From Humibacter albus DSM 18994 (lineage in GTDB: Bacteria > Actinomycetota > Actinomycetes > Actinomycetales > Microbacteriaceae), in NCBI RefSeq assembly GCF_000421825.1, contig NZ_ATXT01000015.1, forward strand, positions 186,001 through 250,000: a stretch of 64,000 bases of DNA, written 5' to 3'. This document shows, piece after piece, positions 1 through 64,000 of this stretch; the first letter of the stretch is position 1; every line of letters begins with the position of its first letter. Made by a program: the position numbers and the translations under genes. A model generated the notes under the pieces. It did not search any database, was not told where the DNA came from, and saw nothing but the letters and a program-made list of their open reading frames with translations.

Positions 1-118
1 TGGCCGACGACGCACGGCCGAGCCGAGCCGCAGGAGGCGGTCGACGCTCAGCCGAGGCGCGGCCTGCCGACGAGCGTCGTCGAGTGACGCCGCGCAGCGG
101 CAGGTGAACGCCGAGCGC
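1..118. other. window edge, no assignable gene
   Basis: This stretch lies downstream of the minus-strand gene that ends at 119. A plus-strand reading frame open from base 1 stops at 85-87 and could be the last 28 codons of a gene cut by the edge. Its translation is Arg/Pro-rich and matches no family I know, so I do not call it. Confidence 0.3.
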
Positions 119-1198
119 TCAGTCGGGAGTGGAGTCGCGACCGTCGGCGATTCCCGACGGCGGAGTGTCGTGCGATGGGGGACGGATGCGATGGCCGGCC
201 CCGAGAACGGGTCCCGACCAATCGGGTCCCACACCGATGGCGGATCCACCAGGCGGATCAGCGCTCGAAGCGCATCCTCGGATATCTCCGCCCGGCGCCA
301 CGGCGACGACATCCGGGACCGCTGACGCGTCGACACCCTCACGTGCAACGCTCTCGCCTGCCGCAGCGCCGTTTGCTCGTGGGGACAGGCCGAACGAGCG
401 GGCGGGCGAGAGGCACTCTCGATCGAGAGAGCTGCCGGCGATGTCGCCACCGGCATCGATGAGAACACGGTCACCGCGTGCGGTGGTGGACGATCCGTCC
501 GCCTCATCGGCGCCAGAGAGAGCGGACGGTGCGTCTTCGCCCGAAGACCCGCCCGGTGCATCGGCGCCTAGGGTATCGGCACCCGAAGAATCGGCGCCCG
601 GAGAGGCAGGAGGTGCGAATGCGCTCCCGGCCGCCCCGCCGACGTCGCCGACAGCGCTGTCGATCAGTCCCGCGACCGGTGTCGTCGCTCCGGAGATCGA
701 GCCCAGGGTCGATCCGAGAGCCGGGCCGACGAGCGGCACCCCGCCGATCGTGTCGTCCAGGGCCGTGGTGACGGGAGCGAGAGTCTGGGTGACGGAGACG
801 GACCTGGCGACGGAGGCGACGGCATCCGTCGCGGGTGCGACCACCTGCCGCACCGGCGCAGGCAGCGACGCCGTCAGCGGGTGCACGACGGACGAGACCG
901 TCGACGTCGCCGCTCCGACGGTGTTCGCCACCGGAGTCGTCACGGCACCGAGCAGCGATCCGACGGAGCCGGAGAGACCAGAGCCAGAGAGCCCAGAGCC
1001 AGAAAGCCCAGAGCCAGAAAGCACAGAGCCCGAGCTCCCGTTCGATCCGGTCGCCGCCGACGCTACGGTCGGCTCGGCCGCGGATGCCGACAACGACCCG
1101 AAGGCGATCCCGAGCACCACGAGCGCACCCGCTCCTGCCAGTGAATACACGAGCAGACGCACGACACGGCTGAGCCGCGCTGCCTCCACGCACTCCAT
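119..1198 (-). CDS. secreted Ser/Gly/Ala-rich protein of unknown function
   Basis: The 359-residue product starts with a short basic segment followed by a long hydrophobic stretch ending in SASAAEP, which looks like a signal peptide with an Ala-x-Ala type cleavage site. The mature part is low in complexity. It has an early GSGLS repeat (three tandem copies), a middle with repeated hydrophobic-Val-Pro segments, and a disordered Ala/Gly/Asp/Ser-rich C-terminus. I chose the ATG at 1198 because a GGGGGAGG Shine-Dalgarno sits seven bases upstream. I see no LPxTG anchor. I do not recognise a family; similar low-complexity exported proteins are common in Microbacteriaceae. An Ala-rich plus-strand frame across the same bases is judged to be its shadow. 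Confidence 0.65.
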   Translation of the reverse strand: MECVEAARLSRVVRLLVYSLAGAGALVVLGIAFGSLSASAAEPTVASAATGSNGSSGSVLSGSGLSGSGLSGSGLSGSVGSLLGAVTTPVANTVGAATSTVSSVVHPLTASLPAPVRQVVAPATDAVASVARSVSVTQTLAPVTTALDDTIGGVPLVGPALGSTLGSISGATTPVAGLIDSAVGDVGGAAGSAFAPPASPGADSSGADTLGADAPGGSSGEDAPSALSGADEADGSSTTARGDRVLIDAGGDIAGSSLDRECLSPARSFGLSPRANGAAAGESVAREGVDASAVPDVVAVAPGGDIRGCASSADPPGGSAIGVGPDWSGPVLGAGHRIRPPSHDTPPSGIADGRDSTPD

Positions 1199-1288
1199 CG
1201 GCGAACCTCCCCCAACCACCCGGGACGACTCTAGCGATGCGAGCGCGTCCCGTGTGACCCTGGGGACCGCGGATGCCGCCGCCGACCG

Positions 1289-1350
1289 CCTGCGCTCCGA
1301 CCGTCTGTGCTCCGCCGACAGCCTGCGCTCCGACCGTCTGTGCTCCGCCG
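1289..1350. repeat. two 29-bp direct repeats, 33-bp period
   Basis: The 29-base unit beginning CCTGCGCTCCGACC occurs at 1289-1317 and again, identical, at 1322-1350, separated by four bases. It lies in the gap between the phosphodiesterase stop and the start of the secreted-protein gene, so it may sit in that gene's promoter region. I see no function for it. Confidence 0.85.
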
Positions 1351-1360
1351 GCCGGGCGCG

Positions 1361-2377
1361 TCAGAGGGCGTCGCGCGCGACCACCGCCAGATCCGGGTGG
1401 TCGGCGAACACGGCATCCACGCCGGTCGACATCAGCACTTGGAACGCACGCGGCCAGTCGCCGAAACTCTCCGGATGCTTGCCGCGACGAAACGGCTTGG
1501 CGAGAAAGCTGTTCTCGGGCCGGAGCGTCCAGCAGAAGATCTGCAGACCGACGCCGTGCGCGCGATCGACCAGGTCATTCGCGCCGTCGGCGGCGGCATC
1601 CATCAGCAGCGTCTTGTTGACGCTGATGCCGTCGACGGCGTCGTGTCCGCCGGCAGTCGCCAGCGCGTACAGGCCGGCGCCGTCGATGTCCTGCGCGTAC
1701 GTGCGGGCTGCGCGCCCGTCGCGAGCGACCCTGTCGTACGGAGCGCCCGAGGCCTCGATCAGGTAGACGGATCTGCCGCGCACGCCGCGCGCGCGCACCT
1801 GACCGAGCACGGTGCGCTCGAACGACTCGACCACGAGGCGATCCGAACCGACGTTCCACGCGGAGTCCCGCAGCTCCGCCGCGAACAGTTCGTCGAGTGG
1901 CAAGCCGAGACGTTCGAAATACGTCGCATGCTTGAGCTCGACGACCAGGCCGAGTGAGCGCCCGTGCCGCTCGGACTCGCGATCGACGAGGTCGAAGAGC
2001 TCGCTCAGCCGCATCAGCGGATAGCGCCCGTCGAACGTCGAGCTGGCCTGGCGCAGCCGAGGTAGCCTCTCGACGGCGCGCAGCGTCGACAGCTGCGCCC
2101 ACGTGAAGTCCTCGGTGAACCAGCCGGTGCGCTCCACGCCGTCCACGCGTTTCGTGGTGCGCAGGTGCGCGAACTCGCTGCGGGAGGCGACATCCGTCGT
2201 CGTCGAGATCTCGTTCTCGTGCCGCACCACGAGCACACCGTCCTTCGACGCCACCACGTCGGGTTCGACGGCGTCGGCACCGAGCGCGAACGCGAGCCGG
2301 TATGAAGCACTCGTGTGCTCAGGGCGGTAGCCGGGCGCCCCGCGGTGTCCGATGATCACGGGAATGGGCGACGACAT
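1361..2377 (-). CDS. glycerophosphodiester phosphodiesterase
   Basis: This 338-residue protein is predicted to hydrolyse glycerophosphodiesters to glycerol-3-phosphate and an alcohol. The GDPD signature is clear: GHRG near residue 10 (catalytic His), an RPEHT segment, VEPDV with the metal-binding acidic pair, and VVRHE with the second catalytic His. A VVELK motif follows in the TIM-barrel middle and FADHPDL closes the C-terminus. Length is somewhat above the minimal 250-residue family members. There is no signal peptide, so it is probably cytoplasmic. The released glycerol-3-phosphate could feed the GlpD encoded about 12 kb away, but that link is inference. Confidence 0.9.
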   Translation of the reverse strand: MSSPIPVIIGHRGAPGYRPEHTSASYRLAFALGADAVEPDVVASKDGVLVVRHENEISTTTDVASRSEFAHLRTTKRVDGVERTGWFTEDFTWAQLSTLRAVERLPRLRQASSTFDGRYPLMRLSELFDLVDRESERHGRSLGLVVELKHATYFERLGLPLDELFAAELRDSAWNVGSDRLVVESFERTVLGQVRARGVRGRSVYLIEASGAPYDRVARDGRAARTYAQDIDGAGLYALATAGGHDAVDGISVNKTLLMDAAADGANDLVDRAHGVGLQIFCWTLRPENSFLAKPFRRGKHPESFGDWPRAFQVLMSTGVDAVFADHPDLAVVARDAL

Positions 2378-2476
2378 GCGGCGATCCTAGGCTGCGGGCC
2401 TGTGCGGGATGCCCACCCTCGGTTTCCCCAGCAGAACTCCAGCCGTCTGCACAGCCAGATCCGGTAGCGTTTGGTC

Positions 2477-3328
2477 ATGGCACTCTCGAACCCCGCGTTC
2501 TCGCGCAATCCGGCCTTCAAGCCGAACAATTCGGCGGGCACGGCGGCGGCGACCGAAACCAACGCGCTCGCAACGGCCGACGGCATTCAGTCCCTCTACG
2601 AGGCACCGTCCGCGACGTCTTCTGACACCGGCCGTATGACCTACGAAGACACGATCGTCAAGACCGTGCTGCTGTTCGCGGTCATCCTGGCGACCGCCGT
2701 CGTCGGCTGGTTCCTGCCGATCCTGATGCTTCCCGGAGCGATCGCCGGTCTCGTGCTCGGTCTGGTGAACTCGTTCAAGCGCAAGCCGTCCCCCGCGCTC
2801 ATCCTGCTCTACGGTGCAGCACAGGGGCTGTTCATCGGCGGCATCTCCGCGCTGTTCGAGTCGATGTGGAACGGCGTCGTCATCCAGGCGGTGCTCGCCA
2901 CACTGGCCGTGTTCACGGTGACGCTGATCCTGTTCGCCAACGGCAAGGTGCGGGCCTCCGCTCGGGCCACCAAGGTGTTCCTGGTCGCTCTGATCGGATA
3001 CGTGCTGTTCGGCGCCGTGAACATCGTCGTCATGATGTTCGGCGGCTTCAGCCAGGCATCCACCGGCGGCCCGTTCGGCATCTACTCCATGCACGTGCCG
3101 TGGCTGTTCAACATTCCGCTCGGCGTGCTCATCGGCATCGTCGCGGTGCTGCTCGCGGCCTACTCGCTCGTGCTCGACTTCGACTTCATCCAGAACGGCG
3201 TGAAGAACCGCGCGCCACGCGTGATGGGCTGGTACGGCGCGTTCGGCCTCGCCGTGACGCTGATCTGGCTCTACGTGGAATTCCTGCGCCTGTTCGCCAT
3301 CATCGCCGGCGGTGGCGGCCGCAGCTGA
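2477..3328 (+). CDS. Bax inhibitor-1/YccA family membrane protein
   Basis: The 283-residue product has a soluble N-terminus of about 55 residues rich in Asn, Pro and Ala, then seven predicted membrane segments, ending EFLRLFAIIAGGGG. The MALSNPAFSRNPAF start and the overall hydrophobic pattern match actinobacterial members of the Bax1-I/YccA family, whose role is uncertain (calcium leak or membrane protein quality control in relatives). I took the ATG at 2477 rather than a TTG six bases earlier because it gives the family N-terminus. A strong hairpin terminator follows the stop, so it is probably a single-gene unit. Confidence 0.88.
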   Translation: MALSNPAFSRNPAFKPNNSAGTAAATETNALATADGIQSLYEAPSATSSDTGRMTYEDTIVKTVLLFAVILATAVVGWFLPILMLPGAIAGLVLGLVNSFKRKPSPALILLYGAAQGLFIGGISALFESMWNGVVIQAVLATLAVFTVTLILFANGKVRASARATKVFLVALIGYVLFGAVNIVVMMFGGFSQASTGGPFGIYSMHVPWLFNIPLGVLIGIVAVLLAAYSLVLDFDFIQNGVKNRAPRVMGWYGAFGLAVTLIWLYVEFLRLFAIIAGGGGRS

Positions 3329-3342
3329 GCCAAGCAGACGTG

Positions 3343-3370
3343 ACGAGGCCGTCCTTCGGGGCGGCCTCGT
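3343..3370 (+). terminator. hairpin terminator after YccA-like gene
   Basis: ACGAGGCCG at 3343-3351 pairs with CGGCCTCGT at 3362-3370. The stem extends inward by TCC/GGG (with one T-G wobble) around a TTCG tetraloop at 3355-3358. It lies 15 bases after the stop codon of the YccA-like gene and ahead of the toxin-antitoxin pair. Confidence 0.85.
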
Positions 3371-3453
3371 TCGCATGTGCGTCAGGCGGTTTCGTGCAGA
3401 GCAGAGGGGCGACGTACTGCCACTCCGACCAGTCTTCGACTAGTCTTATTCGC

Positions 3454-3687
3454 ATGACCACAATTGGAGCGTACGAAGCGAAGACGCACCTCTCCGAGCT
3501 CCTGGAACGGGCCTCTGCGGGTGAAGAGTTCATCATCGCCAAGCACGGTCGTGCCCTGGCACGGCTGGGACCCGCCGGAGGGCAGCGGCCGCCCGCGCTG
3601 GGCGTGATCGACGCGATCATCGATGCACGCCGCGGCATCGAACTCGGAGGCGATCTTCGGGCGCTGATCGAGGAGGGGCGCGCGTGA
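3454..3687 (+). CDS. Phd/YefM-family antitoxin
   Basis: This 77-residue protein starts MTTIGAYEAKTHLSELLER, the typical Phd/YefM DNA-binding N-terminus in which a short strand and helix recognise the operator. It is followed by EEFIIAKHGRALARL. The acidic C-terminal third (IIDARRGIELGGDLRALIEEGRA) should be the disordered toxin-binding arm. Its stop codon overlaps the toxin start in GTGA, a usual sign of translational coupling. Such antitoxins normally repress their own promoter together with the toxin; I see no clear palindrome upstream. Confidence 0.88.
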   Translation: MTTIGAYEAKTHLSELLERASAGEEFIIAKHGRALARLGPAGGQRPPALGVIDAIIDARRGIELGGDLRALIEEGRA

Positions 3688-4091
3688 CATTCGTGCTCGA
3701 CACGTCAGTGACGATGAGCTGGTGCTTCGACGACGAGGCGAGCGACGACTCCGATGCCATCCTGCGTCGCCTGACCGATGAGACGGCCATCGTGCCCGCA
3801 CTCTGGGAGCTCGAGGTCTCGAACGTGCTCGCCCTCACTCGGCGCCGCAAACGCCTCACCGAAGCTCAGTCCGCGCACTTCGCCGCACTGCTGGGGAGTC
3901 TGCCGATCGACGTGGAAAGACAGCCCGCCCCGATGAGTGAGCTCATCGAGCTGGCCACCGCCCATTCGCTCACCGCGTACGACGCCTCATATCTCTGGCT
4001 CGCGATACGATCCGGAGTCGCCATCGCCACGAGTGACCGCGCTCTCAACGACGCGGCACGCCGAGCCGGCATCGAGACGCTGCTCGCCTGA
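3684..4091 (+). CDS. VapC-like PIN-domain toxin
   Basis: The 135-residue protein is a PIN-domain ribonuclease, expected to cleave specific RNAs when freed from its antitoxin. The acidic metal-binding set is intact: D6 in FVLDTSV, E42/E44 in LWELEVSN, D100 in TAYDASY and D118 in TSDRALN. Length is normal for VapC. It begins at a GTG that overlaps the antitoxin stop. The pairing of a Phd-type antitoxin with a PIN toxin is common in actinobacteria. With every catalytic residue in place, I infer an active toxin. Confidence 0.88.
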   Translation: MTFVLDTSVTMSWCFDDEASDDSDAILRRLTDETAIVPALWELEVSNVLALTRRRKRLTEAQSAHFAALLGSLPIDVERQPAPMSELIELATAHSLTAYDASYLWLAIRSGVAIATSDRALNDAARRAGIETLLA

Positions 4092-4222
4092 CACGAAACA
4101 CTCCGACCCTCGACTCGCCCACCGCACGTCTTGTCGGCGGACCTTGCCCGATGCGCGGCACACGACTGGTACTCGGCGACCTAGGTAGTTCCTCCTGACC
4201 TGGCCCCTCATAGGCTGCAACG

Positions 4223-5290
4223 GTGAGCGACTGGACATTGGCGGCAACGATCGCCGTCGCCACGGTCGCAGGGGTCTGGTGGGTGCCGCGCATACGCGCA
4301 CGGAACGCGCGTGACGGCGGCTGGTTGCGGCATCCGGGCACCTGGCTTGTCATCGTGGTCGCACTCATGCTCGTGAACCAGCTGTTCGTGACGGCGTTCG
4401 TCGATCAGGCGTGGCACGGGGACGCCTCACGGATCACGCGATATCTGCCTGCGGGCTGGTTCGACCTGGCCGACCTCGGCGCACTTTCCGCGTGGCTGCC
4501 GGCATGGCCGTGGACGGTGATGCACGTGCAGGCGGCGCTGGAGCTGCCGTTCGTCATGCTGGCCTACCTTCTGGTGTGCCGGTGGTTCTCGGCGGACATC
4601 TTCCGGCGCGCCATCGGTGCGCGCTGGCTCGTCTCGGCCTCGTACACGTTGACGTTCTGCCTGATCGAGTGGGATCTGCGCAACCCGTACACGATCGCGG
4701 ACATCGTGATCCGGCTCGTCTCGGGGGTGCTCACCCCGCTCCTGCTGCCGCTACTGGCGTCCGGCCGCTCAGAGGCGACGCGCCTGACGCCGTTCGTCGC
4801 CTCGGCCGCCGCTCTCGGATGCCTGATCCTCGCGATCTACGACACTGTGACGTTGTACAACCTGGCTCACATTCCGTCCTGGCTGCCGCTGGTCGCCGTC
4901 GCCGCGGTAGTCCTGGCCGCGGCACGATGGTGGGCGCGGCGCCCCGCGGTTCACGGGCCCGCCCTGGAATCGGCGTCACGGTCGCTCGGGTGGTTCCTGC
5001 TCCTGTTCTTCGTGCCCGCTCTGCCGTTGCGGTACGGCTTCAATTTCGGCACCGTCTGGATGTCGGTGCTCGCCGGCTTCCTGCTCGTCGCCACCGCGGT
5101 GCGGCTCGGCTGGCACCGCCGACACGGTGCGACCTTGGCCGTCGCCGCGGGTTCGGGAGCGGTCGGCGCCGTCGCCGGCTTCGTCGTCGCGTTCGGCTAC
5201 CCGGAGGCGAGACTGCTCGCGGCCGGCGCGGGGTTCGTGGTGCTCGGTGCTGCGGCGTGCGCGTTGCTCGACCGGAGGCTGCAGGGGTAG
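4223..5290 (+). CDS. polytopic membrane protein, unknown function
   Basis: The 355-residue protein has about eight to nine hydrophobic segments from end to end and no recognisable soluble domain. Positive clusters (RIRARNARDG after the first helix, RRLQG at the end) suggest an inside-positive topology. Conserved-looking polar residues inside the membrane region include CLIEWDLRNPYTIAD near residue 150. I do not recognise a family. It starts at a GTG after an unremarkable leader, and its stop lies only four bases from the convergent guaA stop, leaving no room for separate terminators. Confidence 0.75.
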   Translation: MSDWTLAATIAVATVAGVWWVPRIRARNARDGGWLRHPGTWLVIVVALMLVNQLFVTAFVDQAWHGDASRITRYLPAGWFDLADLGALSAWLPAWPWTVMHVQAALELPFVMLAYLLVCRWFSADIFRRAIGARWLVSASYTLTFCLIEWDLRNPYTIADIVIRLVSGVLTPLLLPLLASGRSEATRLTPFVASAAALGCLILAIYDTVTLYNLAHIPSWLPLVAVAAVVLAAARWWARRPAVHGPALESASRSLGWFLLLFFVPALPLRYGFNFGTVWMSVLAGFLLVATAVRLGWHRRHGATLAVAAGSGAVGAVAGFVVAFGYPEARLLAAGAGFVVLGAAACALLDRRLQG

Positions 5291-5294
5291 CGCG

Positions 5295-6842
5295 CTACTC
5301 CCATTCGATGGTCGCCGGCGGCTTCGACGTCACGTCGAGTACCACGCGGTTCACGCCTTCGACCTCGTTGGTGATGCGGTTCGAGATGCGCGCGAGCACG
5401 TCGTACGGCAGGCGCGTCCAGTCCGCGGTCATGGCATCCTCTGAGCTGACCGGACGCAGCACGATCGGATGCCCGTACGTGCGTCCGTCGCCCTGCACGC
5501 CGACCGAGTGCACGTCGGCCAGCAGCACGACCGGGCACTGCCAGATCTCGCCGTCGAGTCTGGCGGCGGTGAGCTCGTGGCGGGCGATGGCATCCGCCTG
5601 GCGAAGCAGCTCGAGGCGCTCGCGCGTCACCTCGCCGATGATCCGGATGCCCAGTCCGGGACCCGGGAACGGCTGCCGAGAGACGATGACCTCCGGCAGC
5701 CCGAGCTCGCGACCCACGGCCCGCACCTCGTCCTTGAAGAGGGTGCGCAGTGGCTCAACGAGCTCGAAGTTCAGGTCTTCGGGGAGGCCGCCCACGTTGT
5801 GGTGGCTCTTGATGTTCGCCGTGCCGGATCCGCCGCCGGACTCCACCACATCGGGGTAGAGCGTGCCCTGCACGAGGAAGCGGATCGGGTCGCCCTCTTC
5901 GGCCGCCTCGGCGATGAGGTCGGCCTGGGCGCGCTCGAAGGTGCGGATGAACTCGCGCCCGATGATCTTGCGCTTCTCCTCCGGGTCGGTGACGCCCGCG
6001 AGCGCGGTGAGGAAGACATCCGATGCGTCGATGGTCACCAGCCGAACACCCGTCGAGGCGACGTAGTCCTGCTCCACCTGCGCGCGCTCGTCTTGGCGCA
6101 GCAGGCCGTGGTCCACGAACACGCAGATCAGCTGGTCACCGACCGCTTTGTGCACGAGCGCCGCCGCGACCGCCGAGTCGACGCCGCCCGAGAGACCGCA
6201 GATGACGCGGCCCGTGCCGACCTGGGCGCGGATCGCGGCGACCTGCTGCTCGATGACATTCTCGCTGTTCCAGTCCGCCGGGATGCCCGCGGCCCGGTGC
6301 AAGAAGTTCTCCAGCACCGCCTGCCCGTACGCCGAGTGCTTCACCTCGGGGTGCCACTGCACGCCGTAGAGCCGCCGCTCGTCGTTCGCGAACGCCGCCA
6401 CCGGGGTCGAGGCGGTGGAGGCCAGCACGTCGAAGCCCGCGGGCGCCTTCGTCACCGAGTCGCCGTGGCTCATCCAGGCGGTCTGCTCCGCGGGCTGCTC
6501 GGTCAGCAGGCTGCCCGCTTCACCGATGCGCACGGCGGTCGAGCCGTACTCGCGCGCGCCCGTCTTCGATACCTCGCCGCCGAGCGCGTTCGCCATCATC
6601 TGGAAGCCGTAGCAGATGCCCAACGTGGGCACGCCGAGATCGAAGATGGCGGGGTCGAACGCGGGGGCGCCCTCTTCGTACACGCTCGACGGTCCGCCGG
6701 AGAGCACGATGCCGGCCGGCTGCTTGGCCGCGACCTCGGCCGCCGTGATGGTGTGCGGCACGATCTCCGAGTAGACGGATGCCTCGCGCACCCGCCGCGC
6801 GATCAGTTGCGCGTACTGCGCACCGAAGTCGACGACAAGCAC
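5295..6842 (-). CDS. guaA: GMP synthase (glutamine-hydrolysing)
   Basis: Converts XMP to GMP using glutamine and ATP. The N-terminal amidotransferase domain has the nucleophile Cys in [10 protein letters not shown] and the His/Glu pair in [10 protein letters not shown]. The ATP-pyrophosphatase domain has [12 protein letters not shown], and the C-terminal dimerisation domain ends [17 protein letters not shown]. The given start is the first conventional codon, a GTG, but it falls on the Val of the conserved [19 protein letters not shown] strand. The frame stays open 52 codons further upstream to an ATT at 6996-6998, six bases after a GGAGG Shine-Dalgarno and overlapping the stop of the preceding gene. 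That upstream part carries four in-frame 24-bp repeats. I suspect translation begins at the ATT (567 residues). Confidence 0.95.
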
Positions 6843-6870
6843 GGGGTGCTCGCCCGCCCGCTGCGCGTCT

Positions 6871-6966
6871 GTGCTCCCTGAGCGAGCATCGCGAGTGCTC
6901 CCTGAGCGAGCATCGCGAGTGCTCCCTGAGCGAGCATCGCGAGTGCTCCCTGAGCGAGCATCGCGA
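6871..6966. repeat. four tandem 24-bp repeats at the 5' end of guaA
   Basis: Four identical 24-base units begin at 6871, 6895, 6919 and 6943. The plus-strand unit reads GTGCTCCCTGAGCGAGCATC followed by GCGA. The outermost copy runs on into GTCGAAGGG, giving a 28-base imperfect palindrome that starts CCCTGAGCGAGC and ends AGTCGAAGGG; from memory this resembles dispersed repeats of Microbacteriaceae. Because 24 is a multiple of three, the units stay in the guaA frame on the minus strand and would encode DARSGSTR each time. Confidence 0.95.
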
Positions 6967-6993
6967 GTCGAAGGGCCGGTGCTGGTCTGCTCG

Positions 6994-7524
6994 CTAATGG
7001 GATGCCTCCACCGGGCGCTCGGGGGTTGTCACGGGGTTCTCGGCGAGGAAGCGGTGCACCTGCCGCGAGATGAAGTGCTCGACGATGAACGACATGAACG
7101 GCACGACGCCGCCGAGCGCGATCTGCACGAACTTCGTGAACGACATGCGCATGAGTGACCACAGGCGGAAGTCGGCGATCAGGTAGAGCACGTACAGCCA
7201 TCCGTGAGCGATGAGGATGCCCGTGGAGACATCGACGCCGCCGATCGAGCTCTCGCCGCCGTCATACGGCACGAAGGAGAGGAAGCCCTGCCCCGGGGCG
7301 AACGCATACAGCGAGTAGCCGACGCCGTACTTCACGATCATCTCCGCCACGAGCAGCAGCAGCATCACACCCGTGATGTACGCGGTGACCTGATAGAAGC
7401 GCAGCGAACCGGGAATCTTCGGGATGTCCACCGTGCGCGGGCGGGCCGAGTTCGCAGACCGCAACTGCTCGATCGTGCGCTGAAGAAGGCTGCCGCCGTC
7501 CGGGTTCTGAGGGGGATTCGGCAT
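6994..7524 (-). CDS. DUF3817 family membrane protein
   Basis: The 176-residue product has an N-terminal soluble part of about 40 residues and then four membrane segments. Typical DUF3817 features are [21 protein letters not shown], an [16 protein letters not shown] segment and a C-terminal helix with [12 protein letters not shown]. The function of the family is unknown. Its location directly upstream of guaA fits actinobacterial gene order. Its TAG stop overlaps the candidate ATT start of guaA, and the GGAGG that would serve guaA lies inside its last codons, which suggests translational coupling. Confidence 0.88.
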
Positions 7525-7529
7525 GTCGT

Positions 7530-8549
7530 TCAGTCTACTTCGCGGCCCTGTGACGACTCGCCGGGAGCCGAGCTGCCGCCATCCTCCGCGACGGCCCCAC
7601 GATCGTTCGGGACGCGCTCAACTTCGCCCGGCTCGCCCACCGCTTCGCCACCGTCGACCGACTCCCCCGCCCACTCGGCGATCGCACGCTCGTACTCGGC
7701 CTCGGCGTCTTCGTGGGTCTTCTCCCAGGCATCCTTGACCACGCGGTACCAGAGGAACAGCGCGAAGCCGGCGAAGATCGCCCACTCGGCGGCGTAGAAG
7801 ATGTTCAGCCAGTCGACCGTCGCCTTCTCGCTCGGCGGCGGTGAATAGATCTTCGTCAGCCCGGCGGGCGGCGTTCCGTGTTCCACGACGTAGGAGCTGT
7901 AGATGTCGGAGTCGCCGATGCCATGCCAGCGGTTCACGAGCGACGCGACCGACATCTCCTTCATCACGAAGGGATCGCCACCGGCTGCCGGCGCGGACGG
8001 CGCCTCGGAGGGCAGCAGTCGCCCCGTGAGCGTCACAGTCGCGGACTGCTGCGCCTGAAGAGCGGCGATTGCCCGCTCGGCCTTCGCCTTCGTCGGCGCC
8101 CAGCCCCGTGCGACGGCCAATTGCGCCGTGTTGCCCTTCTTGTCGGGCTCACTCGGCGTGAAACGGGTGACCACCCAGTACCCGGTGGCCCCGTCGTTCA
8201 GCCGGCCGGTGAGCAGGCTGTAGTCCTTCTGCGAGAACGTGCCCGTCGCGCGCACGAGCTGGCCCTCTCCCGCCGTCGTCGGTGCGGAGTTCACTGTCGC
8301 GACCTGGTTCAGCGGCTTCACCGTCTCAGTCGGGGTGTTCACGACGGTTCCCGATCGCACGGCGCGTTCCAGCTGCCACTGCCCGAGCGCAGCGAACGCG
8401 GCGGCGATGGCGAGCGCGAGCACCAGCGCGGCGATCCACTTGGGGCGCACCATGGTGCGCAGGAGTGATTCGGTACGCGGCGGCGCGGGCTTCGCCGCGG
8501 GAGTGGTTTCGGTGGTGATCTCAGTTCTGCTTTCGTGTGTCCGAGTCAT
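7530..8549 (-). CDS. SURF1 family cytochrome oxidase biogenesis protein
   Basis: The 339-residue protein has the SURF1 layout: an N-terminal membrane helix (WIAALVLALAIAAAFAALGQWQLERA, with the GxWQxxR-type signature), a large extracytoplasmic domain with GYWVVTRFTP and LAVARGWAP, and a second helix (IFYAAEWAIFAGFALFLWY). SURF1 proteins help assemble haem a into the cytochrome c oxidase aa3 type. The C-terminal 60 residues are acidic and disordered, longer than in minimal family members. I chose the ATG at 8549, which overlaps the upstream antiporter gene by 29 bases, over more upstream in-frame starts. Confidence 0.9.
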   Translation of the reverse strand: MTRTHESRTEITTETTPAAKPAPPRTESLLRTMVRPKWIAALVLALAIAAAFAALGQWQLERAVRSGTVVNTPTETVKPLNQVATVNSAPTTAGEGQLVRATGTFSQKDYSLLTGRLNDGATGYWVVTRFTPSEPDKKGNTAQLAVARGWAPTKAKAERAIAALQAQQSATVTLTGRLLPSEAPSAPAAGGDPFVMKEMSVASLVNRWHGIGDSDIYSSYVVEHGTPPAGLTKIYSPPPSEKATVDWLNIFYAAEWAIFAGFALFLWYRVVKDAWEKTHEDAEAEYERAIAEWAGESVDGGEAVGEPGEVERVPNDRGAVAEDGGSSAPGESSQGREVD

Positions 8550-10002
8550 CGGTCTGCCGCATCGCCTGGTCGACGATGCGGTCGATCGCCTCACGGGTCG
8601 CCTGGTCGTCCTCGCTGTCCTCCGACTGCTGGCCGCGAGTAGCGGCGTCGACGAGCGCGATCTCCTCCTCCAGAACAGGGTTGTGCTCTTTCGGAACCGC
8701 CCGTCGACGCGGCCGGATCAGGACAGCACCGATCTTCTCAGAGTTGGCTGCGAGAACGGGTCCGAGGATGGCCATGATGAGCACGTAAAGACCGGCGAAC
8801 GGTTCCAGCCGCTCGTCCAGCCCCGCCGCCAGCGAGAGCGTGGCGAGGATCAGCGTGAACTCGCCGCGGTTCATCAGGATGGCAGCGATGTTGAGGCCGG
8901 CACGGGCATCCATCTTGTTGAACAGCGCGATGAGCTCGCCTGAGACCACGTTCAGCACGATCGTCAGCACGATCGCGAGGATCACCAGCCACGCCACACT
9001 GCCGAACTGGGCGATGTTCAGGGCGAGCCCGAAGTTCAGGAAGAAGAAGGCGGCGAACACGTCGCGCAGCGGTATCGAGATGCGCTCGACCTTGCCGGAG
9101 AACCGCGTGGCGCCGAGCACGAGGCCGATCAGGAACGCGCCGATGGCGTCCGTCACGCCGATCAGTTCGCCGATGCCGGCGAACAGCAGCGCGAGGCCGA
9201 AGAACAGGATGGTGAACAGCTCGTCGTCACGGGTGCGGAAGAACCGTGAGACGACACGACCACCCCATCGGGCGACGCCGAACATGACAACGAGGAACGC
9301 GGCCGCGATGCTCAATTGCAGCACCACCGGCCAGAACTCGGTGCGCCCGCTCAGCACGACCGAGACGATGGCCAGGTAGACGGCGATGAACACGTCGCCG
9401 ATCACCGTGGCGCCCAGAATGGCCGGCGTCTCGTTGTTCGCCAGCCGGCCCAATTCGATGAGCATCTTCGTGATGATCGCGCTCGAGGATGTCCCGACCA
9501 TTCCCGCGATGATCAGCGCCTCGCGCGTTCCCCAGCCCACGAACTCGCCGAAGAGGAACCCGACGCCCATGTTGAGCACGATGTACGTGCCGCCGGAGAT
9601 GAGCAGTCGCCCTGCGTTGCCGAAGAACTCGTCCTGATCGAATTCGAGGCCGAGATTGAACAGCAGCAGGATCAGGCCGAAGATCGCGATCAGTTCGATG
9701 TCGGCCGAATCGAAGTTCAGTGGGAAGAAGCCGGTGTGCGGGCTCGCAAGCAGCCCGACGAGCATGTAGATCGGGATGGCGGGCAGGCGAATCAGCTTGC
9801 CGAGGCGCCCCAGTGCGTAGGCGATGACGAACAGCACGCCGAGCACCATGAGGTCGGTGGCGAGGTTGTCGGACGCGTGGGAGCGAGCGTGCAGGATGGT
9901 GGTGAGGCGGGCATCCAGATGCGTCGCATGAGCAGCGGCACGAGCGACGACGTCGTCACCGAGAGTGGAGAGAAGGGCGGGCACGGCGGCGGCGACGGGC
10001 AT
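8521..10002 (-). CDS. CPA2 family cation/proton antiporter (KefB-like)
   Basis: The 493-residue protein has about 12 membrane helices of the Na+/H+ exchanger fold. Landmarks are LPAIPIYMLVGLLASPHTG, the NLGLEFD segment, GTSSSAIITKMLIELG and NRGEFTLIL near the C-terminal end of the membrane part. It lacks the Rossmann TrkA-N domain of full KefB/KefC and ends in a charged tail. The gene three bases upstream encodes a separate TrkA-C type subunit, so the two probably form one potassium or sodium/proton exchange complex in the cytoplasmic membrane. The true ion is not evident from sequence. Confidence 0.9.
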   Translation of the reverse strand: MPVAAAVPALLSTLGDDVVARAAAHATHLDARLTTILHARSHASDNLATDLMVLGVLFVIAYALGRLGKLIRLPAIPIYMLVGLLASPHTGFFPLNFDSADIELIAIFGLILLLFNLGLEFDQDEFFGNAGRLLISGGTYIVLNMGVGFLFGEFVGWGTREALIIAGMVGTSSSAIITKMLIELGRLANNETPAILGATVIGDVFIAVYLAIVSVVLSGRTEFWPVVLQLSIAAAFLVVMFGVARWGGRVVSRFFRTRDDELFTILFFGLALLFAGIGELIGVTDAIGAFLIGLVLGATRFSGKVERISIPLRDVFAAFFFLNFGLALNIAQFGSVAWLVILAIVLTIVLNVVSGELIALFNKMDARAGLNIAAILMNRGEFTLILATLSLAAGLDERLEPFAGLYVLIMAILGPVLAANSEKIGAVLIRPRRRAVPKEHNPVLEEEIALVDAATRGQQSEDSEDDQATREAIDRIVDQAMRQTDDSDTRKQN

Positions 10003-10005
10003 GGG

Positions 10006-10536
10006 TCACGCCCCGGGCGGGGCGTCAGCGAGAGCCGGCTTGGCCACCTCTCCGGTTCGGAAATAGGTGAACGCCTTCGCCACCTTCTCGGGTGAGCCGG
10101 CGACCACGAGCGTGTCACCCGGGAACACCTTGAAGTCGGCCGACGGCCCTGGGTTCGTCGAGTCACCGCGCACCACGGCGACGACCGTGAGACCGACCAT
10201 GCCGATCTCGGCGGGACTGCCGAGCCGCTGCCCGGCGATGTAGTCCTCGTAGTCCACGGTGAACCAGTCGATCGACAGACCGGGGATCTGGTCGAGCGCG
10301 GTCAGCGACTCGGTGATCTGAGTGCCGCCGAGCAGCTCCGCGAGCGTGTGCGCCTCGTCTTCGTTCAGGCGCAGCGACACCTTCGTGACGTTCGCGGTGT
10401 CGACGTTGTCGGAGAACGTGATGAGGTCTGAGTGCCCGGAGCGGTGCGCGATCACGCCGACCTTGCCGCCGTCGTCGGTCACGAAGGTGTGCAGCACACC
10501 GACACCGGGAAGTTTCACCCGTCGAACGTCAACCAT
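10006..10536 (-). CDS. TrkA-C type regulatory subunit of the antiporter
   Basis: The 176-residue cytoplasmic protein begins MVDVRRVKLPGVGVLHTFVTDDG, typical of the N-terminal domain of KhtT-like subunits. It ends in a TrkA_C (RCK_C) ligand-binding domain with MVGLTVVAVVRGD and FPGDTLVVAGSPEKV. Such proteins gate a CPA2 antiporter partner in response to nucleotides or pH. It is the first gene of a two-gene unit, with only a three-base gap to the antiporter start. I chose the ATG at 10536 because upstream codons are Arg/Cys-rich and unlike the family. Confidence 0.9.
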   Translation of the reverse strand: MVDVRRVKLPGVGVLHTFVTDDGGKVGVIAHRSGHSDLITFSDNVDTANVTKVSLRLNEDEAHTLAELLGGTQITESLTALDQIPGLSIDWFTVDYEDYIAGQRLGSPAEIGMVGLTVVAVVRGDSTNPGPSADFKVFPGDTLVVAGSPEKVAKAFTYFRTGEVAKPALADAPPGA

Positions 10537-10755
10537 CGTCAAGGACTCCCGTGCGTTTGCGTCGAATATCAGTGTATCCGGGCCGCCGCGGCCCGCCGCC
10601 CCGCTGGCATCCGCTGAGCGTGAACAGCATCTCGAACGGCGAAGGGGCAGGATGCCTGCGCACCCCGCCCCTCGCACGTCACGTCGCTCACGTGTCAGCG
10701 GCCTGAGCGATCACGTCGTGACCGATCAATCGAGAGCGATTACGTGGCGATCAGC

Positions 10756-11661
10756 TCACTTCGAGGTCAGCGACTTCTCGAAGTCCGGGTGCGCCGCCAG
10801 CCACTTCTTCACGATCGACGGGTACTTCGACTCGTCGGCACCGCTGTTGAACATCTTGTTCTCGAGGTTGGCGAGCAGCTTGCCGTCGAACTTGAAGTTC
10901 TTCAGCCACTTGCTCAGCGTCGGGTAGTCCTTCGTGAAGCCGTCACGACCGACGACGTCGATGTGGTCCGGCTTGCCGAGGGCGCCCTTCGGGTCCTTGA
11001 GGTTCTTCAGCGGGAACGCGTCGTACGCCCAGTGCGGCTCCCACAGCGTGACGACGATGTTGTCGCCGTCCTTCGTGGCGCGCTTGAGCTCGGAGAGCAT
11101 CGCCGCGGTCGAGGAGGTCTCGAAGTTCATCTTGTCGAGGCCGTAGGCCGGAATGACGCTGTCCTTCACCACGCCGGTCTCGCCGGCGCCCGGCTCGATC
11201 CCCACGATGGTGTTGTCGAAGTCCTTCGCGTGGGAGGCGAGCTGCGAGAGCGAGTCGATCGGGGCATCCTTGTTCACCGCGATGGTCAGCGGTGCGTTCT
11301 GGTACCACGAGCCGAGATCTTCGAGCTTGTCGCCGTACTTCTCCCAGTACGCCTTGTGCGTGTTGGGCAGCCACACGTCGAAGGTGGCGTCGTACTGGCC
11401 CTTGCTCAGCGCCGTGAACAGCGGGCCCGCGGTCGCGGTCTCGAGGTCGACGTCGTAGCCCTTGTCTTCGAGCACCTGCTTCCAGACGTAGGAGCTGGCC
11501 TCGCCTTCGGCCCAGCCGCTGAACACGCCGATGGTGACATCGGCCTTGTCGCCGTTGTCGGGGCCATCGGAGCTCGAGCCCGAGCCGGAGCCCGAGCAGG
11601 CGGTCAGCGAGAGCAGGGTGACTGCCGCCGCGGCGACGGTCATGAGGGCACGCTTCTTCAT
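10756..11661 (-). CDS. proX: glycine betaine/proline ABC transporter substrate-binding lipoprotein
   Basis: The 301-residue protein has a lipoprotein signal peptide (MKKRALMTVAAAAVTLLSLTAC, predicted lipidation at C22) and a Ser/Gly linker. An OpuAC-type domain follows, starting VTIGVFSGWAEGEASSYVWK. The WLPNTHKAYWEKYGD and VVTLWEPHWAYDAF segments contain the aromatic residues that box quaternary amines in this family. It should deliver osmoprotectants to the ProW/ProV complex. The ATG follows a GAAAGGAAA ribosome site. It is the last gene of the proV-proW-proX operon, 91 bases after proW. Confidence 0.92.
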   Translation of the reverse strand: MKKRALMTVAAAAVTLLSLTACSGSGSGSSSDGPDNGDKADVTIGVFSGWAEGEASSYVWKQVLEDKGYDVDLETATAGPLFTALSKGQYDATFDVWLPNTHKAYWEKYGDKLEDLGSWYQNAPLTIAVNKDAPIDSLSQLASHAKDFDNTIVGIEPGAGETGVVKDSVIPAYGLDKMNFETSSTAAMLSELKRATKDGDNIVVTLWEPHWAYDAFPLKNLKDPKGALGKPDHIDVVGRDGFTKDYPTLSKWLKNFKFDGKLLANLENKMFNSGADESKYPSIVKKWLAAHPDFEKSLTSK

Positions 11662-11752
11662 GCTGTTTCCTTTCGTACCCCGCGATTGCGAACGGGGTGA
11701 TCGGGGTTGGCGCACCGCGAGCGACGAACGCCGCGGTACGGACGGCGGACGG

Positions 11753-12688
11753 TCAGCTTTCGACCGGCACCGTTGCACCCGGCTCCAGGGGAACCTCGGT
11801 GGCAGGGGTCTCGTCTGCCGTGCCTACGCGCTCGGCACGGGCGCGCGGCAGCAGACGATGAGTACGGGGACGGCCCAGGGATGCCGTGAGCCGGTCGAGC
11901 AGAATCGCCACGATCACGACGCTCAAGCCCGCTTCGAAGCCGAGGCCGACGTCGATCGTCTGGAACGACGACACGATCGGCTTGCCGAGGCCAGGGGCGC
12001 CCACCATGCCGGCGATGACGACCATCGACAGCGACAGCATGATGACCTGGTTGACGCCGGCCATGATGCTCGGGCGAGCGAGCGGCAGCTGGATCTGGCG
12101 AAGGATACGGCCCGGCGAGGCGCCGAACGCGTGGCCGGCCTCGACCACCTCCTTGTCCACCTCGCGGATGCCCAGCTCGGTCAGCCGCACGCCCGGTGCG
12201 ATCGCGAACAGAATGGTCGCGACGATGCCCGGCACTGCGCCGATGCTGAAGAGGATGATCGCGGGGATCAGGTAGACGAACGCCGGCATGGTCTGCAGGA
12301 AGTCCAGAATGGGCCGGACGATCGCCGACGCGGTCTGCGAACGCGCCATCCAGATGCCCAGCGGGATGCTGATCGCCACGGCGATGATCGTCGCGACGAG
12401 CGTCAGCGAGATCGTGTGCATGGTGTTCTCCCACTGGTCCATGCCGAGGATGAGCACCAGGCCGACGGCGGTGCCGATCCCGAAGACCCAGCCGCGCGCC
12501 CAGACGCCGAGCGCCACGATGACGATCAGGACGAGCCAGAACGGCGGTGCGGCGAACAGCCAGTCGACGCCCTCGTAGAACCCGCCGAGAATGGCGCTGA
12601 TCACGTCGAACAGCCCGCCGAGCGCGGTCGTGATGACGTCGACGAAGCTCTCGACCCAGTCACCGATCGGAATGCGGAAGCCGTTCAT
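11753..12688 (-). CDS. proW: glycine betaine/proline ABC transporter permease
   Basis: The 311-residue protein has an N-terminal amphipathic part (IGDWVESFVDVITTALGG), then six or seven membrane helices. The permease EAA-like loop reads ELGIREVDKEVVEAGHAFGASPGRIL and couples to the ATPase. TMPAFVYLIPAIILFSIGAVPG is typical of the ProW/OpuAB family. The C-terminus is a charged cytoplasmic tail. The start ATG overlaps the proV stop by four bases (ATGA), so the two are translationally coupled. Confidence 0.93.
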   Translation of the reverse strand: MNGFRIPIGDWVESFVDVITTALGGLFDVISAILGGFYEGVDWLFAAPPFWLVLIVIVALGVWARGWVFGIGTAVGLVLILGMDQWENTMHTISLTLVATIIAVAISIPLGIWMARSQTASAIVRPILDFLQTMPAFVYLIPAIILFSIGAVPGIVATILFAIAPGVRLTELGIREVDKEVVEAGHAFGASPGRILRQIQLPLARPSIMAGVNQVIMLSLSMVVIAGMVGAPGLGKPIVSSFQTIDVGLGFEAGLSVVIVAILLDRLTASLGRPRTHRLLPRARAERVGTADETPATEVPLEPGATVPVES

Positions 12689-13995
12689 CGCACGCCTCCT
12701 TCCGTGGCGAGTTCGCCATCCGGCGAATCGGTGGTCCCTCGCAGAATCTCGGTGACGACATCCACGGGGATGGTGGCAGGCGGCTCGACGACCGCGAGCT
12801 CTGCGGTGTTGGACGGCACATTGCCGAGAGCGGCGAGCAGCGTGACCCGCGGAATCGCCCCGAGAAGGCGACCGGCGGCATCCACGACGGCGACTGGCAG
12901 CTCGCTCTCCACCGACGACTCGAAGACGTCGACGAGTCGGGTGTCTTTCTCGACCTGTGGCAGGTCCTTCTCGATCGCCTCGGTGAGGTCGCGTTCGCCG
13001 CGCTTCACGAGCCTCATCACGTCGCGATCGCGTACAACCCCGAGCAGCGCCCGGCCGTTGCCCACGACGAAGGCGGCTGAGGTCTGCAGGTCGCGCATGG
13101 TGCGCAGCGCCGCGCGCGGGCCGGCGGAGACCGTGACCATCGAGCGGGCGGGCTCCATCACGGCGGAGGCCGTGAGCACACGGGCACGGTCGACGTCTTG
13201 CACGAACTGGGCGACGTAGTCGTTGGCCGGATCGGTCAGGATGTCGTCGGGCGTCCCCACCTGCACGATGCGACCGTCGCGCATCACCGCGATGCGGTCG
13301 CCGAGGAACATCGCCTCGTTGAGATCGTGGGTGATGAACACGATCGTCTTGTTGAGCTCGGACTGCAGCTCGATCAGCTGCTCCTGCATCTCGCGACGGA
13401 TCAGCGGATCCAGTGCCGAGAACGCCTCGTCCATGAGCAGGATGTCGGTGTCGGCGGCGAGCGCGCGCGCCAGCCCGACGCGCTGCTGCATGCCGCCGGA
13501 GAGCTGGCGAGGAAACTTGTCCTCCCAACCGGCGAGGCCGACGCGCTCGACCATGGCGGCGGCGCGCTCGCGCCGCTCGGCCAGGGGCACACCCTGCACC
13601 TCGAGGCCGTAAGCGACGTTGTCCATCACGGTGCGGTGCGGCAGCAGCGCGAAGTGCTGGAACACCATCGACACGCTCTTCTGGCGCACGTCGCGCAGGG
13701 CACGGGCCGGGATGCCGGCGATCTCGGTGCCGAGGATGCGCACGCTGCCGCTCGTGGGCTCCAAGAGCCCGTTGAGCATGCGGATCAGCGTCGACTTTCC
13801 CGAGCCGGAGAGGCCCATCACGACGAAGATCTCTCCGCGGGCGACCTCGAACGAGGCGTCGATCACGGCGGCAGTGCCGCTCGACGCCACTTCGGCGCGC
13901 GTGGCTCCGCTCTGCAACTGGCGGACGACGTCGCTCGGGCGTCGTCCGAAGACCTTGAAAAGATGGGACGCTTCCACTGCGTGGGTTTCGGGCAC
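12685..13995 (-). CDS. proV: glycine betaine/proline ABC transporter ATP-binding protein with CBS domains
   Basis: The 436-residue ATPase powers osmoprotectant import. It has Walker A GLSGSGKST, signature LSGGMQQRVGLARAL, Walker B DILLMDEAFSALD and the switch His in VFITHDLNEA. Before Walker A it has the ProV-type extension typical of glycine betaine porters. Residues about 275-400 form a tandem CBS module, which in OpuA senses ionic strength and nucleotide and thereby osmotic stress. It leads the three-gene operon after a 400-base gap. The exact C-terminal regulatory behaviour is inference from the family. Confidence 0.93.
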   Translation of the reverse strand: MPETHAVEASHLFKVFGRRPSDVVRQLQSGATRAEVASSGTAAVIDASFEVARGEIFVVMGLSGSGKSTLIRMLNGLLEPTSGSVRILGTEIAGIPARALRDVRQKSVSMVFQHFALLPHRTVMDNVAYGLEVQGVPLAERRERAAAMVERVGLAGWEDKFPRQLSGGMQQRVGLARALAADTDILLMDEAFSALDPLIRREMQEQLIELQSELNKTIVFITHDLNEAMFLGDRIAVMRDGRIVQVGTPDDILTDPANDYVAQFVQDVDRARVLTASAVMEPARSMVTVSAGPRAALRTMRDLQTSAAFVVGNGRALLGVVRDRDVMRLVKRGERDLTEAIEKDLPQVEKDTRLVDVFESSVESELPVAVVDAAGRLLGAIPRVTLLAALGNVPSNTAELAVVEPPATIPVDVVTEILRGTTDSPDGELATEGGVR

Positions 13996-14395
13996 GTCGT
14001 CTCCGTAGCGCGCGCTGAAGGCATGTCGGATGCCTCGGGTCGCGGCTTTCCTACATCACGGCCGGGTCGGAATGCCTGCGCACAACGTCCATCAAGCGGG
14101 GCTCCACGGCTCACCGCGATTCACGTTGCGTCGCGACGCGATCGTCGGGACCGCATCGGACATCCTCAGACCATACGCACGCACAGGCACCCCGATTTCG
14201 GGAGGCTCACGCGTTCGCGGACTGGTTGTCGGCCTGAAAGGCCGTTCAGAACCGTATCAGATTCGGTGCGGATCGGTGCACTCGTGCACGTTTCTGCGAC
14301 CGCCCACCACGGCCGGGCGTCGTTCGGATCCGCGTCAGGACGCCGGATGCGCGTCGTTACGGTTTCGAGACCTCCGCACCCGATTCGACCACTGG
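13996..14395. other. 400-bp gene-free gap between glpD and proV
   Basis: This gap must hold the proV promoter and any glpD terminator. I found no convincing minus 35/minus 10 pair and no strong hairpin; the only small palindrome I noticed is CCCGATTTCGGG near 14190. No reading frame in it looks coding. Confidence 0.6.
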
Positions 14396-16117
14396 TCAGC
14401 CCAGGTCGGGCGCCTCCAAGCGCACCCGATCGGCAGAGGCATCATCGGGCTGTTCCTGCGAAGCACGCTCCGCGGCGACCCTGCGCAGGTAGTACGCGAT
14501 CTCCCGTTCGACGCGATCCTCGTCCCAGCCGAGCTCGTCACCCATCAGGCGGGCGACGACCGGTGCCGCGGAGACTCCGCGGTCCCACGCCTCGATCGAG
14601 ATGCGGGTGCGGCGGGCGAGCACGTCGTCGACGTGCAGGGCGCCCTCGTGCGTCGCCGCGTACACCACCTCGGCGGCGACGTAGTCGTCGGCGCCGGGCA
14701 GTGGCTCCGCGAGCTCGGGGCGCGCGGCGATCGACTCGATCACCTCCTGCGCGAGGGTGCCGTACCGGTTCAGCAGGTGCTCGACGCGCGAGACGTGGAT
14801 GCCCGCCTTGCGCGCGATCCGCCCGCGCCTGTTCCACGCCGCCCGGTAGCCGGTGGCGCCGACGAGCGGGATCTCGGCCGTGGCAGAGGCCGGCACCTTG
14901 CCGTCGAGCGCGCTGACAGCGGCGTCGATGGCATCCTTCGCCATCACGCGGTAGGTGGTCCACTTGCCGCCGGCGATCACGACGAGACCAGGCACCGCGT
15001 GCGCCACGATGTGTTCCCGGGAGAGCTTGGACGTCTGGTCGGACTCGCCCGCCAGCAGCGGCCGCAGCCCGGCGTAGACGCCCTCGACGTCCTCGCGCGT
15101 GAGCGGCACCTCCAGCACGGCGTTCACATGCTCGAGCAGGTAGTCGATGTCGGCTGCGGTCGCCGCCGGGTGCGCCTTGTCGAGCTTCCAGTCGGTGTCG
15201 GTCGTGCCGATCAGCCAGTGCCGGCCCCACGGGATGACGAAGAGCACGCTCTTCTCGGTGCGAAGCAGAAGCCCGGATCCGGACTGGAAGCGGTCGCGGG
15301 GCACCACGAGATGGATGCCCTTGGATGCCCGCACCTTGAACTTGCCGCGCTCCCCCACCATGGACTGCGTGTCGTCGGTCCACACCCCGGTGGCGTTCAC
15401 GACCTGCTTGGCGCGGATCTCGAACACCTCGTCGGTCTCGCGATCGCGCGCGTGCACGCCCACGACCCGCTCGCCGATCTTGATGAAGCCCTCGACGCGC
15501 ACCCGGTTGGCGACGTGTGCGCCGTACTGCGCCGCGGTACGGGCGACCGAGGCGGTGTAACGCGCGTCGTCGACCTGCGCGTCGTAGTACGTGATGCCGC
15601 CGATGTACGCGTCGGGCGCGAGCGACGGCGCCAGCTTGCGCACCTGGGTGCGCGAGAGGTGACGGTGATGCGGTACGCCCGGCGGCCGGAGCCCCGTGTA
15701 GCTGAACAGGTCGTAGAGCAGCATGCCGCTGCCGATGTAGAAGCGCTCGATCAGCGGCTTTTTCAGCGGGTAGAGGAACCGTACCGGCTTCACGAGGTGC
15801 GGCGCGAGCTGCTGCAGCAGGAGCCCGCGTTCGATGAGCGCCTCGCGCACCAGCCGGAAATCGAGCTGCTCCAGGTAGCGGATGCCGCCGTGGACGAGCT
15901 TCGAGGAGCGGCTCGAGGTGCCGGATGCCCAGTCCCGCTGCTCGACGAGACCGACGCTGAGGCCGCGCGTGACGGCATCCAGCGCGGACCCGACACCGAC
16001 GATGCCGCCGCCGATGACGAGCACGTCGAGCTCCTCGGCCTGCAGCGCCGCGATCGCGGCCGCGCGCTGTTCCGGACCCAGGCCGGAGGGCTGATCGATC
16101 GCCTCGCGACCGCTCAT
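14396..16117 (-). CDS. glpD: glycerol-3-phosphate dehydrogenase/oxidase
   Basis: The 573-residue flavoprotein oxidises glycerol-3-phosphate to dihydroxyacetone phosphate at the membrane. The FAD-binding motif VLVIGGGIVGVGSALDA lies near residue 33. GTSSRSSKLVHGGIRYLEQ is the family signature, and IPWGRHWLIGTTDTDW and ViAGGKWTTYRVMAKD mark the substrate and FAD regions. The C-terminal helical domain typical of GlpD follows. The start ATG overlaps the guaB3 stop by four bases, an ordering that appears operonic although the two functions are unrelated. Confidence 0.95.
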   Translation of the reverse strand: MSGREAIDQPSGLGPEQRAAAIAALQAEELDVLVIGGGIVGVGSALDAVTRGLSVGLVEQRDWASGTSSRSSKLVHGGIRYLEQLDFRLVREALIERGLLLQQLAPHLVKPVRFLYPLKKPLIERFYIGSGMLLYDLFSYTGLRPPGVPHHRHLSRTQVRKLAPSLAPDAYIGGITYYDAQVDDARYTASVARTAAQYGAHVANRVRVEGFIKIGERVVGVHARDRETDEVFEIRAKQVVNATGVWTDDTQSMVGERGKFKVRASKGIHLVVPRDRFQSGSGLLLRTEKSVLFVIPWGRHWLIGTTDTDWKLDKAHPAATAADIDYLLEHVNAVLEVPLTREDVEGVYAGLRPLLAGESDQTSKLSREHIVAHAVPGLVVIAGGKWTTYRVMAKDAIDAAVSALDGKVPASATAEIPLVGATGYRAAWNRRGRIARKAGIHVSRVEHLLNRYGTLAQEVIESIAARPELAEPLPGADDYVAAEVVYAATHEGALHVDDVLARRTRISIEAWDRGVSAAPVVARLMGDELGWDEDRVEREIAYYLRRVAAERASQEQPDDASADRVRLEAPDLG

Positions 16118-17238
16118 CGCGCGACCTTCTGGTACGGGGCCACCACGACCTCGACCCGCTGGAACTCCTTGAGGTCGGAGTACCCCGTGGTCGCCATCGA
16201 GCGGCGGAGGGCACCGACGAGGTTGGCAGTGCCGTCGGCCACGCGGGCCGGGCCGTAGAGGATCTCCTCGAGCGTGCCGGTCTGGCCGATTTCCATGCGG
16301 TAGCCGCGCGGCAGCTGCGGGTGATGCGCCTCGGCACCCCAGTGCCAGCCGCCGCCCGGGGCGTCGGTGGCGCGAGCCAGCGTGGTGCCGAGCATGACGG
16401 CATCCGCGCCGCACGCGATGGCCTTGACGATGTCGCCCGAGGAGCCCAGCCCGCCGTCGGCGATGACGTGCACGTAGCGGCCGCCCGACTCGTCGAGGTA
16501 GTCACGGCGCGCGCCGGCGACGTCCGCGACCGCGGTCGCCATCGGAGCGTGGATGCCCAGGGTCGCCCTGGTGGTGGACGCCGCGCCGCCGCCGAACCCG
16601 ACGAGCACGCCGGCCGCGCCCGTGCGCATGAGGTGCAGGGCAGCGGTGTAGGTCGCGGCGCCGCCGACGATGACCGGGACGTCGAGCTCGTAGATGAACT
16701 TCTTGAGGTTGAGCGGCTCCTGCCCTTTGGAGACGTGCTCCGCCGAGACCGTCGTGCCGCGGATGACGAACAGGTCGACGCCCGCGTCGACCACCGTCTG
16801 GTAGAACTCCTGCGTGCGCTGCGGTGAGAGCGAACCGGCGACCGTCACGCCGGCGGCACGGATCTCGGCCAGCCGGTCACGGATGAGCTCCGCCTTGATC
16901 GGCTCCGAGTAGATCTCCTGCATGCGCATCGTCGCCCTGTCGGAGGGCAGAGCACGCAGCTCGGCGAGGATCGGCTCCGGGTCGTCGTAACGCGTCCAGA
17001 CGCCCTCGAGATCGAGAACGCCGAGTCCGCCGAGCCGGCCGATCATCACCGCGGTCGCCGGAGAGACCACGGAGTCCATGGGAGCGGCGAGGAACGGGAT
17101 CTCGAACGTGTAGGCGTCGATCGTCCACGACACCGACACGTCTTCCGGATCCCTGGTACGCCGGCTCGGCACCACGGCCACATCATCGAACGCGTACACG
17201 CGTCGGGCGCGCTTGGCGCGGCCGATCTCGATCTCCAT
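16114..17238 (-). CDS. guaB3: GuaB3 family IMP dehydrogenase-related protein
   Basis: The 374-residue TIM-barrel protein is a compact IMPDH relative without CBS domains. It has AFDDVAVVPSRRTRDPEDVS, IPFLAAPMDSVVSP and the phosphate-binding VIADGGLGSSGDIVKAI. In place of the usual GxGSICxTR loop with catalytic Cys it has VIRGTTVSAEHVSK, the pattern expected of the GuaB3 subgroup, so I would not assign plain IMPDH activity. A GTG six bases further upstream is an alternative start. A true GuaB with CBS domains lies at about 31 kb, so this is a paralogue with its own role. Confidence 0.9.
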   Translation of the reverse strand: MEIEIGRAKRARRVYAFDDVAVVPSRRTRDPEDVSVSWTIDAYTFEIPFLAAPMDSVVSPATAVMIGRLGGLGVLDLEGVWTRYDDPEPILAELRALPSDRATMRMQEIYSEPIKAELIRDRLAEIRAAGVTVAGSLSPQRTQEFYQTVVDAGVDLFVIRGTTVSAEHVSKGQEPLNLKKFIYELDVPVIVGGAATYTAALHLMRTGAAGVLVGFGGGAASTTRATLGIHAPMATAVADVAGARRDYLDESGGRYVHVIADGGLGSSGDIVKAIACGADAVMLGTTLARATDAPGGGWHWGAEAHHPQLPRGYRMEIGQTGTLEEILYGPARVADGTANLVGALRRSMATTGYSDLKEFQRVEVVVAPYQKVAR

Positions 17239-17296
17239 GCTCACCCGTCAAGCCTAGGCGAGGTCGTGCGGGGAGCGAGCGAATCCGCGCCAGGGC

Positions 17297-18040
17297 TCAC
17301 ATCGGGCTCTTCACACCACTGCGCACCAGCCACCAGTTCACGGGATAGCTGACGGCGTATCCCACGACCATGGCGATTTGCATGAGCACCCAGAATTGCG
17401 GAGTGGCGGGCGAGGCGAATCCACCGAGCCACGACGGAAGCCAGACCAGTTGGATGATGGCCATCGTGCCGATCATCCCCACCTGCCAGGCGGCGATCGA
17501 CGCGGCGTCCGCCTTCACGGCGAGGAGCAGGCCGGGATGCCGCATCGGCGCGATCGCGAAGTATTGGAACGCGATGCCGAAGACGAAAGCGAGCACGGTT
17601 CCGACGATCCATCCGGCGATCGGGTGGGTGTCGTAGAGCGACCCGAGCCCCACGAGAGCTGCAGTCCCCGGCAGGACCATCAGAAGCGCTTCCGCCACAA
17701 GGTCACCGAGCGCGCAGCCCGCTCCGCAGTGGTTCGTGTCGATCGCGACGGCCGTCGCGAAGCCATGACGGTGGCCGGACTCGTGTGAGGCCGGGGCGTT
17801 CCGCTGATCCCGGTCGCGACGCGGCGCGCGGGCGAATCGGCCATAGAACCACAACCAGAGGATGCTCCCGAAAAGCATGACGAGCGGCCAGACGGCAGCC
17901 ATGACCGCCATCTTCTGCGGTCGCACGACGACGTCGACAGTGACGACGACGGCACACGCCACCGCGATGCCCAGGAGCACCCACGCGCCCACCGTCGTCC
18001 AGAGCGGGAAGTCCGCTGTCGTGAGAGCGGCATCAGTCAT
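17297..18040 (-). CDS. DUF4396 membrane protein
   Basis: The 247-residue protein has two N-terminal helices, a charged His-containing loop (SHESGHRHG) and a C-terminal block of four helices. The motif DTNHCGAGCALGDLVAE in the middle is the DUF4396 hallmark and looks able to bind a metal or form a disulphide, though no function is established. It is the last of four genes (CtaG-like, CcdA-like, SCO/TlpA, this one) reading the same way, 29 bases after the preceding stop, and is likely part of that unit. Confidence 0.85.
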   Translation of the reverse strand: MTDAALTTADFPLWTTVGAWVLLGIAVACAVVVTVDVVVRPQKMAVMAAVWPLVMLFGSILWLWFYGRFARAPRRDRDQRNAPASHESGHRHGFATAVAIDTNHCGAGCALGDLVAEALLMVLPGTAALVGLGSLYDTHPIAGWIVGTVLAFVFGIAFQYFAIAPMRHPGLLLAVKADAASIAAWQVGMIGTMAIIQLVWLPSWLGGFASPATPQFWVLMQIAMVVGYAVSYPVNWWLVRSGVKSPM

Positions 18041-18069
18041 GGCGCCTCCGTGACGGGACCGCCGCCGAT

Positions 18070-19404
18070 TCAGTCGGTGGGCATCGGAAGCTTCTTGTCG
18101 ACGGTGCGGAGTACGTAATCGAGCTCCTCCTGGGTGAAGACACCGGGATGCCGCACGAGGACTTTGCCCTTCGGCGACAGGATCACGGTATACGGCAGAT
18201 CGGAAGCCTGGAAGCGGGCCGCCTGCTTTCCCTGGCGATCCGCCAGTACCGGGTATGTCACGTGATGTTCCTTCGCCGCCGCCGTTCCCGCCGAGGCCGT
18301 GTCGTCGACATCCACGCCGAGGAAGTCGACTTTGTCACCGAGCTCGGCGTGTTCGGCCTGCGCTGCGTCGAGCTGACCGGCGCACGCGGTGCAGGTGCTG
18401 GAGAAGAAGTCCATCACCGTGTAGTGGCCGTGGTCGGAGGCGCTCGAGATGGCCCGGGCGGACGCACCCGAGGCGTCGCCTGATCCGTCGAGGAGTGCAG
18501 GCCCGGTGACGGGCGACGGCGTGTCACCGATGCCGGTGCCGCCCGGCAGCGCGGCCGGCAGGTCCTTGCCTGCCACCTGCCCCCGCTCCGACGCGGGGAG
18601 GGCGTCGTTCGCCAGAACAGCCAGACCGTGCGAGAACGGCGCGGTGTCGGCATCCTGCGTCCCGAAATCGGCGATGTCGGCGTCGGTGCCGTTCGGCGTG
18701 ATGATGAAGATCTCGGTGCCGTGCTCGACGGATTTCGTCGCCGGGTCCAACTGGATGTTCACCGCATAGTCGTGCGCGGCGGCGGCGAGCTGCTTCGGTG
18801 TTCCCGTGCCGTAGTACCAGTTGTTCAGGTGCGCGAGGCCGTGCTGGTTCGTCCACGCCTGCACGTCGGCCGTGGAGGGGTAGTACGGGTTGGCGTTGAT
18901 CGAGACGAACGCGACGTGCTTGCGGGCCGCGGCGCTGAGGTCGTGGTCTGCCGCGATCACATCCTGCGCGAACAGGGCGCAGAGGTCGGCACACTGATCA
19001 TCGTTGAAGGTCAGCACGACGACGTCGTCCTTGAACTGCGCGAGGGTGAGGGGACTCCCGTCCTCGTTGGTGAGCGCGAACTTCGGTGCGCGCACGGTGC
19101 CGTCGCTGGAGAGCGTGTCCATGGTGAGCAGATCGGCCGTCGGCTTGTTGATGCCCGCCCTGCCCTGATAGTCGTTCTGTTGGGTCGTCGCGCCGGCTCC
19201 GGGCATGAGCACTCCCACGGTGATCACCGCGGCCACGATGGCGACGAGGGCCACGGCCGCCGTGATGAAGGGCCACCGCCTGCGCACCCGCGTCGCCGCC
19301 GGCGTGCCTGTGCGATCGGCGGCACTCGGGTCTGCGTGCCTCGGGTCTGCGTGCCTCGGGTCTGCGTGCCTCGGGTCAGTGGGCCCAGGGTCGCTAGGCA
19401 TCAT
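18070..19404 (-). CDS. fused SCO1-like and TlpA-like thioredoxin-fold protein
   Basis: The 444-residue protein has an N-terminal tail with three DPRHA repeats, one membrane anchor at about 47-68, and two thioredoxin-fold domains outside the membrane. Domain 1 (about 105-250) keeps the SCO copper ligands: C138 and C142 in QCADLC and H228 in SVEHGTE. Domain 2 (about 322-440) is TlpA/ResA-like with the redox pair C338/C341 in STCTAC and the cis-Pro P404 in DLPYTVIL. SCO proteins deliver copper to cytochrome oxidase; TlpA proteins reduce their thiols. Both in one chain suggests a self-contained copper-loading and reducing unit. The start overlaps the CcdA-like stop by four bases. Confidence 0.88.
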   Translation of the reverse strand: MMPSDPGPTDPRHADPRHADPRHADPSAADRTGTPAATRVRRRWPFITAAVALVAIVAAVITVGVLMPGAGATTQQNDYQGRAGINKPTADLLTMDTLSSDGTVRAPKFALTNEDGSPLTLAQFKDDVVVLTFNDDQCADLCALFAQDVIAADHDLSAAARKHVAFVSINANPYYPSTADVQAWTNQHGLAHLNNWYYGTGTPKQLAAAAHDYAVNIQLDPATKSVEHGTEIFIITPNGTDADIADFGTQDADTAPFSHGLAVLANDALPASERGQVAGKDLPAALPGGTGIGDTPSPVTGPALLDGSGDASGASARAISSASDHGHYTVMDFFSSTCTACAGQLDAAQAEHAELGDKVDFLGVDVDDTASAGTAAAKEHHVTYPVLADRQGKQAARFQASDLPYTVILSPKGKVLVRHPGVFTQEELDYVLRTVDKKLPMPTD

Positions 19405-20288
19405 CGTTCACGTTCTCCTTCTCTTGTCCGACGTAGGGATGCCCCGCTCGAGTGAGCGCGCGTCCGCCCACCTCCGGCCGCCCCCAACGCCAGCAGGGCA
19501 GCGAGCACCGCGAGGCAGCACGCCGCCGCCACCGGCAGCCACCACGCGTCGAGCCACGCGACGGCCGACGACTGCAGGCCATCGATCGCGCCGACGATCG
19601 GAGCGGCGGCATCCGGCGCACCCAGAGCGTGGGCCCAGTAGGCCAGCAGGTAGATGCCGACGACGACGCACACGGCACCCGCCGCACGGGGCAGAATCCG
19701 TGCTGCCGATCGGAACACGCGCAGCACGGCGGCGCCGCCGAATGCGGCGATCACCGAGGCGGCGGTCGCGAACAACCCCATGCCGAGCGCGTACGCCACG
19801 AACACGGCGACGCTGAGCAGCGGGCTCGTGCCAGTGAGAACCGAGCCGACGGCCGCCACGAACACCGGCAGCGAGCAGCTGAGCGATCCGAGCGCGTAGA
19901 CGGCGCCGAAGCCCGTCATCGCGATGGTGCCTCGCCCCGACCGGAACGTCAGAGCCGGCAGGCGAAGTGAGGGTGCCTTGCCGAACAGCGCGAGCGCGCC
20001 GAACACCGCGATTGCAGCGCCCACCACGAGCATGAGCCACGGCGCGAAGGCACCGACGGCCGCGGCGAACGACGCTTCGATGAGCCCGACGATCGCGAAC
20101 ACGGCGACGAAGCCGACGCTCAGGCATCCGCCCGACCGCAGCGCACTCATCAGCCGCGTCGGCCACGGCCGTTCGACGTCGTCGACGAAGAACGTCAGAT
20201 AGGCGGGGAGAAGAGGAAGGCCGCAAGGGTTGATGAGGCCGGTGAGCCCGACGACGAACGCATAGGCGACGAGCGGACCGCCGGTCAT
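19401..20288 (-). CDS. CcdA/DsbD-like thiol-disulphide transmembrane protein
   Basis: The 295-residue protein has six to eight helices and the two CcdA redox cysteines in context: C22 in GLINPCGLPLLPAYLTFF and C138 in YALGSLSCSLPVFVAAV. CcdA carries electrons from cytoplasmic thioredoxin across the membrane to external thioredoxin-like proteins. The next gene encodes such an acceptor, so electron transfer to its CTAC domain is a natural inference. It overlaps both neighbours by four bases. A Gly/Arg-rich C-terminal tail is probably disordered. Confidence 0.9.
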   Translation of the reverse strand: MTGGPLVAYAFVVGLTGLINPCGLPLLPAYLTFFVDDVERPWPTRLMSALRSGGCLSVGFVAVFAIVGLIEASFAAAVGAFAPWLMLVVGAAIAVFGALALFGKAPSLRLPALTFRSGRGTIAMTGFGAVYALGSLSCSLPVFVAAVGSVLTGTSPLLSVAVFVAYALGMGLFATAASVIAAFGGAAVLRVFRSAARILPRAAGAVCVVVGIYLLAYWAHALGAPDAAAPIVGAIDGLQSSAVAWLDAWWLPVAAACCLAVLAALLALGAAGGGRTRAHSSGASLRRTREGERER

Positions 20289-21424
20289 CGTGCGCTGTCA
20301 GGCCTCGAAAGGGCCTCGTCTTGCTTGGCGAGAGCGGCGAGCGACGCGTTGTAGGCATCCAGGTCGACGTCTCCGAACCGTTCGACACGACGAGCCTGGC
20401 GCTGCGCCGCGCGCGCATCGCTGCGCTGCCACTGCAGGAAGAGCACGCCGAGCAGAAGCAGAGTCGGCAGCTCGGTGAACCCCCACGCGATGCCGCCCGC
20501 GGTCTGCTGGTCGGACAACGGCGTCGAGGACGCCCACGGCAGCGTGGTCGAGTAGTACTTCACGATCACGGTCGTCGCCATCATGAACACGATGCCGAAG
20601 AACGCGTGGAACGGCACCGTCGCGCTCAGCTCGGCGATGCGCACCACCGGTCGCGAGAATGTGCCCATCAGCCCTCCGCCGCGACGCGGAGACGGATCCA
20701 CACCGAGGATGCCCCAGAAGTAGAGGCATCCGATGGCGAGGAAGTGCAGGAGCATCAGGTTGTGGCCCCACCAAGTGCTCATCAGCCAGTCGAACAGGGG
20801 CGTGAAGTACAGGGCGTAGAGGCTGAAGAGGAACAGCAGCACCGTGACGACGGGATTGGCCACCACCGCAGCGAATCGCGAGTGCAGGAACAGCAGCAGC
20901 AGACGTCGCGGGCTCCGTTTGCCGCCCGTGGCGGGCAGCGAGCGCAGTAGCAGGGTGATCGGGGCGCCGAGCATGAGCAGAATCGGCGTGAGCATGCCCA
21001 TCACCATGTGCTGGAACATGTGCACGCTGAAGAAGTCCATGCCGTAGCCGTCGAGCGCCGTGACCGTCATCAGTTCGAGCGTGGCGACCCCGAGCATCCA
21101 CCAGATCGTGCGACCGATCGGCCACCTGTCCCCGCGTCGGTGCAGCACGACGATCCCTGCGATGTAGAGCGCGGCGAGCACGAGGCCGAGCACGGGGAAG
21201 ATCGGAATGGGCTGCGGGTGATATGCGAACAGGCCGAGGAGTGTGTAGGGCTTGTCGGGCATCCACATCGGGCCGTTCATCGACAGGGGGCTGTCGCCCG
21301 AGCCGCCCATGCCGCCGCCACCCATGCCGCCGCCGCCCATGCCGCCACCGCCCATGCCGCCACCCGCGCTCAGCAGAGCCGAGTGGGCGCCGTTCACCAG
21401 GTCGAGGAGGATCGCACTCGGCAT
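20285..21424 (-). CDS. CtaG/Caa3-type cytochrome c oxidase assembly factor with Met/Gly-rich N-terminus
   Basis: The 379-residue product matches the Caa3_CtaG family of seven-helix membrane proteins. It has MFQHMVMGMLTPILLMLGAP, WWGHNLMLLHFLAIGCLYFWGILGVDP, and FHAFFGIVFMMATTVI with the membrane His and Met residues of the family. Residues 21-41 are four GGGMG units (Met24, 29, 34, 39), followed by SMNGPMWMPDKP. Such Met clusters can bind Cu(I), so a copper role is plausible. The ATG at 21424 was chosen because upstream codons are unlike the family. The probable operator at 21484-21496 lies 60 bases upstream. Confidence 0.88.
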   Translation of the reverse strand: MPSAILLDLVNGAHSALLSAGGGMGGGGMGGGGMGGGGMGGSGDSPLSMNGPMWMPDKPYTLLGLFAYHPQPIPIFPVLGLVLAALYIAGIVVLHRRGDRWPIGRTIWWMLGVATLELMTVTALDGYGMDFFSVHMFQHMVMGMLTPILLMLGAPITLLLRSLPATGGKRSPRRLLLLFLHSRFAAVVANPVVTVLLFLFSLYALYFTPLFDWLMSTWWGHNLMLLHFLAIGCLYFWGILGVDPSPRRGGGLMGTFSRPVVRIAELSATVPFHAFFGIVFMMATTVIVKYYSTTLPWASSTPLSDQQTAGGIAWGFTELPTLLLLGVLFLQWQRSDARAAQRQARRVERFGDVDLDAYNASLAALAKQDEALSRPDSAR

Positions 21425-21483
21425 CAGGAAACGACCACCTGCATGAAGGCCACCCCGTTCACGGCTCGTGCTATTTGCGCTTT

Positions 21484-21496
21484 TACAATAGTTGTA
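21484..21496. promoter_or_regulatory. 13-bp palindrome, probable MarR operator (CtaG/MarR divergent region)
   Basis: TACAATAGTTGTA is a TACAA/TTGTA inverted repeat around TAG. It lies between the divergent CtaG-like and MarR genes, 60 bases from the first start and 131 from the second. TACAAT could also act as a minus 10 box on the plus strand. A close relative occurs at 22203-22215 ahead of the ClC gene, matching at 10 of 13 positions. Confidence 0.65.
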
Positions 21497-21626
21497 TGGT
21501 CGCAAGTCGACCCGATACGCACCTGAGAGGTTGCACGCCCTGCATGGCACGTCGACCCGTGATTCTCTGCGGTGGGATAGTGGAGAAGCTTCACCCGCTC
21601 CAGGGTGAGAAAGGACTCAGGATGCC

Positions 21627-22103
21627 ATGACTCGCCCCGACACCGACCCCGCCGACGACGCGGTCAGAGCGATCCTGACCGCGTCGCGCGCGATGCTGGG
21701 CGTCGTGGCGCGCTCGGTCGCGGACACCCTGGAGACCGTGAGCCTTCCACAGTTCCGCGTGCTGGTCCTGCTCAGTTCTCAAGGACCACAGCGCATCGGC
21801 GCCCTCGCCGAGCGTCTGGGAATCAATCTCTCCACGTTCAGCAGATCGCTCGATCGCATGGTCCAGGGCGGCTTGGTGCGCCGCGAGCAGAATCCCGGGA
21901 GCCGACGCGAAGTGATCGTCGCGTTGACCGCAGAGGGCGAGCGCGTCGTCACTGATGTCACCGAACGGCGCCGGGCCGATTTCCGCGCCATCCTGTCCCG
22001 GCTCGGGACGAACGAGCGTCGCCAGGTGCTCGCCGCCTTCGAGGTCTTCAATTCCGCGGCGGGTGAGCCAACCGTCGAGGAGCTGCTGCCACTCGGCCTC
22101 TGA
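21627..22103 (+). CDS. MarR family transcriptional regulator
   Basis: The 158-residue protein has the winged-helix core of MarR regulators. The dimerisation helices flank LETVSLPQFRVLVLLSSQGPQRIGALAERLGINLSTFSRSLDRMVQGGLV, the recognition helix and wing, and RREVIVALTAEGERV forms the wing end. No cysteine is present in the core, so sensing is more likely by ligand than by oxidation. It sits between two near-identical palindromes and is divergent from the CtaG-like operon and co-directional with the ClC gene. I infer that it controls both. Confidence 0.9.
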   Translation: MTRPDTDPADDAVRAILTASRAMLGVVARSVADTLETVSLPQFRVLVLLSSQGPQRIGALAERLGINLSTFSRSLDRMVQGGLVRREQNPGSRREVIVALTAEGERVVTDVTERRRADFRAILSRLGTNERRQVLAAFEVFNSAAGEPTVEELLPLGL

Positions 22104-22202
22104 GCGCCGGCGTCTCTCAGTTCGAGAACCGCTCCCTCCGGGCGACGATCATCCGGCGGCCGGCCGACTAGAAGATTTGCACTTGCTCATTAGTTTCGGT
22201 CC

Positions 22203-22215
22203 TGCAACTGTTGTA
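22203..22215 (+). promoter_or_regulatory. second MarR-type palindrome, upstream of the ClC gene
   Basis: TGCAACTGTTGTA, with CAAC/GTTG arms, matches the palindrome at 21484-21496 at 10 of 13 positions. Its end overlaps TAATAT at 22214-22219, a good minus 10 sequence for the ClC gene, so a bound regulator would block initiation. I could not identify a matching minus 35 box. Confidence 0.6.
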
Positions 22216-22329
22216 ATATTGCAAGCTCCGTGGTCCCGTTCTGGGCTCGCGACTTTCTGCTCGGCGGCCCGTCCCGAGCCGCCTTTCGAGCAGCGGCCGG
22301 GCCGAGCTCTCACATCTGCGAGGACTTCG

Positions 22330-24324
22330 ATGACCAACGACGCCGCCGGAATACCGGGCCCGCTCCTCCGTCTCACCGATCGCACGGCAGGAGGACTGCG
22401 CGGGTCTCGTGTCGGACTCTTTCTGATTGCTCTCGCCGTGGGCGCGGGGTCCGGGCTCGGCGCCGTGGCGTTCCGGTACCTCATCTCGTTCTTCACCTGG
22501 GTGTTCACGGGTCACACCGAGTTCGGACAGAACGGCTACGTCGGCAGCTCGCACCTGCCCTGGCTCGGTCTCGGATTCCTGATCGTCGCTCCCGTCGTCG
22601 GCGGTCTGATCTACGGTCCTCTGGTCTATCGATTCGCCCGCGAGGCACGGGGGCACGGCGTTCCCGAGGTCATGATCGCGGTCGCCGAGAACGGCGGCCG
22701 CATCCGTCCGCAGGTCTCGATCGTGAAAGCGCTCGCGTCGGCGCTCACGATCGGAACGGGTGGTTCCGTGGGACGCGAGGGGCCGATCGTGCAAATCGGC
22801 TCGGCTTTGGCTTCCACGCTCGGCCAGTGGATCCGGATGCCCGAGAACCGAATGCGCATTCTGGTCGCCTGCGGCGCGGGCGGCGGCATCGCCGCAACCT
22901 TCAACGCCCCGATCACGGGTGTGTTCTTCGGCGTGGAGATCATCCTTCGTGAGATCTCGGCCGACGCCCTGTTCGCCGTCATGCTCTCTGCCATGGTCTC
23001 CGACGCCGTGGCGATCCCCTTCCTCGGCGACAAGCCGTTCCTCTCCGATTTCCCCGTCGGCATCGCCCTGCACGATCCGCGCGAATACATTCTCATCGCG
23101 GTCCTGGCCGTCGTCGCCGCTCTGATCGGCCTGCTCTTCAAGACCGTGCTCTACGGCCTCGAAGACATCGCCGACAAGCTCTGGAGGGGCCGCCCGGAGT
23201 GGCTGCGTCCCGCCGTCGGCGGCCTTGTGCTCGGCCTCATCCTGCTCGCGCTCCCTCAGATGTACGGTGTCGGCTACCCCGTCATGTTCAAGATCGTCGC
23301 CGGGGACTACGCGCTGTGGTTCCTGCTCATCCTCGTCGTCGGGAAGATCATCGCCACCAGCGTGAGCCTCGCGATCGGAGGCTCTGGCGGAGTGTTCGGC
23401 CCCTCGCTCTTCATCGGTGTCACCTCCGGCATGGTCTTCGGCATAGTGGTCGACCACCTCTTCGGGCCGGACGCCGGCGACCCCGCGCTCTACGCGGTCG
23501 TGGGGATGGGAGCTGTCTTCGCATCGGCGGCACGGGCACCCCTCACCTCATTCGCCAGCGTCGTGGAGATGACCGGCGACTTCACCCTCACTCTGCCTGT
23601 CATGCTCGCGGTCGCGATCGCCGCCGCCGTCTCCCGAGGCGTCAGCTACGGCACGATCTACACCACGAAGCTGCTGCGTCGTGGGCAGGACATCGACCGC
23701 GCTGCGCCGTGGCGCGCCTTCACCGATCTCTCCGCCGCCCAGGTCATGGCACGCCTTTCCACCCCGATCGACCTCGGTACGACTCGCCGGGCCGTGCCGG
23801 ACGACAAGCCGGCCGGCACGGAGCAGACGGATGCCGTGCCAGCCATCCCCGGCACCGTCACTCACGTCCGCGAGCCGCAGGCCGTGTTCGCCACGGAATC
23901 GATCACCGACGTGCTCCGGCAGCTCGATGAATACGGACGCGATGGGCTTCCCGTGCTCACCGAAGACGGTCGTCGCATACAGGGCTGGATCACCAACCAC
24001 TCGGCGATCCAGGCCATCACCCGAGAACTTGGGCGACACGTCGCTCTCACGTCCGCGGACTCGTTCACGGGCGGCTCGCGGCGAAACGCGCCTCGGGGTC
24101 CAGCCACGCCGCTCACGGGTTATCAGCTGCTTGAAGTCACCATCCCCCGCACATCGCCCGTGCTCGGCAAGGAACTCGGCGCCGTCGCCTGGCCGCCCGG
24201 TCACCTGCCCGTCTCGTTCGTGCGAGGTCCGCGTCTGCGCCGACCCGATCCGCACATCACGATCGCCGTCGGGGATCGCATCAACCTCCTCTGCCGCACT
24301 GCGGGAGCCGAACCGCCAGAGTGA
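22330..24324 (+). CDS. ClC family chloride/proton antiporter with CBS and TrkA-C domains
   Basis: The 664-residue protein has the ClC membrane domain with GTGGSVGREGPIVQIG near residue 143 (gating glutamate E150), GGGIAATFNAPITGVFFGVE and GSGGVFGPSLFIG. The C-terminal third carries a CBS-type region (ITDVLRQLDEYGRDGLPVLTEDG) and ends in a TrkA-C-like domain (ELGAVAWPPGHLPVSFVRG and VGDRINLLCR), suggesting nucleotide or ion control of transport. The ATG at 22330 follows GAGGA at good spacing. Ahead of it lies a palindrome shared with the divergent CtaG promoter region. It may supply counter-ion movement or acid resistance. Confidence 0.9.
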   Translation: MTNDAAGIPGPLLRLTDRTAGGLRGSRVGLFLIALAVGAGSGLGAVAFRYLISFFTWVFTGHTEFGQNGYVGSSHLPWLGLGFLIVAPVVGGLIYGPLVYRFAREARGHGVPEVMIAVAENGGRIRPQVSIVKALASALTIGTGGSVGREGPIVQIGSALASTLGQWIRMPENRMRILVACGAGGGIAATFNAPITGVFFGVEIILREISADALFAVMLSAMVSDAVAIPFLGDKPFLSDFPVGIALHDPREYILIAVLAVVAALIGLLFKTVLYGLEDIADKLWRGRPEWLRPAVGGLVLGLILLALPQMYGVGYPVMFKIVAGDYALWFLLILVVGKIIATSVSLAIGGSGGVFGPSLFIGVTSGMVFGIVVDHLFGPDAGDPALYAVVGMGAVFASAARAPLTSFASVVEMTGDFTLTLPVMLAVAIAAAVSRGVSYGTIYTTKLLRRGQDIDRAAPWRAFTDLSAAQVMARLSTPIDLGTTRRAVPDDKPAGTEQTDAVPAIPGTVTHVREPQAVFATESITDVLRQLDEYGRDGLPVLTEDGRRIQGWITNHSAIQAITRELGRHVALTSADSFTGGSRRNAPRGPATPLTGYQLLEVTIPRTSPVLGKELGAVAWPPGHLPVSFVRGPRLRRPDPHITIAVGDRINLLCRTAGAEPPE

Positions 24325-24503
24325 GGATGGCGCGACGACGAAAGGACGATCGCATCCATCGACTCCGGGTGGTGGGTTGTCTCGACAAAGGTTTCGTGGG
24401 CACCGCGGGCCGCGCCTCCGCCGCCGGCATGGGCCGTCCTCCGGCCGAACCGCGGTCGCCCGTGATCGCTTGCCGGTTCCACCTGCGTGGCATGCTGAGC
24501 GGC

Positions 24504-25712
24504 ATGGACCGCGTCGTCGCTCAGCAACTGGAACAACTCCGCACCCGCACCAGCGAGAAGTGGACGGCGTACCCGCCCGACGTGCTGCCGTTGTTCGTCG
24601 CGGAGTCCGACTTCCCGCTCGCCGCGCCGGTGGCATCCGCGTTGCACGCCGCGATCGATCGCTCCGACACGGGCTACATCGGCCACGACCACGGCGCCGC
24701 AGCGAGCGCGTTCACAAGGTTCGCCGACCGCCATTGGAGGTGGGATCTCGATCCCGCCCGGGTGCGCTCGACCACCGATGTCAGCGTCGTCATCGTCGAA
24801 GCGCTGCGCCGGCTCATCGAGCCGGGCGACGGCGTCGTGATCATGCCGCCGGTCTATCCGCCGTTCTTCGAGCTGATTCCCGAGGCCGGCGGGCGCGTGG
24901 TCGAGGCGCCGCTGAAGCGCACCGCCGAGGCGAGCACCGGCAGCACTGACACGGGTGACGTCGGTTACGAGATCGACCTCGACGCCGTCGAGGCGGCCCT
25001 GGCCGCCGGAGCGCGCGCGGTGCTGCTGTGCAGCCCGCACAACCCGCTGGGACTGGTGCACTCGCGCGAGACGCTGGCCGCACTGAGCGAGATCGTCGAG
25101 CGGCATGGTGCCACGGTGGTGAGCGACGAGATCCACGCCCCGCTGACGCACACCGATGCGGTCTTCGTGCCCTATCTCACAGTGTCGGATGCCGCGCGCG
25201 AGCACGCCATCGCTGCGCACTCCGCGAGCAAGGCCTTCAACCTCGCCGGACTGAAGTGCGCGATGTTCGTGACGGCATCCGACCGCATGTCCGCCCTCGT
25301 GCGTGGCCTGCCCCCCGAGGTCGAGGAGCGCACGAGCCTGTTCGGCCGCATCGCGAGCACCGCCGCCTTCGATCACGGCGATGCGTGGCTGGACGGCGTG
25401 ATCGCTGCCATCGAACGCAACCGTCGCCTGCTCACCACGCTGCTCGCCGAACGGATGCCATCGGTCGGCTACCGCGAGCCCCGCGCCAGCTACCTCACCT
25501 GGCTCGACCTGTCATCGCTCGGCTGGGGCGACGACCCCTCTGTCGTGGCGCTGCAGCGCGCCAAGGTCGCCCTCAACAGCGGTCCCACCTTCGGTCGCGA
25601 GGGCACCGGCTTCGTGCGCCTGAACATCGGATGCTCCGTCGACGTGCTGACCGAGGCCGTCGACCGGCTGGCGCGAGCGGCCGCCGGCGCGTCTGCGCGG
25701 TCGGGCGCGTAG
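24504..25712 (+). CDS. MalY/PatB-type pyridoxal-phosphate aminotransferase (C-S lyase)
   Basis: The 402-residue class I/II enzyme has the MalY/PatB pattern: WTAYPPDVLPLFVAESDFPLA at the N-terminus, VVIMPPVYPPFF, LLCSPHNPLGLVHS and the PLP lysine in HSASKAFNLAGLKCAM. Members cleave cystathionine or other cysteine thioethers to pyruvate, ammonia and a thiol. Two ATG codons lie close together (24492 and 24504); neither has a strong ribosome site and I prefer the second. The gene seems isolated, 179 bases after the ClC gene. Confidence 0.88.
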   Translation: MDRVVAQQLEQLRTRTSEKWTAYPPDVLPLFVAESDFPLAAPVASALHAAIDRSDTGYIGHDHGAAASAFTRFADRHWRWDLDPARVRSTTDVSVVIVEALRRLIEPGDGVVIMPPVYPPFFELIPEAGGRVVEAPLKRTAEASTGSTDTGDVGYEIDLDAVEAALAAGARAVLLCSPHNPLGLVHSRETLAALSEIVERHGATVVSDEIHAPLTHTDAVFVPYLTVSDAAREHAIAAHSASKAFNLAGLKCAMFVTASDRMSALVRGLPPEVEERTSLFGRIASTAAFDHGDAWLDGVIAAIERNRRLLTTLLAERMPSVGYREPRASYLTWLDLSSLGWGDDPSVVALQRAKVALNSGPTFGREGTGFVRLNIGCSVDVLTEAVDRLARAAAGASARSGA

Positions 25713-25771
25713 GCGGCTGCCGCGAAGGAGCCCGGCCGGCGCCGAGCGTCTGGCAGGCCTTCGCTGCTCGG

Positions 25772-26245
25772 CTATGAGGCGTAAGGATCGCCGATTCGGG
25801 CGAGAGGACCGCTGATCCAAGCCTTGGCCCCGGATGGGTAGAGCGGTACTGGAACGTCGGCGTCATCGAAGGGGCGCCAAACAATACGAGCCAGGGAGCC
25901 GTCCGACTCCGTGAGCGTCCCGCCCTCGTCTGCGGGTGCCGGATCCAACGTGCCTGAGTGCAAAGCGACGATCTCATGACCAAGTTCACCGTTGTAGCGA
26001 AAGATGTTCTCGATCATGCCCAGGTAGGTGAGGTCGAGGATAGAGGCCCCGAGTTCCTCATCCACTTCGCGGATGATCGTCTCTCGATGCGTTTCGCCCA
26101 CTTCGACACTGCCGCCGGCGAGCCGGTGGTAGCCCAGCCGGTTCTCGCTGGTGGGCGCGAAACAGCTGACGAGATGGCTGCATCCATCGGCACTCGGCGC
26201 GAGGAGCATCGCCTTCACGCGGATATGGGAGCGATCAACGGGCAC
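25772..26245 (-). CDS. NUDIX hydrolase
   Basis: The 157-residue protein has a full Nudix box, GGSVEVGETHRETIIREVDEELGA, with the REVDEE metal-binding glutamates. It begins HIRVKAMLLAP, typical of short stand-alone members that hydrolyse nucleoside diphosphate derivatives. Substrate cannot be told from sequence. A second NUDIX gene lies 97 bases upstream in the same direction, and the two differ enough to be unrelated paralogues rather than a recent duplication. Confidence 0.88.
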   Translation of the reverse strand: MPVDRSHIRVKAMLLAPSADGCSHLVSCFAPTSENRLGYHRLAGGSVEVGETHRETIIREVDEELGASILDLTYLGMIENIFRYNGELGHEIVALHSGTLDPAPADEGGTLTESDGSLARIVWRPFDDADVPVPLYPSGAKAWISGPLARIGDPYAS

Positions 26246-26342
26246 GCCTCTATCATCCCGTTACGGAACGATCAACGGTCGAACGAGACACCTTGCGTGC
26301 AGAGCCACCGAAGACAATCGGGGTCGCTGAGGGATCGATCCC

Positions 26343-26795
26343 TTACCGGGCAGCATCGTCGAGTACGTCGTCGATCCATTCGTGCCGCGCGATGCCCTTG
26401 CTTTGGTCGCGCGTGAACCAGCCAGTTTCGATCAACTCGGCGTCTTCAAGTACAAAAGCAGCGTTCGGTAGCTCGCAGTGGAACGCAACCGTGACATACC
26501 CGACGACATCGCCATTCGGTAGCGTCGTCTGTAGGGGCCTCCCACCGTAGGCGCCAACGATCCTACGGATCACGGGCCGCACGCCCAGTTCCTCGCTCAC
26601 TTCACGAACTACCGCCTCCTGCGGCGTCTCGCCTGGCTCGATGCCGCCGCCTATCAGGCTCCAGCGTTCGGTATCCCGCTGTCGCGCCAACAGGAACCGG
26701 TCTGCGTCACGGATCACGGCTGTCACACCTGGCAGAAGCAGTAGATCATGGCCGACTCGATCACGCAGGGAACGAACGTAGGGCGACATCGGCAT
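26343..26795 (-). CDS. NUDIX hydrolase
   Basis: The 150-residue protein starts with a helical segment and PGVTAVIRDADRFLLARQRD, followed by the Nudix box GGGIEPGETPQEAVVREVSEELGV with intact catalytic glutamates. GDVVGYVTVAFHCEL and ELIETGWFTRDQ are typical of the ADP-ribose/NADH-pyrophosphatase-like group. It sits between the YefM/YoeB pair and the other NUDIX gene, all on the minus strand in what looks like an accessory cluster. Confidence 0.88.
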   Translation of the reverse strand: MPMSPYVRSLRDRVGHDLLLLPGVTAVIRDADRFLLARQRDTERWSLIGGGIEPGETPQEAVVREVSEELGVRPVIRRIVGAYGGRPLQTTLPNGDVVGYVTVAFHCELPNAAFVLEDAELIETGWFTRDQSKGIARHEWIDDVLDDAAR

Positions 26796-26908
26796 GACCC
26801 GACTCTACGAGTCGCCGGACGACCGTTTCCGCAGAGGCGACCCCGAAGCCCCCATCGCGCGCAAGTGGATCCGTTAGCGGTGTGTTCGGCAGTCGGATGA
26901 GCGTCGGG

Positions 26909-27169
26909 TTAATAATGGTCCCGTGCTTGCAGGATGACGATGTGTTCGTCGGTGACGTAGTAGACGAGGCGGTTAGCGTCATCGATCCGACGTGACCATG
27001 AACCGGTCAGGATGTGCTTGAGGGGTTCGGGCTTGCCGATGCCAGTGAAGGGGTCGCGTAGGACGTCGGCGATGAGTTGGTTGATCCGCTTCAGCGTCCT
27101 GCGATCCTGAGTTTGCCAGTAGACGTAATCCTCCCAGCCATTGCGGTCGAAGGCGAGACTGCGGCTCAC
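26909..27169 (-). CDS. yoeB: YoeB-type mRNA interferase toxin
   Basis: The 86-residue protein is a RelE/YoeB-fold ribosome-dependent endoribonuclease. It has WEDYVYWQTQDRRTLKRINQLI, E48 in GKPEPLK, R67 in ANRLVYY and the C-terminal H85-Y86, matching the catalytic Glu/Arg/His-Tyr layout of E. coli YoeB. WSRRIDDANRLVY is the family signature. Its ATG overlaps the antitoxin stop by four bases. All catalytic positions are kept, so it should be active. Confidence 0.93.
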   Translation of the reverse strand: MSRSLAFDRNGWEDYVYWQTQDRRTLKRINQLIADVLRDPFTGIGKPEPLKHILTGSWSRRIDDANRLVYYVTDEHIVILQARDHY

Positions 27170-27417
27170 GTGTCGAGCAGATCGTGCTGCTCGAACTCGC
27201 CTCGACGGGCGCGCTCGATCGCCTCGACGAGCCGCTGGGCGCCGGCGGAGTTGCGTAGCAGGTACGCCGTCTCAGTCATCGCGTCGTAGTCATCCTTCGA
27301 CAGGATGACGGCGTTGCCGTGTCGTGAGACGACCTCGACGGCGGTGTGGTCGTCATTGACCTGCTGGATGAGACCGAACAGGCTCTTGCGGGCTTCCGAC
27401 GCGGTGATGGCTGACAC
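27166..27417 (-). CDS. yefM: YefM-type antitoxin
   Basis: The 83-residue protein (from a GTG read as Met) begins MSAITASEARKSLFGLIQQVNDDHTAVEVVSRHGNAVILSK, the classical YefM DNA-binding part. MTETAYLLRNSAGAQRLVEAIERA leads to the toxin-binding tail. The GTG at 27417 was chosen over an in-frame TTG 24 bases earlier because it gives the family N-terminus and has a GAGGGAGG ribosome site. YefM and the YefM/YoeB complex normally repress their own promoter; a matching palindrome lies 14 bases upstream. Confidence 0.92.
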   Translation of the reverse strand: MSAITASEARKSLFGLIQQVNDDHTAVEVVSRHGNAVILSKDDYDAMTETAYLLRNSAGAQRLVEAIERARRGEFEQHDLLDT

Positions 27418-27430
27418 GATTACCTCCCTC

Positions 27431-27456
27431 GAGTGGTACAAAATATCGTACCACTC
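27431..27456 (-). promoter_or_regulatory. YefM/YoeB autoregulatory operator
   Basis: GAGTGGTAC at 27431-27439 and GTACCACTC at 27448-27456 form a perfect 9-bp inverted repeat around an 8-base AT-rich spacer. Its place just upstream of the yefM start, with GTAC cores in each arm, fits the autorepression site expected for this module. Confidence 0.75.
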
Positions 27457-27521
27457 TGCCCCGACGACGTGCCCGCGGTCGTCGGCGCAACGAAGACGAA
27501 ACTGCCCGCAAGCCGGATCCG

Positions 27522-27989
27522 CTACCGAACAACGCGCTTGGTGAAGAACACTCGGTCGAATCCGTCGCTGCGGCGGCGCTTCACCTCGTGGTATCCGAGC
27601 CGACGGTACATCGCCAGGTTTTCGACCATTGCAGCGTTCGTATAGAGGCGTACTTCCCCAACTTGGGCGCGTTCAGCGACATCCTCAGCGTGTCGGAGCA
27701 GCGCGCCGCCGATGCCCCGTCCGTGATGGGCGGGGTCAACCGCCACGTTCTCGACAAGCAGATGGTCGGCTTCGAGCACTGTGACGATCATGCCCACTGG
27801 CGAGTCATCCACCACTGCTACGTCCACCTGCCCGTTGTTGATCCGCGCGAGGTAGTCATCGTCCATCGGTGCAGGCCGTCGCCCAATCCGCGCGACGTAG
27901 GGATCGTATGCGCGCTGCGCAATACTGACGAGCGCATCGATATCGTTCAATCGAGCCGGGCGGATTTCCACCTGATCGTCACTGCCCAC
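27522..27989 (-). CDS. GNAT family N-acetyltransferase
   Basis: The 155-residue protein starts VEIRPARLNDIDALVSIAQRAY after a short leader and has the acetyl-CoA-binding motif [22 protein letters not shown] (Q/RxxGxG/A type, here HGRGIG). It ends with the typical C-terminal NLAMYRRLGYHEV and FFTKRV. I took the GTG at 27989, just after the LysR stop; a GTG at 27971 is also possible. Substrate is unknown. The gene follows LysR so tightly that they may be co-transcribed. Confidence 0.82.
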   Translation of the reverse strand: MGSDDQVEIRPARLNDIDALVSIAQRAYDPYVARIGRRPAPMDDDYLARINNGQVDVAVVDDSPVGMIVTVLEADHLLVENVAVDPAHHGRGIGGALLRHAEDVAERAQVGEVRLYTNAAMVENLAMYRRLGYHEVKRRRSDGFDRVFFTKRVVR

Positions 27990-27990
27990 G

Positions 27991-28800
27991 TCAAGCGGAT
28001 CGCGCTGTTTCAAGCGTTTCTGCTGCGATCTCGAAGAGCTCGCGAACGCGGTCGTGCGCGCCCGACATCCGCACGAGGTGGATGCCGAGCGGCTCACGGT
28101 CGACGATCGGACGCAGCACGAGGCCCGGCCGCGCATACAGAGTTGCGACGCTGCGCGGCAGCATCGCAACGCCTCTGCCGGATGCCGCAAGCTCCACGGT
28201 TCCCTCGATTCCTGCGCAACGTCGATCTGCTTCGAACGGGCCCTCGCCCTCCAGATCGCGCAGCCGCAGTCGGCGCTTTTTGGCCAGGCGATGGTGCGTA
28301 GCGAGGACGGCGAGCTTCGGCTCCGCGCCGAGCGGCACGCTGATCAGGCCGTCGCCAAACGGCTCACGTACCACGGCGATATCTGCACGACCGTCGCGCA
28401 CCGCGTCGGCGCCCTCGTACCAAACGAGTTCGATCAGCGCGACATCGAGCTCAGGCGCGGCCTCGCCGATCGCCGCCACCGCCGGCGCGACGCGCAGACC
28501 GGGCGCGAAGCCCACGACCAGGCGCTCGAGACCACGAGCCGATTCATGCGCTCGACGGACCGCCGTGGTCGCAGACGCGAGCAGGCCGCGACCCTCGTCA
28601 GCAAGTCGCTCACCGGCCGGGGTGAGCGCCACCCGACGGCTCGTGCGGTCAAGCAATCCGACGCCGATCTCACGCTCGAGCGCCATCACCTGCCGAGACA
28701 GCACCGGCTGAGCGATGAGCAGCCTCTCGGCCGCGCGCCCGAAGTGGAGCTCTTCGGCGACCGCAATGAAATAGCGCAGCTTGCGAAGATCGAGATCCAT
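27991..28800 (-). CDS. LysR family transcriptional regulator
   Basis: The 269-residue protein has the LysR helix-turn-helix at its N-terminus (MDLDLRKLRYFIAVAEELHFGRAAERL and QPVLSRQVMALEREIGVGLLDR). The effector-binding part begins LVVGFAPGLRVAPAV. It is about 25-30 residues shorter than most relatives; the shortfall seems to lie after LRLRDLEGEGPF, between the two effector subdomains. It may therefore be altered in ligand sensing. It is divergent from the NmrA-like gene with a 70-base shared promoter region, the usual arrangement for a LysR target. Confidence 0.9.
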   Translation of the reverse strand: MDLDLRKLRYFIAVAEELHFGRAAERLLIAQPVLSRQVMALEREIGVGLLDRTSRRVALTPAGERLADEGRGLLASATTAVRRAHESARGLERLVVGFAPGLRVAPAVAAIGEAAPELDVALIELVWYEGADAVRDGRADIAVVREPFGDGLISVPLGAEPKLAVLATHHRLAKKRRLRLRDLEGEGPFEADRRCAGIEGTVELAASGRGVAMLPRSVATLYARPGLVLRPIVDREPLGIHLVRMSGAHDRVRELFEIAAETLETARSA

Positions 28801-28870
28801 GCCCTGAGGGTATCGGGGACCTGCGAGAAAGTATTGGACGGTGGACGGCGGCGACGCCAAAAGTGAAGTC

Positions 28871-29749
28871 ATGATCGTTCTCACCACCCCCACCGGCCGC
28901 ATCGGACGTCGCGTACTCGAACGAGTGCTGACCCACACCGACGAGCCCGTGCGTGTCATCGCACGCAACCCCGGCGCGCTGCACGCCGATGCCACTTCCC
29001 GAGCGGAGATCATCGCTGGATCGCACGGCGATCCCGGGGTGATCGACGCCGCGCTGAACGGCGCCGACGCCCTGTTCTGGCTGACCCCGCCGGCCTGGCG
29101 GGCCGAGCGGCTCGAGGACGGCATGGAAGAACTCGCCCGGCCTGCAGCCGATGCGGTACGCCGCCACGGCGTGCGCCAGGTCGTCGCGGCATCGAACCTC
29201 GGCCGCGGCGTCCCGGGTGAGTCCGGGCTCGTGCGCCACGCCCTCGCTGTTGAAGACATCTTCGCGGCCTCCGGCACTGCGTTCCGCGCTGTCACACTGC
29301 CGGGCTTCTTCGACAACCTGCTCAACGATGTCTCGGCACTGCGCGACGGCACCCTCGGCGGCGTGCTGCGTCCGGACCTCAAGACGCCACTCGTCGCCGT
29401 CGACGATATTGCGGATGTCGTCACCGACCTCCTGATCGACCGGTCGTGGTCTGGTCAGCAGGATCGCCCGGTCCTCGGCCCGGAAGATCTCTCGATGTCG
29501 GATGTCGCCGGGATCCTGTCCGACGTCCTCGCCCGTCCGATCACTTACACACCGGTCGACCTCGATACGTTCCATGCCGCACTGCGCGCGCGGGGAGCGT
29601 CGCCCGCGATGGCGGACGGCATGGTCACGATGATGTCGGCCAAGAACGCAGGACTCGACAACGCTGTAGAGCGCACCGCACAGACGGCGTCGCCGACAAC
29701 CTTCAGGGACTGGACCGAGCGTGAACTCAGGCCGCTCGTGGTCAGCTGA
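28871..29749 (+). CDS. NmrA/NAD(P)-binding SDR-type protein
   Basis: The 292-residue protein begins MIVLTTPTGRIGRRVLERVL, a Rossmann GxxGxxG-type nucleotide loop. It also has RVIARNPGAL, WLTPPAWRAERLEDGM and VRQVVAASNLG, features of the NmrA-like/NAD(P)H-binding atypical SDR group. The C-terminal part (LGPEDLSMSDVAGILSDVL) matches the substrate side of the fold. These proteins often act as redox-state sensors or quinone reductases; the exact reaction is unknown. Its divergent LysR neighbour is the probable regulator. Confidence 0.87.
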   Translation: MIVLTTPTGRIGRRVLERVLTHTDEPVRVIARNPGALHADATSRAEIIAGSHGDPGVIDAALNGADALFWLTPPAWRAERLEDGMEELARPAADAVRRHGVRQVVAASNLGRGVPGESGLVRHALAVEDIFAASGTAFRAVTLPGFFDNLLNDVSALRDGTLGGVLRPDLKTPLVAVDDIADVVTDLLIDRSWSGQQDRPVLGPEDLSMSDVAGILSDVLARPITYTPVDLDTFHAALRARGASPAMADGMVTMMSAKNAGLDNAVERTAQTASPTTFRDWTERELRPLVVS

Positions 29750-29806
29750 ACTGGTGTAGCGCCCGGTCTTCCCCGCAGGCGCTCACGCCTCGGACTCCTC
29801 GTCCCG

Positions 29807-29839
29807 ATCCGCTTGCGCCCGACTGTGGCGCAAGCGGAT
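29807..29839 (+). terminator. hairpin after NmrA-like gene
   Basis: ATCCGCTTGCGC at 29807-29818 pairs perfectly with GCGCAAGCGGAT at 29828-29839 around a 9-base loop. It lies 58 bases downstream of the NmrA-like stop, in a 237-base gap where I saw no other feature, and is a plausible factor-independent terminator without a U-tract. Confidence 0.75.
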
Positions 29840-29986
29840 GGATGAGCGGTCATTTGCTGGCAGCGTTTAGCCACCATAGTTGGTGTCTCCGGCCGACGTG
29901 ACCAGCTTCCCGCCGGCCGTGTGAATGCCGTAGTCCTCGTGCGTGGGCGCTGGCGTCACGACGTGCGAGCGACGATGCTGTAGGTC

Positions 29987-30496
29987 ATGGTCGATTATGC
30001 GAACCCTCTGCGCCCGCACGAACGCCTCGCCGATCGTGACAGGGCCGACGCCGTCTCCGCTCTCGCACACGCTCGCGACGAAGGCCGCCTGACCCCGGAC
30101 GAGTTCGAGCAGCGGTCGGCGACCGCACGCTCGGCCACGACATGGAGCGACCTCTCGCCGCTGTTCAGCGATCTGCCGGCGGCAGGAGCGTCCGGCTCGG
30201 CTGCGGGCGGCGGAGCGGGCTTCGCACCTGGTCACCCCGGTGCCGCCGGCTACGCTCCCGAGCGTGACGACCGGTACGACAGGGACCACGGCGACTGGTA
30301 CCGACACTCGCGCGCACTCGGCGGAGCCTGGGGCGCGACCATCATGTCGTTCATGCCGTTCCTCGCGCTCGGTCTCTTCTTTCTCGGCGGCTTCGTCTGG
30401 AACGGCTGGCAGTGGAGCTGGCTGTTCTTCCTGCTCATCCCGGCGGTCGGCGCGATCATCTACGGTCCGGGCGCGGAGTACCGGCGACGCCGATAG
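29987..30496 (+). CDS. DUF1707 domain membrane protein
   Basis: The 169-residue protein starts with a DUF1707 domain (RPHERLADRDRADAVSALAHARDEGRLTPDEFEQRSATARSA), a SHOCT-like short helical domain frequent in actinobacteria. A Gly/Pro/Tyr-rich linker and two membrane helices follow (TIMSFMPFLALGLFFLGGFVW and WLFFLLIPAVGAIIYG). Function is unknown. The C-terminus is basic (YRRRR) and should be cytoplasmic. Confidence 0.85.
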   Translation: MVDYANPLRPHERLADRDRADAVSALAHARDEGRLTPDEFEQRSATARSATTWSDLSPLFSDLPAAGASGSAAGGGAGFAPGHPGAAGYAPERDDRYDRDHGDWYRHSRALGGAWGATIMSFMPFLALGLFFLGGFVWNGWQWSWLFFLLIPAVGAIIYGPGAEYRRRR

Positions 30497-30619
30497 CGTC
30501 GCCCCTGGCCACTCACAAACGCCACTCGCCGCCCGTAGGCCATCGGAACGGCTCTCGACGGCCTTGCGCCGATTGATCGGCGTCGACTGGATGCCGTGCG
30601 CCCGACGCGCCGACGCCGC

Positions 30620-32164
<1,545 letters not shown>

Positions 32165-32290
32165 TCAGCCACGCCTGTCATCGCCGTCACCCTCGGTGTC
32201 GGGACGGCGGAATGCGCTGCACTCCCCCATGCATCGGCGCCGCAAGGATGTTCCATATTAACGCCGCACCGCCTGCCAGCATTCCGGGTC

Positions 32291-33283
32291 TCACTCCGGC
32301 AGCGGATCGGATGCCGCCGCTTCGGTCGCATCCGCCTCTCCCGCATCCGCGGGGCCGCCACCCGTTCGGCGGTCGCGTCGGACGGCCAGCACCATGTCGA
32401 TCGTGAGCATCGCCAGCGCGACCCAGACCAGTGCGAACCCGATCCAGCGCTCGGTGGACATCGGCTCGTGCAGCAGCGCGACTCCGACGATCAGCTGCAG
32501 GATCGGCGTGAAGTACTGGATGAAGCCCATCACGATCAGCGGCAGCCGCCGCGACGCCGCAGCGAAGAAGAGCAACGGGACTGCGGTGATGACTCCCGCG
32601 CCGAGCAGGCCGATCGTGTTCCACGCGTTGACGTGCCCGAACGTGATCCCGCTGACGGCGCCGACGATGATCAGCTGCACGACCGCCACCGGCGTGAGCC
32701 AGGCAGTCTCGAGCGTGAGGCCGCTGAGGGCATCCACCCGGTGGCCCACCTGCTTCTTCACGAGCCCGTACAGGCCGAACGAGGCGGCCAGCAGCAGAGC
32801 TATCCAGGGGAATTGCCCGTAGCCGACCGTGATCACGACGACGGCGATGACCGAGATGCCGATGGCCACCCACTGCACCATGCGCAGCCGCTCGCGCAGC
32901 ACGATTACGCCGAGCAGCACCGTGAAGATCGGATTGATGAAGTACCCGAGAGCCGCCTGCACCACCTGCCCCGACGTCGTCGCGTACACGTAGGTCTGCC
33001 AGTTGATGTAGATGAGCGCGCCCGCCGCTCCCATGATGAGCAGGATGCGCGGTTGGCGAAGGATGCCCACCAGCGGCCGCCACGCTCGGGTCGCCGCGGT
33101 CGCGATCGCACAGAACGCGAGGGAGAATACGACGCGCCAGGCGACGATCTCGAACGGGCCCGTCGGGGCGAGCGCCACGAAGTAGAGGGGCAGGAAGCCC
33201 CAGATGAGGTACGCACCGCCGGCGTACGCGAGACCCCGGACGGTGTGGGAACCGGCCTGCGGGCTCACAGCGGATTCGGACAC
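32291..33283 (-). CDS. rarD: RarD-type EamA family transporter
   Basis: The 330-residue protein has ten membrane helices. It begins GLAYAGGAYLIWGFLPLYFVALAPTGPFEIVAWRVVFS, the RarD signature, and has YINWQTYVYATTSGQVVQAALGYFINP and MGFIQYFTPILQLIVGV. RarD proteins are drug/metabolite transporters of unknown substrate. The C-terminus is a charged disordered tail. It lies directly after groES on the same strand but behind a hairpin terminator, so it probably has separate expression. Confidence 0.92.
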   Translation of the reverse strand: MSESAVSPQAGSHTVRGLAYAGGAYLIWGFLPLYFVALAPTGPFEIVAWRVVFSLAFCAIATAATRAWRPLVGILRQPRILLIMGAAGALIYINWQTYVYATTSGQVVQAALGYFINPIFTVLLGVIVLRERLRMVQWVAIGISVIAVVVITVGYGQFPWIALLLAASFGLYGLVKKQVGHRVDALSGLTLETAWLTPVAVVQLIIVGAVSGITFGHVNAWNTIGLLGAGVITAVPLLFFAAASRRLPLIVMGFIQYFTPILQLIVGVALLHEPMSTERWIGFALVWVALAMLTIDMVLAVRRDRRTGGGPADAGEADATEAAASDPLPE

Positions 33284-33356
33284 CGCTACATCGTAGGATC
33301 AGCGCCCGACATCGGCCCGCCGCGGCCAGGCGGCGACGCCGACCGGAGACGCAGAA

Positions 33357-33385
33357 GGGGCCCGGATGCCAGGCATCCGGACCCC
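33357..33385 (-). terminator. groES terminator hairpin
   Basis: CCGGATGCC at 33362-33370 and GGCATCCGG at 33372-33380 pair, then GGGG at 33357-33360 pairs with CCCC at 33382-33385 across one mismatch. The hairpin lies 22 bases after the groES stop. Its GGATGCC/GGCATCC core recurs in other intergenic hairpins of this window. Confidence 0.8.
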
Positions 33386-33406
33386 ATTCGAGTCGCTACG
33401 TGAGCG

Positions 33407-33703
33407 TCAGTGCTCGATGACGGCCAGCACGTCGCGGGCAGACAGCACGAGGAACTCGTCGCCGCCGAACTTGACCTCGGTTCCGCCGTACTTCGAGTAG
33501 AGAACCTTGTCGCCGACGTTGACGTCGAGCGGGACGCGGTTGCCGTTGTCGTCGATGCGGCCGGGGCCGACGGCGATGACCTCGCCCTCCTGCGGCTTCT
33601 CCTTGGCGGTGTCCGGGATGACCAGGCCGGATGCAGTGGTCTGCTCAGCCTCGACCTGCTTGATAACGATGCGATCCTCGAGCGGCTTGATGGAGACCGA
33701 CAC
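33407..33703 (-). CDS. groES: co-chaperonin GroES
   Basis: The 98-residue protein begins [42 protein letters not shown], with the mobile loop that docks on GroEL. It continues [20 protein letters not shown] and ends [16 protein letters not shown]. It caps the GroEL folding chamber. The GTG start at 33703 follows AAGAGGTC. No groEL follows; rarD is next. The gene lies behind a CIRCE element and a good promoter, so it should be repressed by HrcA and induced by heat. Confidence 0.96.
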
Positions 33704-33783
33704 GGTTGACCTCTTTCTGTACTTTGTACTGAAGACGTTGTTAGCCCACTCTGTTCGCCCGCGAACCGGTGGCGCACGCGCCG

Positions 33784-33810
33784 TTAGCACACGAGCACTG
33801 AGAGTGCTAA
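33784..33810 (-). promoter_or_regulatory. CIRCE element (HrcA operator) of groES
   Basis: TTAGCACAC at 33784-33792, a 9-base spacer, and GAGTGCTAA at 33802-33810 match the CIRCE consensus TTAGCACTC-N9-GAGTGCTAA with one mismatch in the left arm. It lies between the minus 10 box and the groES start, where HrcA binding would block transcription. Confidence 0.92.
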
Positions 33811-33815
33811 CGATG

Positions 33816-33845
33816 AGTCTAGGCGCTCGGTTGGCACTCTCGCAA
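33816..33845 (-). promoter_or_regulatory. groES promoter
   Basis: On the minus strand TTGCGA (33845-33840) and TAGACT (33821-33816) are spaced by 18 bases, a good sigma-A type promoter immediately upstream of the CIRCE element. The predicted start point falls inside or next to CIRCE. Confidence 0.7.
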
Positions 33846-33952
33846 CGTGAGTGCAAACATCCGTCGCGCCGAGCGAACGCCCCGGGCGAACGCCCCGGGC
33901 GAACACCGCCCGCGATCAGGTCGAGCGGATGCCGCCGCGATAGGTTGGCGCC

Positions 33953-35149
33953 GTGGAACGCGCGGAACTCCTCGAGCTGCTCAGCCCAGAAGGACTGAGG
34001 CTGCTGGACTCGCTGCCCCCGTATCGGAGCGCAGCCGATGTGGTGCGCACGGTGAGCGATCTGCGCAAGCAGGGGCATCCCGCATCCCTGGTCGCGACGG
34101 TGCTCACGCAGTCCAAGCTGCGGGCGAAGGCCGAGGCCAAGTTCGGCCCGTTCGCCTCGCGCATGCTCTTCACCGAGGCCGGCCTCGAGCAGGCCACCCG
34201 ACTGAACGTCGCCGCACGTCACGCTGCGCGGTTCGCCGGCGCAGATCTGACGCGCGTGGCAGACCTGGGTTGCGGCATCGGCGGTGACGCGCTGGCGCTC
34301 GCCGCCCTCGAGCTCGAGGTCACAGCTGTCGACGCCGATGAGATCACGGCCGCGATCGCCAGCTACAACCTCGCACCCTTCCCGAACGCGCGCGTCGAAA
34401 ACGACCGAGCAGAAGAGATCGACCTCGCCGGCCACGACGCTGTCTACCTCGACCCGGCACGTCGCACCCGCGGGCACGGCAACACCCGGCGACTGTCTGA
34501 TCCCGCCGAGTGGTCGCCGGGTCTCGACTTCGCCTTCGGCCTGTCTGAGCGGATGCCCGTGGGCGTCAAACTCGGACCCGCCGTCGACCACGCCCTCCTG
34601 CCCGCCGACGCGGAGGCGCAGTGGGTCTCGGTCGACGGCCAGGTGGTGGAGGCGGGCGTGTGGACGCGCGCACTGGCGCGGGAGGGCATCCGTCGTGCTG
34701 CGCTCGTGATCACCGGTGACGGTGCGGCGGAACTGACAGGGCCGTCGGATGCCGCGGACGAGCCCGTCGGCGACCTCGGCGCCTATCTCTACGAGCCCGA
34801 CGGTGCGGTCATCCGCGCTCGGCTGATCGGCGACCTCGCGCGCTCACTCGACGCGAGGATGCTCCGCCACGACATCGCGTACCTCACCTCCGACTCGCTC
34901 ACGCCGACACCGTTCGCTGCGGCGTTCCGCGTGATCGAGGAGCTGCCTTACAAGGAGTCGGAGCTGCGCAGCGCGCTTGCCGCACGCGGCATCGGCACGG
35001 TCGAGATCAAGAAGCGCGGAGCGGATGTCGACCCCGCGGCGCTCCGCAAACGGTTGCGTCTGAAGGGGGCCGGCTCCGCCACGCTCGTGCTCACGCGCAT
35101 CGGTGCCCGGCACGCAGCGCTGCTCGTGGAGCGCGTCGCTCGCGGCTGA
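33953..35149 (+). CDS. THUMP-like class I SAM-dependent methyltransferase
   Basis: The 398-residue protein has a helical N-terminal domain and a SAM-binding Rossmann core with [29 protein letters not shown]. It has [13 protein letters not shown] at the place of the amino-methyltransferase motif. The C-terminal THUMP-like domain reads [40 protein letters not shown]. This combination points to RNA modification, but the substrate is unknown. It starts at a GTG and is divergent from groES; a hairpin at 35155-35186 separates it from the convergent DUF4190 gene. Confidence 0.88.
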
Positions 35150-35154
35150 AACGC

Positions 35155-35186
35155 CGCGAGGCCGACCACTCCGGGGCGGCCTCGCG
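35155..35186 (+). terminator. bidirectional hairpin terminator
   Basis: CGCGAGGCCG at 35155-35164 and CGGCCTCGCG at 35177-35186 pair perfectly around a 12-base loop, six bases after the methyltransferase stop and 20 bases from the convergent DUF4190 stop. It can serve both genes. Confidence 0.8.
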
Positions 35187-35206
35187 TGACGACGATCGCG
35201 AACGGA

Positions 35207-35965
35207 TCAGTACGAGTAGTCGTAGTAGTCCGCGCTCGAGGCGATCGCGCCGAGAACGATGAACAGGATCCAGAGCAGGATCAGGGCGACCGAGACGAAG
35301 CCCAGGATCATGCCGGTGAGCCAGAGGCCCTTGGCCTGCGGCTCGCGAGACCTGCCGAAGAACGACAACACGATTCCCGCAATACCGAACGGGAACACCG
35401 CCCACCCCAGCGAGACCACGCCGATGATGCCGCCGATCAACGCCAGGATGCTGAGGATCGGGGTCTTCTGCTGCGAGGGCGCGTACGGCTGGCCGTAGGC
35501 CGGGGCGCCGTAGGGCTGTTGGGGAGCACCGTACGGTTGCTGCGGTGCACCGTACGGTTGCTGCGGTGCACCGTACGGTTGCTGCGGTGCACCGTACGGT
35601 TGCGGAGCGCCGTAGGGCTGCTGCGGCGCTCCATAGGGTTGCTGCGGCGCACCGTAACCCGGCGCGGGCGGCGGCACGGGCGGCTGGCCCGCGCCGTATG
35701 GCGGCTGTTGCGGTGCCGCGGGCACACCGTACGGTTGCGGCGACGGTGCCGCGGGTGCCTGTTGCGGTGCGGACGGCGCCGAAGGTCCAGGAGGTGCGGG
35801 CGGCTGCGGCTGCTGTGGGGCCTGAGGAGCATGGGGCTCCTGCGACGGCTGCGGCGGCTGAGGCTGCTGCGGAGGCGCCGGCGGGATCGGCGGCGCGGGC
35901 GGAACGTTCGGCTGCGCCGGCGGCGGAACCTGGTCGGGGCTCTGCGGTGCGTTCGAGTCGGACAC
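35207..35965 (-). CDS. Pro-rich DUF4190 membrane protein with PQQPYGA repeats
   Basis: The 252-residue protein has a Pro/Gln-rich cytoplasmic-type N-terminus of about 165 residues. This part includes seven tandem PQQPYGA-like units (one lacking a Gln). Two membrane helices of DUF4190 type follow (ILSILALIGGIIGVVSLGWAVFPFG and LTGMILGFVSVALILLWILFIVL) with FFGRSREPQAKGLWL between them. Function is unknown. I used the GTG at 35965, seven bases after AAAGGAA. A shorter paralogue lies immediately upstream on the same strand. Confidence 0.88.
   Translation of the reverse strand: MSDSNAPQSPDQVPPPAQPNVPPAPPIPPAPPQQPQPPQPSQEPHAPQAPQQPQPPAPPGPSAPSAPQQAPAAPSPQPYGVPAAPQQPPYGAGQPPVPPPAPGYGAPQQPYGAPQQPYGAPQPYGAPQQPYGAPQQPYGAPQQPYGAPQQPYGAPAYGQPYAPSQQKTPILSILALIGGIIGVVSLGWAVFPFGIAGIVLSFFGRSREPQAKGLWLTGMILGFVSVALILLWILFIVLGAIASSADYYDYSY
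35504..35647 (-). repeat. tandem 21-bp repeats encoding PQQPYGA
   Basis: Seven near-identical units of 21 bases (one of 18) inside the DUF4190 gene, with GCACCGTACGGTTGCTGCGG on the plus strand recurring almost unchanged. Near identity at DNA level, including third positions, indicates recent expansion by slippage or unequal exchange. Confidence 0.9.
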
Positions 35966-36057
35966 GTGCGGTTCCTTTCTCACCGGCCACGTACACGGAG
36001 CGAAGCCGTGTCGATGTCCGCTGTCGTTGATCCCCTCGGGATCGAGAGGGAGATATG

Positions 36058-36096
36058 CGTGAGGGCGGGCCGGCTGTGCACCGGCCCGCCCTCACG
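36058..36096 (-). terminator. strong hairpin terminator after the second DUF4190 gene
   Basis: A perfect 16-bp stem, CGTGAGGGCGGGCCGG at 36058-36073 with its complement at 36081-36096, encloses a 7-base loop. It starts ten bases after the stop of the upstream DUF4190 gene and separates the two paralogues into independent units. Confidence 0.9.
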
Positions 36097-36105
36097 ACGG
36101 GGATG

Positions 36106-36546
36106 TCAGTAGGAGCTGTAGCTCAGCGAGCTGGCCGCAGCAATGACGATCACCAGGACGATGATCACGATGATCTCGAGCGCGATGGCGACGAAACCGA
36201 GGATGATGCCGGTCAGCCAGAAGCCCTTCGCCTGCCGCTCCTTGTTACGGCCGATGAAACCAAGAATGACCGCCGCGATGGCGAACAGACCACCGAAGTA
36301 GAAGAACGCTCCGATGATGCCGACGATGCCGCCGATCAGCGACAGGATGCTCAGGATCGGCGTCTTCTGCGCGGGCGCGGGTGCGTAGGGCTGGCCGTAC
36401 TGCGGAGCGCCCGGCGCGGCGGGAGCACCGTACTGCGGCGCGGCCGGCGGCTGGGGAGCGGCGGGCGGCGGCGGAGCCACCGGAGGCTGCTGCGGAGCCG
36501 GCGGCTGCTGACCCGACGGGTCCTGAGGAGTCTGGGGATCGGACAT
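36106..36546 (-). CDS. DUF4190 membrane protein, paralogue
   Basis: The 146-residue protein has a Pro/Gln/Ala-rich N-terminus of about 60 residues, then TPILSILSLIGGIVGIIGAF and LTGIILGFVAIALEIIVIIVLVIVIAAASS, with the same GRNKERQAKGFWLTG linker as its neighbour. It lacks the PQQPYGA expansion. The ATG at 36546 follows GAAAGGATC. The pair clearly arose by duplication, judging by shared QKTPILSIL and the common SYSSY/YDYSY ends. Function is unknown. Confidence 0.88.
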   Translation of the reverse strand: MSDPQTPQDPSGQQPPAPQQPPVAPPPPAAPQPPAAPQYGAPAAPGAPQYGQPYAPAPAQKTPILSILSLIGGIVGIIGAFFYFGGLFAIAAVILGFIGRNKERQAKGFWLTGIILGFVAIALEIIVIIVLVIVIAAASSLSYSSY

Positions 36547-36772
36547 GTGTTGGATCCTTTCGATGGACGGGCCGCCCCCGCGGTCCGGAGCCTGTGGTCT
36601 GCGCAGAGAACCTGAGCAAACGCTGTAAGGATATGTTTTCACCCCCCGCGCGGGAGTGTCAACGCGCCGAGGGCGCGGCGTGTCGCGATCGGTCACAAAT
36701 CTCCGGCTCCGTGCGCCGCGGACCTGAGTCTGTGCTCAGCTTCCCCAGGTCGTGCTGCGGACGCGGCCCGGT

Positions 36773-37837
36773 TCAGACCTGGATGTCCGTGACCGGCAGC
36801 GTCGAGTCCGCTCCGAACCCGAGACCGCTGGGCGCGTACCCCGCTGCGATGCGCTGGGCGGCCAGCGCCGCGATCATGGCGCCGTTGTCCGTACACAGCG
36901 ACAAGGCGGGGATGCGGAGAACGATGCCCGCGGCATCCGCTCGCTCCTGCGCCAACTGTCGTATGCGCGCGTTCGCGACGACCCCGCCGCCCAGGAGCAG
37001 TCGTGGCACACCGCGGTCCTGGCACGCGGCGATCGCCTTGCGCAGGAGAACATCGGCGACGGCCTCGCGGAAGCTCGCCGCGACATCCGCGACGGGAACG
37101 GGCTCGCCGGCATCCTCGCGCTGTTCCACCCAGCGGGCCACGGCGGTCTTGAGGCCGGAGAACGAGAAGTCGTAGCGGTGCTTGGCCAGATCCTTCGGCA
37201 GCGTGAGCCCGCGCGGAAACCGGATGGCCCTCGGGTCGCCCTCGAGCGCGACCCGGTCGATCTGCGGCCCTCCGGGATAGGGCAGGCCGAGCACGCGGGC
37301 GACCTTGTCGAAGGCCTCCCCCGCGGCGTCGTCGATGGTCTCGCCGAGCAGCTCGACATCATCGGTCAGGCTGCGCACGTGCAGTAGCGAGGTGTGTCCG
37401 CCTGAGACGAGCAGCGCGATCGTCGGCAGCTCGATCTCCCGGCCGGGGCCACCATCGGCGTCGAGCAGATCGGCCCCCACGTGGCCGACGAGGTGGTTCA
37501 CACCGTAGAGCGGCTTGCCGAGCGCGACCGCGAGCGCCTTCGCCGCGCCCACGCCGACCATCAGCGCGCCCGCGAGCCCCGGCCCACTGGTGACGGCGAT
37601 GGCATCCACGTCGTGCAGCCGGATTCCGGCGGTCTGCACGGCCTCCGTGATGGTCGGCTCGAGCGCCTCGAGGTGGGCGCGCGCGGCGACCTCGGGCACC
37701 ACCCCGCCGTAACGCGCGTGCTCGTCCATGCTGGAGGCGATCACGTTCGCCAGCAGCCGCGTTCCTCGCACGATCCCGACGCCGGTCTCGTCGCACGATG
37801 TCTCGATGCCGAGCACGAGAGGTTCCGCAACGCTCAT
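36773..37837 (-). CDS. tsaD: tRNA threonylcarbamoyladenosine transferase TsaD
   Basis: The 354-residue enzyme transfers the threonylcarbamoyl group to A37 of ANN-decoding tRNAs, with TsaB and Tsa[17 protein letters not shown] opens the ASKHA fold. The metal ligands are the two His of [14 protein letters not shown] and the Asp of [13 protein letters not shown], and [11 protein letters not shown] and [14 protein letters not shown] are further signatures. Its start overlaps the rimI stop by four bases. tsaB-rimI-tsaD form one unit here; tsaE is 2.2 kb further upstream, beyond an inserted efflux pair. Confidence 0.96.
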
Positions 37838-38373
37838 CGGTTCGGCTCCGACCGCAGCGTCAGGCGCATCACCAGTGCGTCCACATCGTCGGGCTGGTAG
37901 TACCGAGGACGCACGGCGATCTGCTCGAAGCCGAGATCGCGGTAGAGCGTCTGCGCGGGCGGGTTGTCGGCGCGCACCTCGAGAAAGACGTCGCTCCCCC
38001 CGCGCCGGGCCGCCTCGGCGAGCATCGCGCGCATGAGAGCCCGGCCGACCCCGAGGCGCCGCGCCTGCGGAGCCACCGCGATGGTCTGGATGTCCGCGTC
38101 CGCGGCTCCCTGCACGGCGCGCAGGCCGGAGTACGCGACGATCGCACCCTCGCGCTCGGCCACGAGGTAGTAGGAGTGCGGCGAGACCAGCTCGGCTCGC
38201 ATGAGGTCGGTGGACCAGGCATCCGTCACGAAGACCGAGGTCTCCAGCGCCATGATCGCCGCCAGGTCCGCCTCGGTCGCGACGCGAAGGCGACCTGCGG
38301 CGGAAGGCAACGCCGACCGCAGCTCGGCCGTGGCTGCCCCGGCGTCCGTGCGGTCGGCATCGGTTCCGGTCAC
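37834..38373 (-). CDS. rimI: RimI-type ribosomal protein S18 alanine N-acetyltransferase
   Basis: The 179-residue GNAT protein has a disordered N-terminus of about 28 residues, then [20 protein letters not shown]. The acetyl-CoA motif is [21 protein letters not shown], followed by [30 protein letters not shown], the RimI pattern. RimI acetylates the N-terminal Ala of S18 in E. coli. It sits between tsaB and tsaD with four-base overlaps on both sides, the conserved bacterial order, which supports the assignment. Confidence 0.9.
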
Positions 38374-38990
38374 CGTGTCACCCGCTTCGGGCCGGCCGAC
38401 GGAGTGATGTCCGGGGAACGCAGGTAGAGCGGGCGGTCTTCCGCGAAGGGACGGCCGTGCGCGTAGAGCCGCTCGGCGAGCAGCCCGAGCTGACCGGCGG
38501 ACACCGACGCCGCGTCGAATCTCGGCAGATCGGAGTGCGGGAGATCCACCGGCTTCGACAGCCCGGGGCCGCCTATGCGGAGGGGGATGCCGAGCTCGTC
38601 GACGCCGCCGTACGCGCTCCAGTACAGTTCTCGACGGCGCGCGTCGGTGACGACGAGCAGCGGCCCGGTGCGGCCCGCCCGATAGCGCTCGAGCGCGACG
38701 CCATCGTGGCTGACGAGGGGCACCACGGGCTTGCCGAGACCGAGGGCGAACGCCTTCGCGGCGGCGATCCCGACCCGCAACCCCGTGAAGGGGCCGGGCC
38801 CCATCCCGGCAACGACGCCCGAGAGACGTGCAGGCGCAATGGATGCCTGTGCCAGCGCCTCGCGGATCATCTCACCGATCACCTCGGCGTGCCGCATCGT
38901 GTCGAGCGTGGTGACCTCGCTGAGCACCCCTCCGTCGCGGTCGGCCACGGCCACGGACGTTCCGGCCGAAGTGTCGATCGCGAGGAGCAT
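38370..38990 (-). CDS. tsaB: t6A biosynthesis protein TsaB
   Basis: The 206-residue protein is the non-catalytic partner of Tsa[22 protein letters not shown] is the N-terminal ASKHA strand-loop, and [32 protein letters not shown] is the characteristic TsaB stretch. The ATG at 38990 was chosen because the sequence upstream is Arg-rich and unlike the family. It heads the tsaB-rimI-tsaD unit. Confidence 0.95.
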
Positions 38991-39148
38991 CCTTCCAGCG
39001 TAGCCGGGACGGCCGCCCCTCCCTCGCTCGCCTGCGGCCGGTGCCGGCACAAGCTCCCGGCGCCGCTGCCGGCACCGCCGCGCGGTTGCGAGGGTTCCAC
39101 AGGGCTCCTGCGTCGGCGGGCGCACGAGTCTTCCATTCAGTTCGATGT

Positions 39149-39177
39149 TTGACAGTTTGGTCTCTAACTATTAGAGT
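39149..39177 (+). promoter_or_regulatory. marR promoter with overlapping palindromic operator
   Basis: TTGACA at 39149-39154 and TAGAGT at 39172-39177 are spaced by exactly 17 bases, the best promoter I saw in the window. CTCTAA-CTA-TTAGAG at 39162-39176 is a perfect inverted repeat lying across the minus 10 box, as expected for an autorepressor. Only seven bases separate TAGAGT from the ATG at 39185, so the transcript is probably leaderless. Confidence 0.8.
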
Positions 39178-39184
39178 ACTAACC

Positions 39185-39628
39185 ATGCAACGGGAATTCG
39201 GCGTCAGAAGCAGCCTCCAGCTGCTCCGCTGGATCGGTTGGGCGCAGCGCAAGGCCGCCGACGACTGGATCCACGAGCGGGGAATCACGTTCGAGCAGGG
39301 ATTCGTGCTCGGCTACCTGGAGGAGGAGCCCGGCGCCATCCAGAAAGACATCGCACGGATGACGCGCACCACTCCGGCCAGCGTCTCGAGCATTCTGCAG
39401 GGCCTCGAACGCCGGGGGCTCATCGAGCGGCGCACCGAGGGAGGCGACGAGCGGAGCAAGCGCGTGTACGCGACCGAGGCCGGGCTCGAGCTGATCGCCG
39501 GTTTCGAAGACGCCATGGTCGCGGCCGACGAGTCGATCCTCTCGCCGCTCACCGAGGCGGAGCGCGACCAGCTCGAGACGCTTCTGAAGAAGGTGACGGC
39601 GTCGCTCCCGCAGCCCGAGCGTCCCTGA
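39185..39628 (+). CDS. MarR family transcriptional regulator of the adjacent MATE gene
   Basis: The 147-residue winged-helix protein has ITFEQGFVLGYLEEEPGAIQKDIARMTRTTPASVSSILQGLERRGLIERR for the recognition helix and wing entry. GGDERSKRVYATEAGLELI closes the wing. No Shine-Dalgarno precedes the ATG, which lies seven bases after the minus 10 box. It is followed at 74 bases by a MATE transporter on the same strand; repressor plus exporter is a standard inducible efflux arrangement. The palindrome over its promoter is the likely binding site. Confidence 0.9.
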   Translation: MQREFGVRSSLQLLRWIGWAQRKAADDWIHERGITFEQGFVLGYLEEEPGAIQKDIARMTRTTPASVSSILQGLERRGLIERRTEGGDERSKRVYATEAGLELIAGFEDAMVAADESILSPLTEAERDQLETLLKKVTASLPQPERP

Positions 39629-39702
39629 CCACCCGCCCAGTTCTTCCACATCTCAAGCGCCGGTCTCCGGCGCCATCTCGTCATGCCCTGAAGGGAGCAA
39701 TC

Positions 39703-41148
39703 ATGAGCACCGTCGAAGTTGAAATTCCACCGGCATCGAATGCCGTCGGATCGAATCGCTGGTATCTCTCCGCCGCGCCGATCGTGCGCGCACTCGTGCA
39801 CCTCTGTGTGCCGATGGCCGCGGGAATGGTCGTCGGCGCCGTCTACAACGTCATCAACGCCGGCTTCATCGGTTCGCTGCACGACTCCGTGCTGCTGGCC
39901 GCGATCACGTTCGGCACCCCGCTGCTCGGCCTGGTCATGGCGGTGGGCGGCGTGTTCGGCGTCGGTGGCGGCGCGCTGATCTCGAGGCTGCTCGGAGCAT
40001 CCGAGAACGACGCCTCGAAGGCAGGCGACATCAAGCAGGTGTCGTCGTTCGCCGTCTGGGGTTCCGTGATCGTCGGCGTCGTGCTCGGCATCCTCGGGCT
40101 GATCTTCTTGCACCCCCTCGTCTCCGTGCTCGGTGCGGACGCCATGGCGGCCGGCGCGACGAGCGCTTACGTCGCCGTCTTCCTCTGCTTCGTGCCGGTG
40201 CTCGCGGTGGCCTTCTGCCTCGAGCAGCTGGTGCGGGCCGAAGGCGCGGCACGCCAGTCGATGATCGGCCTGATCGCCTCGACGATCGCAAACCTCGTGT
40301 TCGACGTGCTCTTCATCCTGGTGCTGCCCTGGGGCGTCGCCGGTGCTGCGCTCGCGCTCGGGCTGTCCAACCTGGTCAGCGTGATCTATTACGCGGCATG
40401 GCTGACGCGGCGAAGCGAGCACGTCAGCCTCGCACCGCGCTGGTTCACGCTGCGGGCATCCGTGCTGAAGCCTGTGTTCAGCGTCGGCATGAGCGAGCTG
40501 CTGCAGTCCGGGTTCCTCATCGTCACCAGCCTGGTGCTGAACAACCTCGCAGTGCAGTACGGCGACGGGCCTCTCGCCGCCATGGGCGTCGCGGTGCGCA
40601 TCGCGCAGGTGCCCGAGTTCCTCATCATGGGCATCACGATCGGGGTCCTTCCGTTGCTCGCCTACGCGTTCGGCAAAGGCGACGGCCCGCGTCTCTGGTC
40701 ATCGGTGCGCGCGTCGGCTGTGGCTGTGGGAGGCATCGGAACGTTCTTCTTCGTGGTGGTGTTCCTGTTCCGCGACCAGCTTTTCTCGATCTTCTCGTCG
40801 GACGCCTCGCTGCTCGGCGTGGGCGTCACGATCCTGACCGCGCAGCTCGTCGCCATGATCGGCAACGGATTCACCGGACTCATCACGTCGCTGATGCAGG
40901 CCACGGGACGCGGCACCGCCGCGATCGTGCTGTCGATGACCCAGGGCGTGCTGTTCATCCCCGTCGTCATCCTCGCGAACCTGTGGTTCGGGCTCACGGG
41001 CATCATCTGGGCGCTCACGGTGACCGAGGTTCTCGTGCTGGTGGTGGCCATCGTGCTGTGGCTGGTGAATCAGCGCGGGATCACGCGCGGACTCGCCGAG
41101 GGCAGCACCGAGCGCGCCGAAGAGGCTCTCGCGATGGCCGAGGGCTGA
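39703..41148 (+). CDS. MATE family efflux transporter
   Basis: The 481-residue protein has 12 predicted membrane helices in two related halves. IVRALVHLCVPMAAGMVVGAVYNVINAGFIG is the first-helix MATE pattern, and VLLAAITFGTPLLGLVMAVGGVFGVGGGALISRLLG follows. The second half begins LKPVFSVGMSELLQSGFLIVTSLVLNNL. MATE proteins export drugs or metabolites in exchange for Na+ or H+. The ATG has AAGGGAG at good spacing. The gene and its MarR partner interrupt the tsaE/tsaB neighbourhood on the opposite strand. Confidence 0.93.
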   Translation: MSTVEVEIPPASNAVGSNRWYLSAAPIVRALVHLCVPMAAGMVVGAVYNVINAGFIGSLHDSVLLAAITFGTPLLGLVMAVGGVFGVGGGALISRLLGASENDASKAGDIKQVSSFAVWGSVIVGVVLGILGLIFLHPLVSVLGADAMAAGATSAYVAVFLCFVPVLAVAFCLEQLVRAEGAARQSMIGLIASTIANLVFDVLFILVLPWGVAGAALALGLSNLVSVIYYAAWLTRRSEHVSLAPRWFTLRASVLKPVFSVGMSELLQSGFLIVTSLVLNNLAVQYGDGPLAAMGVAVRIAQVPEFLIMGITIGVLPLLAYAFGKGDGPRLWSSVRASAVAVGGIGTFFFVVVFLFRDQLFSIFSSDASLLGVGVTILTAQLVAMIGNGFTGLITSLMQATGRGTAAIVLSMTQGVLFIPVVILANLWFGLTGIIWALTVTEVLVLVVAIVLWLVNQRGITRGLAEGSTERAEEALAMAEG

Positions 41149-41208
41149 CGGCACCAGGCCGGCACGGAGACGCCCCCCGAACCGGACGCGCATGGCGCCG
41201 CACGATGG

Positions 41209-41838
41209 TCAGCTCCAGCGACCACCGTGCGGCGTCACCGTCACGGTGCGGGGTTCCTCGGGCGCGGTATCCCCGAGTTCTCGATACTCGGCCTCGGGAT
41301 CCTCGGCGTCGGGATCCCCGGCCTCGGGATCATCATCATCTGGATCGTCGGCTCGCGGAGCGCCGCCGCCCGAACCGACCGTCGCGACGCCCTCAGAGGC
41401 ACCCGTCGGCCGCGCGATCTCGACGTCGAGCCACGACTCGGCGACGCCGTCGAGCATGCCGCTGCCCCACTCGACCACCACGATCGATCGCGCAAAGTCG
41501 ATGTCGAGGTCGTCGAGTTCCAGGGCGGAGGCGAGCCGATAGGCATCCACGTGCACCAGCGGCGGGCCGCCGTGGAGTGACGGATGCGTGCGCGCCAGCA
41601 CGAACGTGGGGCTCGTCACCGGACCGCGCACGTGCAGCGCCTCGCCGATGCCGCGAGTCAGCGTGGTCTTGCCGGCCCCGAGCGGACCGGTGAGCACGAC
41701 CAGGTCGCCGGCGCGCAGGAGGCCGCCGAGCTCGCGGCCGAGATCCTCCATCGCATCCGACGTCGGCACGTTCCGGATGCCGACCAACGGCATCCGTTCC
41801 ACCTCCGAGCCCTCTTGCGCGTCGGCCGGTTCACTCAC
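41209..41838 (-). CDS. tsaE: tRNA threonylcarbamoyladenosine biosynthesis ATPase TsaE with acidic tail
   Basis: The 209-residue P-loop protein assists TsaD/TsaB turnover. Walker A is LTGPLGAGKTTLTRGIGEAL, followed by VRGPVTSPTFVLARTH, VHVDAYRL and the Walker B-like IVVVEWGSGML. The canonical fold ends near residue 145. The rest is an unusual Asp/Glu/Pro-rich segment (ADDPDDDDPEAGDPDAEDPEAEY) before a short C-terminal strand (RTVTVTPHGGRW). At DNA level the acidic part is built of imperfect short repeats. Its start overlaps the alr stop by eight bases. Confidence 0.93.
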   Translation of the reverse strand: MSEPADAQEGSEVERMPLVGIRNVPTSDAMEDLGRELGGLLRAGDLVVLTGPLGAGKTTLTRGIGEALHVRGPVTSPTFVLARTHPSLHGGPPLVHVDAYRLASALELDDLDIDFARSIVVVEWGSGMLDGVAESWLDVEIARPTGASEGVATVGSGGGAPRADDPDDDDPEAGDPDAEDPEAEYRELGDTAPEEPRTVTVTPHGGRWS

Positions 41839-42955
41839 CGATGTACCGCCTCGTCACTCGCGGTCCGAGCCTGGTCACGATTTCGTAGCCGATCGTGTCG
41901 GCCGCGCGGGCCCAGTCCTCGGCCGAGGGCACGCCCTGCGCCGGGTCGCCGAACAGCACCACCTCATCGCCGACCGCCACGCCGTTCTCGCCGACGGCGA
42001 CCACGAACTGGTCCATGGCCACGCGTCCGGCGACCGGATGCCGTCTGCCGCCGATCGCGACCTCGGCCCGGCCGGATGCCTGGCGCGGAATGCCGTCCGC
42101 GTACCCCACGGGCACGAGCGCGAGGTTCGTGGGAGTCGGCGCGCGGTACGTGTGCCCGTACGAGACGCCCTGGCCCTCGGGAATCCGGCGCGCAGCGATC
42201 ACCCGCGAGCGCAGTGTCATGGCGGGCCGCAGGCCGAACTCGCTCGGTTCCCGGTCTCCGAACGGCGACAGCCCGTAGATCGCGATGCCGAGCCGCACCG
42301 TGTTGTACCGGGCGCGTGGCAGCGTGAGCGCCGCGCCGCTGGCGGCCAGGTGCACGAACTCCGGGTCGAGCCCGGCTCGCGAGGCCTCCGCGAGTCCTCG
42401 ATCGAACGCGTCGACCTGCACGGTGTCGGCCTCGGCAGAGGTGCCCGACAGGTGGCTGAACACCCCCGCGACCCTCACGAGGCCGGCCGTCTCGGCGGCG
42501 CGGGCGGCGCGCACGACCGCGGGCCAGGCATCCGGTGAGACGCCGTTGCGGCTGAGGCCGGTGTCGAGCTTGAGGTGCACGGCCGCGGGACGTGCGGCGC
42601 GCTCGGCGGCCTCGGCGACGGCATCCAATTGCGCCTGCGACGAGATGCCGATCTGGATGTCCGCCCGCAGCGCCTTCTCGAAGTCCGGTTCCGAGTCGTG
42701 CAACCACGCGAGCACGGGCGCGACGATGCCCGCCGAGCGCAGCTCGAGCGCCTCCGCGAGGTCGGCGACGCCGAGCCTGTCGGCTCCGCCGGCCAGTGCG
42801 GCACGCGCGACAGGAACGGCGCCGTGCCCGTACGCGTTGGCCTTCACGACCGCGAACACGTGTTCCGTGCCGACGCGCTCGCGCAGGGTGCGCACGTTGT
42901 CGCGGACGGCGCCGAGGTCGATGACGGCCTCGCGCAACGGAGTCGTGCCGGTCAC
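41831..42955 (-). CDS. alr: alanine racemase
   Basis: The 374-residue PLP enzyme makes D-alanine for peptidoglycan. The PLP lysine lies in VFAVVKANAYGHGAVPVAR, and HLKLDTGLSRNGV is a core barrel motif. The second catalytic residue is the Tyr in GVSYGHTYRAP. The C-terminal beta domain contains VAMDQFVVAV and DEVVLFG. The GTG at 42955 overlaps the acpS stop (GTGA), and tsaE overlaps its end, so acpS-alr-tsaE are one coupled unit. Confidence 0.95.
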   Translation of the reverse strand: MTGTTPLREAVIDLGAVRDNVRTLRERVGTEHVFAVVKANAYGHGAVPVARAALAGGADRLGVADLAEALELRSAGIVAPVLAWLHDSEPDFEKALRADIQIGISSQAQLDAVAEAAERAARPAAVHLKLDTGLSRNGVSPDAWPAVVRAARAAETAGLVRVAGVFSHLSGTSAEADTVQVDAFDRGLAEASRAGLDPEFVHLAASGAALTLPRARYNTVRLGIAIYGLSPFGDREPSEFGLRPAMTLRSRVIAARRIPEGQGVSYGHTYRAPTPTNLALVPVGYADGIPRQASGRAEVAIGGRRHPVAGRVAMDQFVVAVGENGVAVGDEVVLFGDPAQGVPSAEDWARAADTIGYEIVTRLGPRVTRRYIGE

Positions 42956-43350
42956 GATGCCTGTCCCGAGTCGCGAGCCGGCGTCTGCTCGATCGTGTCG
43001 AGCGTCTCCGCGACCACAAACGCGCACGCCACTCCGGCGTCGTGCGTCATGGTGAGGTGCCAGCGCCGGATGCCCCGCGCGGCCGCCGCCTTCGCCACCG
43101 CTCCGTAGAGCTGAAGGTCGGGGTTGCCGTGCTCGTCCGAGACGACCACGATGTCGATCGCCGCGACGCCGTCGCCCCGACCGAGCGCCTTGATCACGGC
43201 CTCCTTCGCGGCGAACCTCGCAGCAAGAGAGTGCATGGGTAGATGCCGTTCGCTCTCGGCGAACAGCCTGGTGAGCAGACGCGGCGTTCGGGAAACGGCG
43301 CGGTCGAAGCGTTCAAGGTCGACGATGTCGACTCCGATGCCCGCGATCAC
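42952..43350 (-). CDS. acpS: holo-[acyl-carrier-protein] synthase
   Basis: The 132-residue enzyme attaches phosphopantetheine to acyl carrier protein. MIAGIGVDIVDLERFDRAV carries the Mg-binding Asp, RFAAKEAVIKALG the Glu and Lys of the active site, and WHLTMTHDAGVACAFVVAE the C-terminal His strand. It lies 24 bases after glmS and overlaps alr. Length is normal for the family. Confidence 0.95.
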   Translation of the reverse strand: MIAGIGVDIVDLERFDRAVSRTPRLLTRLFAESERHLPMHSLAARFAAKEAVIKALGRGDGVAAIDIVVVSDEHGNPDLQLYGAVAKAAAARGIRRWHLTMTHDAGVACAFVVAETLDTIEQTPARDSGQAS

Positions 43351-43374
43351 GTGTACATCACTACTCCACTGCGC

Positions 43375-45225
<1,851 letters not shown>

Positions 45226-45280
45226 GAGCACCGATTCTACGAGAGCCCGCTGACCGATCACGCCACGTGGCGGCCGCCCA

Positions 45281-45319
45281 CCCGGTTGCCGCCCAGCCAC
45301 CCCGTTGCCGCCCAGCCAC
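45281..45319. repeat. short tandem repeat between glmS and coaA
   Basis: Two units, CCCGGTTGCCGCCCAGCCAC at 45281-45300 and CCCGTTGCCGCCCAGCCAC at 45301-45319, with a partial third beginning CCGGTTATTCG. It lies in the 228-base divergent gap that should carry promoters for glmS and coaA. Confidence 0.85.
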
Positions 45320-45453
45320 CCGGTTATTCGCGCAAACAGCGGGGTGGCCCGACAACTTCAGGGTGGCTCGGCGAGACCACGACGGGTCGACCAGCGCTGC
45401 AGCGCCGCCGCCGGCACAGGATCGCGGCCCGACACGTCCTAGACTTGGTGCCC

Positions 45454-46407
45454 ATGTCAGGGAACGGTGCGGCGCAGTCCGCCGCGCAGATCTCCCCGTT
45501 CGTCGAACTCGACCGCGCCGACTGGGCCGACCTCGCCCGCAGCACCCCGCAGCCGCTGTCGGAGACCGAGATCGTGCAGTTGCGCGGACTCGGCGATCCC
45601 CTCGACATGCGCGAGGTCGCCGAGGTCTATCTGCCGCTGAGCAGGCTACTGAGCATGTACGCCGAAGGCACGCAGCGACTGCACCGGGCGACGAGCGACT
45701 TTCTCGGCGAGCGCGCCGCGCGCACCCCGTTCGTCATCGGCGTCGCCGGCTCGGTCGCCGTGGGCAAATCCACGATCGCGCGCCTGCTGCGCGAGCTGCT
45801 GAGCCGCTGGACCACCACGCCGAACGTGCAGCTCGTGACGACAGACGGCTTCCTGTATCCGAACGCCGAGCTCGAGCGCCGCGGGCTCATGAGCCGCAAG
45901 GGATTCCCCGAGTCGTACGACCGTCGCGCCTTACTGCGCTTCATCACCGCCATCAAGAGCGGCGCACTCGAGGCCAGGGCTCCGTTCTATTCGCATCTGA
46001 GCTACGACATCATGCCCGACGCGCAGGTCGTCGTGCGGCATCCCGACGTCCTCATCGTCGAGGGCCTCAACGTGCTGCAGCCACCGGGCGGTCGCAACCT
46101 GCTCGCCGTGAGCGACCTCTTCGACTTCAGCATCTATGTGGATGCCCGCACCTCCGACATCGAACGCTGGTACGTCGAGCGTTTTCTCAAGCTGCAGCGT
46201 GGCGCGTTCGCCGATCCGAAGTCGTACTTCCACCGGTACGCGAGCCTCACGGAGGACGAGGCGCGCGCACAGGCGCGGTCGATCTGGCGCGCGATCAACG
46301 AGCCGAACCTGCGCCAGAACGTGCGCCCGACCCGTTCCCGAGCGAAGCTCGTGCTGCGCAAGGACAGCGACCACACGGTCTCGTCCGTGCTGCTCCGCAA
46401 GCTGTAG
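45454..46407 (+). CDS. coaA: pantothenate kinase (type I)
   Basis: The 317-residue kinase phosphorylates pantothenate, the first step to coenzyme A. The P-loop is [20 protein letters not shown], followed by [42 protein letters not shown] and [12 protein letters not shown], all type I CoaA signatures. It starts at an ATG 228 bases from the divergent glmS and ends 23 bases from the convergent glmM stop. Coenzyme A is also the donor for AcpS encoded nearby. Confidence 0.96.
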
Positions 46408-46430
46408 GAACTCGCCTACGACGCCAGCGC

Positions 46431-47792
46431 TTACAGCGCCAGCTGCACGCGCACGACCTCGGCGAGCGCCTGCGCGTGGCGATCGGCGGTGGCCTGGTCG
46501 GCCGCCTCGACCATGACGCGCACCATGGGCTCGGTGCCGGACGGACGCAGGAGCACGCGACCGGTCTCGCCGAGCTCGTCTTCGGCATCCAGAACGGCCT
46601 GCGCGATCACGCGGTCGTCCTTCAAGCGGTGGTGATCGACTCCGCGCACGTTCACGAGGATCTGCGGGTACACGGTCATGCACGACGCGAGCTCGCGCAG
46701 ACTCTTGCCCTTGCGTGCCATCTCGCTCACCAGGTGGAGCCCGGTCAGGATGCCGTCGCCCGTCGTCGCGAACTCGCGCATGATCACGTGGCCGGACTGC
46801 TCGCCACCGAGCGAGTAGTCGTGCTCGTTCATGCGCTCCAGCACGTACCGGTCACCGACGTTCGTCTGCTCGACGTGGATGCCGTGCTCGGCCATCGCGA
46901 GCCGCAAGCCCAGGTTGCTCATCACGGTGGTCACGAGCGTGTCGTTCTTCAGCACGCCGCGCTCGGCCATGCTCAGGGCGAGGATCGCCATGATCTGATC
47001 GCCGTCGACGATGGTGCCCTCGGCATCGACGGCGAGGCAGCGGTCCGCGTCGCCGTCGTGGGCGATGCCGACGTCGGCGCCGTGCTCGATGACGGCCGCA
47101 GCGAGTTTGTCGATGTGCGTGGACCCGACACCGTCGTTGATGTTGATGCCGTCGGGATCGTCGCCGATCACCGTGACGCGAGCGCCGGCATCCGTGAACG
47201 CTTCCGGCGAGATGCCGGCGGCTGCCCCGTTCGCACAGTCGATGAGCACATGGATGCCGTCGAGCCGGTGCGGCAGGCTGCCCAGCAGATGCAGAACGTA
47301 ACGGTCTTCGGCGTCGGAGAAACGCCGAACGCGGCCGACGTCGGCGCCGGTCGGCGTGAGCTTCGGCTTGTCGAGCGCCGCCTCGATGCGATCCTCGACC
47401 ACGTCGGGCAGCTTGGTGCCGCCGCGCGCGAAGATCTTGATGCCGTTGTCGGGTGCCGGGTTGTGCGACGCCGACAGCATGACACCGAAGTCGGCACCGA
47501 TGTCGGCGATCAGGAACGCCGTGGCCGGAGTCGGGATGACCCCGGCGTCGAGGACGTCGACGCCGGAGCTCGCCAGACCCGCGGCCACGGCGGCCGTGAG
47601 GAATTCACCGGAGACGCGCGGATCGCGCGCCACCACGGCCACCAGGCGCTTGCCTTGCGCGCGTCGCGCTTCGGCGAAGCGCCCCTGGCCGAGCACGACG
47701 GCCGTCGCCTGGGCGATGCCCAGGGCGAGGTCCGCCGTCAACACGCCGTTCGCGAGCCCGCGAACGCCGTCCGTACCGAATAGCCGCGCCAT
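46431..47792 (-). CDS. glmM: phosphoglucosamine mutase
   Basis: The 453-residue enzyme interconverts glucosamine-6-phosphate and glucosamine-1-phosphate. It begins [15 protein letters not shown], has the phosphoserine loop [16 protein letters not shown], the metal loop [10 protein letters not shown] and the sugar loop LGGEQSGH, and ends with the phosphate-binding [14 protein letters not shown]. It follows rplM-rpsI closely (27 bases), the usual bacterial order. Confidence 0.97.
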
Positions 47793-47819
47793 ATCAGATG
47801 CGAGCCTGTGCGGACAGGA

Positions 47820-48314
47820 TCAGCGCTTCGAGTACTGCGGAGCCTTGCGGGCCTTCTTGAGACCAGCCTTCTTGCGCTCGATGACTCGAGCGTCGCGGCT
47901 GAGGAAGCCCGCCTTCTTGAGTGCCGGGCGGTTGTTCTCGCGGTCGATCTCGTTCAGTGCACGGGCGATCGCCAGGCGCAGCGCGCCGGCCTGGCCGGAC
48001 GGGCCGCCGCCGGTGATGCGCGCGATGACATCGTAGCTGCCGAGCAGGTCGAGCACCTTGAACGGGTCGGTGATCAGCTGCTGGTGCAGCTTGTTCGGGA
48101 AGTAGTCGGCGAACTCACGGCCGTTGACCGTGATGCTGCCGGAGCCCGGAACGAGGCGCACGCGGGCGATGGCCTGCTTGCGACGGCCGACGGCCGCACC
48201 CGGAACGTTGAGGATCTGGCGCGGCGCGGCGGCGGGCGCCTCGCTGGCCGGGGTTTCGGTCGTGAAGTTCTGAGGCACGTCCTGCGCCTCGAGCTGGTCG
48301 GAGATCTTCGCCAC
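47820..48314 (-). CDS. rpsI: 30S ribosomal protein S9
   Basis: The 164-residue protein has the S9 core beginning [27 protein letters not shown] and ending in the conserved basic tail [12 protein letters not shown] that reaches the ribosomal P site. The first 40 or so residues are an Ala/Glu/Pro-rich extension ([14 protein letters not shown]), longer than in E. coli. It is co-transcribed with rplM, 51 bases downstream of it. Confidence 0.97.
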
Positions 48315-48365
48315 GATGGAGTCTGTCCTTGTCTTGTGCGTCGAGAAGTGTGTGGGGACCGAGCG

Positions 48366-48812
48366 CTACTGGGCGACCTGGTCGAAGGTGTACGGCGTGG
48401 GCTGCTGAGCGGCGTGCGGGTGCTCGCTGCCCGTGTAGACCTTGAGTTTGCGCAGCTGGGCGCGGCCGATGGTGTTCTTCGGCAGCATGCCGCGCACGGC
48501 CTTCTCGACGGCGCGAACGGGGTTCTTCTCGAGAAGCTCGGAGTAGCTGACGGCCTTCAGACCACCCGGGTAGCCGGAGTGGCGGTAGGCCTTCTTCTGC
48601 AGCGCCTTCTGGCCGGTGAGTGCGACCTTGTCGGCGTTGATGATGATGACGTAGTCACCGGTGTCGACGTGCGGAGCGAACGTCGGCTTGTTCTTGCCGC
48701 GCAGGATGGCGGCGGTGTGGCTGGCCAGGCGGCCGAGCACCACATCGGTGGCGTCGATGATGATCCAGTCACGCTGGATCTGCGTTGCCTTGGGGCTGAA
48801 AGTGCGCGTCAC
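48366..48812 (-). CDS. rplM: 50S ribosomal protein L13
   Basis: The 148-residue protein has the L13 landmarks [57 protein letters not shown] and AVRGMLPKN. Length is typical. It leads the rplM-rpsI pair; the 149 bases upstream to truA should contain its promoter, although I could not pick out a clear one. Confidence 0.97.
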
Positions 48813-48961
48813 AGTAGTGGCTGCTTTCTTCTCTCGCGGTTGGGTTGGTCGTGAATCCCACTCCGGTCGGGTGTTCCGGTTCGATGAACCGTGAGAACGC
48901 CACAGGTGGAGGGCTCAACTACGGATGCTCCGCCGCAGTAGGCGGACACCAAGAGCCAATC

Positions 48962-49903
48962 CTACGTCAGACCCCCACGCCCGTCCAATCGAGGCTCGAG
49001 CACCCGCCTGGCTCTGGTTTGTTCCGCTCGGGCAGCGAGCTCGGCTCCGTGCGGATACCCCACCTCCATCAGCGTGAGCCCCTTGGCGGGCATCACCTTG
49101 AACGCGCTGGTGCGCTGACCCACATCACGCAGCAGGGCGAGATCCTCGATGCGCAGCCGCCCCTCCCCCACGGCCACGCACGCGCCGACGAGCGCACGCA
49201 CCATGCTGTGGCAGAAGGCGTCCGCCTGCAGTGACGCCGTCAAGACGCCGTCTGCCCCGCGTCGCCATGCGAAAGCCTGCAGTGTGCGTATGGTCGTGGC
49301 TCCCTCACGAGGCTTGCAGTACGCGGCGAAGTCGTGGAGGCCGAGCAGGGTGGAGGACGCGGCATCCATGGCGTCGACATCGAGAGCGGCGGGATGCCAC
49401 ACCGTGTTGAACCTCGTCAGCGGATTCTTCGGCGCCGCCGCGTCTGCAACCCGGTACTCGTAGCGTCGCCACAGTGCGGAGAAGCGGGCGTCGAATCCGG
49501 GTTCGGCCAGTTCGGCGCCCGTGACAACGACATCGGAGTCGGCCGCACCCAGGATGCCGGTGAGCCGCCTGCGCAAGGCTGCCGCGGCATCCGTGTCACG
49601 GGCGGCGTTCCGTGGCTTGCGCGGGTTGAGCAGCGCCACCGCCTGCTGCGGACTCAGGTCGACGTGCGCGACCTGGCCGAGCGCGTGCACCCCGGCATCC
49701 GTGCGGCCCGCCACGGTGAGCGTGGGCGGCGGTTCGTGACGCCGGAACAGCGTGTGCAGCGCCTGCTCGAGCACGCCCTGCACCGTGCGCAGACCCGGCT
49801 GCCGTGCCCAGCCGTTGAAGTTCGTGCCGTCGTACGCGATGCCGAGGCGGATGCGTGTGGCCGGCTCGGCGGCATCCGTCACCGCTGCGTCGACCCCCTC
49901 CAT
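48962..49903 (-). CDS. truA: tRNA pseudouridine(38-40) synthase TruA
   Basis: The 313-residue enzyme converts U38-U40 of tRNAs to pseudouridine. RIRLGIAYDGTNFNGWARQPGLRTVQGVLEQAL opens the fold, and the catalytic Asp lies in LTVAGRTDAGVHALGQVAH. FHSM-type residues appear in ADAFCHSMVRALVGACVAVG. The ATG at 49903 (MEGVDAAV) was chosen; another ATG twelve bases earlier is possible. It is separated from rplQ, its usual upstream partner, by a 620-base repeat-rich gap. Confidence 0.94.
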   Translation of the reverse strand: MEGVDAAVTDAAEPATRIRLGIAYDGTNFNGWARQPGLRTVQGVLEQALHTLFRRHEPPPTLTVAGRTDAGVHALGQVAHVDLSPQQAVALLNPRKPRNAARDTDAAAALRRRLTGILGAADSDVVVTGAELAEPGFDARFSALWRRYEYRVADAAAPKNPLTRFNTVWHPAALDVDAMDAASSTLLGLHDFAAYCKPREGATTIRTLQAFAWRRGADGVLTASLQADAFCHSMVRALVGACVAVGEGRLRIEDLALLRDVGQRTSAFKVMPAKGLTLMEVGYPHGAELAARAEQTRARRVLEPRLDGRGGLT

Positions 49904-49993
49904 CACTCGGCCCATTCTAGGGATCGCGCAGGGATGTAGTGCGGCAGGCATGACCGTCGACCCTCACGAGCACGCGCATCGGCATGGGCATGG

Positions 49994-50031
<38 letters not shown>

Positions 50032-50037
50032 CAACCG

Positions 50038-50099
50038 GGTTTCGAAGTCAAATAATGCACAAACACTCGCGCAAGTTCGCATTTCTTGACTTCGAAACC
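50038..50099. repeat. 62-bp inverted repeat with 14-bp perfect arms
   Basis: GGTTTCGAAGTCAA at 50038-50051 is the exact reverse complement of TTGACTTCGAAACC at 50086-50099. After two mismatches the stem resumes as AATGC/GCATT, leaving a loop of about 20 bases. The AT-rich composition is unlike its surroundings. It lies about 135 bases upstream of truA. It could be a regulatory hairpin or a remnant of a small mobile element. Confidence 0.9.
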
Positions 50100-50322
50100 G
50101 CCACAGGCGAGCGGGCACGCGCGACGAGCACGCGCCTGGGCGAGACGAGCCGGCACACGCGCAGGCGGCGCTCGAGCGGAACGGGCCGACGGGAGAACGA
50201 GCGGGCGGGCGACGCCGGCAGGTAGGCAAGACGAGCCGGCAGGCGACAGCAGGCGGGCGATAACAGGCGGGCAGACGAAACGTGCCAGCAGACGCAGCAA
50301 GCTGGCGCAGCAAGCGGGCGCA

Positions 50323-50398
50323 GCCAGCCGACGGGAAGACGAAACGAGCCAGCAAGAGCAGCCAGCCGGCGGGAAGACGAAACGAGCCAGCAAGAGCA
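50323..50398. repeat. two tandem 38-bp repeats
   Basis: Units at 50323-50360 and 50361-50398, beginning GCCAGCCG and ending AGCAAGAGCA, differ at a single position. A partial third unit starts at 50399. The repeats lie in the gap between truA and rplQ. Confidence 0.9.
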
Positions 50399-50469
50399 GC
50401 CGGCGGGCGCAGCCGGCGAACGTGCGGACGTGCGAGCGGACGAACGGGCAAAGCAGATGCCGCCGAAAT

Positions 50470-50512
50470 GACGCGACCCCCGGCATCCATCAGGATGCAC
50501 GGGGGCCGCGTC
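50470..50512 (-). terminator. rplQ terminator hairpin
   Basis: GCATCC at 50483-50488 pairs with GGATGC at 50493-50498 around ATCA. Outside, CCCCCG pairs with CGGGGG and GACGCG with CGCGTC, with one bulged A and one A-C mismatch. This long stem starts 13 bases after the rplQ stop and probably ends the alpha operon. Confidence 0.88.
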
Positions 50513-50524
50513 GTGCGCTAGGTG

Positions 50525-51136
50525 TTACTTCTCGTCGGACTCGCCGGCGTCGACGGACTCGTCGTCGGTGTCGGTGGCCTCGACGGCCTCTTCGGCTTCA
50601 GCGGCGGCCTCGGCCTCGACTGCGTCGGACTCCGGGGCTTCCTCGGCCTCGACCGCGGCGGCGTCATCGGTCGCCTCCTCGGCGGCTTCTGCGTCGGCGG
50701 CAGCCTTGGCTGCCTCGTCAGCGGCGACCTTGGCGGCCGGCGACGGCGGGGCGGCAGGGGCCTTGCGCTTCGGAGTCACCGGCTCGAGCACCAGTTCGAT
50801 GACGGCCATCGGGGCGTTGTCGCCCTTGCGGTTGCCGATCTTGGTGATTCGCGTGTAGCCACCCTCGCGGTCGGCCAGCTGGGGCGCGATCACATCGAAC
50901 AGCTCGTAGACCACTGCCTTGTCGTGGATGACCGCCAGCACGCGGCGACGTGCGTGAAGGTCGCCGCGCTTGGCGAACGTGATCAGGCGCTCGGCGAGCG
51001 GACGCAGGCGCTTGGCCTTCGTCTCGGTCGTCGTGATGCGCTTGTGCGTGTAGAGGGCAGCAGCCAGGTTCGCGAGCAGCAGGCGCTCGTGGGCAGGGCC
51101 GCCTCCGAGGCGGGGACCCTTGGTCGGCTTAGGCAT
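50525..51136 (-). CDS. rplQ: 50S ribosomal protein L17 with acidic C-terminal extension
   Basis: The 203-residue protein begins [53 protein letters not shown], a standard L17 start, and the core ends near [20 protein letters not shown]. About 80 extra residues follow, rich in Ala and Glu ([19 protein letters not shown]), making it much longer than E. coli L17 (127). It follows rpoA by 48 bases and is the last gene of the alpha operon here. Confidence 0.96.
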
Positions 51137-51184
51137 TGTGTTTCTCCGTTGTCAGTTCAGTGGTGTGTGCCTGTGCGCGACGAA

Positions 51185-52174
51185 TCAGCGGTACTCGTCG
51201 TCGCCGGCGCTGTAGAAGTGGGTGCCGTCGAACCCGGGGACCGAGTCCTTGAGCGACAGGCCCATCTCCGTCAGCTTGTCCTTCACCTCATCCACGGACT
51301 TCTGACCGAAGTTGCGGATGTTCATGAGCTGCGTCTCGGAGAGCGAGACCAGTTCGCTGACGTTGTTGATGCCCTCACGCTTGAGGCAGTTGTAGGAGCG
51401 AACCGAGAGCTCGAGGTCCTCGATGGGCATGGAGAGCTCCGAGCTGAGCACGGCGTCGACCGGCGCAGGGCCGATCTCGATGCCCTCGGCCTGCGAGTTG
51501 AGCTCGCGAGCCAGCCCGAACAGCTCAACCAGCGTGCGACCGGCGGAGGCGATGGCATCCCGCGGGCTGATCGCCGGCTTGGTCTCCACGTCGACCACGA
51601 GACGGTCGAAGTCAGTGCGCTCACCTGCGCGCGTGGCCTCCACGCGGTAGGTGACCTTGAGCACCGGCGAGTAGATCGAGTCGATCGGGATCTGACCGGC
51701 CTCGCTGTACTCGTTGCGGTTCTGCTGCGCCGAGACGTAGCCGCGACCGCGCTCGATGGTCAGCTCGACCTCGAAGCGGGCGTTCTCGTTCAGCGTGGCG
51801 ATGACGAGTTCCGGGTTGTGGATCTCCACGCCCGCAGGTGCCGAGATGTCGGCCGCCGTGACCTCACCGCTGCCCGTCTTGCGCAGGTACGCGGTGATCG
51901 GCTCGTCGTGCTCGCTGGAGACGACAAGACCCTTGATGTTCAGGATGATCTCGGTGACATCCTCCTTCACGCCCGGAATGGTCGTGAACTCGTGCAGCAC
52001 GCCGTCGATGCGGATGCTCGTGACCGCCGCGCCCGGAATGGACGACAGCAGCGTGCGACGGAGCGAGTTTCCGAGGGTGTAACCGAAGCCCGGCTCGAGC
52101 GGCTCGATCACGAACCGCGAGCGGAATTCGGAGATGTTCTCTTCGGTGAGCGTGGGGCGCTGTGCGATGAGCAC
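51185..52174 (-). CDS. rpoA: RNA polymerase alpha subunit
   Basis: The 329-residue subunit has the N-terminal dimerisation domain ([43 protein letters not shown]). A linker leads to the C-terminal domain (SIEDL-type motif [30 protein letters not shown] and [19 protein letters not shown]) that contacts upstream promoter DNA. The start is a GTG behind AAAGGA. It is separated from rpsK by 118 bases carrying a 14-bp stem hairpin. Confidence 0.98.
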
Positions 52175-52248
52175 TATGGATTCCTTTCGGCTAAGCGTCC
52201 GCTATATGACGCTTGCTCTGTACAGGTTTTGAGTTATGCACGCGATGC

Positions 52249-52281
52249 GTTACGGATGCCTGTGGTCCAGGCATCCGTAAC
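52249..52281 (-). other. perfect 14-bp stem hairpin between rpsK and rpoA
   Basis: GTTACGGATGCCTG at 52249-52262 is the exact reverse complement of CAGGCATCCGTAAC at 52268-52281, with a 5-base loop. It starts 12 bases after the rpsK stop, and the next gene on the strand is rpoA, so it may act as a partial terminator or an RNA processing site inside the operon. Confidence 0.88.
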
Positions 52282-52292
52282 ACACAAGAGAA

Positions 52293-52691
52293 CTAGACGC
52301 GACGACGCTTCGGCGGGCGGCAGCCGTTGTGCGCCTGCGGGGTGACGTCGTTGATCGAGCCCACCTCGAGGCCGGCGGCCTGAAGCGAGCGGATGGCGGT
52401 CTCGCGGCCCGATCCCGGACCCTTGACGAAGACGTCCACCTTCTTCATGCCGTGCTCCTGCGCCTGGCGAGCGGCCGACTCGGCGGCCAGCTGCGCGGCG
52501 AACGGCGTGGACTTGCGCGAGCCCTTGAAGCCGACGCCGCCGGAGGAGGCCCAGCTGATCACCGCACCGTTGGTGTCGGTGATGGAGACGATCGTGTTGT
52601 TGAACGTCGACTTGATGTGGGCCTGGCCCACGGCGATGTTCTTCTTTTCCTTCTTGCGCGGCTTGCGAACAGCCGACTTGGGTGCTGCCAT
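52293..52691 (-). CDS. rpsK: 30S ribosomal protein S11
   Basis: The 132-residue protein has a basic N-terminus, then [51 protein letters not shown]. The C-terminal [19 protein letters not shown] is the invariant S11 end. It lies 40 bases after rpsM in the alpha operon. Confidence 0.98.
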
Positions 52692-52731
52692 GTTTTCCTA
52701 CTCCTGAGATCCTCGAAGCGCTGGCGGTGGC

Positions 52732-53106
52732 CTAGCGGGCCTTCTTCTTGCCGGCGACGGTGCGCTTCGGTCCCTTGCGGGTGCGCGCGTTGGTCTTGGT
52801 GCGCTGACCGCGCACGGGCAGGCCGCGACGGTGGCGCAGGCCCTGATACGAACCGATCTCGACCTTGCGGCGGATGTCGGCGGCCACCTCACGGCGAAGG
52901 TCACCCTCCACCTTGTAGCTGCCCTCGATGTGGTCGCGCAGAGCCACGAGCTGGTCGTCGGTGAGGTCTTTCACGCGAATGTCGCCGGAGATCCCGGTGG
53001 CCTTCAGCGTCTCGAGCGCGCGGGTGCGGCCGATTCCGTAGATGTAGGTGAGGGAGACCTCCACGCGCTTCTCGCGCGGGATGTCAACGCCTGCTAGACG
53101 TGCCAT
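52732..53106 (-). CDS. rpsM: 30S ribosomal protein S13
   Basis: The 124-residue protein begins [34 protein letters not shown] and ends with the basic [30 protein letters not shown], standard for S13, which bridges the subunits at the head of 30S. A 254-base gap with a small hairpin separates it from rpmJ. Confidence 0.98.
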
Positions 53107-53229
53107 TTCGGCTTCTCCTGTTGATCAGGTGGAGGTGTGGAACAGCATCGGTGCCCGGGCCTCCAGCCCGAGGTGTCCCCCGCTCTCGCGGGTTGATGAT
53201 GCTGCTGTCGTTCGCGATGTTGAGTTGTG

Positions 53230-53252
53230 TTCCGGATGCCGGGCATCCGGAA
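53230..53252 (-). other. CCGGATGCC/GGCATCCGG hairpin between rpmJ and rpsM
   Basis: TTCCGGATGCC at 53230-53240 and GGCATCCGGAA at 53242-53252 form a near-continuous palindrome around one base. It lies in the 254-base gap between rpmJ and rpsM and has the same core as the hairpins after groES, rplQ and rpsK. Confidence 0.8.
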
Positions 53253-53360
53253 GCTCGTTGCCCGTTGGGCCGTCTGAGCCGTCTGGCGCTGCGTGCCCGA
53301 AATCGCTCGCGATCTCGGGCGATGGACGCAGCTGCCTGCGCCACGGCCAGCCCCGGGGCG

Positions 53361-53477
53361 TCAGCCCTGGCGCTGCTTGTGGCGCGGGTTGGAAGAGCAG
53401 ATGACCATCACGCGGCCGTTGCGGCGAATGACGCGGCAGTGCTCGCAGATGGGCTTGACGGAGGGGTTGACCTTCAT
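53361..53477 (-). CDS. rpmJ: 50S ribosomal protein L36
   Basis: This 38-residue gene reads [20 protein letters not shown] and ends [11 protein letters not shown]. The Cys-x2-Cys pair (C11 and C14) plus a later Cys and His form the zinc-binding type of L36 (C+ form). Its ATG follows AAGGAAACATC. It lies between infA and rpsM, the common order. Confidence 0.97.
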
Positions 53478-53566
53478 GATGTTTCCTTTATCGCTGTCGT
53501 CGTGCGCCACGACGCGACGGTGCCTCGAGCACCACGCCGCGGGCCGTTACTTTCCGTGCGACTGGC

Positions 53567-53788
53567 TTACTTGTAGCGGTAGACGATGCGGCCACGGGTG
53601 AGGTCGTAGGGGCTCAGTTCCACGATCACGCGGTCCTCGGGGAGGATGCGGATGTAGTGCTGACGCATCTTGCCCGAGATGTGGGCGAGTACCTTGTGTC
53701 CGTTGGTGAGCTCGACGCGGAACATCGCGTTGGGCAGCGCCTCGATGACAGATCCCTCGATCTCGATTACGCCGTCTTTTTTGGCCAT
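53567..53788 (-). CDS. infA: translation initiation factor IF-1
   Basis: The 73-residue OB-fold protein reads [20 protein letters not shown] at its start and ends [11 protein letters not shown], identical in pattern to actinobacterial IF-1. It occupies the A site during initiation. It heads infA-rpmJ-rpsM-rpsK-rpoA-rplQ after a 690-base gap, so a promoter for this set should lie just upstream; TAGGAT at about 53922-53927 on the minus strand is a possible minus 10 but I found no good partner. Confidence 0.97.
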
Positions 53789-54045
53789 AGCCTCACTATC
53801 GCTTCAGGCACTCCAGTGCCGGTCGTGCGGTGGATGACGGTGCCGAACGAACCCGCGAGTCACCTCACGGAGACTCGGCGGATGCACACCGGTGAAACGG
53901 GTGCAAGACACCAAAGATTTATCCTAGGCCATCCGGCCAGGATTCGCCACTCGGTGCACGCGTGGCTACTGGTGCAACGCGGGGCGACGACGTATCATTC
54001 CGCGGCGCCGCGTGACCCGCCCTGGTTCGCCCGGGCCCGCCGCAT
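53789..54045. other. infA upstream region
   Basis: This is the part of the 690-bp gene-free gap nearest infA and presumably holds its promoter and leader. It is less repetitive than the rest of the gap. Apart from the weak minus 10 candidate noted for infA, I see nothing definite. Confidence 0.5.
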
Positions 54046-54159
54046 GGGTTGAGATCGCCGGTTCGGGTTGAGACCGCCGGTTCGGGTTGAGACCGCCGGT
54101 TCGGGTTGAGACCGCCCGTTCGGGTCGAGACCGCCCGTTCGGGTTGAGACCATCCGTTC
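54046..54159. repeat. six tandem 19-bp repeats (iteron-like)
   Basis: Six 19-base units in uninterrupted tandem, consensus GGGTTGAGACCGCCGGTTC, with one or a few changes per unit; the last reads GGGTTGAGACCATCCGTTC. It lies in the gap between the PabC-like gene and infA, 12 bases from the hairpin at 54172-54226. Confidence 0.93.
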
Positions 54160-54171
54160 GCTGCTCCTAAC

Positions 54172-54226
54172 TCAGGCCATTTCGAACCAGACCGCACATA
54201 TATCGATCTGGCGCGATATGGCCTGA
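54172..54226. repeat. 55-bp two-stem hairpin next to the 19-bp array
   Basis: TCAGGCCATTTCG at 54172-54184 pairs with CGATATGGCCTGA at 54214-54226 with one mismatch. After a 2x2 internal loop, CCAGA at 54187-54191 pairs with TCTGG at 54207-54211 around an AT-rich 15-base loop. It could fold in RNA from either strand. Confidence 0.85.
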
Positions 54227-54240
54227 AATAGTGACGTGAC

Positions 54241-54478
54241 GGACCGAGCGGGCGCTCGTGCCGAGCCTCGCGGGCGCTCCTGCCGGACCGAGCGGGCACT
54301 CGTGCCGGGCCTCGCGGGCGAACCCGGGGCCTCAGACCGCAGCCCCTCCAGCCCCGGCCCTCCGACCCGCCCTCAAGCCCCGGCACTCAGGCCCCGGCCA
54401 TCGGACCCACCCTCACGCCTCGCACTCAAGCCCCGGCCCTCAGGCCCCGGCGCTGAGCCCCGACCCTCGGACCCGCCC
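54241..54478. repeat. degenerate GC-rich repeats between the PabC-like gene and the hairpin
   Basis: Two copies of a 42-44 base unit begin GGACCGAGCGGGC at 54241 and 54285. After 54330 come imperfect repeats of CCCCGGCCCTCCGACCCGCCCTCAAG type up to the PabC-like stop. No coding frame here looks real. Confidence 0.75.
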
Positions 54479-55357
54479 TCAGGCCTGGCGTGCCAGCAAA
54501 GCGTCGTTCATCGCCCGGGTCAATTCGACGTCGACGCCCATGGCGGCGGCGTTGAGGTGGGTGATCGGCGCGGCGAGACGCACGCTGGAGACGAGCCAGG
54601 CGGCATCCGCCTCGGCAAGACGCGCCACTGGGATCTTCGCCTCGACGGTGTGCAGCCCGCGCGCGGCGGCGAACGCGAAGACGCTCAGCTGACTCGTACC
54701 GGGCAGGATGCCGATATCGGTTCGCGGAGTCACGATGCGGTCCCCGAAGCGCAGGATCACCGTCGAGGTCGGCGCCTCCATCACGAAGCCGTCGGAAGTG
54801 AGGAAGATCACGTCGTCGGCCCCACGGCGCCGCGCCTCGCGTAGCGCGGCCATGTTCACGGCGTACGACAGAGTCTTCGCACCCGGAAGCAGCCATGGAG
54901 CGCGTACCGCGACGTCGCTCGCATAGCCCCGGTCGAGCGTGACGACCCGGATGCCCGTCTCGCGCTCGGGAAAGTCGCCGTCCGCCGGCGTCGCCACGAT
55001 CCAGCCGGTGGGCGCACCTGGCCCTTCGAGCCCCCGCGTCAGGACCACTTTGAGACCGCCCTGGCGATCTGCGGGAAGCGAGGCGGCCGCGCGGCCGATC
55101 GCACGGCGCCACTGCGCTTCGTGCGGTACCGGCAGATCGAGCAGCGCGGCGGAGTTCGCAAGCCTCGCAAGGTGAGCGTCCAGCGCCTGCGGGTGGCCGC
55201 CGATGACACCAATCGTCTCGAAGATCCCGTCACCGCGCGACGGCCCGAGGTCGCGCACGTCGAGGGTGGCGACACCGTCGTCCACACGACGCACGGTGGC
55301 GTCGAGATCGGTCGGCGGGGCATCCGCGGGCAGAACGTCGATCATGAAGACGGGCAC
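54479..55357 (-). CDS. aminotransferase class IV (PabC-like aminodeoxychorismate lyase)
   Basis: The 292-residue PLP fold-type IV enzyme has LGPSRGDGIFETIGVIGG near residue 37 and the PLP lysine in LLPGAKTLSYAVNMAALREAR. DGFVMEAPTSTVIL follows, with GILPGTSQLSV for phosphate binding. This fits aminodeoxychorismate lyase (4-aminobenzoate for folate), though D-amino-acid or branched-chain aminotransferases share the fold. Starts at GTG 55357 (an ATG lies at 55345). It sits between map and infA, an unusual insertion in this operon region. Confidence 0.85.
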   Translation of the reverse strand: MPVFMIDVLPADAPPTDLDATVRRVDDGVATLDVRDLGPSRGDGIFETIGVIGGHPQALDAHLARLANSAALLDLPVPHEAQWRRAIGRAAASLPADRQGGLKVVLTRGLEGPGAPTGWIVATPADGDFPERETGIRVVTLDRGYASDVAVRAPWLLPGAKTLSYAVNMAALREARRRGADDVIFLTSDGFVMEAPTSTVILRFGDRIVTPRTDIGILPGTSQLSVFAFAAARGLHTVEAKIPVARLAEADAAWLVSSVRLAAPITHLNAAAMGVDVELTRAMNDALLARQA

Positions 55358-55441
55358 GACAGCGAGCCTAAGCCGTGTTGCGAGCGCCGTGGGTGTGCGC
55401 CCCAGCGATCGCCGTCGTCGATCGCGTACCGCAGCGCTGCG

Positions 55442-56275
55442 TCACGCCGGGCGTACGGGAGTGATCCCGAACGGCTTCAGGCCGGCCGCGCCGCCGTCGT
55501 GCGCCGTCAGCACCCAGATGCCGTCCTTGTGCACCGCCACCGAGTGCTCCCAGTGCGCTGCCGCCGATCCGTCCTCCGTGGCCACGGTCCAGCCGTCGTC
55601 GCGCACGTACGTGTCGGGTGACCCCGAGACCACCATCGGTTCGATCGCCACGACCAGGCCGGGCCGCACCTCTGGCCCCTTCTGCCGCACGCTGTAGTTG
55701 TACACGGGCGGGGCCTCGTGCATGCGACGGCCGATGCCGTGCCCGATGTAGTTGGTGAGGATGCCGTACTCCCCCTGCGAGAGGATGTACGCCTCGATCG
55801 CGTCTCCCACCCCGTTCAGATGGGATGCGCGCGCCAGGGCCGCGATGCCGTGCCACAGCGACCGCTCGGTCACGTCGCTCAGCGCGCGTCGGGCGGCGAC
55901 GAGATCGGGGCGTGCCGGATCGTCGAGAACAAGCGTGAACGCGGCATCCCCGTTCCAGCCGTTCAGGATCGCGCCGGAGTCGACCGAGAGGATGTCTCCC
56001 GGCGCAAGCACGCGATCTCCCGGGATGCCGTGCACCACCTCGTCGTTCACCGACGCGCAGATCGTGTGACGGTAGCCCGGCTCGAGCTTGAAGTTCGAGC
56101 TGCCGCCACGCGCCTGGATTGCCTGCTCGGCGAGCGTGTCGAGTTGCAGCGTCGTGGCTCCCGGCTTCGCCGCGGCGCGCGCAGCGTCCAGGCTGTCGGC
56201 CGTCGCCAGACCGGGCTCCAGCATGAGCCTCAGCTGCGCGGGCGACTTGTAGATCGACCGCCGGATGCCTGCCAC
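55442..56275 (-). CDS. map: methionine aminopeptidase (type I)
   Basis: The 277-residue enzyme removes initiator Met. It begins at a GTG giving MAGIRRSIYKSPAQLRLMLEPG. The metal ligands are in ILSVDSGAILNGWNGDAAFT (two Asp), GHGIGRRMHEAP (His), VAIEPMV (Glu) and HWEHSVAV (Glu), and CASVNDEVVHGIPG supplies the S1 His. It follows adk by 11 bases, the conserved secY-adk-map order. Confidence 0.94.
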   Translation of the reverse strand: MAGIRRSIYKSPAQLRLMLEPGLATADSLDAARAAAKPGATTLQLDTLAEQAIQARGGSSNFKLEPGYRHTICASVNDEVVHGIPGDRVLAPGDILSVDSGAILNGWNGDAAFTLVLDDPARPDLVAARRALSDVTERSLWHGIAALARASHLNGVGDAIEAYILSQGEYGILTNYIGHGIGRRMHEAPPVYNYSVRQKGPEVRPGLVVAIEPMVVSGSPDTYVRDDGWTVATEDGSAAAHWEHSVAVHKDGIWVLTAHDGGAAGLKPFGITPVRPA

Positions 56276-56286
56276 TCGCGCCCCGT

Positions 56287-56922
56287 CTAGGCTGCGGCCG
56301 TGTCGCCGGCCTCGCCGATGCCGCGGGCGATCAGCGACTCGCGAATGCGGGCGGCGACCTCGTCTACCGTGCCGATGCCGTCGACCTCGACGAGGAGTCC
56401 GCGCTCGCGGTACACCTCGAGGATGGGAGCGGTCTGCTCGTTGTACACGTTCTGGCGGTGTCGGATGGCCTGCTCCGTGTCGTCGGCGCGCCCCTGCTCG
56501 TGCGCCCGGTGCGTGAGGCGGGAGATCAGCTCTTCGTCGTCGGCCGTCAAGCGGATGACCGCCTCCAGCTTGCCGTCCGCGGCCACCAGCTCGTCGAGGA
56601 ACCGAACCTGGTCGAGCGTGCGGGGGTAGCCGTCGAGAAGGAAGCCCTTCGCCGCGTCGGGCTGGGAGAGCCGGTCGGCGACCAGCTCGTTCGTGAGGGA
56701 ATCGGGAACGTAGTCGCCGGCATCCACGATGGCCTTGACCTTGACGCCGAGCTCCGTGCGCTCGCTGATGTGGTGACGGAAGATGTCGCCGGTGGAGATG
56801 GCCGGAACGTCGAACGCGGAGGCGATGAACGCCGCCTGCGTTCCCTTGCCGGACCCGGGAGGGCCCATGATCAGGAGCCGTGCTCCTCGTTCCCGGTTTC
56901 TCTCTTCTGGCGAACCACTCAA
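56287..56922 (-). CDS. adk: adenylate kinase
   Basis: The 211-residue kinase interconverts AMP, ATP and ADP. The P-loop strand [19 protein letters not shown] is followed by [31 protein letters not shown] and [15 protein letters not shown]. The lid is short and lacks the zinc Cys set. The only start that keeps the essential beta-1 strand is a TTG at 56922 overlapping the secY stop (TTGA), with GAAGGG eight bases upstream. The next in-frame ATG would start inside the P-loop. Confidence 0.93.
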
Positions 56923-58241
56923 CGGAGCAACCCTTCGTAGTGTCTTTGCTGCAGTTGCGAGTCGATCTGCTTGACCGTCTCCAGACCGACACCCACGATG
57001 ATCAGGATCGACGTGCCGCCGAACATGAAGTTCTGGCTCGTGCCGAGCATCGAGAACGCCACCAGCGGGATCAGCGCGACGATCGCGAGGTACAGCGAGC
57101 CGGGCAGTGTGATGCGGGTGAGGACGAAGTCGAGGTATTCCGCGGTCGGACGCCCGGCGCGGATGCCGGGGATGAAGCCGCCGTACTTCTTCATGTTGTC
57201 GGCGACTTCTTCGGGGTTGAAGGTGATCGCGACGTAGAAGTAGGTGAAGCCGATGATCAGCAACGCGTAGATGGCCATGTAGAGCGGGTGGTCGCCCTTG
57301 GTCAGGTAGTCGGTGACCCAGCTCACCCACGGTGCCGGTTCTTTTCCGGGCGCCGGCTGGTTGAACTGCGCGATCAGCGCCGGTAGGTACAACAGGCTCG
57401 AAGCGAAGATCACCGGGATGACACCGGCCATGTTCACCTTGATCGGGATGTACGTGTTGTTGCCGCCGTATGTGCGCCTGCCGACCATGCGTTTGGCGTA
57501 CTGCACGGGAATGCGTCTCTGCGACTGCTCGACGAAGACCACCGCGGCCACGATGAAGAGGCCGATGACGATGACGATGAGGAAGACCTCGAAGCTCTGC
57601 GTCTGCTCGACGCCCCACAGCGAGCTCGGGAACTGCGCGGCGATCGAAGTGAAGATCAGCAGCGACATGCCGTTGCCGATGCCCTTCTCCGTCACGAGCT
57701 CGCCGAGCCACATGATGAGGCCGGTGCCGGCCGTCATCGTCACGACCATGAGCAGAACCGCGTACCACGAGTCATCCGTGATCAGCTGCGAGCACTGCGA
57801 CGTGCTGTTCGAGCCGAAGAGTGCGCCGCTGCGGGCGACCGTGATGAGCGTGGTCGACTGGAGCACGCCGAGGGCGATGGTGAGGTAGCGGGTGTACTGC
57901 GTCAGCTTCGACTGGCCCGACTGTCCCTCTTTGTACAGGGCATCGAAGTGCGGGATGACGACCCGCAGCAGCTGGACGATGATCGAGGCCGTGATGTACG
58001 GCATGATGCCCAGCGCGAAGACGGAGAGCTTCAGCAGCGCTCCGCCGCTGAAGAGGTTGACCAGCTCGTAGAGGCCGGTCGTGCCCTGATTCGCCGACAG
58101 ACAGGCCTGCACGTTGCTGAAGTCGACGAACGGTGCCGGGATGAACGACCCCAGCCGGAACAGCGCGATGACCGCGATCGTGAAACCGATCTTCTTGCGA
58201 AGATCCGGGGTGCGGAGGATCCGCACGACGGCGTTGAACAA
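56919..58241 (-). CDS. secY: preprotein translocase subunit SecY
   Basis: The 440-residue channel protein has ten membrane helices. It starts [37 protein letters not shown], with the plug-region [32 protein letters not shown]. The cytoplasmic loop [43 protein letters not shown] and the [16 protein letters not shown] segment are diagnostic. Start is a TTG at 58241 behind CAGGAC. The 181-base gap to rplO holds a hairpin. Confidence 0.97.
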
Positions 58242-58380
58242 GTGACGTCCTGCTTTCCGGTAAGGAGTCGTCTCGGGTGGTCGGGCGGGGGCCACCCCGA
58301 CTGGACCACTTTACTCAAGTGGTGGGGGATGCCTCACACCGGCCGCGTCGCATCGCGCAGTTCACTGATCGCGCCGCGAC

Positions 58381-58417
58381 CACCTGTCGCGCCCTCCGCA
58401 GGAGGACGCGACAGGTG
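58381..58417 (-). terminator. hairpin between rplO and secY
   Basis: CACCTGTCGCG at 58381-58391 pairs perfectly with CGCGACAGGTG at 58407-58417, with TCC/GGA extra pairing in the loop. It begins six bases after the rplO stop. It would end or attenuate the ribosomal-protein transcript before secY-adk-map. Confidence 0.8.
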
Positions 58418-58422
58418 TCAGG

Positions 58423-59142
58423 CTACTTGACAGTGCCCCCTGCGGCGACGATCTTCTCCTGCGCGGAGCCGGAGACCTTGTCGACCGCGACATTCAGCTT
58501 GACCGAGATCTCGCCGTTGCCCAGGACCTTGACCTTCTCGTTCTTGCGCACGGCACCCTTGGCGACCAGGTCGCCCACGGTGACGTCGCCGCCGGTCGGG
58601 TACAGCTCGGCCAGCTTCTCCAGGTTCACCACCTGGTACTCGACGCGGAACGGGTTCTTGAACCCGCGCAGCTTCGGCGAACGCATGTGGAACGGGAGCT
58701 GGCCGCCCTGGAATCCCGGACGCACCTGGTAGCGCGCCTTGGTTCCCTTGGTACCGCGGCCCGCGGTCTTGCCCTTCGAGCCCTCACCGCGACCGACGCG
58801 CGTGCGGTCCTTCTTGGCACCGGCGGCGGGACGCAAGTGGTGCACTTTGAGCACCGGCTCGCGCTTCTCCACGGCATCCGTCTTCTTCTTCGCGGCGGCC
58901 TTGGCGGCGGGCTTCTCGGCCTTCGCGTCGTCGGCCTTGCCGGCCTTCGCGTCGGACTTCTCGGCCTTGGGCGCAGAGGCCTTCTCCGACTTGGTGTCAG
59001 AGGTCTTCTCCGCCTTGGCCGCTGTGCTCTTCTTCTTCGCGGCGGCCTTGTCGGCCGCTGCGCTCGACGCCTCGGCCGTGCCGGCCTCAGCCTTTGCGGT
59101 GGTCACCTTTTCGGAGTCGCCAGACTCGTTCTTCGGGGCCAT
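58423..59142 (-). CDS. rplO: 50S ribosomal protein L15 with long Lys/Ala-rich N-terminal extension
   Basis: The 239-residue protein carries a canonical L15 from about residue 96 ([40 protein letters not shown] to the C-terminal AAGGTVK). Before it are about 95 residues of Ala, Lys, Glu and Asp in KAEK/AKKK-type repeats, resembling a histone H1-like tail. E. coli L15 is 144 residues. The start ATG directly follows the rpmD stop by one-base overlap. Confidence 0.95.
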
Positions 59143-59324
59143 TAGTCAATCTCCTCGACCTTCACCAGGTGAGCGACCGTGTTGACGTAACCGCGGTTCT
59201 GCGGGTTGTCCTCACGAACGACGACATCACCGATGCGCTTCAGACCCAGGCTGCGAAGGGTGTCGCGCTGGTTCTGCTTCTCACTAACTTTGGACTTGAT
59301 CTGGGTCACCTTGAGGCGCGCCAT
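59142..59324 (-). CDS. rpmD: 50S ribosomal protein L30
   Basis: The 60-residue protein reads [20 protein letters not shown] and ends [14 protein letters not shown], a typical L30. Its ATG overlaps the rpsE stop in TAATG, so the two are translationally coupled, and its stop touches the rplO start. Confidence 0.97.
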
Positions 59325-60061
59325 TATGCACCAGCCTTCGCGCTGCGGGCGGCCTCGGCCGCCTCTGCCTCGGCACGCACCAGACGCGCGGGAGCGACCT
59401 CGTCGAAGTCGAGTCCACGGCGGGCGGCAACGGCACGAGGCTCCTCGAGCTGCTGCAGCGCCTCGACGGTCGCGTGCACGATGTTGATGGTGTTCGACGA
59501 GCCGAGCGACTTGCTCAGCACGTCGTGGATGCCCGCACACTCCAGCACGGCGCGCACCGGGCCACCGGCGATGACACCGGTACCGGCGCCGGCCGGACGC
59601 AGGAGCACGACACCGGCGGCCGCCTCACCCTGCACCGGGTGCGGGATGGTCTTGCCGACGCGCGGAACGCGGAAGAAGTTCTTCTTCGCCTCCTCGACGC
59701 CCTTGGAGATCGCCAGCGGAACCTCACGGGCCTTGCCGTAGCCGACGCCCACCATGCCGTTGCCGTCGCCGACCACGACCAGAGCGGTGAAGCTGAAGCG
59801 ACGACCACCCTTGACCACCTTCGAGACGCGGTTGATGGTCACCACGCGCTCGAGGAACTGGTTCTTGTCGGAGTCACGGCTGCCACGGTCACGACCCTGG
59901 TTGCGGTCACGACCGCCACGACGGCCGTCACGACCGTCACGGGCGTCGCGGCTCGTGGTGTCGGTGCCTGCTGCGGTCTCGACCGGCTTCTCCGCAGTCG
60001 TCTGCTCGGCAGTCTGCTCTGCGGCCACGTCCTGCTCCTTCTTGTTCTCGTTGTCGCTCAC
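59324..60061 (-). CDS. rpsE: 30S ribosomal protein S5 with N-terminal extension
   Basis: The 245-residue protein has the S5 core from about residue 67: [50 protein letters not shown], and [41 protein letters not shown]. The first 65 or so residues are an extension that changes from Glu/Thr-rich to Arg/Gly/Asp-rich ([20 protein letters not shown]). E. coli S5 is 167 residues. It overlaps rplR by four bases. Confidence 0.96.
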
Positions 60062-60417
60062 AGGCTCAGCCCACCTTCCCGGGCTCCTTCGGCGATCGCA
60101 GCGACGCGACCGGCGTATTTGTTGCCGCCACGGTCGAACACGACCTCCTCGATGCCTGCACTCTTGGCGCGCTCGGCGACCAGTTCGCCGACCTTGCGCG
60201 CCTTGGCGGTCTTGTCACCGTCGAAGGCCCGCAGGTCCGCTTCCAGCGTCGACGCGGATGCCAGGGTGTGACCCTGGGCGTCGTCGACGACCTGCACGAA
60301 GACGTGACGCGCGGAACGCGTCACAACCAGACGCGGGCGATCGGCGGTCCCGACGACCTTCTTGCGAAGGCGCGAGTGCCGGCGGTCGCGTGCCGCTGAC
60401 TTGCTCTTGACGCTCAT
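60058..60417 (-). CDS. rplR: 50S ribosomal protein L18
   Basis: The 119-residue protein has [48 protein letters not shown] and ends [26 protein letters not shown], standard L18, which binds 5S rRNA. Spacing to rplF is two bases. Confidence 0.97.
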
Positions 60418-60419
60418 GC

Positions 60420-60956
60420 TTACTTACCAGCCTTTCCGGCCTTGCGGCGGACGATCTCGCCTGCGTAGCGGATGCCCTTGCCCTTGTACGGTTCCGGCTT
60501 CTTGATCTTGCGGATGTTCGCTGCGGTCTCTCCGACCGCCTGCTTGTCGATACCCGACACCGTGAGCTTGTTGTTGCCCTCGACGGTCAGCGTGATGCCG
60601 ACCGGCGGCTCGACCGTGACGGGGTGCGAGAAACCGAGCGCGAACTCCACGGAGGAGCCCTTCTGCGCCACGCGGTAACCCGTTCCGACGATCTCGAGGC
60701 CCTTCGTGTAGCCCTGCGTCACGCCGATGATCTGATTGTTGATCAGCGTGCGGGTGAGGCCGTGCAGCGAACGCGAGTTGCGCTCGTCGTCGGGACGGCT
60801 GACGAGAACCTGGTTGTCCTCGAGCTTGACGGCGATGGGGTGGGCCACGGTGAGCGACAGCTCGCCCTTCGGGCCCTTGACAGTCACATCCTGGCCGTCG
60901 ATCTTGACGTCGACGCCGGCGGGGATGTCGATGGGGAGTCTTCCGATTCGGGACAT
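60420..60956 (-). CDS. rplF: 50S ribosomal protein L6
   Basis: The 178-residue protein begins [37 protein letters not shown] and ends [25 protein letters not shown], the L6 signature. Length is normal. It follows rpsH by four bases. Confidence 0.98.
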
Positions 60957-60960
60957 CTTG

Positions 60961-61359
60961 CTACCACACGTAGGCGAGGACTTCCCCGCCGACGCCCTTC
61001 TTCTCGGCCTCGCGGTCCGTCAGCAGGCCGGAGGAGGTGGACAGGATGGCGACGCCGAGGCCGCCGAGCACGCGAGGAAGCTCCGTGGACTTCGCGTAGA
61101 CGCGGAGGCCGGGCTTGGAGACTCGCTTGATGCCCGCGATCGAACGCTCGCGGTTCGGGCCGAACTTGAGGCTCAGGGTCAGTGTCTGGCCGACTCGAGC
61201 GTCGGTGACCTCCCAGCCGGAGATGTAGCCCTCGTTCTTGAGGATCTCGGCGATGTGCGACTTCAGCTTGGAGCTGGGCATCGACACACTGTCGTGGTAC
61301 GCCGAGTTCGCGTTGCGCAGTCTGGTCAGCATGTCTGCGACCGGATCTGTCATGGTCAT
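60961..61359 (-). CDS. rpsH: 30S ribosomal protein S8
   Basis: The 132-residue protein begins [46 protein letters not shown] and ends [27 protein letters not shown], standard for S8. The gap to rplE upstream is 131 bases and contains a hairpin; the rpsN/rpsZ gene often found there is absent. Confidence 0.98.
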
Positions 61360-61449
61360 GGGTTGTTTCCTTCGTTCACCTGGTTTCGCGGCCCTTTACA
61401 AGAACAACGACCATCGATGGTCTGCCGACCGGGCGGCCGGCAGTGGGAC

Positions 61450-61476
61450 GCCGGGGCGAGGCAGGCTCGCCCCGGC
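61450..61476 (-). other. 11-bp stem hairpin between rplE and rpsH
   Basis: GCCGGGGCGAG at 61450-61460 is the reverse complement of CTCGCCCCGGC at 61466-61476, with a 5-base loop. It starts 14 bases after the rplE stop, at the place where many bacteria carry rpsN. It may be an RNA processing or attenuation site. Confidence 0.8.
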
Positions 61477-61490
61477 CGAGTTTTCCGTTG

Positions 61491-62090
61491 TCAGTCGTTC
61501 GACTTGAACGGGAAGCCGAGCGCCTTGAGCAGCGCACGACCCTCGTCATCCGTCTTGGCAGTGGTCACGACCGTGATGTCGAAACCGCGCACGCGGTCGA
61601 TCCTGTCCTGGTTGATCTCGTGGAAGATCGACTGCTCCTGCACGCCGAACGTGTAGTTGCCGTGACCGTCGAACTGGCGGTCGGACAGTCCGCGGAAGTC
61701 ACGGATGCGCGGCAGCGCCAGCGAGAGCAGACGGTCGAGGAACTCCCACGCACGGTCGCCGCGCAGTGTGACGTGCGCACCGATCGGCTGGCCCTCGCGC
61801 AGCTTGAACTGCGCGATGGACTTGCGGGCCTTCGTGACCTGCGGCTTCTGGCCGGTGATCTTGGTGAGGTCGGCGACCGCACCGTCGATGATCTTGCCGT
61901 CGCGCGCGGCGTCGCCGACGCCGGTGTTCACGACGACCTTCACGACGCCGGGGATCTGGTGAACGTTCTCGTAGCCGAACTGCTCCTTGAGCGCCGGCGC
62001 GACCTCGTTCTTGTACTTCTGCTTGAGGCGCGGCTGGACCCTCTCGTTCGAGGGCGCGCCAGCCTGCGCGGCAGTTGCGGTGTCGGTCAT
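61491..62090 (-). CDS. rplE: 50S ribosomal protein L5
   Basis: The 199-residue protein has [52 protein letters not shown] and the C-terminal [29 protein letters not shown], standard L5, a 5S rRNA-binding protein. The first 18 residues form a short extension. It overlaps rplX by one base. Confidence 0.98.
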
Positions 62091-62449
62091 TAGAGGTCCT
62101 TACCTGACTTCTTGGCATAGCGGACGCGGACGGTCTTGGTCACGCCGTCCTTCGTCACCTTCTCCTCGCGGAAACCCACGCGAGTCGGCTTCTTGGTCTC
62201 CGGGTCCACCAACGCCACGTTGGACACGTGGATCGGCGCCTCGTGCGTCTCCCGACCACCGGTCTTGGAGCCGCGCTGGGTCTGCCCGACCTTGACGTGC
62301 TTCGTGACGTAGTTCACGCCCTCGACCACGACGCGGTCCTGCTCGACCAGCACCTCGATGACCTTGCCCTGCTTGCCGCGGTCTCCGCCGCGGGCCTGGC
62401 TCGGGCCCGAGATGACCTGGACCAGGTCGCCCTTCTTGATGTTCGCCAT
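62090..62449 (-). CDS. rplX: 50S ribosomal protein L24
   Basis: The 119-residue protein begins [51 protein letters not shown], a KOW-motif L24, and has [20 protein letters not shown]. Length is slightly above E. coli. Three bases separate it from rplN. Confidence 0.98.
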
Positions 62450-62452
62450 GGA

Positions 62453-62821
62453 CTAGATCACCTCCGGCGCCAGCGAGATGATCTTCATGAACTTCTTGTC
62501 GCGGAGCTCGCGACCGACCGGTCCGAAGATGCGGGTACCACGCGGGTCCCCGTCGTTCTTCAAGATCACTGCGGCGTTCTCGTCGAACTTGATGTACGAG
62601 CCGTCTGCGCGGCGCGTCTGCTTCACGGTACGAACGATGACCGCCTTGACGACATCGCCCTTCTTCACGTTGCCGCCGGGGATGGCGTCCTTGACGGTCG
62701 CCACGATCGTGTCCCCGAGACCGGCGTACTTGCGCTTCGAGCCACCGAGAACGCGGATCGTGAGCAGCTCCTTGGCGCCGGTGTTGTCGGCGACCTTGAG
62801 CCGGGATTCCTGCTGAATCAC
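62453..62821 (-). CDS. rplN: 50S ribosomal protein L14
   Basis: The 122-residue protein begins [50 protein letters not shown] and ends IISLAPEVI, an essentially invariant L14. It follows rpsQ by 34 bases. Confidence 0.98.
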
Positions 62822-62855
62822 TTCTCTATCTCCTTGTCACAAGCAAGCCGGTGGC

Positions 62856-63224
62856 TTACTTGGCCTTCTCGAGGATCTCGACCAGCCGCCAGCGCTTGGT
62901 GGCGCTGTACGGGCGGGTCTCGTTGATGATCACGAGGTCGCCGATGCCGGCCGTGTTGTTCTCGTCGTGCACCTTCACCTTGTTGGTGCGGCGGATGACC
63001 TTGCCGTACAGCGGGTGCTTCACGCGATCCTCGACCTCGACGACGATGGTCTTGTCCATCTTGTCGCTGACGACGTAGCCGCGACGCGACTTGCGGTAAC
63101 CGCGAGCGCTCGCATCCTTGACGTCGTGCGCGGCGTGCTCGTGACCGGCGGCGGCGGTCTCGGTCTTCGAGGCCTGAGCCTTCTCGGACTGAGCCTCGGC
63201 GGTCTGTGCCTTGGTGGCAGCCAT
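62856..63224 (-). CDS. rpsQ: 30S ribosomal protein S17 with N-terminal extension
   Basis: The 122-residue protein has its S17 core from about residue 41: [50 protein letters not shown], ending [12 protein letters not shown]. The first 40 residues are Ala/Glu/Lys-rich with a His cluster (GHEHAAHD). E. coli S17 has 84 residues. Its start overlaps the rpmC stop by one base. Confidence 0.97.
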
Positions 63225-63541
63225 TACTCCGCCTCCTCCTTCGTCTCGGCCTCGGCCTCAGGGGCGGAAGCCTTCTTGGTGCTCTTCTTCGACTTCGCCG
63301 GAACCTCCAGCGGCGCCGGGGTCGCACGGATGCCGAGCTCGCGCTCGCGGATCACCGTGTAGATGCGGGCGATGTCGCGCTTGACCGCGCGCAGCCGGCC
63401 GTGGCTCTCGAGCTGGCCGGTCGCCGACTGGAAGCGCAGGTTGAACAGCTCTTCCTTGGCCTTCTTCAGTTCATCGACGAGCTTCTCGTCGTCGAAGGTG
63501 TCGAGCTCAGCGGAGACAAGCTCCTTGGATCCGATCGCCAT
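63224..63541 (-). CDS. rpmC: 50S ribosomal protein L29 with C-terminal extension
   Basis: The 105-residue protein has the L29 coiled coil: [58 protein letters not shown]. About 35 extra residues follow, Lys/Ser/Ala then Glu-rich ([19 protein letters not shown]). The ATG at 63541 overlaps the rplP stop in TAATG. Confidence 0.95.
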
Positions 63542-63960
63542 TACGCGTCGCCCTCCTCGCGCTTGATGATGCGTGCCTTGAGGGGCAGCTTGTGGATGGC
63601 ACGGGTGAGTGCCTCGCGGGCCAGCGTCTCGTCGACGCCGGCGACCTCGAAGAGCACGCGGCCCGGCTTGACATTGGCGACCCACCACTCCGGCGAGCCC
63701 TTACCGGAACCCATGCGGGTCTCGGCCGGCTTCTTGGTGAGCGGACGGTCGGGGTAGATGTTGATCCACACCTTGCCGCCACGCTTGATGTGACGCGTCA
63801 TGGCGATACGAGCGGACTCGATCTGGCGGTTCGTCACATAAGCGGGGGTCAGGGCCTGGATGCCGTACTCGCCGAAAGTCACCTGCGTGCCACCGGTCGC
63901 CTGGCCGCTACGGCCGGGGTGGTGCTGCTTGCGGTGCTTGACTCTGCGGGGAATCAACAT
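63541..63960 (-). CDS. rplP: 50S ribosomal protein L16
   Basis: The 139-residue protein begins [37 protein letters not shown] and contains [45 protein letters not shown], the standard L16 sequence. It overlaps rpmC by one base and follows rpsC by two. Confidence 0.98.
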
Positions 63961-63962
63961 GG

Positions 63963-64000
63963 TTATGCACTGGCTCCTTCTTGCGCGGGGGCCTCAGCCT
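63963..64000 (-). CDS. rpsC: 30S ribosomal protein S3, C-terminal end (cut by window)
   Basis: Only the last 12 codons and the TAA are present, reading [11 protein letters not shown] at the end. An Ala/Glu/Pro-rich tail directly upstream of rplP fits the C-terminus of actinobacterial S3. The call rests mainly on gene order. Confidence 0.75.

Follow-up and report, generated by a model that had tools for sequence, protein, structure and literature searches.

Experimentally characterised non-canonical start codons are few in bacteria (PMC5472188), and AUU in particular is very rare, as among some 66,000 reconstructed ancestral AUG/GUG starts there was one AUG-to-AUU and one GUG-to-AUU switch (PMC5622118). 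The described cases include infC, which starts with ATT in Escherichia coli and with ATC in Streptomyces, and Streptomyces sigR with a GTC start; such non-canonical starts are reported to be repressed by IF3 (PMC5472188). Additional IF3 lowers initiation at non-canonical codons and also re-initiation where no Shine-Dalgarno sequence (SD) precedes (PMC2268962). In Staphylococcus aureus, the AUU start of cvfC1 and the AUA start of ccpN, both with Ribo-Ret and luciferase support, have extended SDs and an output of about 10% of that of AUG, which for ccpN rises up to 30% in rich medium (PMC13009471). The pcnB gene of E. coli is likewise AUU-started and has been described as translationally limited. 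A related gene arrangement is that of the ATGA/TGATG pairs with termination-reinitiation, where the stop and the start overlap and coupled translation is expected (PMC6728339, PMC10666635).

The gene considered here is guaA (GMP synthase) of Humibacter albus DSM 18994, located in a 64,000-nucleotide stretch of contig NZ_ATXT01000015.1 (hereafter, the window). Judging from sequence comparison, guaA is translated from AUU both in this window and in a large part of the family Microbacteriaceae, with an estimated probability of about 0.92. As with infC (PMC5472188), its AUU/AUC start is conserved, although guaA differs from infC by encoding a nucleotide-synthesis enzyme with no self-feedback evident and by a start which overlaps the upstream stop. 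Like sigR, it is an actinobacterial gene with a non-canonical start of a kind overlooked by genome annotation, albeit the start of sigR was shown by experiment, is a GTC codon and belongs to a stress sigma factor (PMC5472188). By this analogy, guaA is a candidate for the same IF3 repression; yet its fit to the IF3-repressed genes infC and sigR appears to concern the codon class only. With cvfC1 and ccpN, it shares a strong SD and conservation within a bacterial group, whereas a stop overlap is not mentioned for the S. aureus pair in the accessible part of that report (PMC13009471). The pair formed by guaA and the preceding DUF3817 gene resembles the ATGA/TGATG pairs in its stop-start overlap, but the overlap is of 1 nt with the start coming first (ATTAG), a phase which cannot be filled by ATG, GTG or TTG. 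No paper on an AUU start of guaA was found among the matches listed for the open-access literature, which does not prove that none exists. The features of the locus are as follows:

5295..6998, minus strand: guaA (GMP synthase), 567 sense codons from ATT plus the stop; NF000848, E 8.9e-232; frame open
6996..6998, minus strand: proposed ATT start codon of guaA; ATT in 58/155 and ATC in 6/155 family genomes, in frame in 56/56 ATTA[AG] overlaps
7005..7009, minus strand: Shine-Dalgarno GGAGG, six-base spacer to ATT, read from the sequence
6994..7524, minus strand: DUF3817 gene (PF12823); its stop TAG 6996-6994 has one base in common with the guaA ATT
6843..6995, minus strand: variable GuaA N-terminal leader after the start codon, according to leader length range and frame retention among genomes
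6871..6968, minus strand: 24-bp x 4.1 tandem repeat in the GuaA leader (DARSGSTR units), not in G001, G002, G003 and G004; a similar element is present elsewhere in the genome
6840..6842, minus strand: GTG, first usual start codon of guaA; without an SD of at least 4 letters at 4-11 bases and not conserved

The minus strand at 7011-6989 reads GTGGAGGCATCCCATTAGCGAGC and contains GGAGG, ATT and TAG, with the third base of ATT 6998-6996 serving as the first base of the DUF3817 stop. This confirms the six-base spacer and the overlap claimed in the original prediction, as well as its statement that the guaA frame is open upstream of GTG 6842: the nearest upstream stop in this frame is 64 codons away from the LVVDFG motif, and GTG 6842 is the sole ATG, GTG or TTG between the two. 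The NF000848 profile starts at residue 53 of the ATT-started product, and the upstream ORF matched PF12823 in a profile search with an E value of 5.7e-18. Taken alone, the motif GGAGG-N5..7-ATTA[AG] is neither rarer nor commoner than chance in the 3.69 Mb genome, with 3 sites against 2 for the reversed control pattern. The two other sites precede ORFs of just 12 and 42 codons, so that no further AUU start of the same pattern was found in this genome. The weight of the ATT case therefore comes from conservation among relatives and not from the motif count. An Rfam search of 6600-7700 gave no match at the gathering score, and a known RNA element at the junction was rejected.

The main survey covered the guaA upstream regions of 150 family genomes, one per species, with 5 more genomes added later (155 in total); a start was called where a start codon with an SD lay near the DUF3817 stop. 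The calls in the 150 genomes were ATT in 57, ATC in 6, GTG in 44, ATG in 18 and TTG in 3, with 22 uncalled by the rule. Among the added genomes, G002 from the window's genus had ATT and the remaining four had usual codons. Overall, 64 of the 155 genomes (58 ATT and 6 ATC) have the codon, which is conserved among relatives, although these genomes are related by descent and the counts are not independent. The window's genus had ATT in 5/5 genomes read, and 33 of the 74 genera in the 150 had at least one ATT/ATC genome, 31 being wholly ATT/ATC and 2 mixed. The recurrence of the same site, SD and overlap strongly supports the start at ATT 6998-6996 that had been predicted from the window. The start-stop overlap between DUF3817 and guaA is conserved as ATTA[AG] in 56 and as NTGA in 66 of the 150 genomes (GTG 46, ATG 17, TTG 3). 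In five of the others the start was ATC and the stop lay 5 nt on; in two it lay 10 nt on, with one ATT and one ATC; 15 had other overlap types and 6 no upstream DUF3817 match. All 87 genomes not called ATT/ATC had a usual in-frame start at most 75 codons from the motif, so guaA can in principle do without AUU.

Several individual loci deserve mention. The codon call is ambiguous in G099 and G156, where an ATC next to the ATT has better spacing; the SD match of G088 is a weak GGTG only, and in G106 an ATTGA at the DUF3817 stop is out of frame with guaA and TTG fits as the start. In other families of the order, a usual in-frame guaA start was present in 20/20 readable genomes, while in G043 an ATC accompanied by an SD-like match is also present 41 codons upstream. 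Among 80 named loci, in some of which the motif was not found, an ATT six bases after GGAGG was present in five: Microbacterium sp. STN6, Corynebacterium-like bacterium B27, Ruicaihuangia caeni, a Homoserinimonas MAG and Amnibacterium flavum. Contig C1 of G128 gave three guaA matches of equal score (168-1709, 3157406-3158947 and 3159309-3160850), which lie towards the two ends of the contig and occupy both strands; this may be due to an assembly duplication or an inverted repeat. Two contigs labelled Stenotrophomonas maltophilia P13 (L029) and Proteobacteria MAG (L053) carry guaA 79% and 76% identical to that of the window, and the labels probably reflect contamination or mislabelling.

The infC gene of the same family is a good reference for non-canonical starts in Microbacteriaceae (loci L246-L275). 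Of the 30 genomes read, 21 belong to the guaA ATT/ATC class and 9 have usual guaA starts; infC starts with ATC in 27 of them and with ATT in 3, its second codon being AGC or ACC, and the sequence AT[CT]-AGC or ACC-GAT-CCC was present in 30/30. At several of these loci the nearest in-frame stop is just 2-6 codons upstream, without a usual start in between. As infC of the family reads ATC or ATT, with ATC being also the codon reported for Streptomyces, discrimination of the IF3 type is probably at work in Microbacteriaceae as well.

One indication of initiation at ATT/ATC comes from the genomes that offer nothing else. In 20 of the 63 ATT/ATC genomes of the main survey, and in G002 (21/64), no ATG, GTG or TTG occurs anywhere in the open guaA frame, which runs from the nearest upstream in-frame stop to the catalytic motif; two of the five genomes of the window's genus (G002 and G004) belong here. 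The window differs from these 21 in that GTG 6842 is formally possible as a usual start. That guaA starts at this GTG, or at other internal usual starts in the relatives, with the upstream frame open by chance, is nevertheless very improbable. Its product, beginning with MLVVDFGAQ, does cover the GMP synthase profile, and GTG stands at the same codon in 16 of the 63 ATT/ATC genomes, i.e., in the window and 15 others, including the same-genus G001 and G003; however, GTG 6842 has no SD, and G002 and G004 have GTT there with no usual start in frame. The original prediction had raised relatives starting exactly at GTG 6842, and such a start is not borne out, although the GTG itself does recur in two of the four. 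A usual start lies between ATT/ATC and the motif in 23/63 genomes, while 40/63 have none. Moreover, all 56 ATTA[AG] overlaps are in frame with guaA over 21 distinct distances to the motif (25-208 nt), which speaks for a translated leader, as an untranslated one would not be expected to hold the frame. The 56 leader differences in 9 close genome pairs fall 18/11/27 on codon positions 1/2/3, which suggests a modest coding signal. GTG 6842 as the main start was thus rejected on the missing SD, poor conservation and frame retention; it may still give a second, shorter GuaA product in the window, which would span the whole GMP synthase profile.

Even less credible is the absence of any guaA start, where ribosomes would instead shift frame by +1 at the DUF3817 terminus and produce a DUF3817-GuaA fusion. 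The overlapping frames, the stop and the SD-like GGAGG just upstream would suit such an event, but the frame relation of the two genes differs among genomes (ATT 2 nt and usual starts 1 nt before the stop, with G064/G182 different again), so that no single shift serves all of them, and the fusion was rejected on this ground. The six-base SD spacer suits initiation, and re-pairing from CAU to AUU is poor by pairing rules. A sequencing error at base 6996 (ATG read as ATT), which the original prediction had wished to exclude, has a negligible chance, being contradicted by the same codon in 5/5 genomes of the genus and in many others of the family.

Initiation at AUU/AUC, the preferred reading, also agrees with the detailed composition of the site. 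The DUF3817 codon covering the AT of the start was NAT in 61/61 (CAT 54, GAT 3, AAT 3, TAT 1), despite T-ending codons making up only 10, 17, 8.5 and 10.5% of the His, Asp, Asn and Tyr codons of the same guaA genes; hence, the bases rather than the DUF3817 residue seem to be kept. The base after the ATT/ATC start was A in 63/63, and the second codon was AGC in 51/63. Leaders of the ATT/ATC class, such as ISEQATNARPV, are similar to the ones present in relatives with GTG, e.g., MSETAARPV (L108). In G111 (L177), G143 (L125) and G170 (L134), a usual start with an SD-like match of at least 4 letters, weakest in G170, lies in the leader downstream of ATT; these three are possible escapes from the AUU start.

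The geometry of the overlap differs between the two start classes. Called usual starts lie mostly 1 nt before the DUF3817 stop (NTGA, 4-nt overlap) with an SD spacer of seven bases at 42/65, in comparison with 2 nt before the stop (1-nt overlap, start first) in the ATTA[AG] type and a spacer of six bases at 56/63 ATT/ATC starts. GGAGG was present at 56/63 ATT/ATC starts versus 31/59 of the called usual starts which precede this stop by 1 nt, an enrichment which looks as if the strong SD compensated for the weak codon. In the ATTA[AG] type, the start codon ends on the first letter of the DUF3817 stop and has to end in T; ATT is the near-cognate codon that satisfies this. A change from ATT to ATG would abolish this stop, so the poor codon can persist; beyond it, the DUF3817 frame stays open for a median of 89.5 codons in 56 genomes, and for 158 codons in the window. 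With the AUU start accepted, these features favor the view that the codon persists as a neutral relic, held in place by the overlapping stop and serving no regulatory purpose, which has a substantial chance of being right, albeit somewhat below one half. Against it, five genomes with the stop 5 nt on have kept ATC, and G064/G182, whose stop is in another frame and 10 nt on, have kept ATT/ATC; these include genus g66, with ATC in 3/3 species read. These cases are few, yet they lie outside the overlap constraint and keep the codon, so the constraint is not the whole story.

For guaA started at AUU, the following course of events is proposed. Ribosomes ending DUF3817 translation at UAG would be positioned next to GGAGG and would start again at the AUU, which contributes its final U to that stop codon, so that the two genes would be translationally coupled. 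The initiator fMet-tRNA would read AUU, and the weakness of this codon would be offset by the strong and exactly spaced SD. In this manner, GuaA would be made in modest amounts, depending on IF3 and on the translation of DUF3817. Coupling of guaA to DUF3817 translation is likely, given the overlap. Sensitivity of the AUU start to IF3 is somewhat more probable than its absence, by analogy with the described genes, and by the same analogy the output from AUU should be modest. We only tentatively suggest, and consider rather unlikely, that guaA and infC form an IF3-controlled set in Microbacteriaceae, in which AUU/AUC would be kept by selection, tying the supply of GMP and hence GTP to IF3 and initiation capacity, with the ATTAG overlap as a family-wide evolutionary lock on the weak codon.

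The leader downstream of the start is variable. Its length, from the start codon to the residue before LVVDFG, ranged from 9 to 70 codons in 63 genomes; in the window it is 53 codons, as compared to 22, 22, 14 and 28 in the same-genus G001, G003, G004 and G002, which are without the array. The predicted in-frame 24-bp repeat was confirmed at 6871-6968 as 4.1 copies with 100% matches, and it is private to the window's genome among the genus genomes read. The repeat unit corresponds to the 3' portion of a dispersed element, CCCTTCGACTCGC..GCTCGCTCAGGGAGCA. A 311-base query over the junction gave 26 matches in the genome at E <= 0.001, self included; by the pattern used, the element occurs within the window only in guaA. 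A dispersed palindrome of the CCTTCGACTCGCTTCGCTCGCTCAGGGAGCA type, whose 3' part is locally expanded in tandem, was observed at L002-L005 (G000:C17:147265-147374, C13:499957-500045, C17:39720-39805 and C13:115374-115433), with L002 having a 21-bp version in about four copies. The earlier idea that a dispersed palindrome entered the 5' end of guaA and expanded there is supported by the four same-genus relatives without it and by its tandemly expanded kin elsewhere in the genome. Other species have in-frame leader repeats of their own: STEQSN in L140 (G142), AGSAQ in L118 (G092) and SET/SES units in L090 (G012). The GuaA leader therefore looks like a tolerant, expansion-prone linker, and the N-terminus is probably disordered. 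The 24-bp array is supported as a separate in-frame insertion of the dispersed palindrome into this leader. The repeat and the ATT appear to be unrelated, the ATT being common across genera and the repeat private to the window's genome, with no link seen between them. The region 6840-7020 folds stably as RNA (z -2.8, 1/200 shuffles as good), but a role of this fold in initiation was rejected, as its stems belong largely to the palindromic repeats missing from the same-genus relatives.

In a quick GuaA tree, the division into ATT/ATC and the rest needs at least 16 changes, of which the starred branches force only 4. The tree is based on a single protein and a quick search, with 52/152 inner branches open, and no claim is therefore made on one ATT origin with frequent losses versus repeated origins.

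By the sequences compared, the guaA AUU case exceeds the scope of the original prediction, being shared by many relatives within one family instead of a one-off. The non-canonical cases encountered are mostly regulators, while here a core metabolic enzyme carries such a start in 33/74 genera read. Gene callers limited to ATG, GTG and TTG cannot place the ATT start, and the guaA N-termini of the ATT/ATC genomes are probably mis-annotated. The GTG, ATG and TTG relatives with the same gene order are natural controls, which makes it directly testable whether weak starts are selected or merely trapped. GMP synthase makes a building block of RNA and DNA, and for the organisms of this family the AUU start may affect the amount of this enzyme made.
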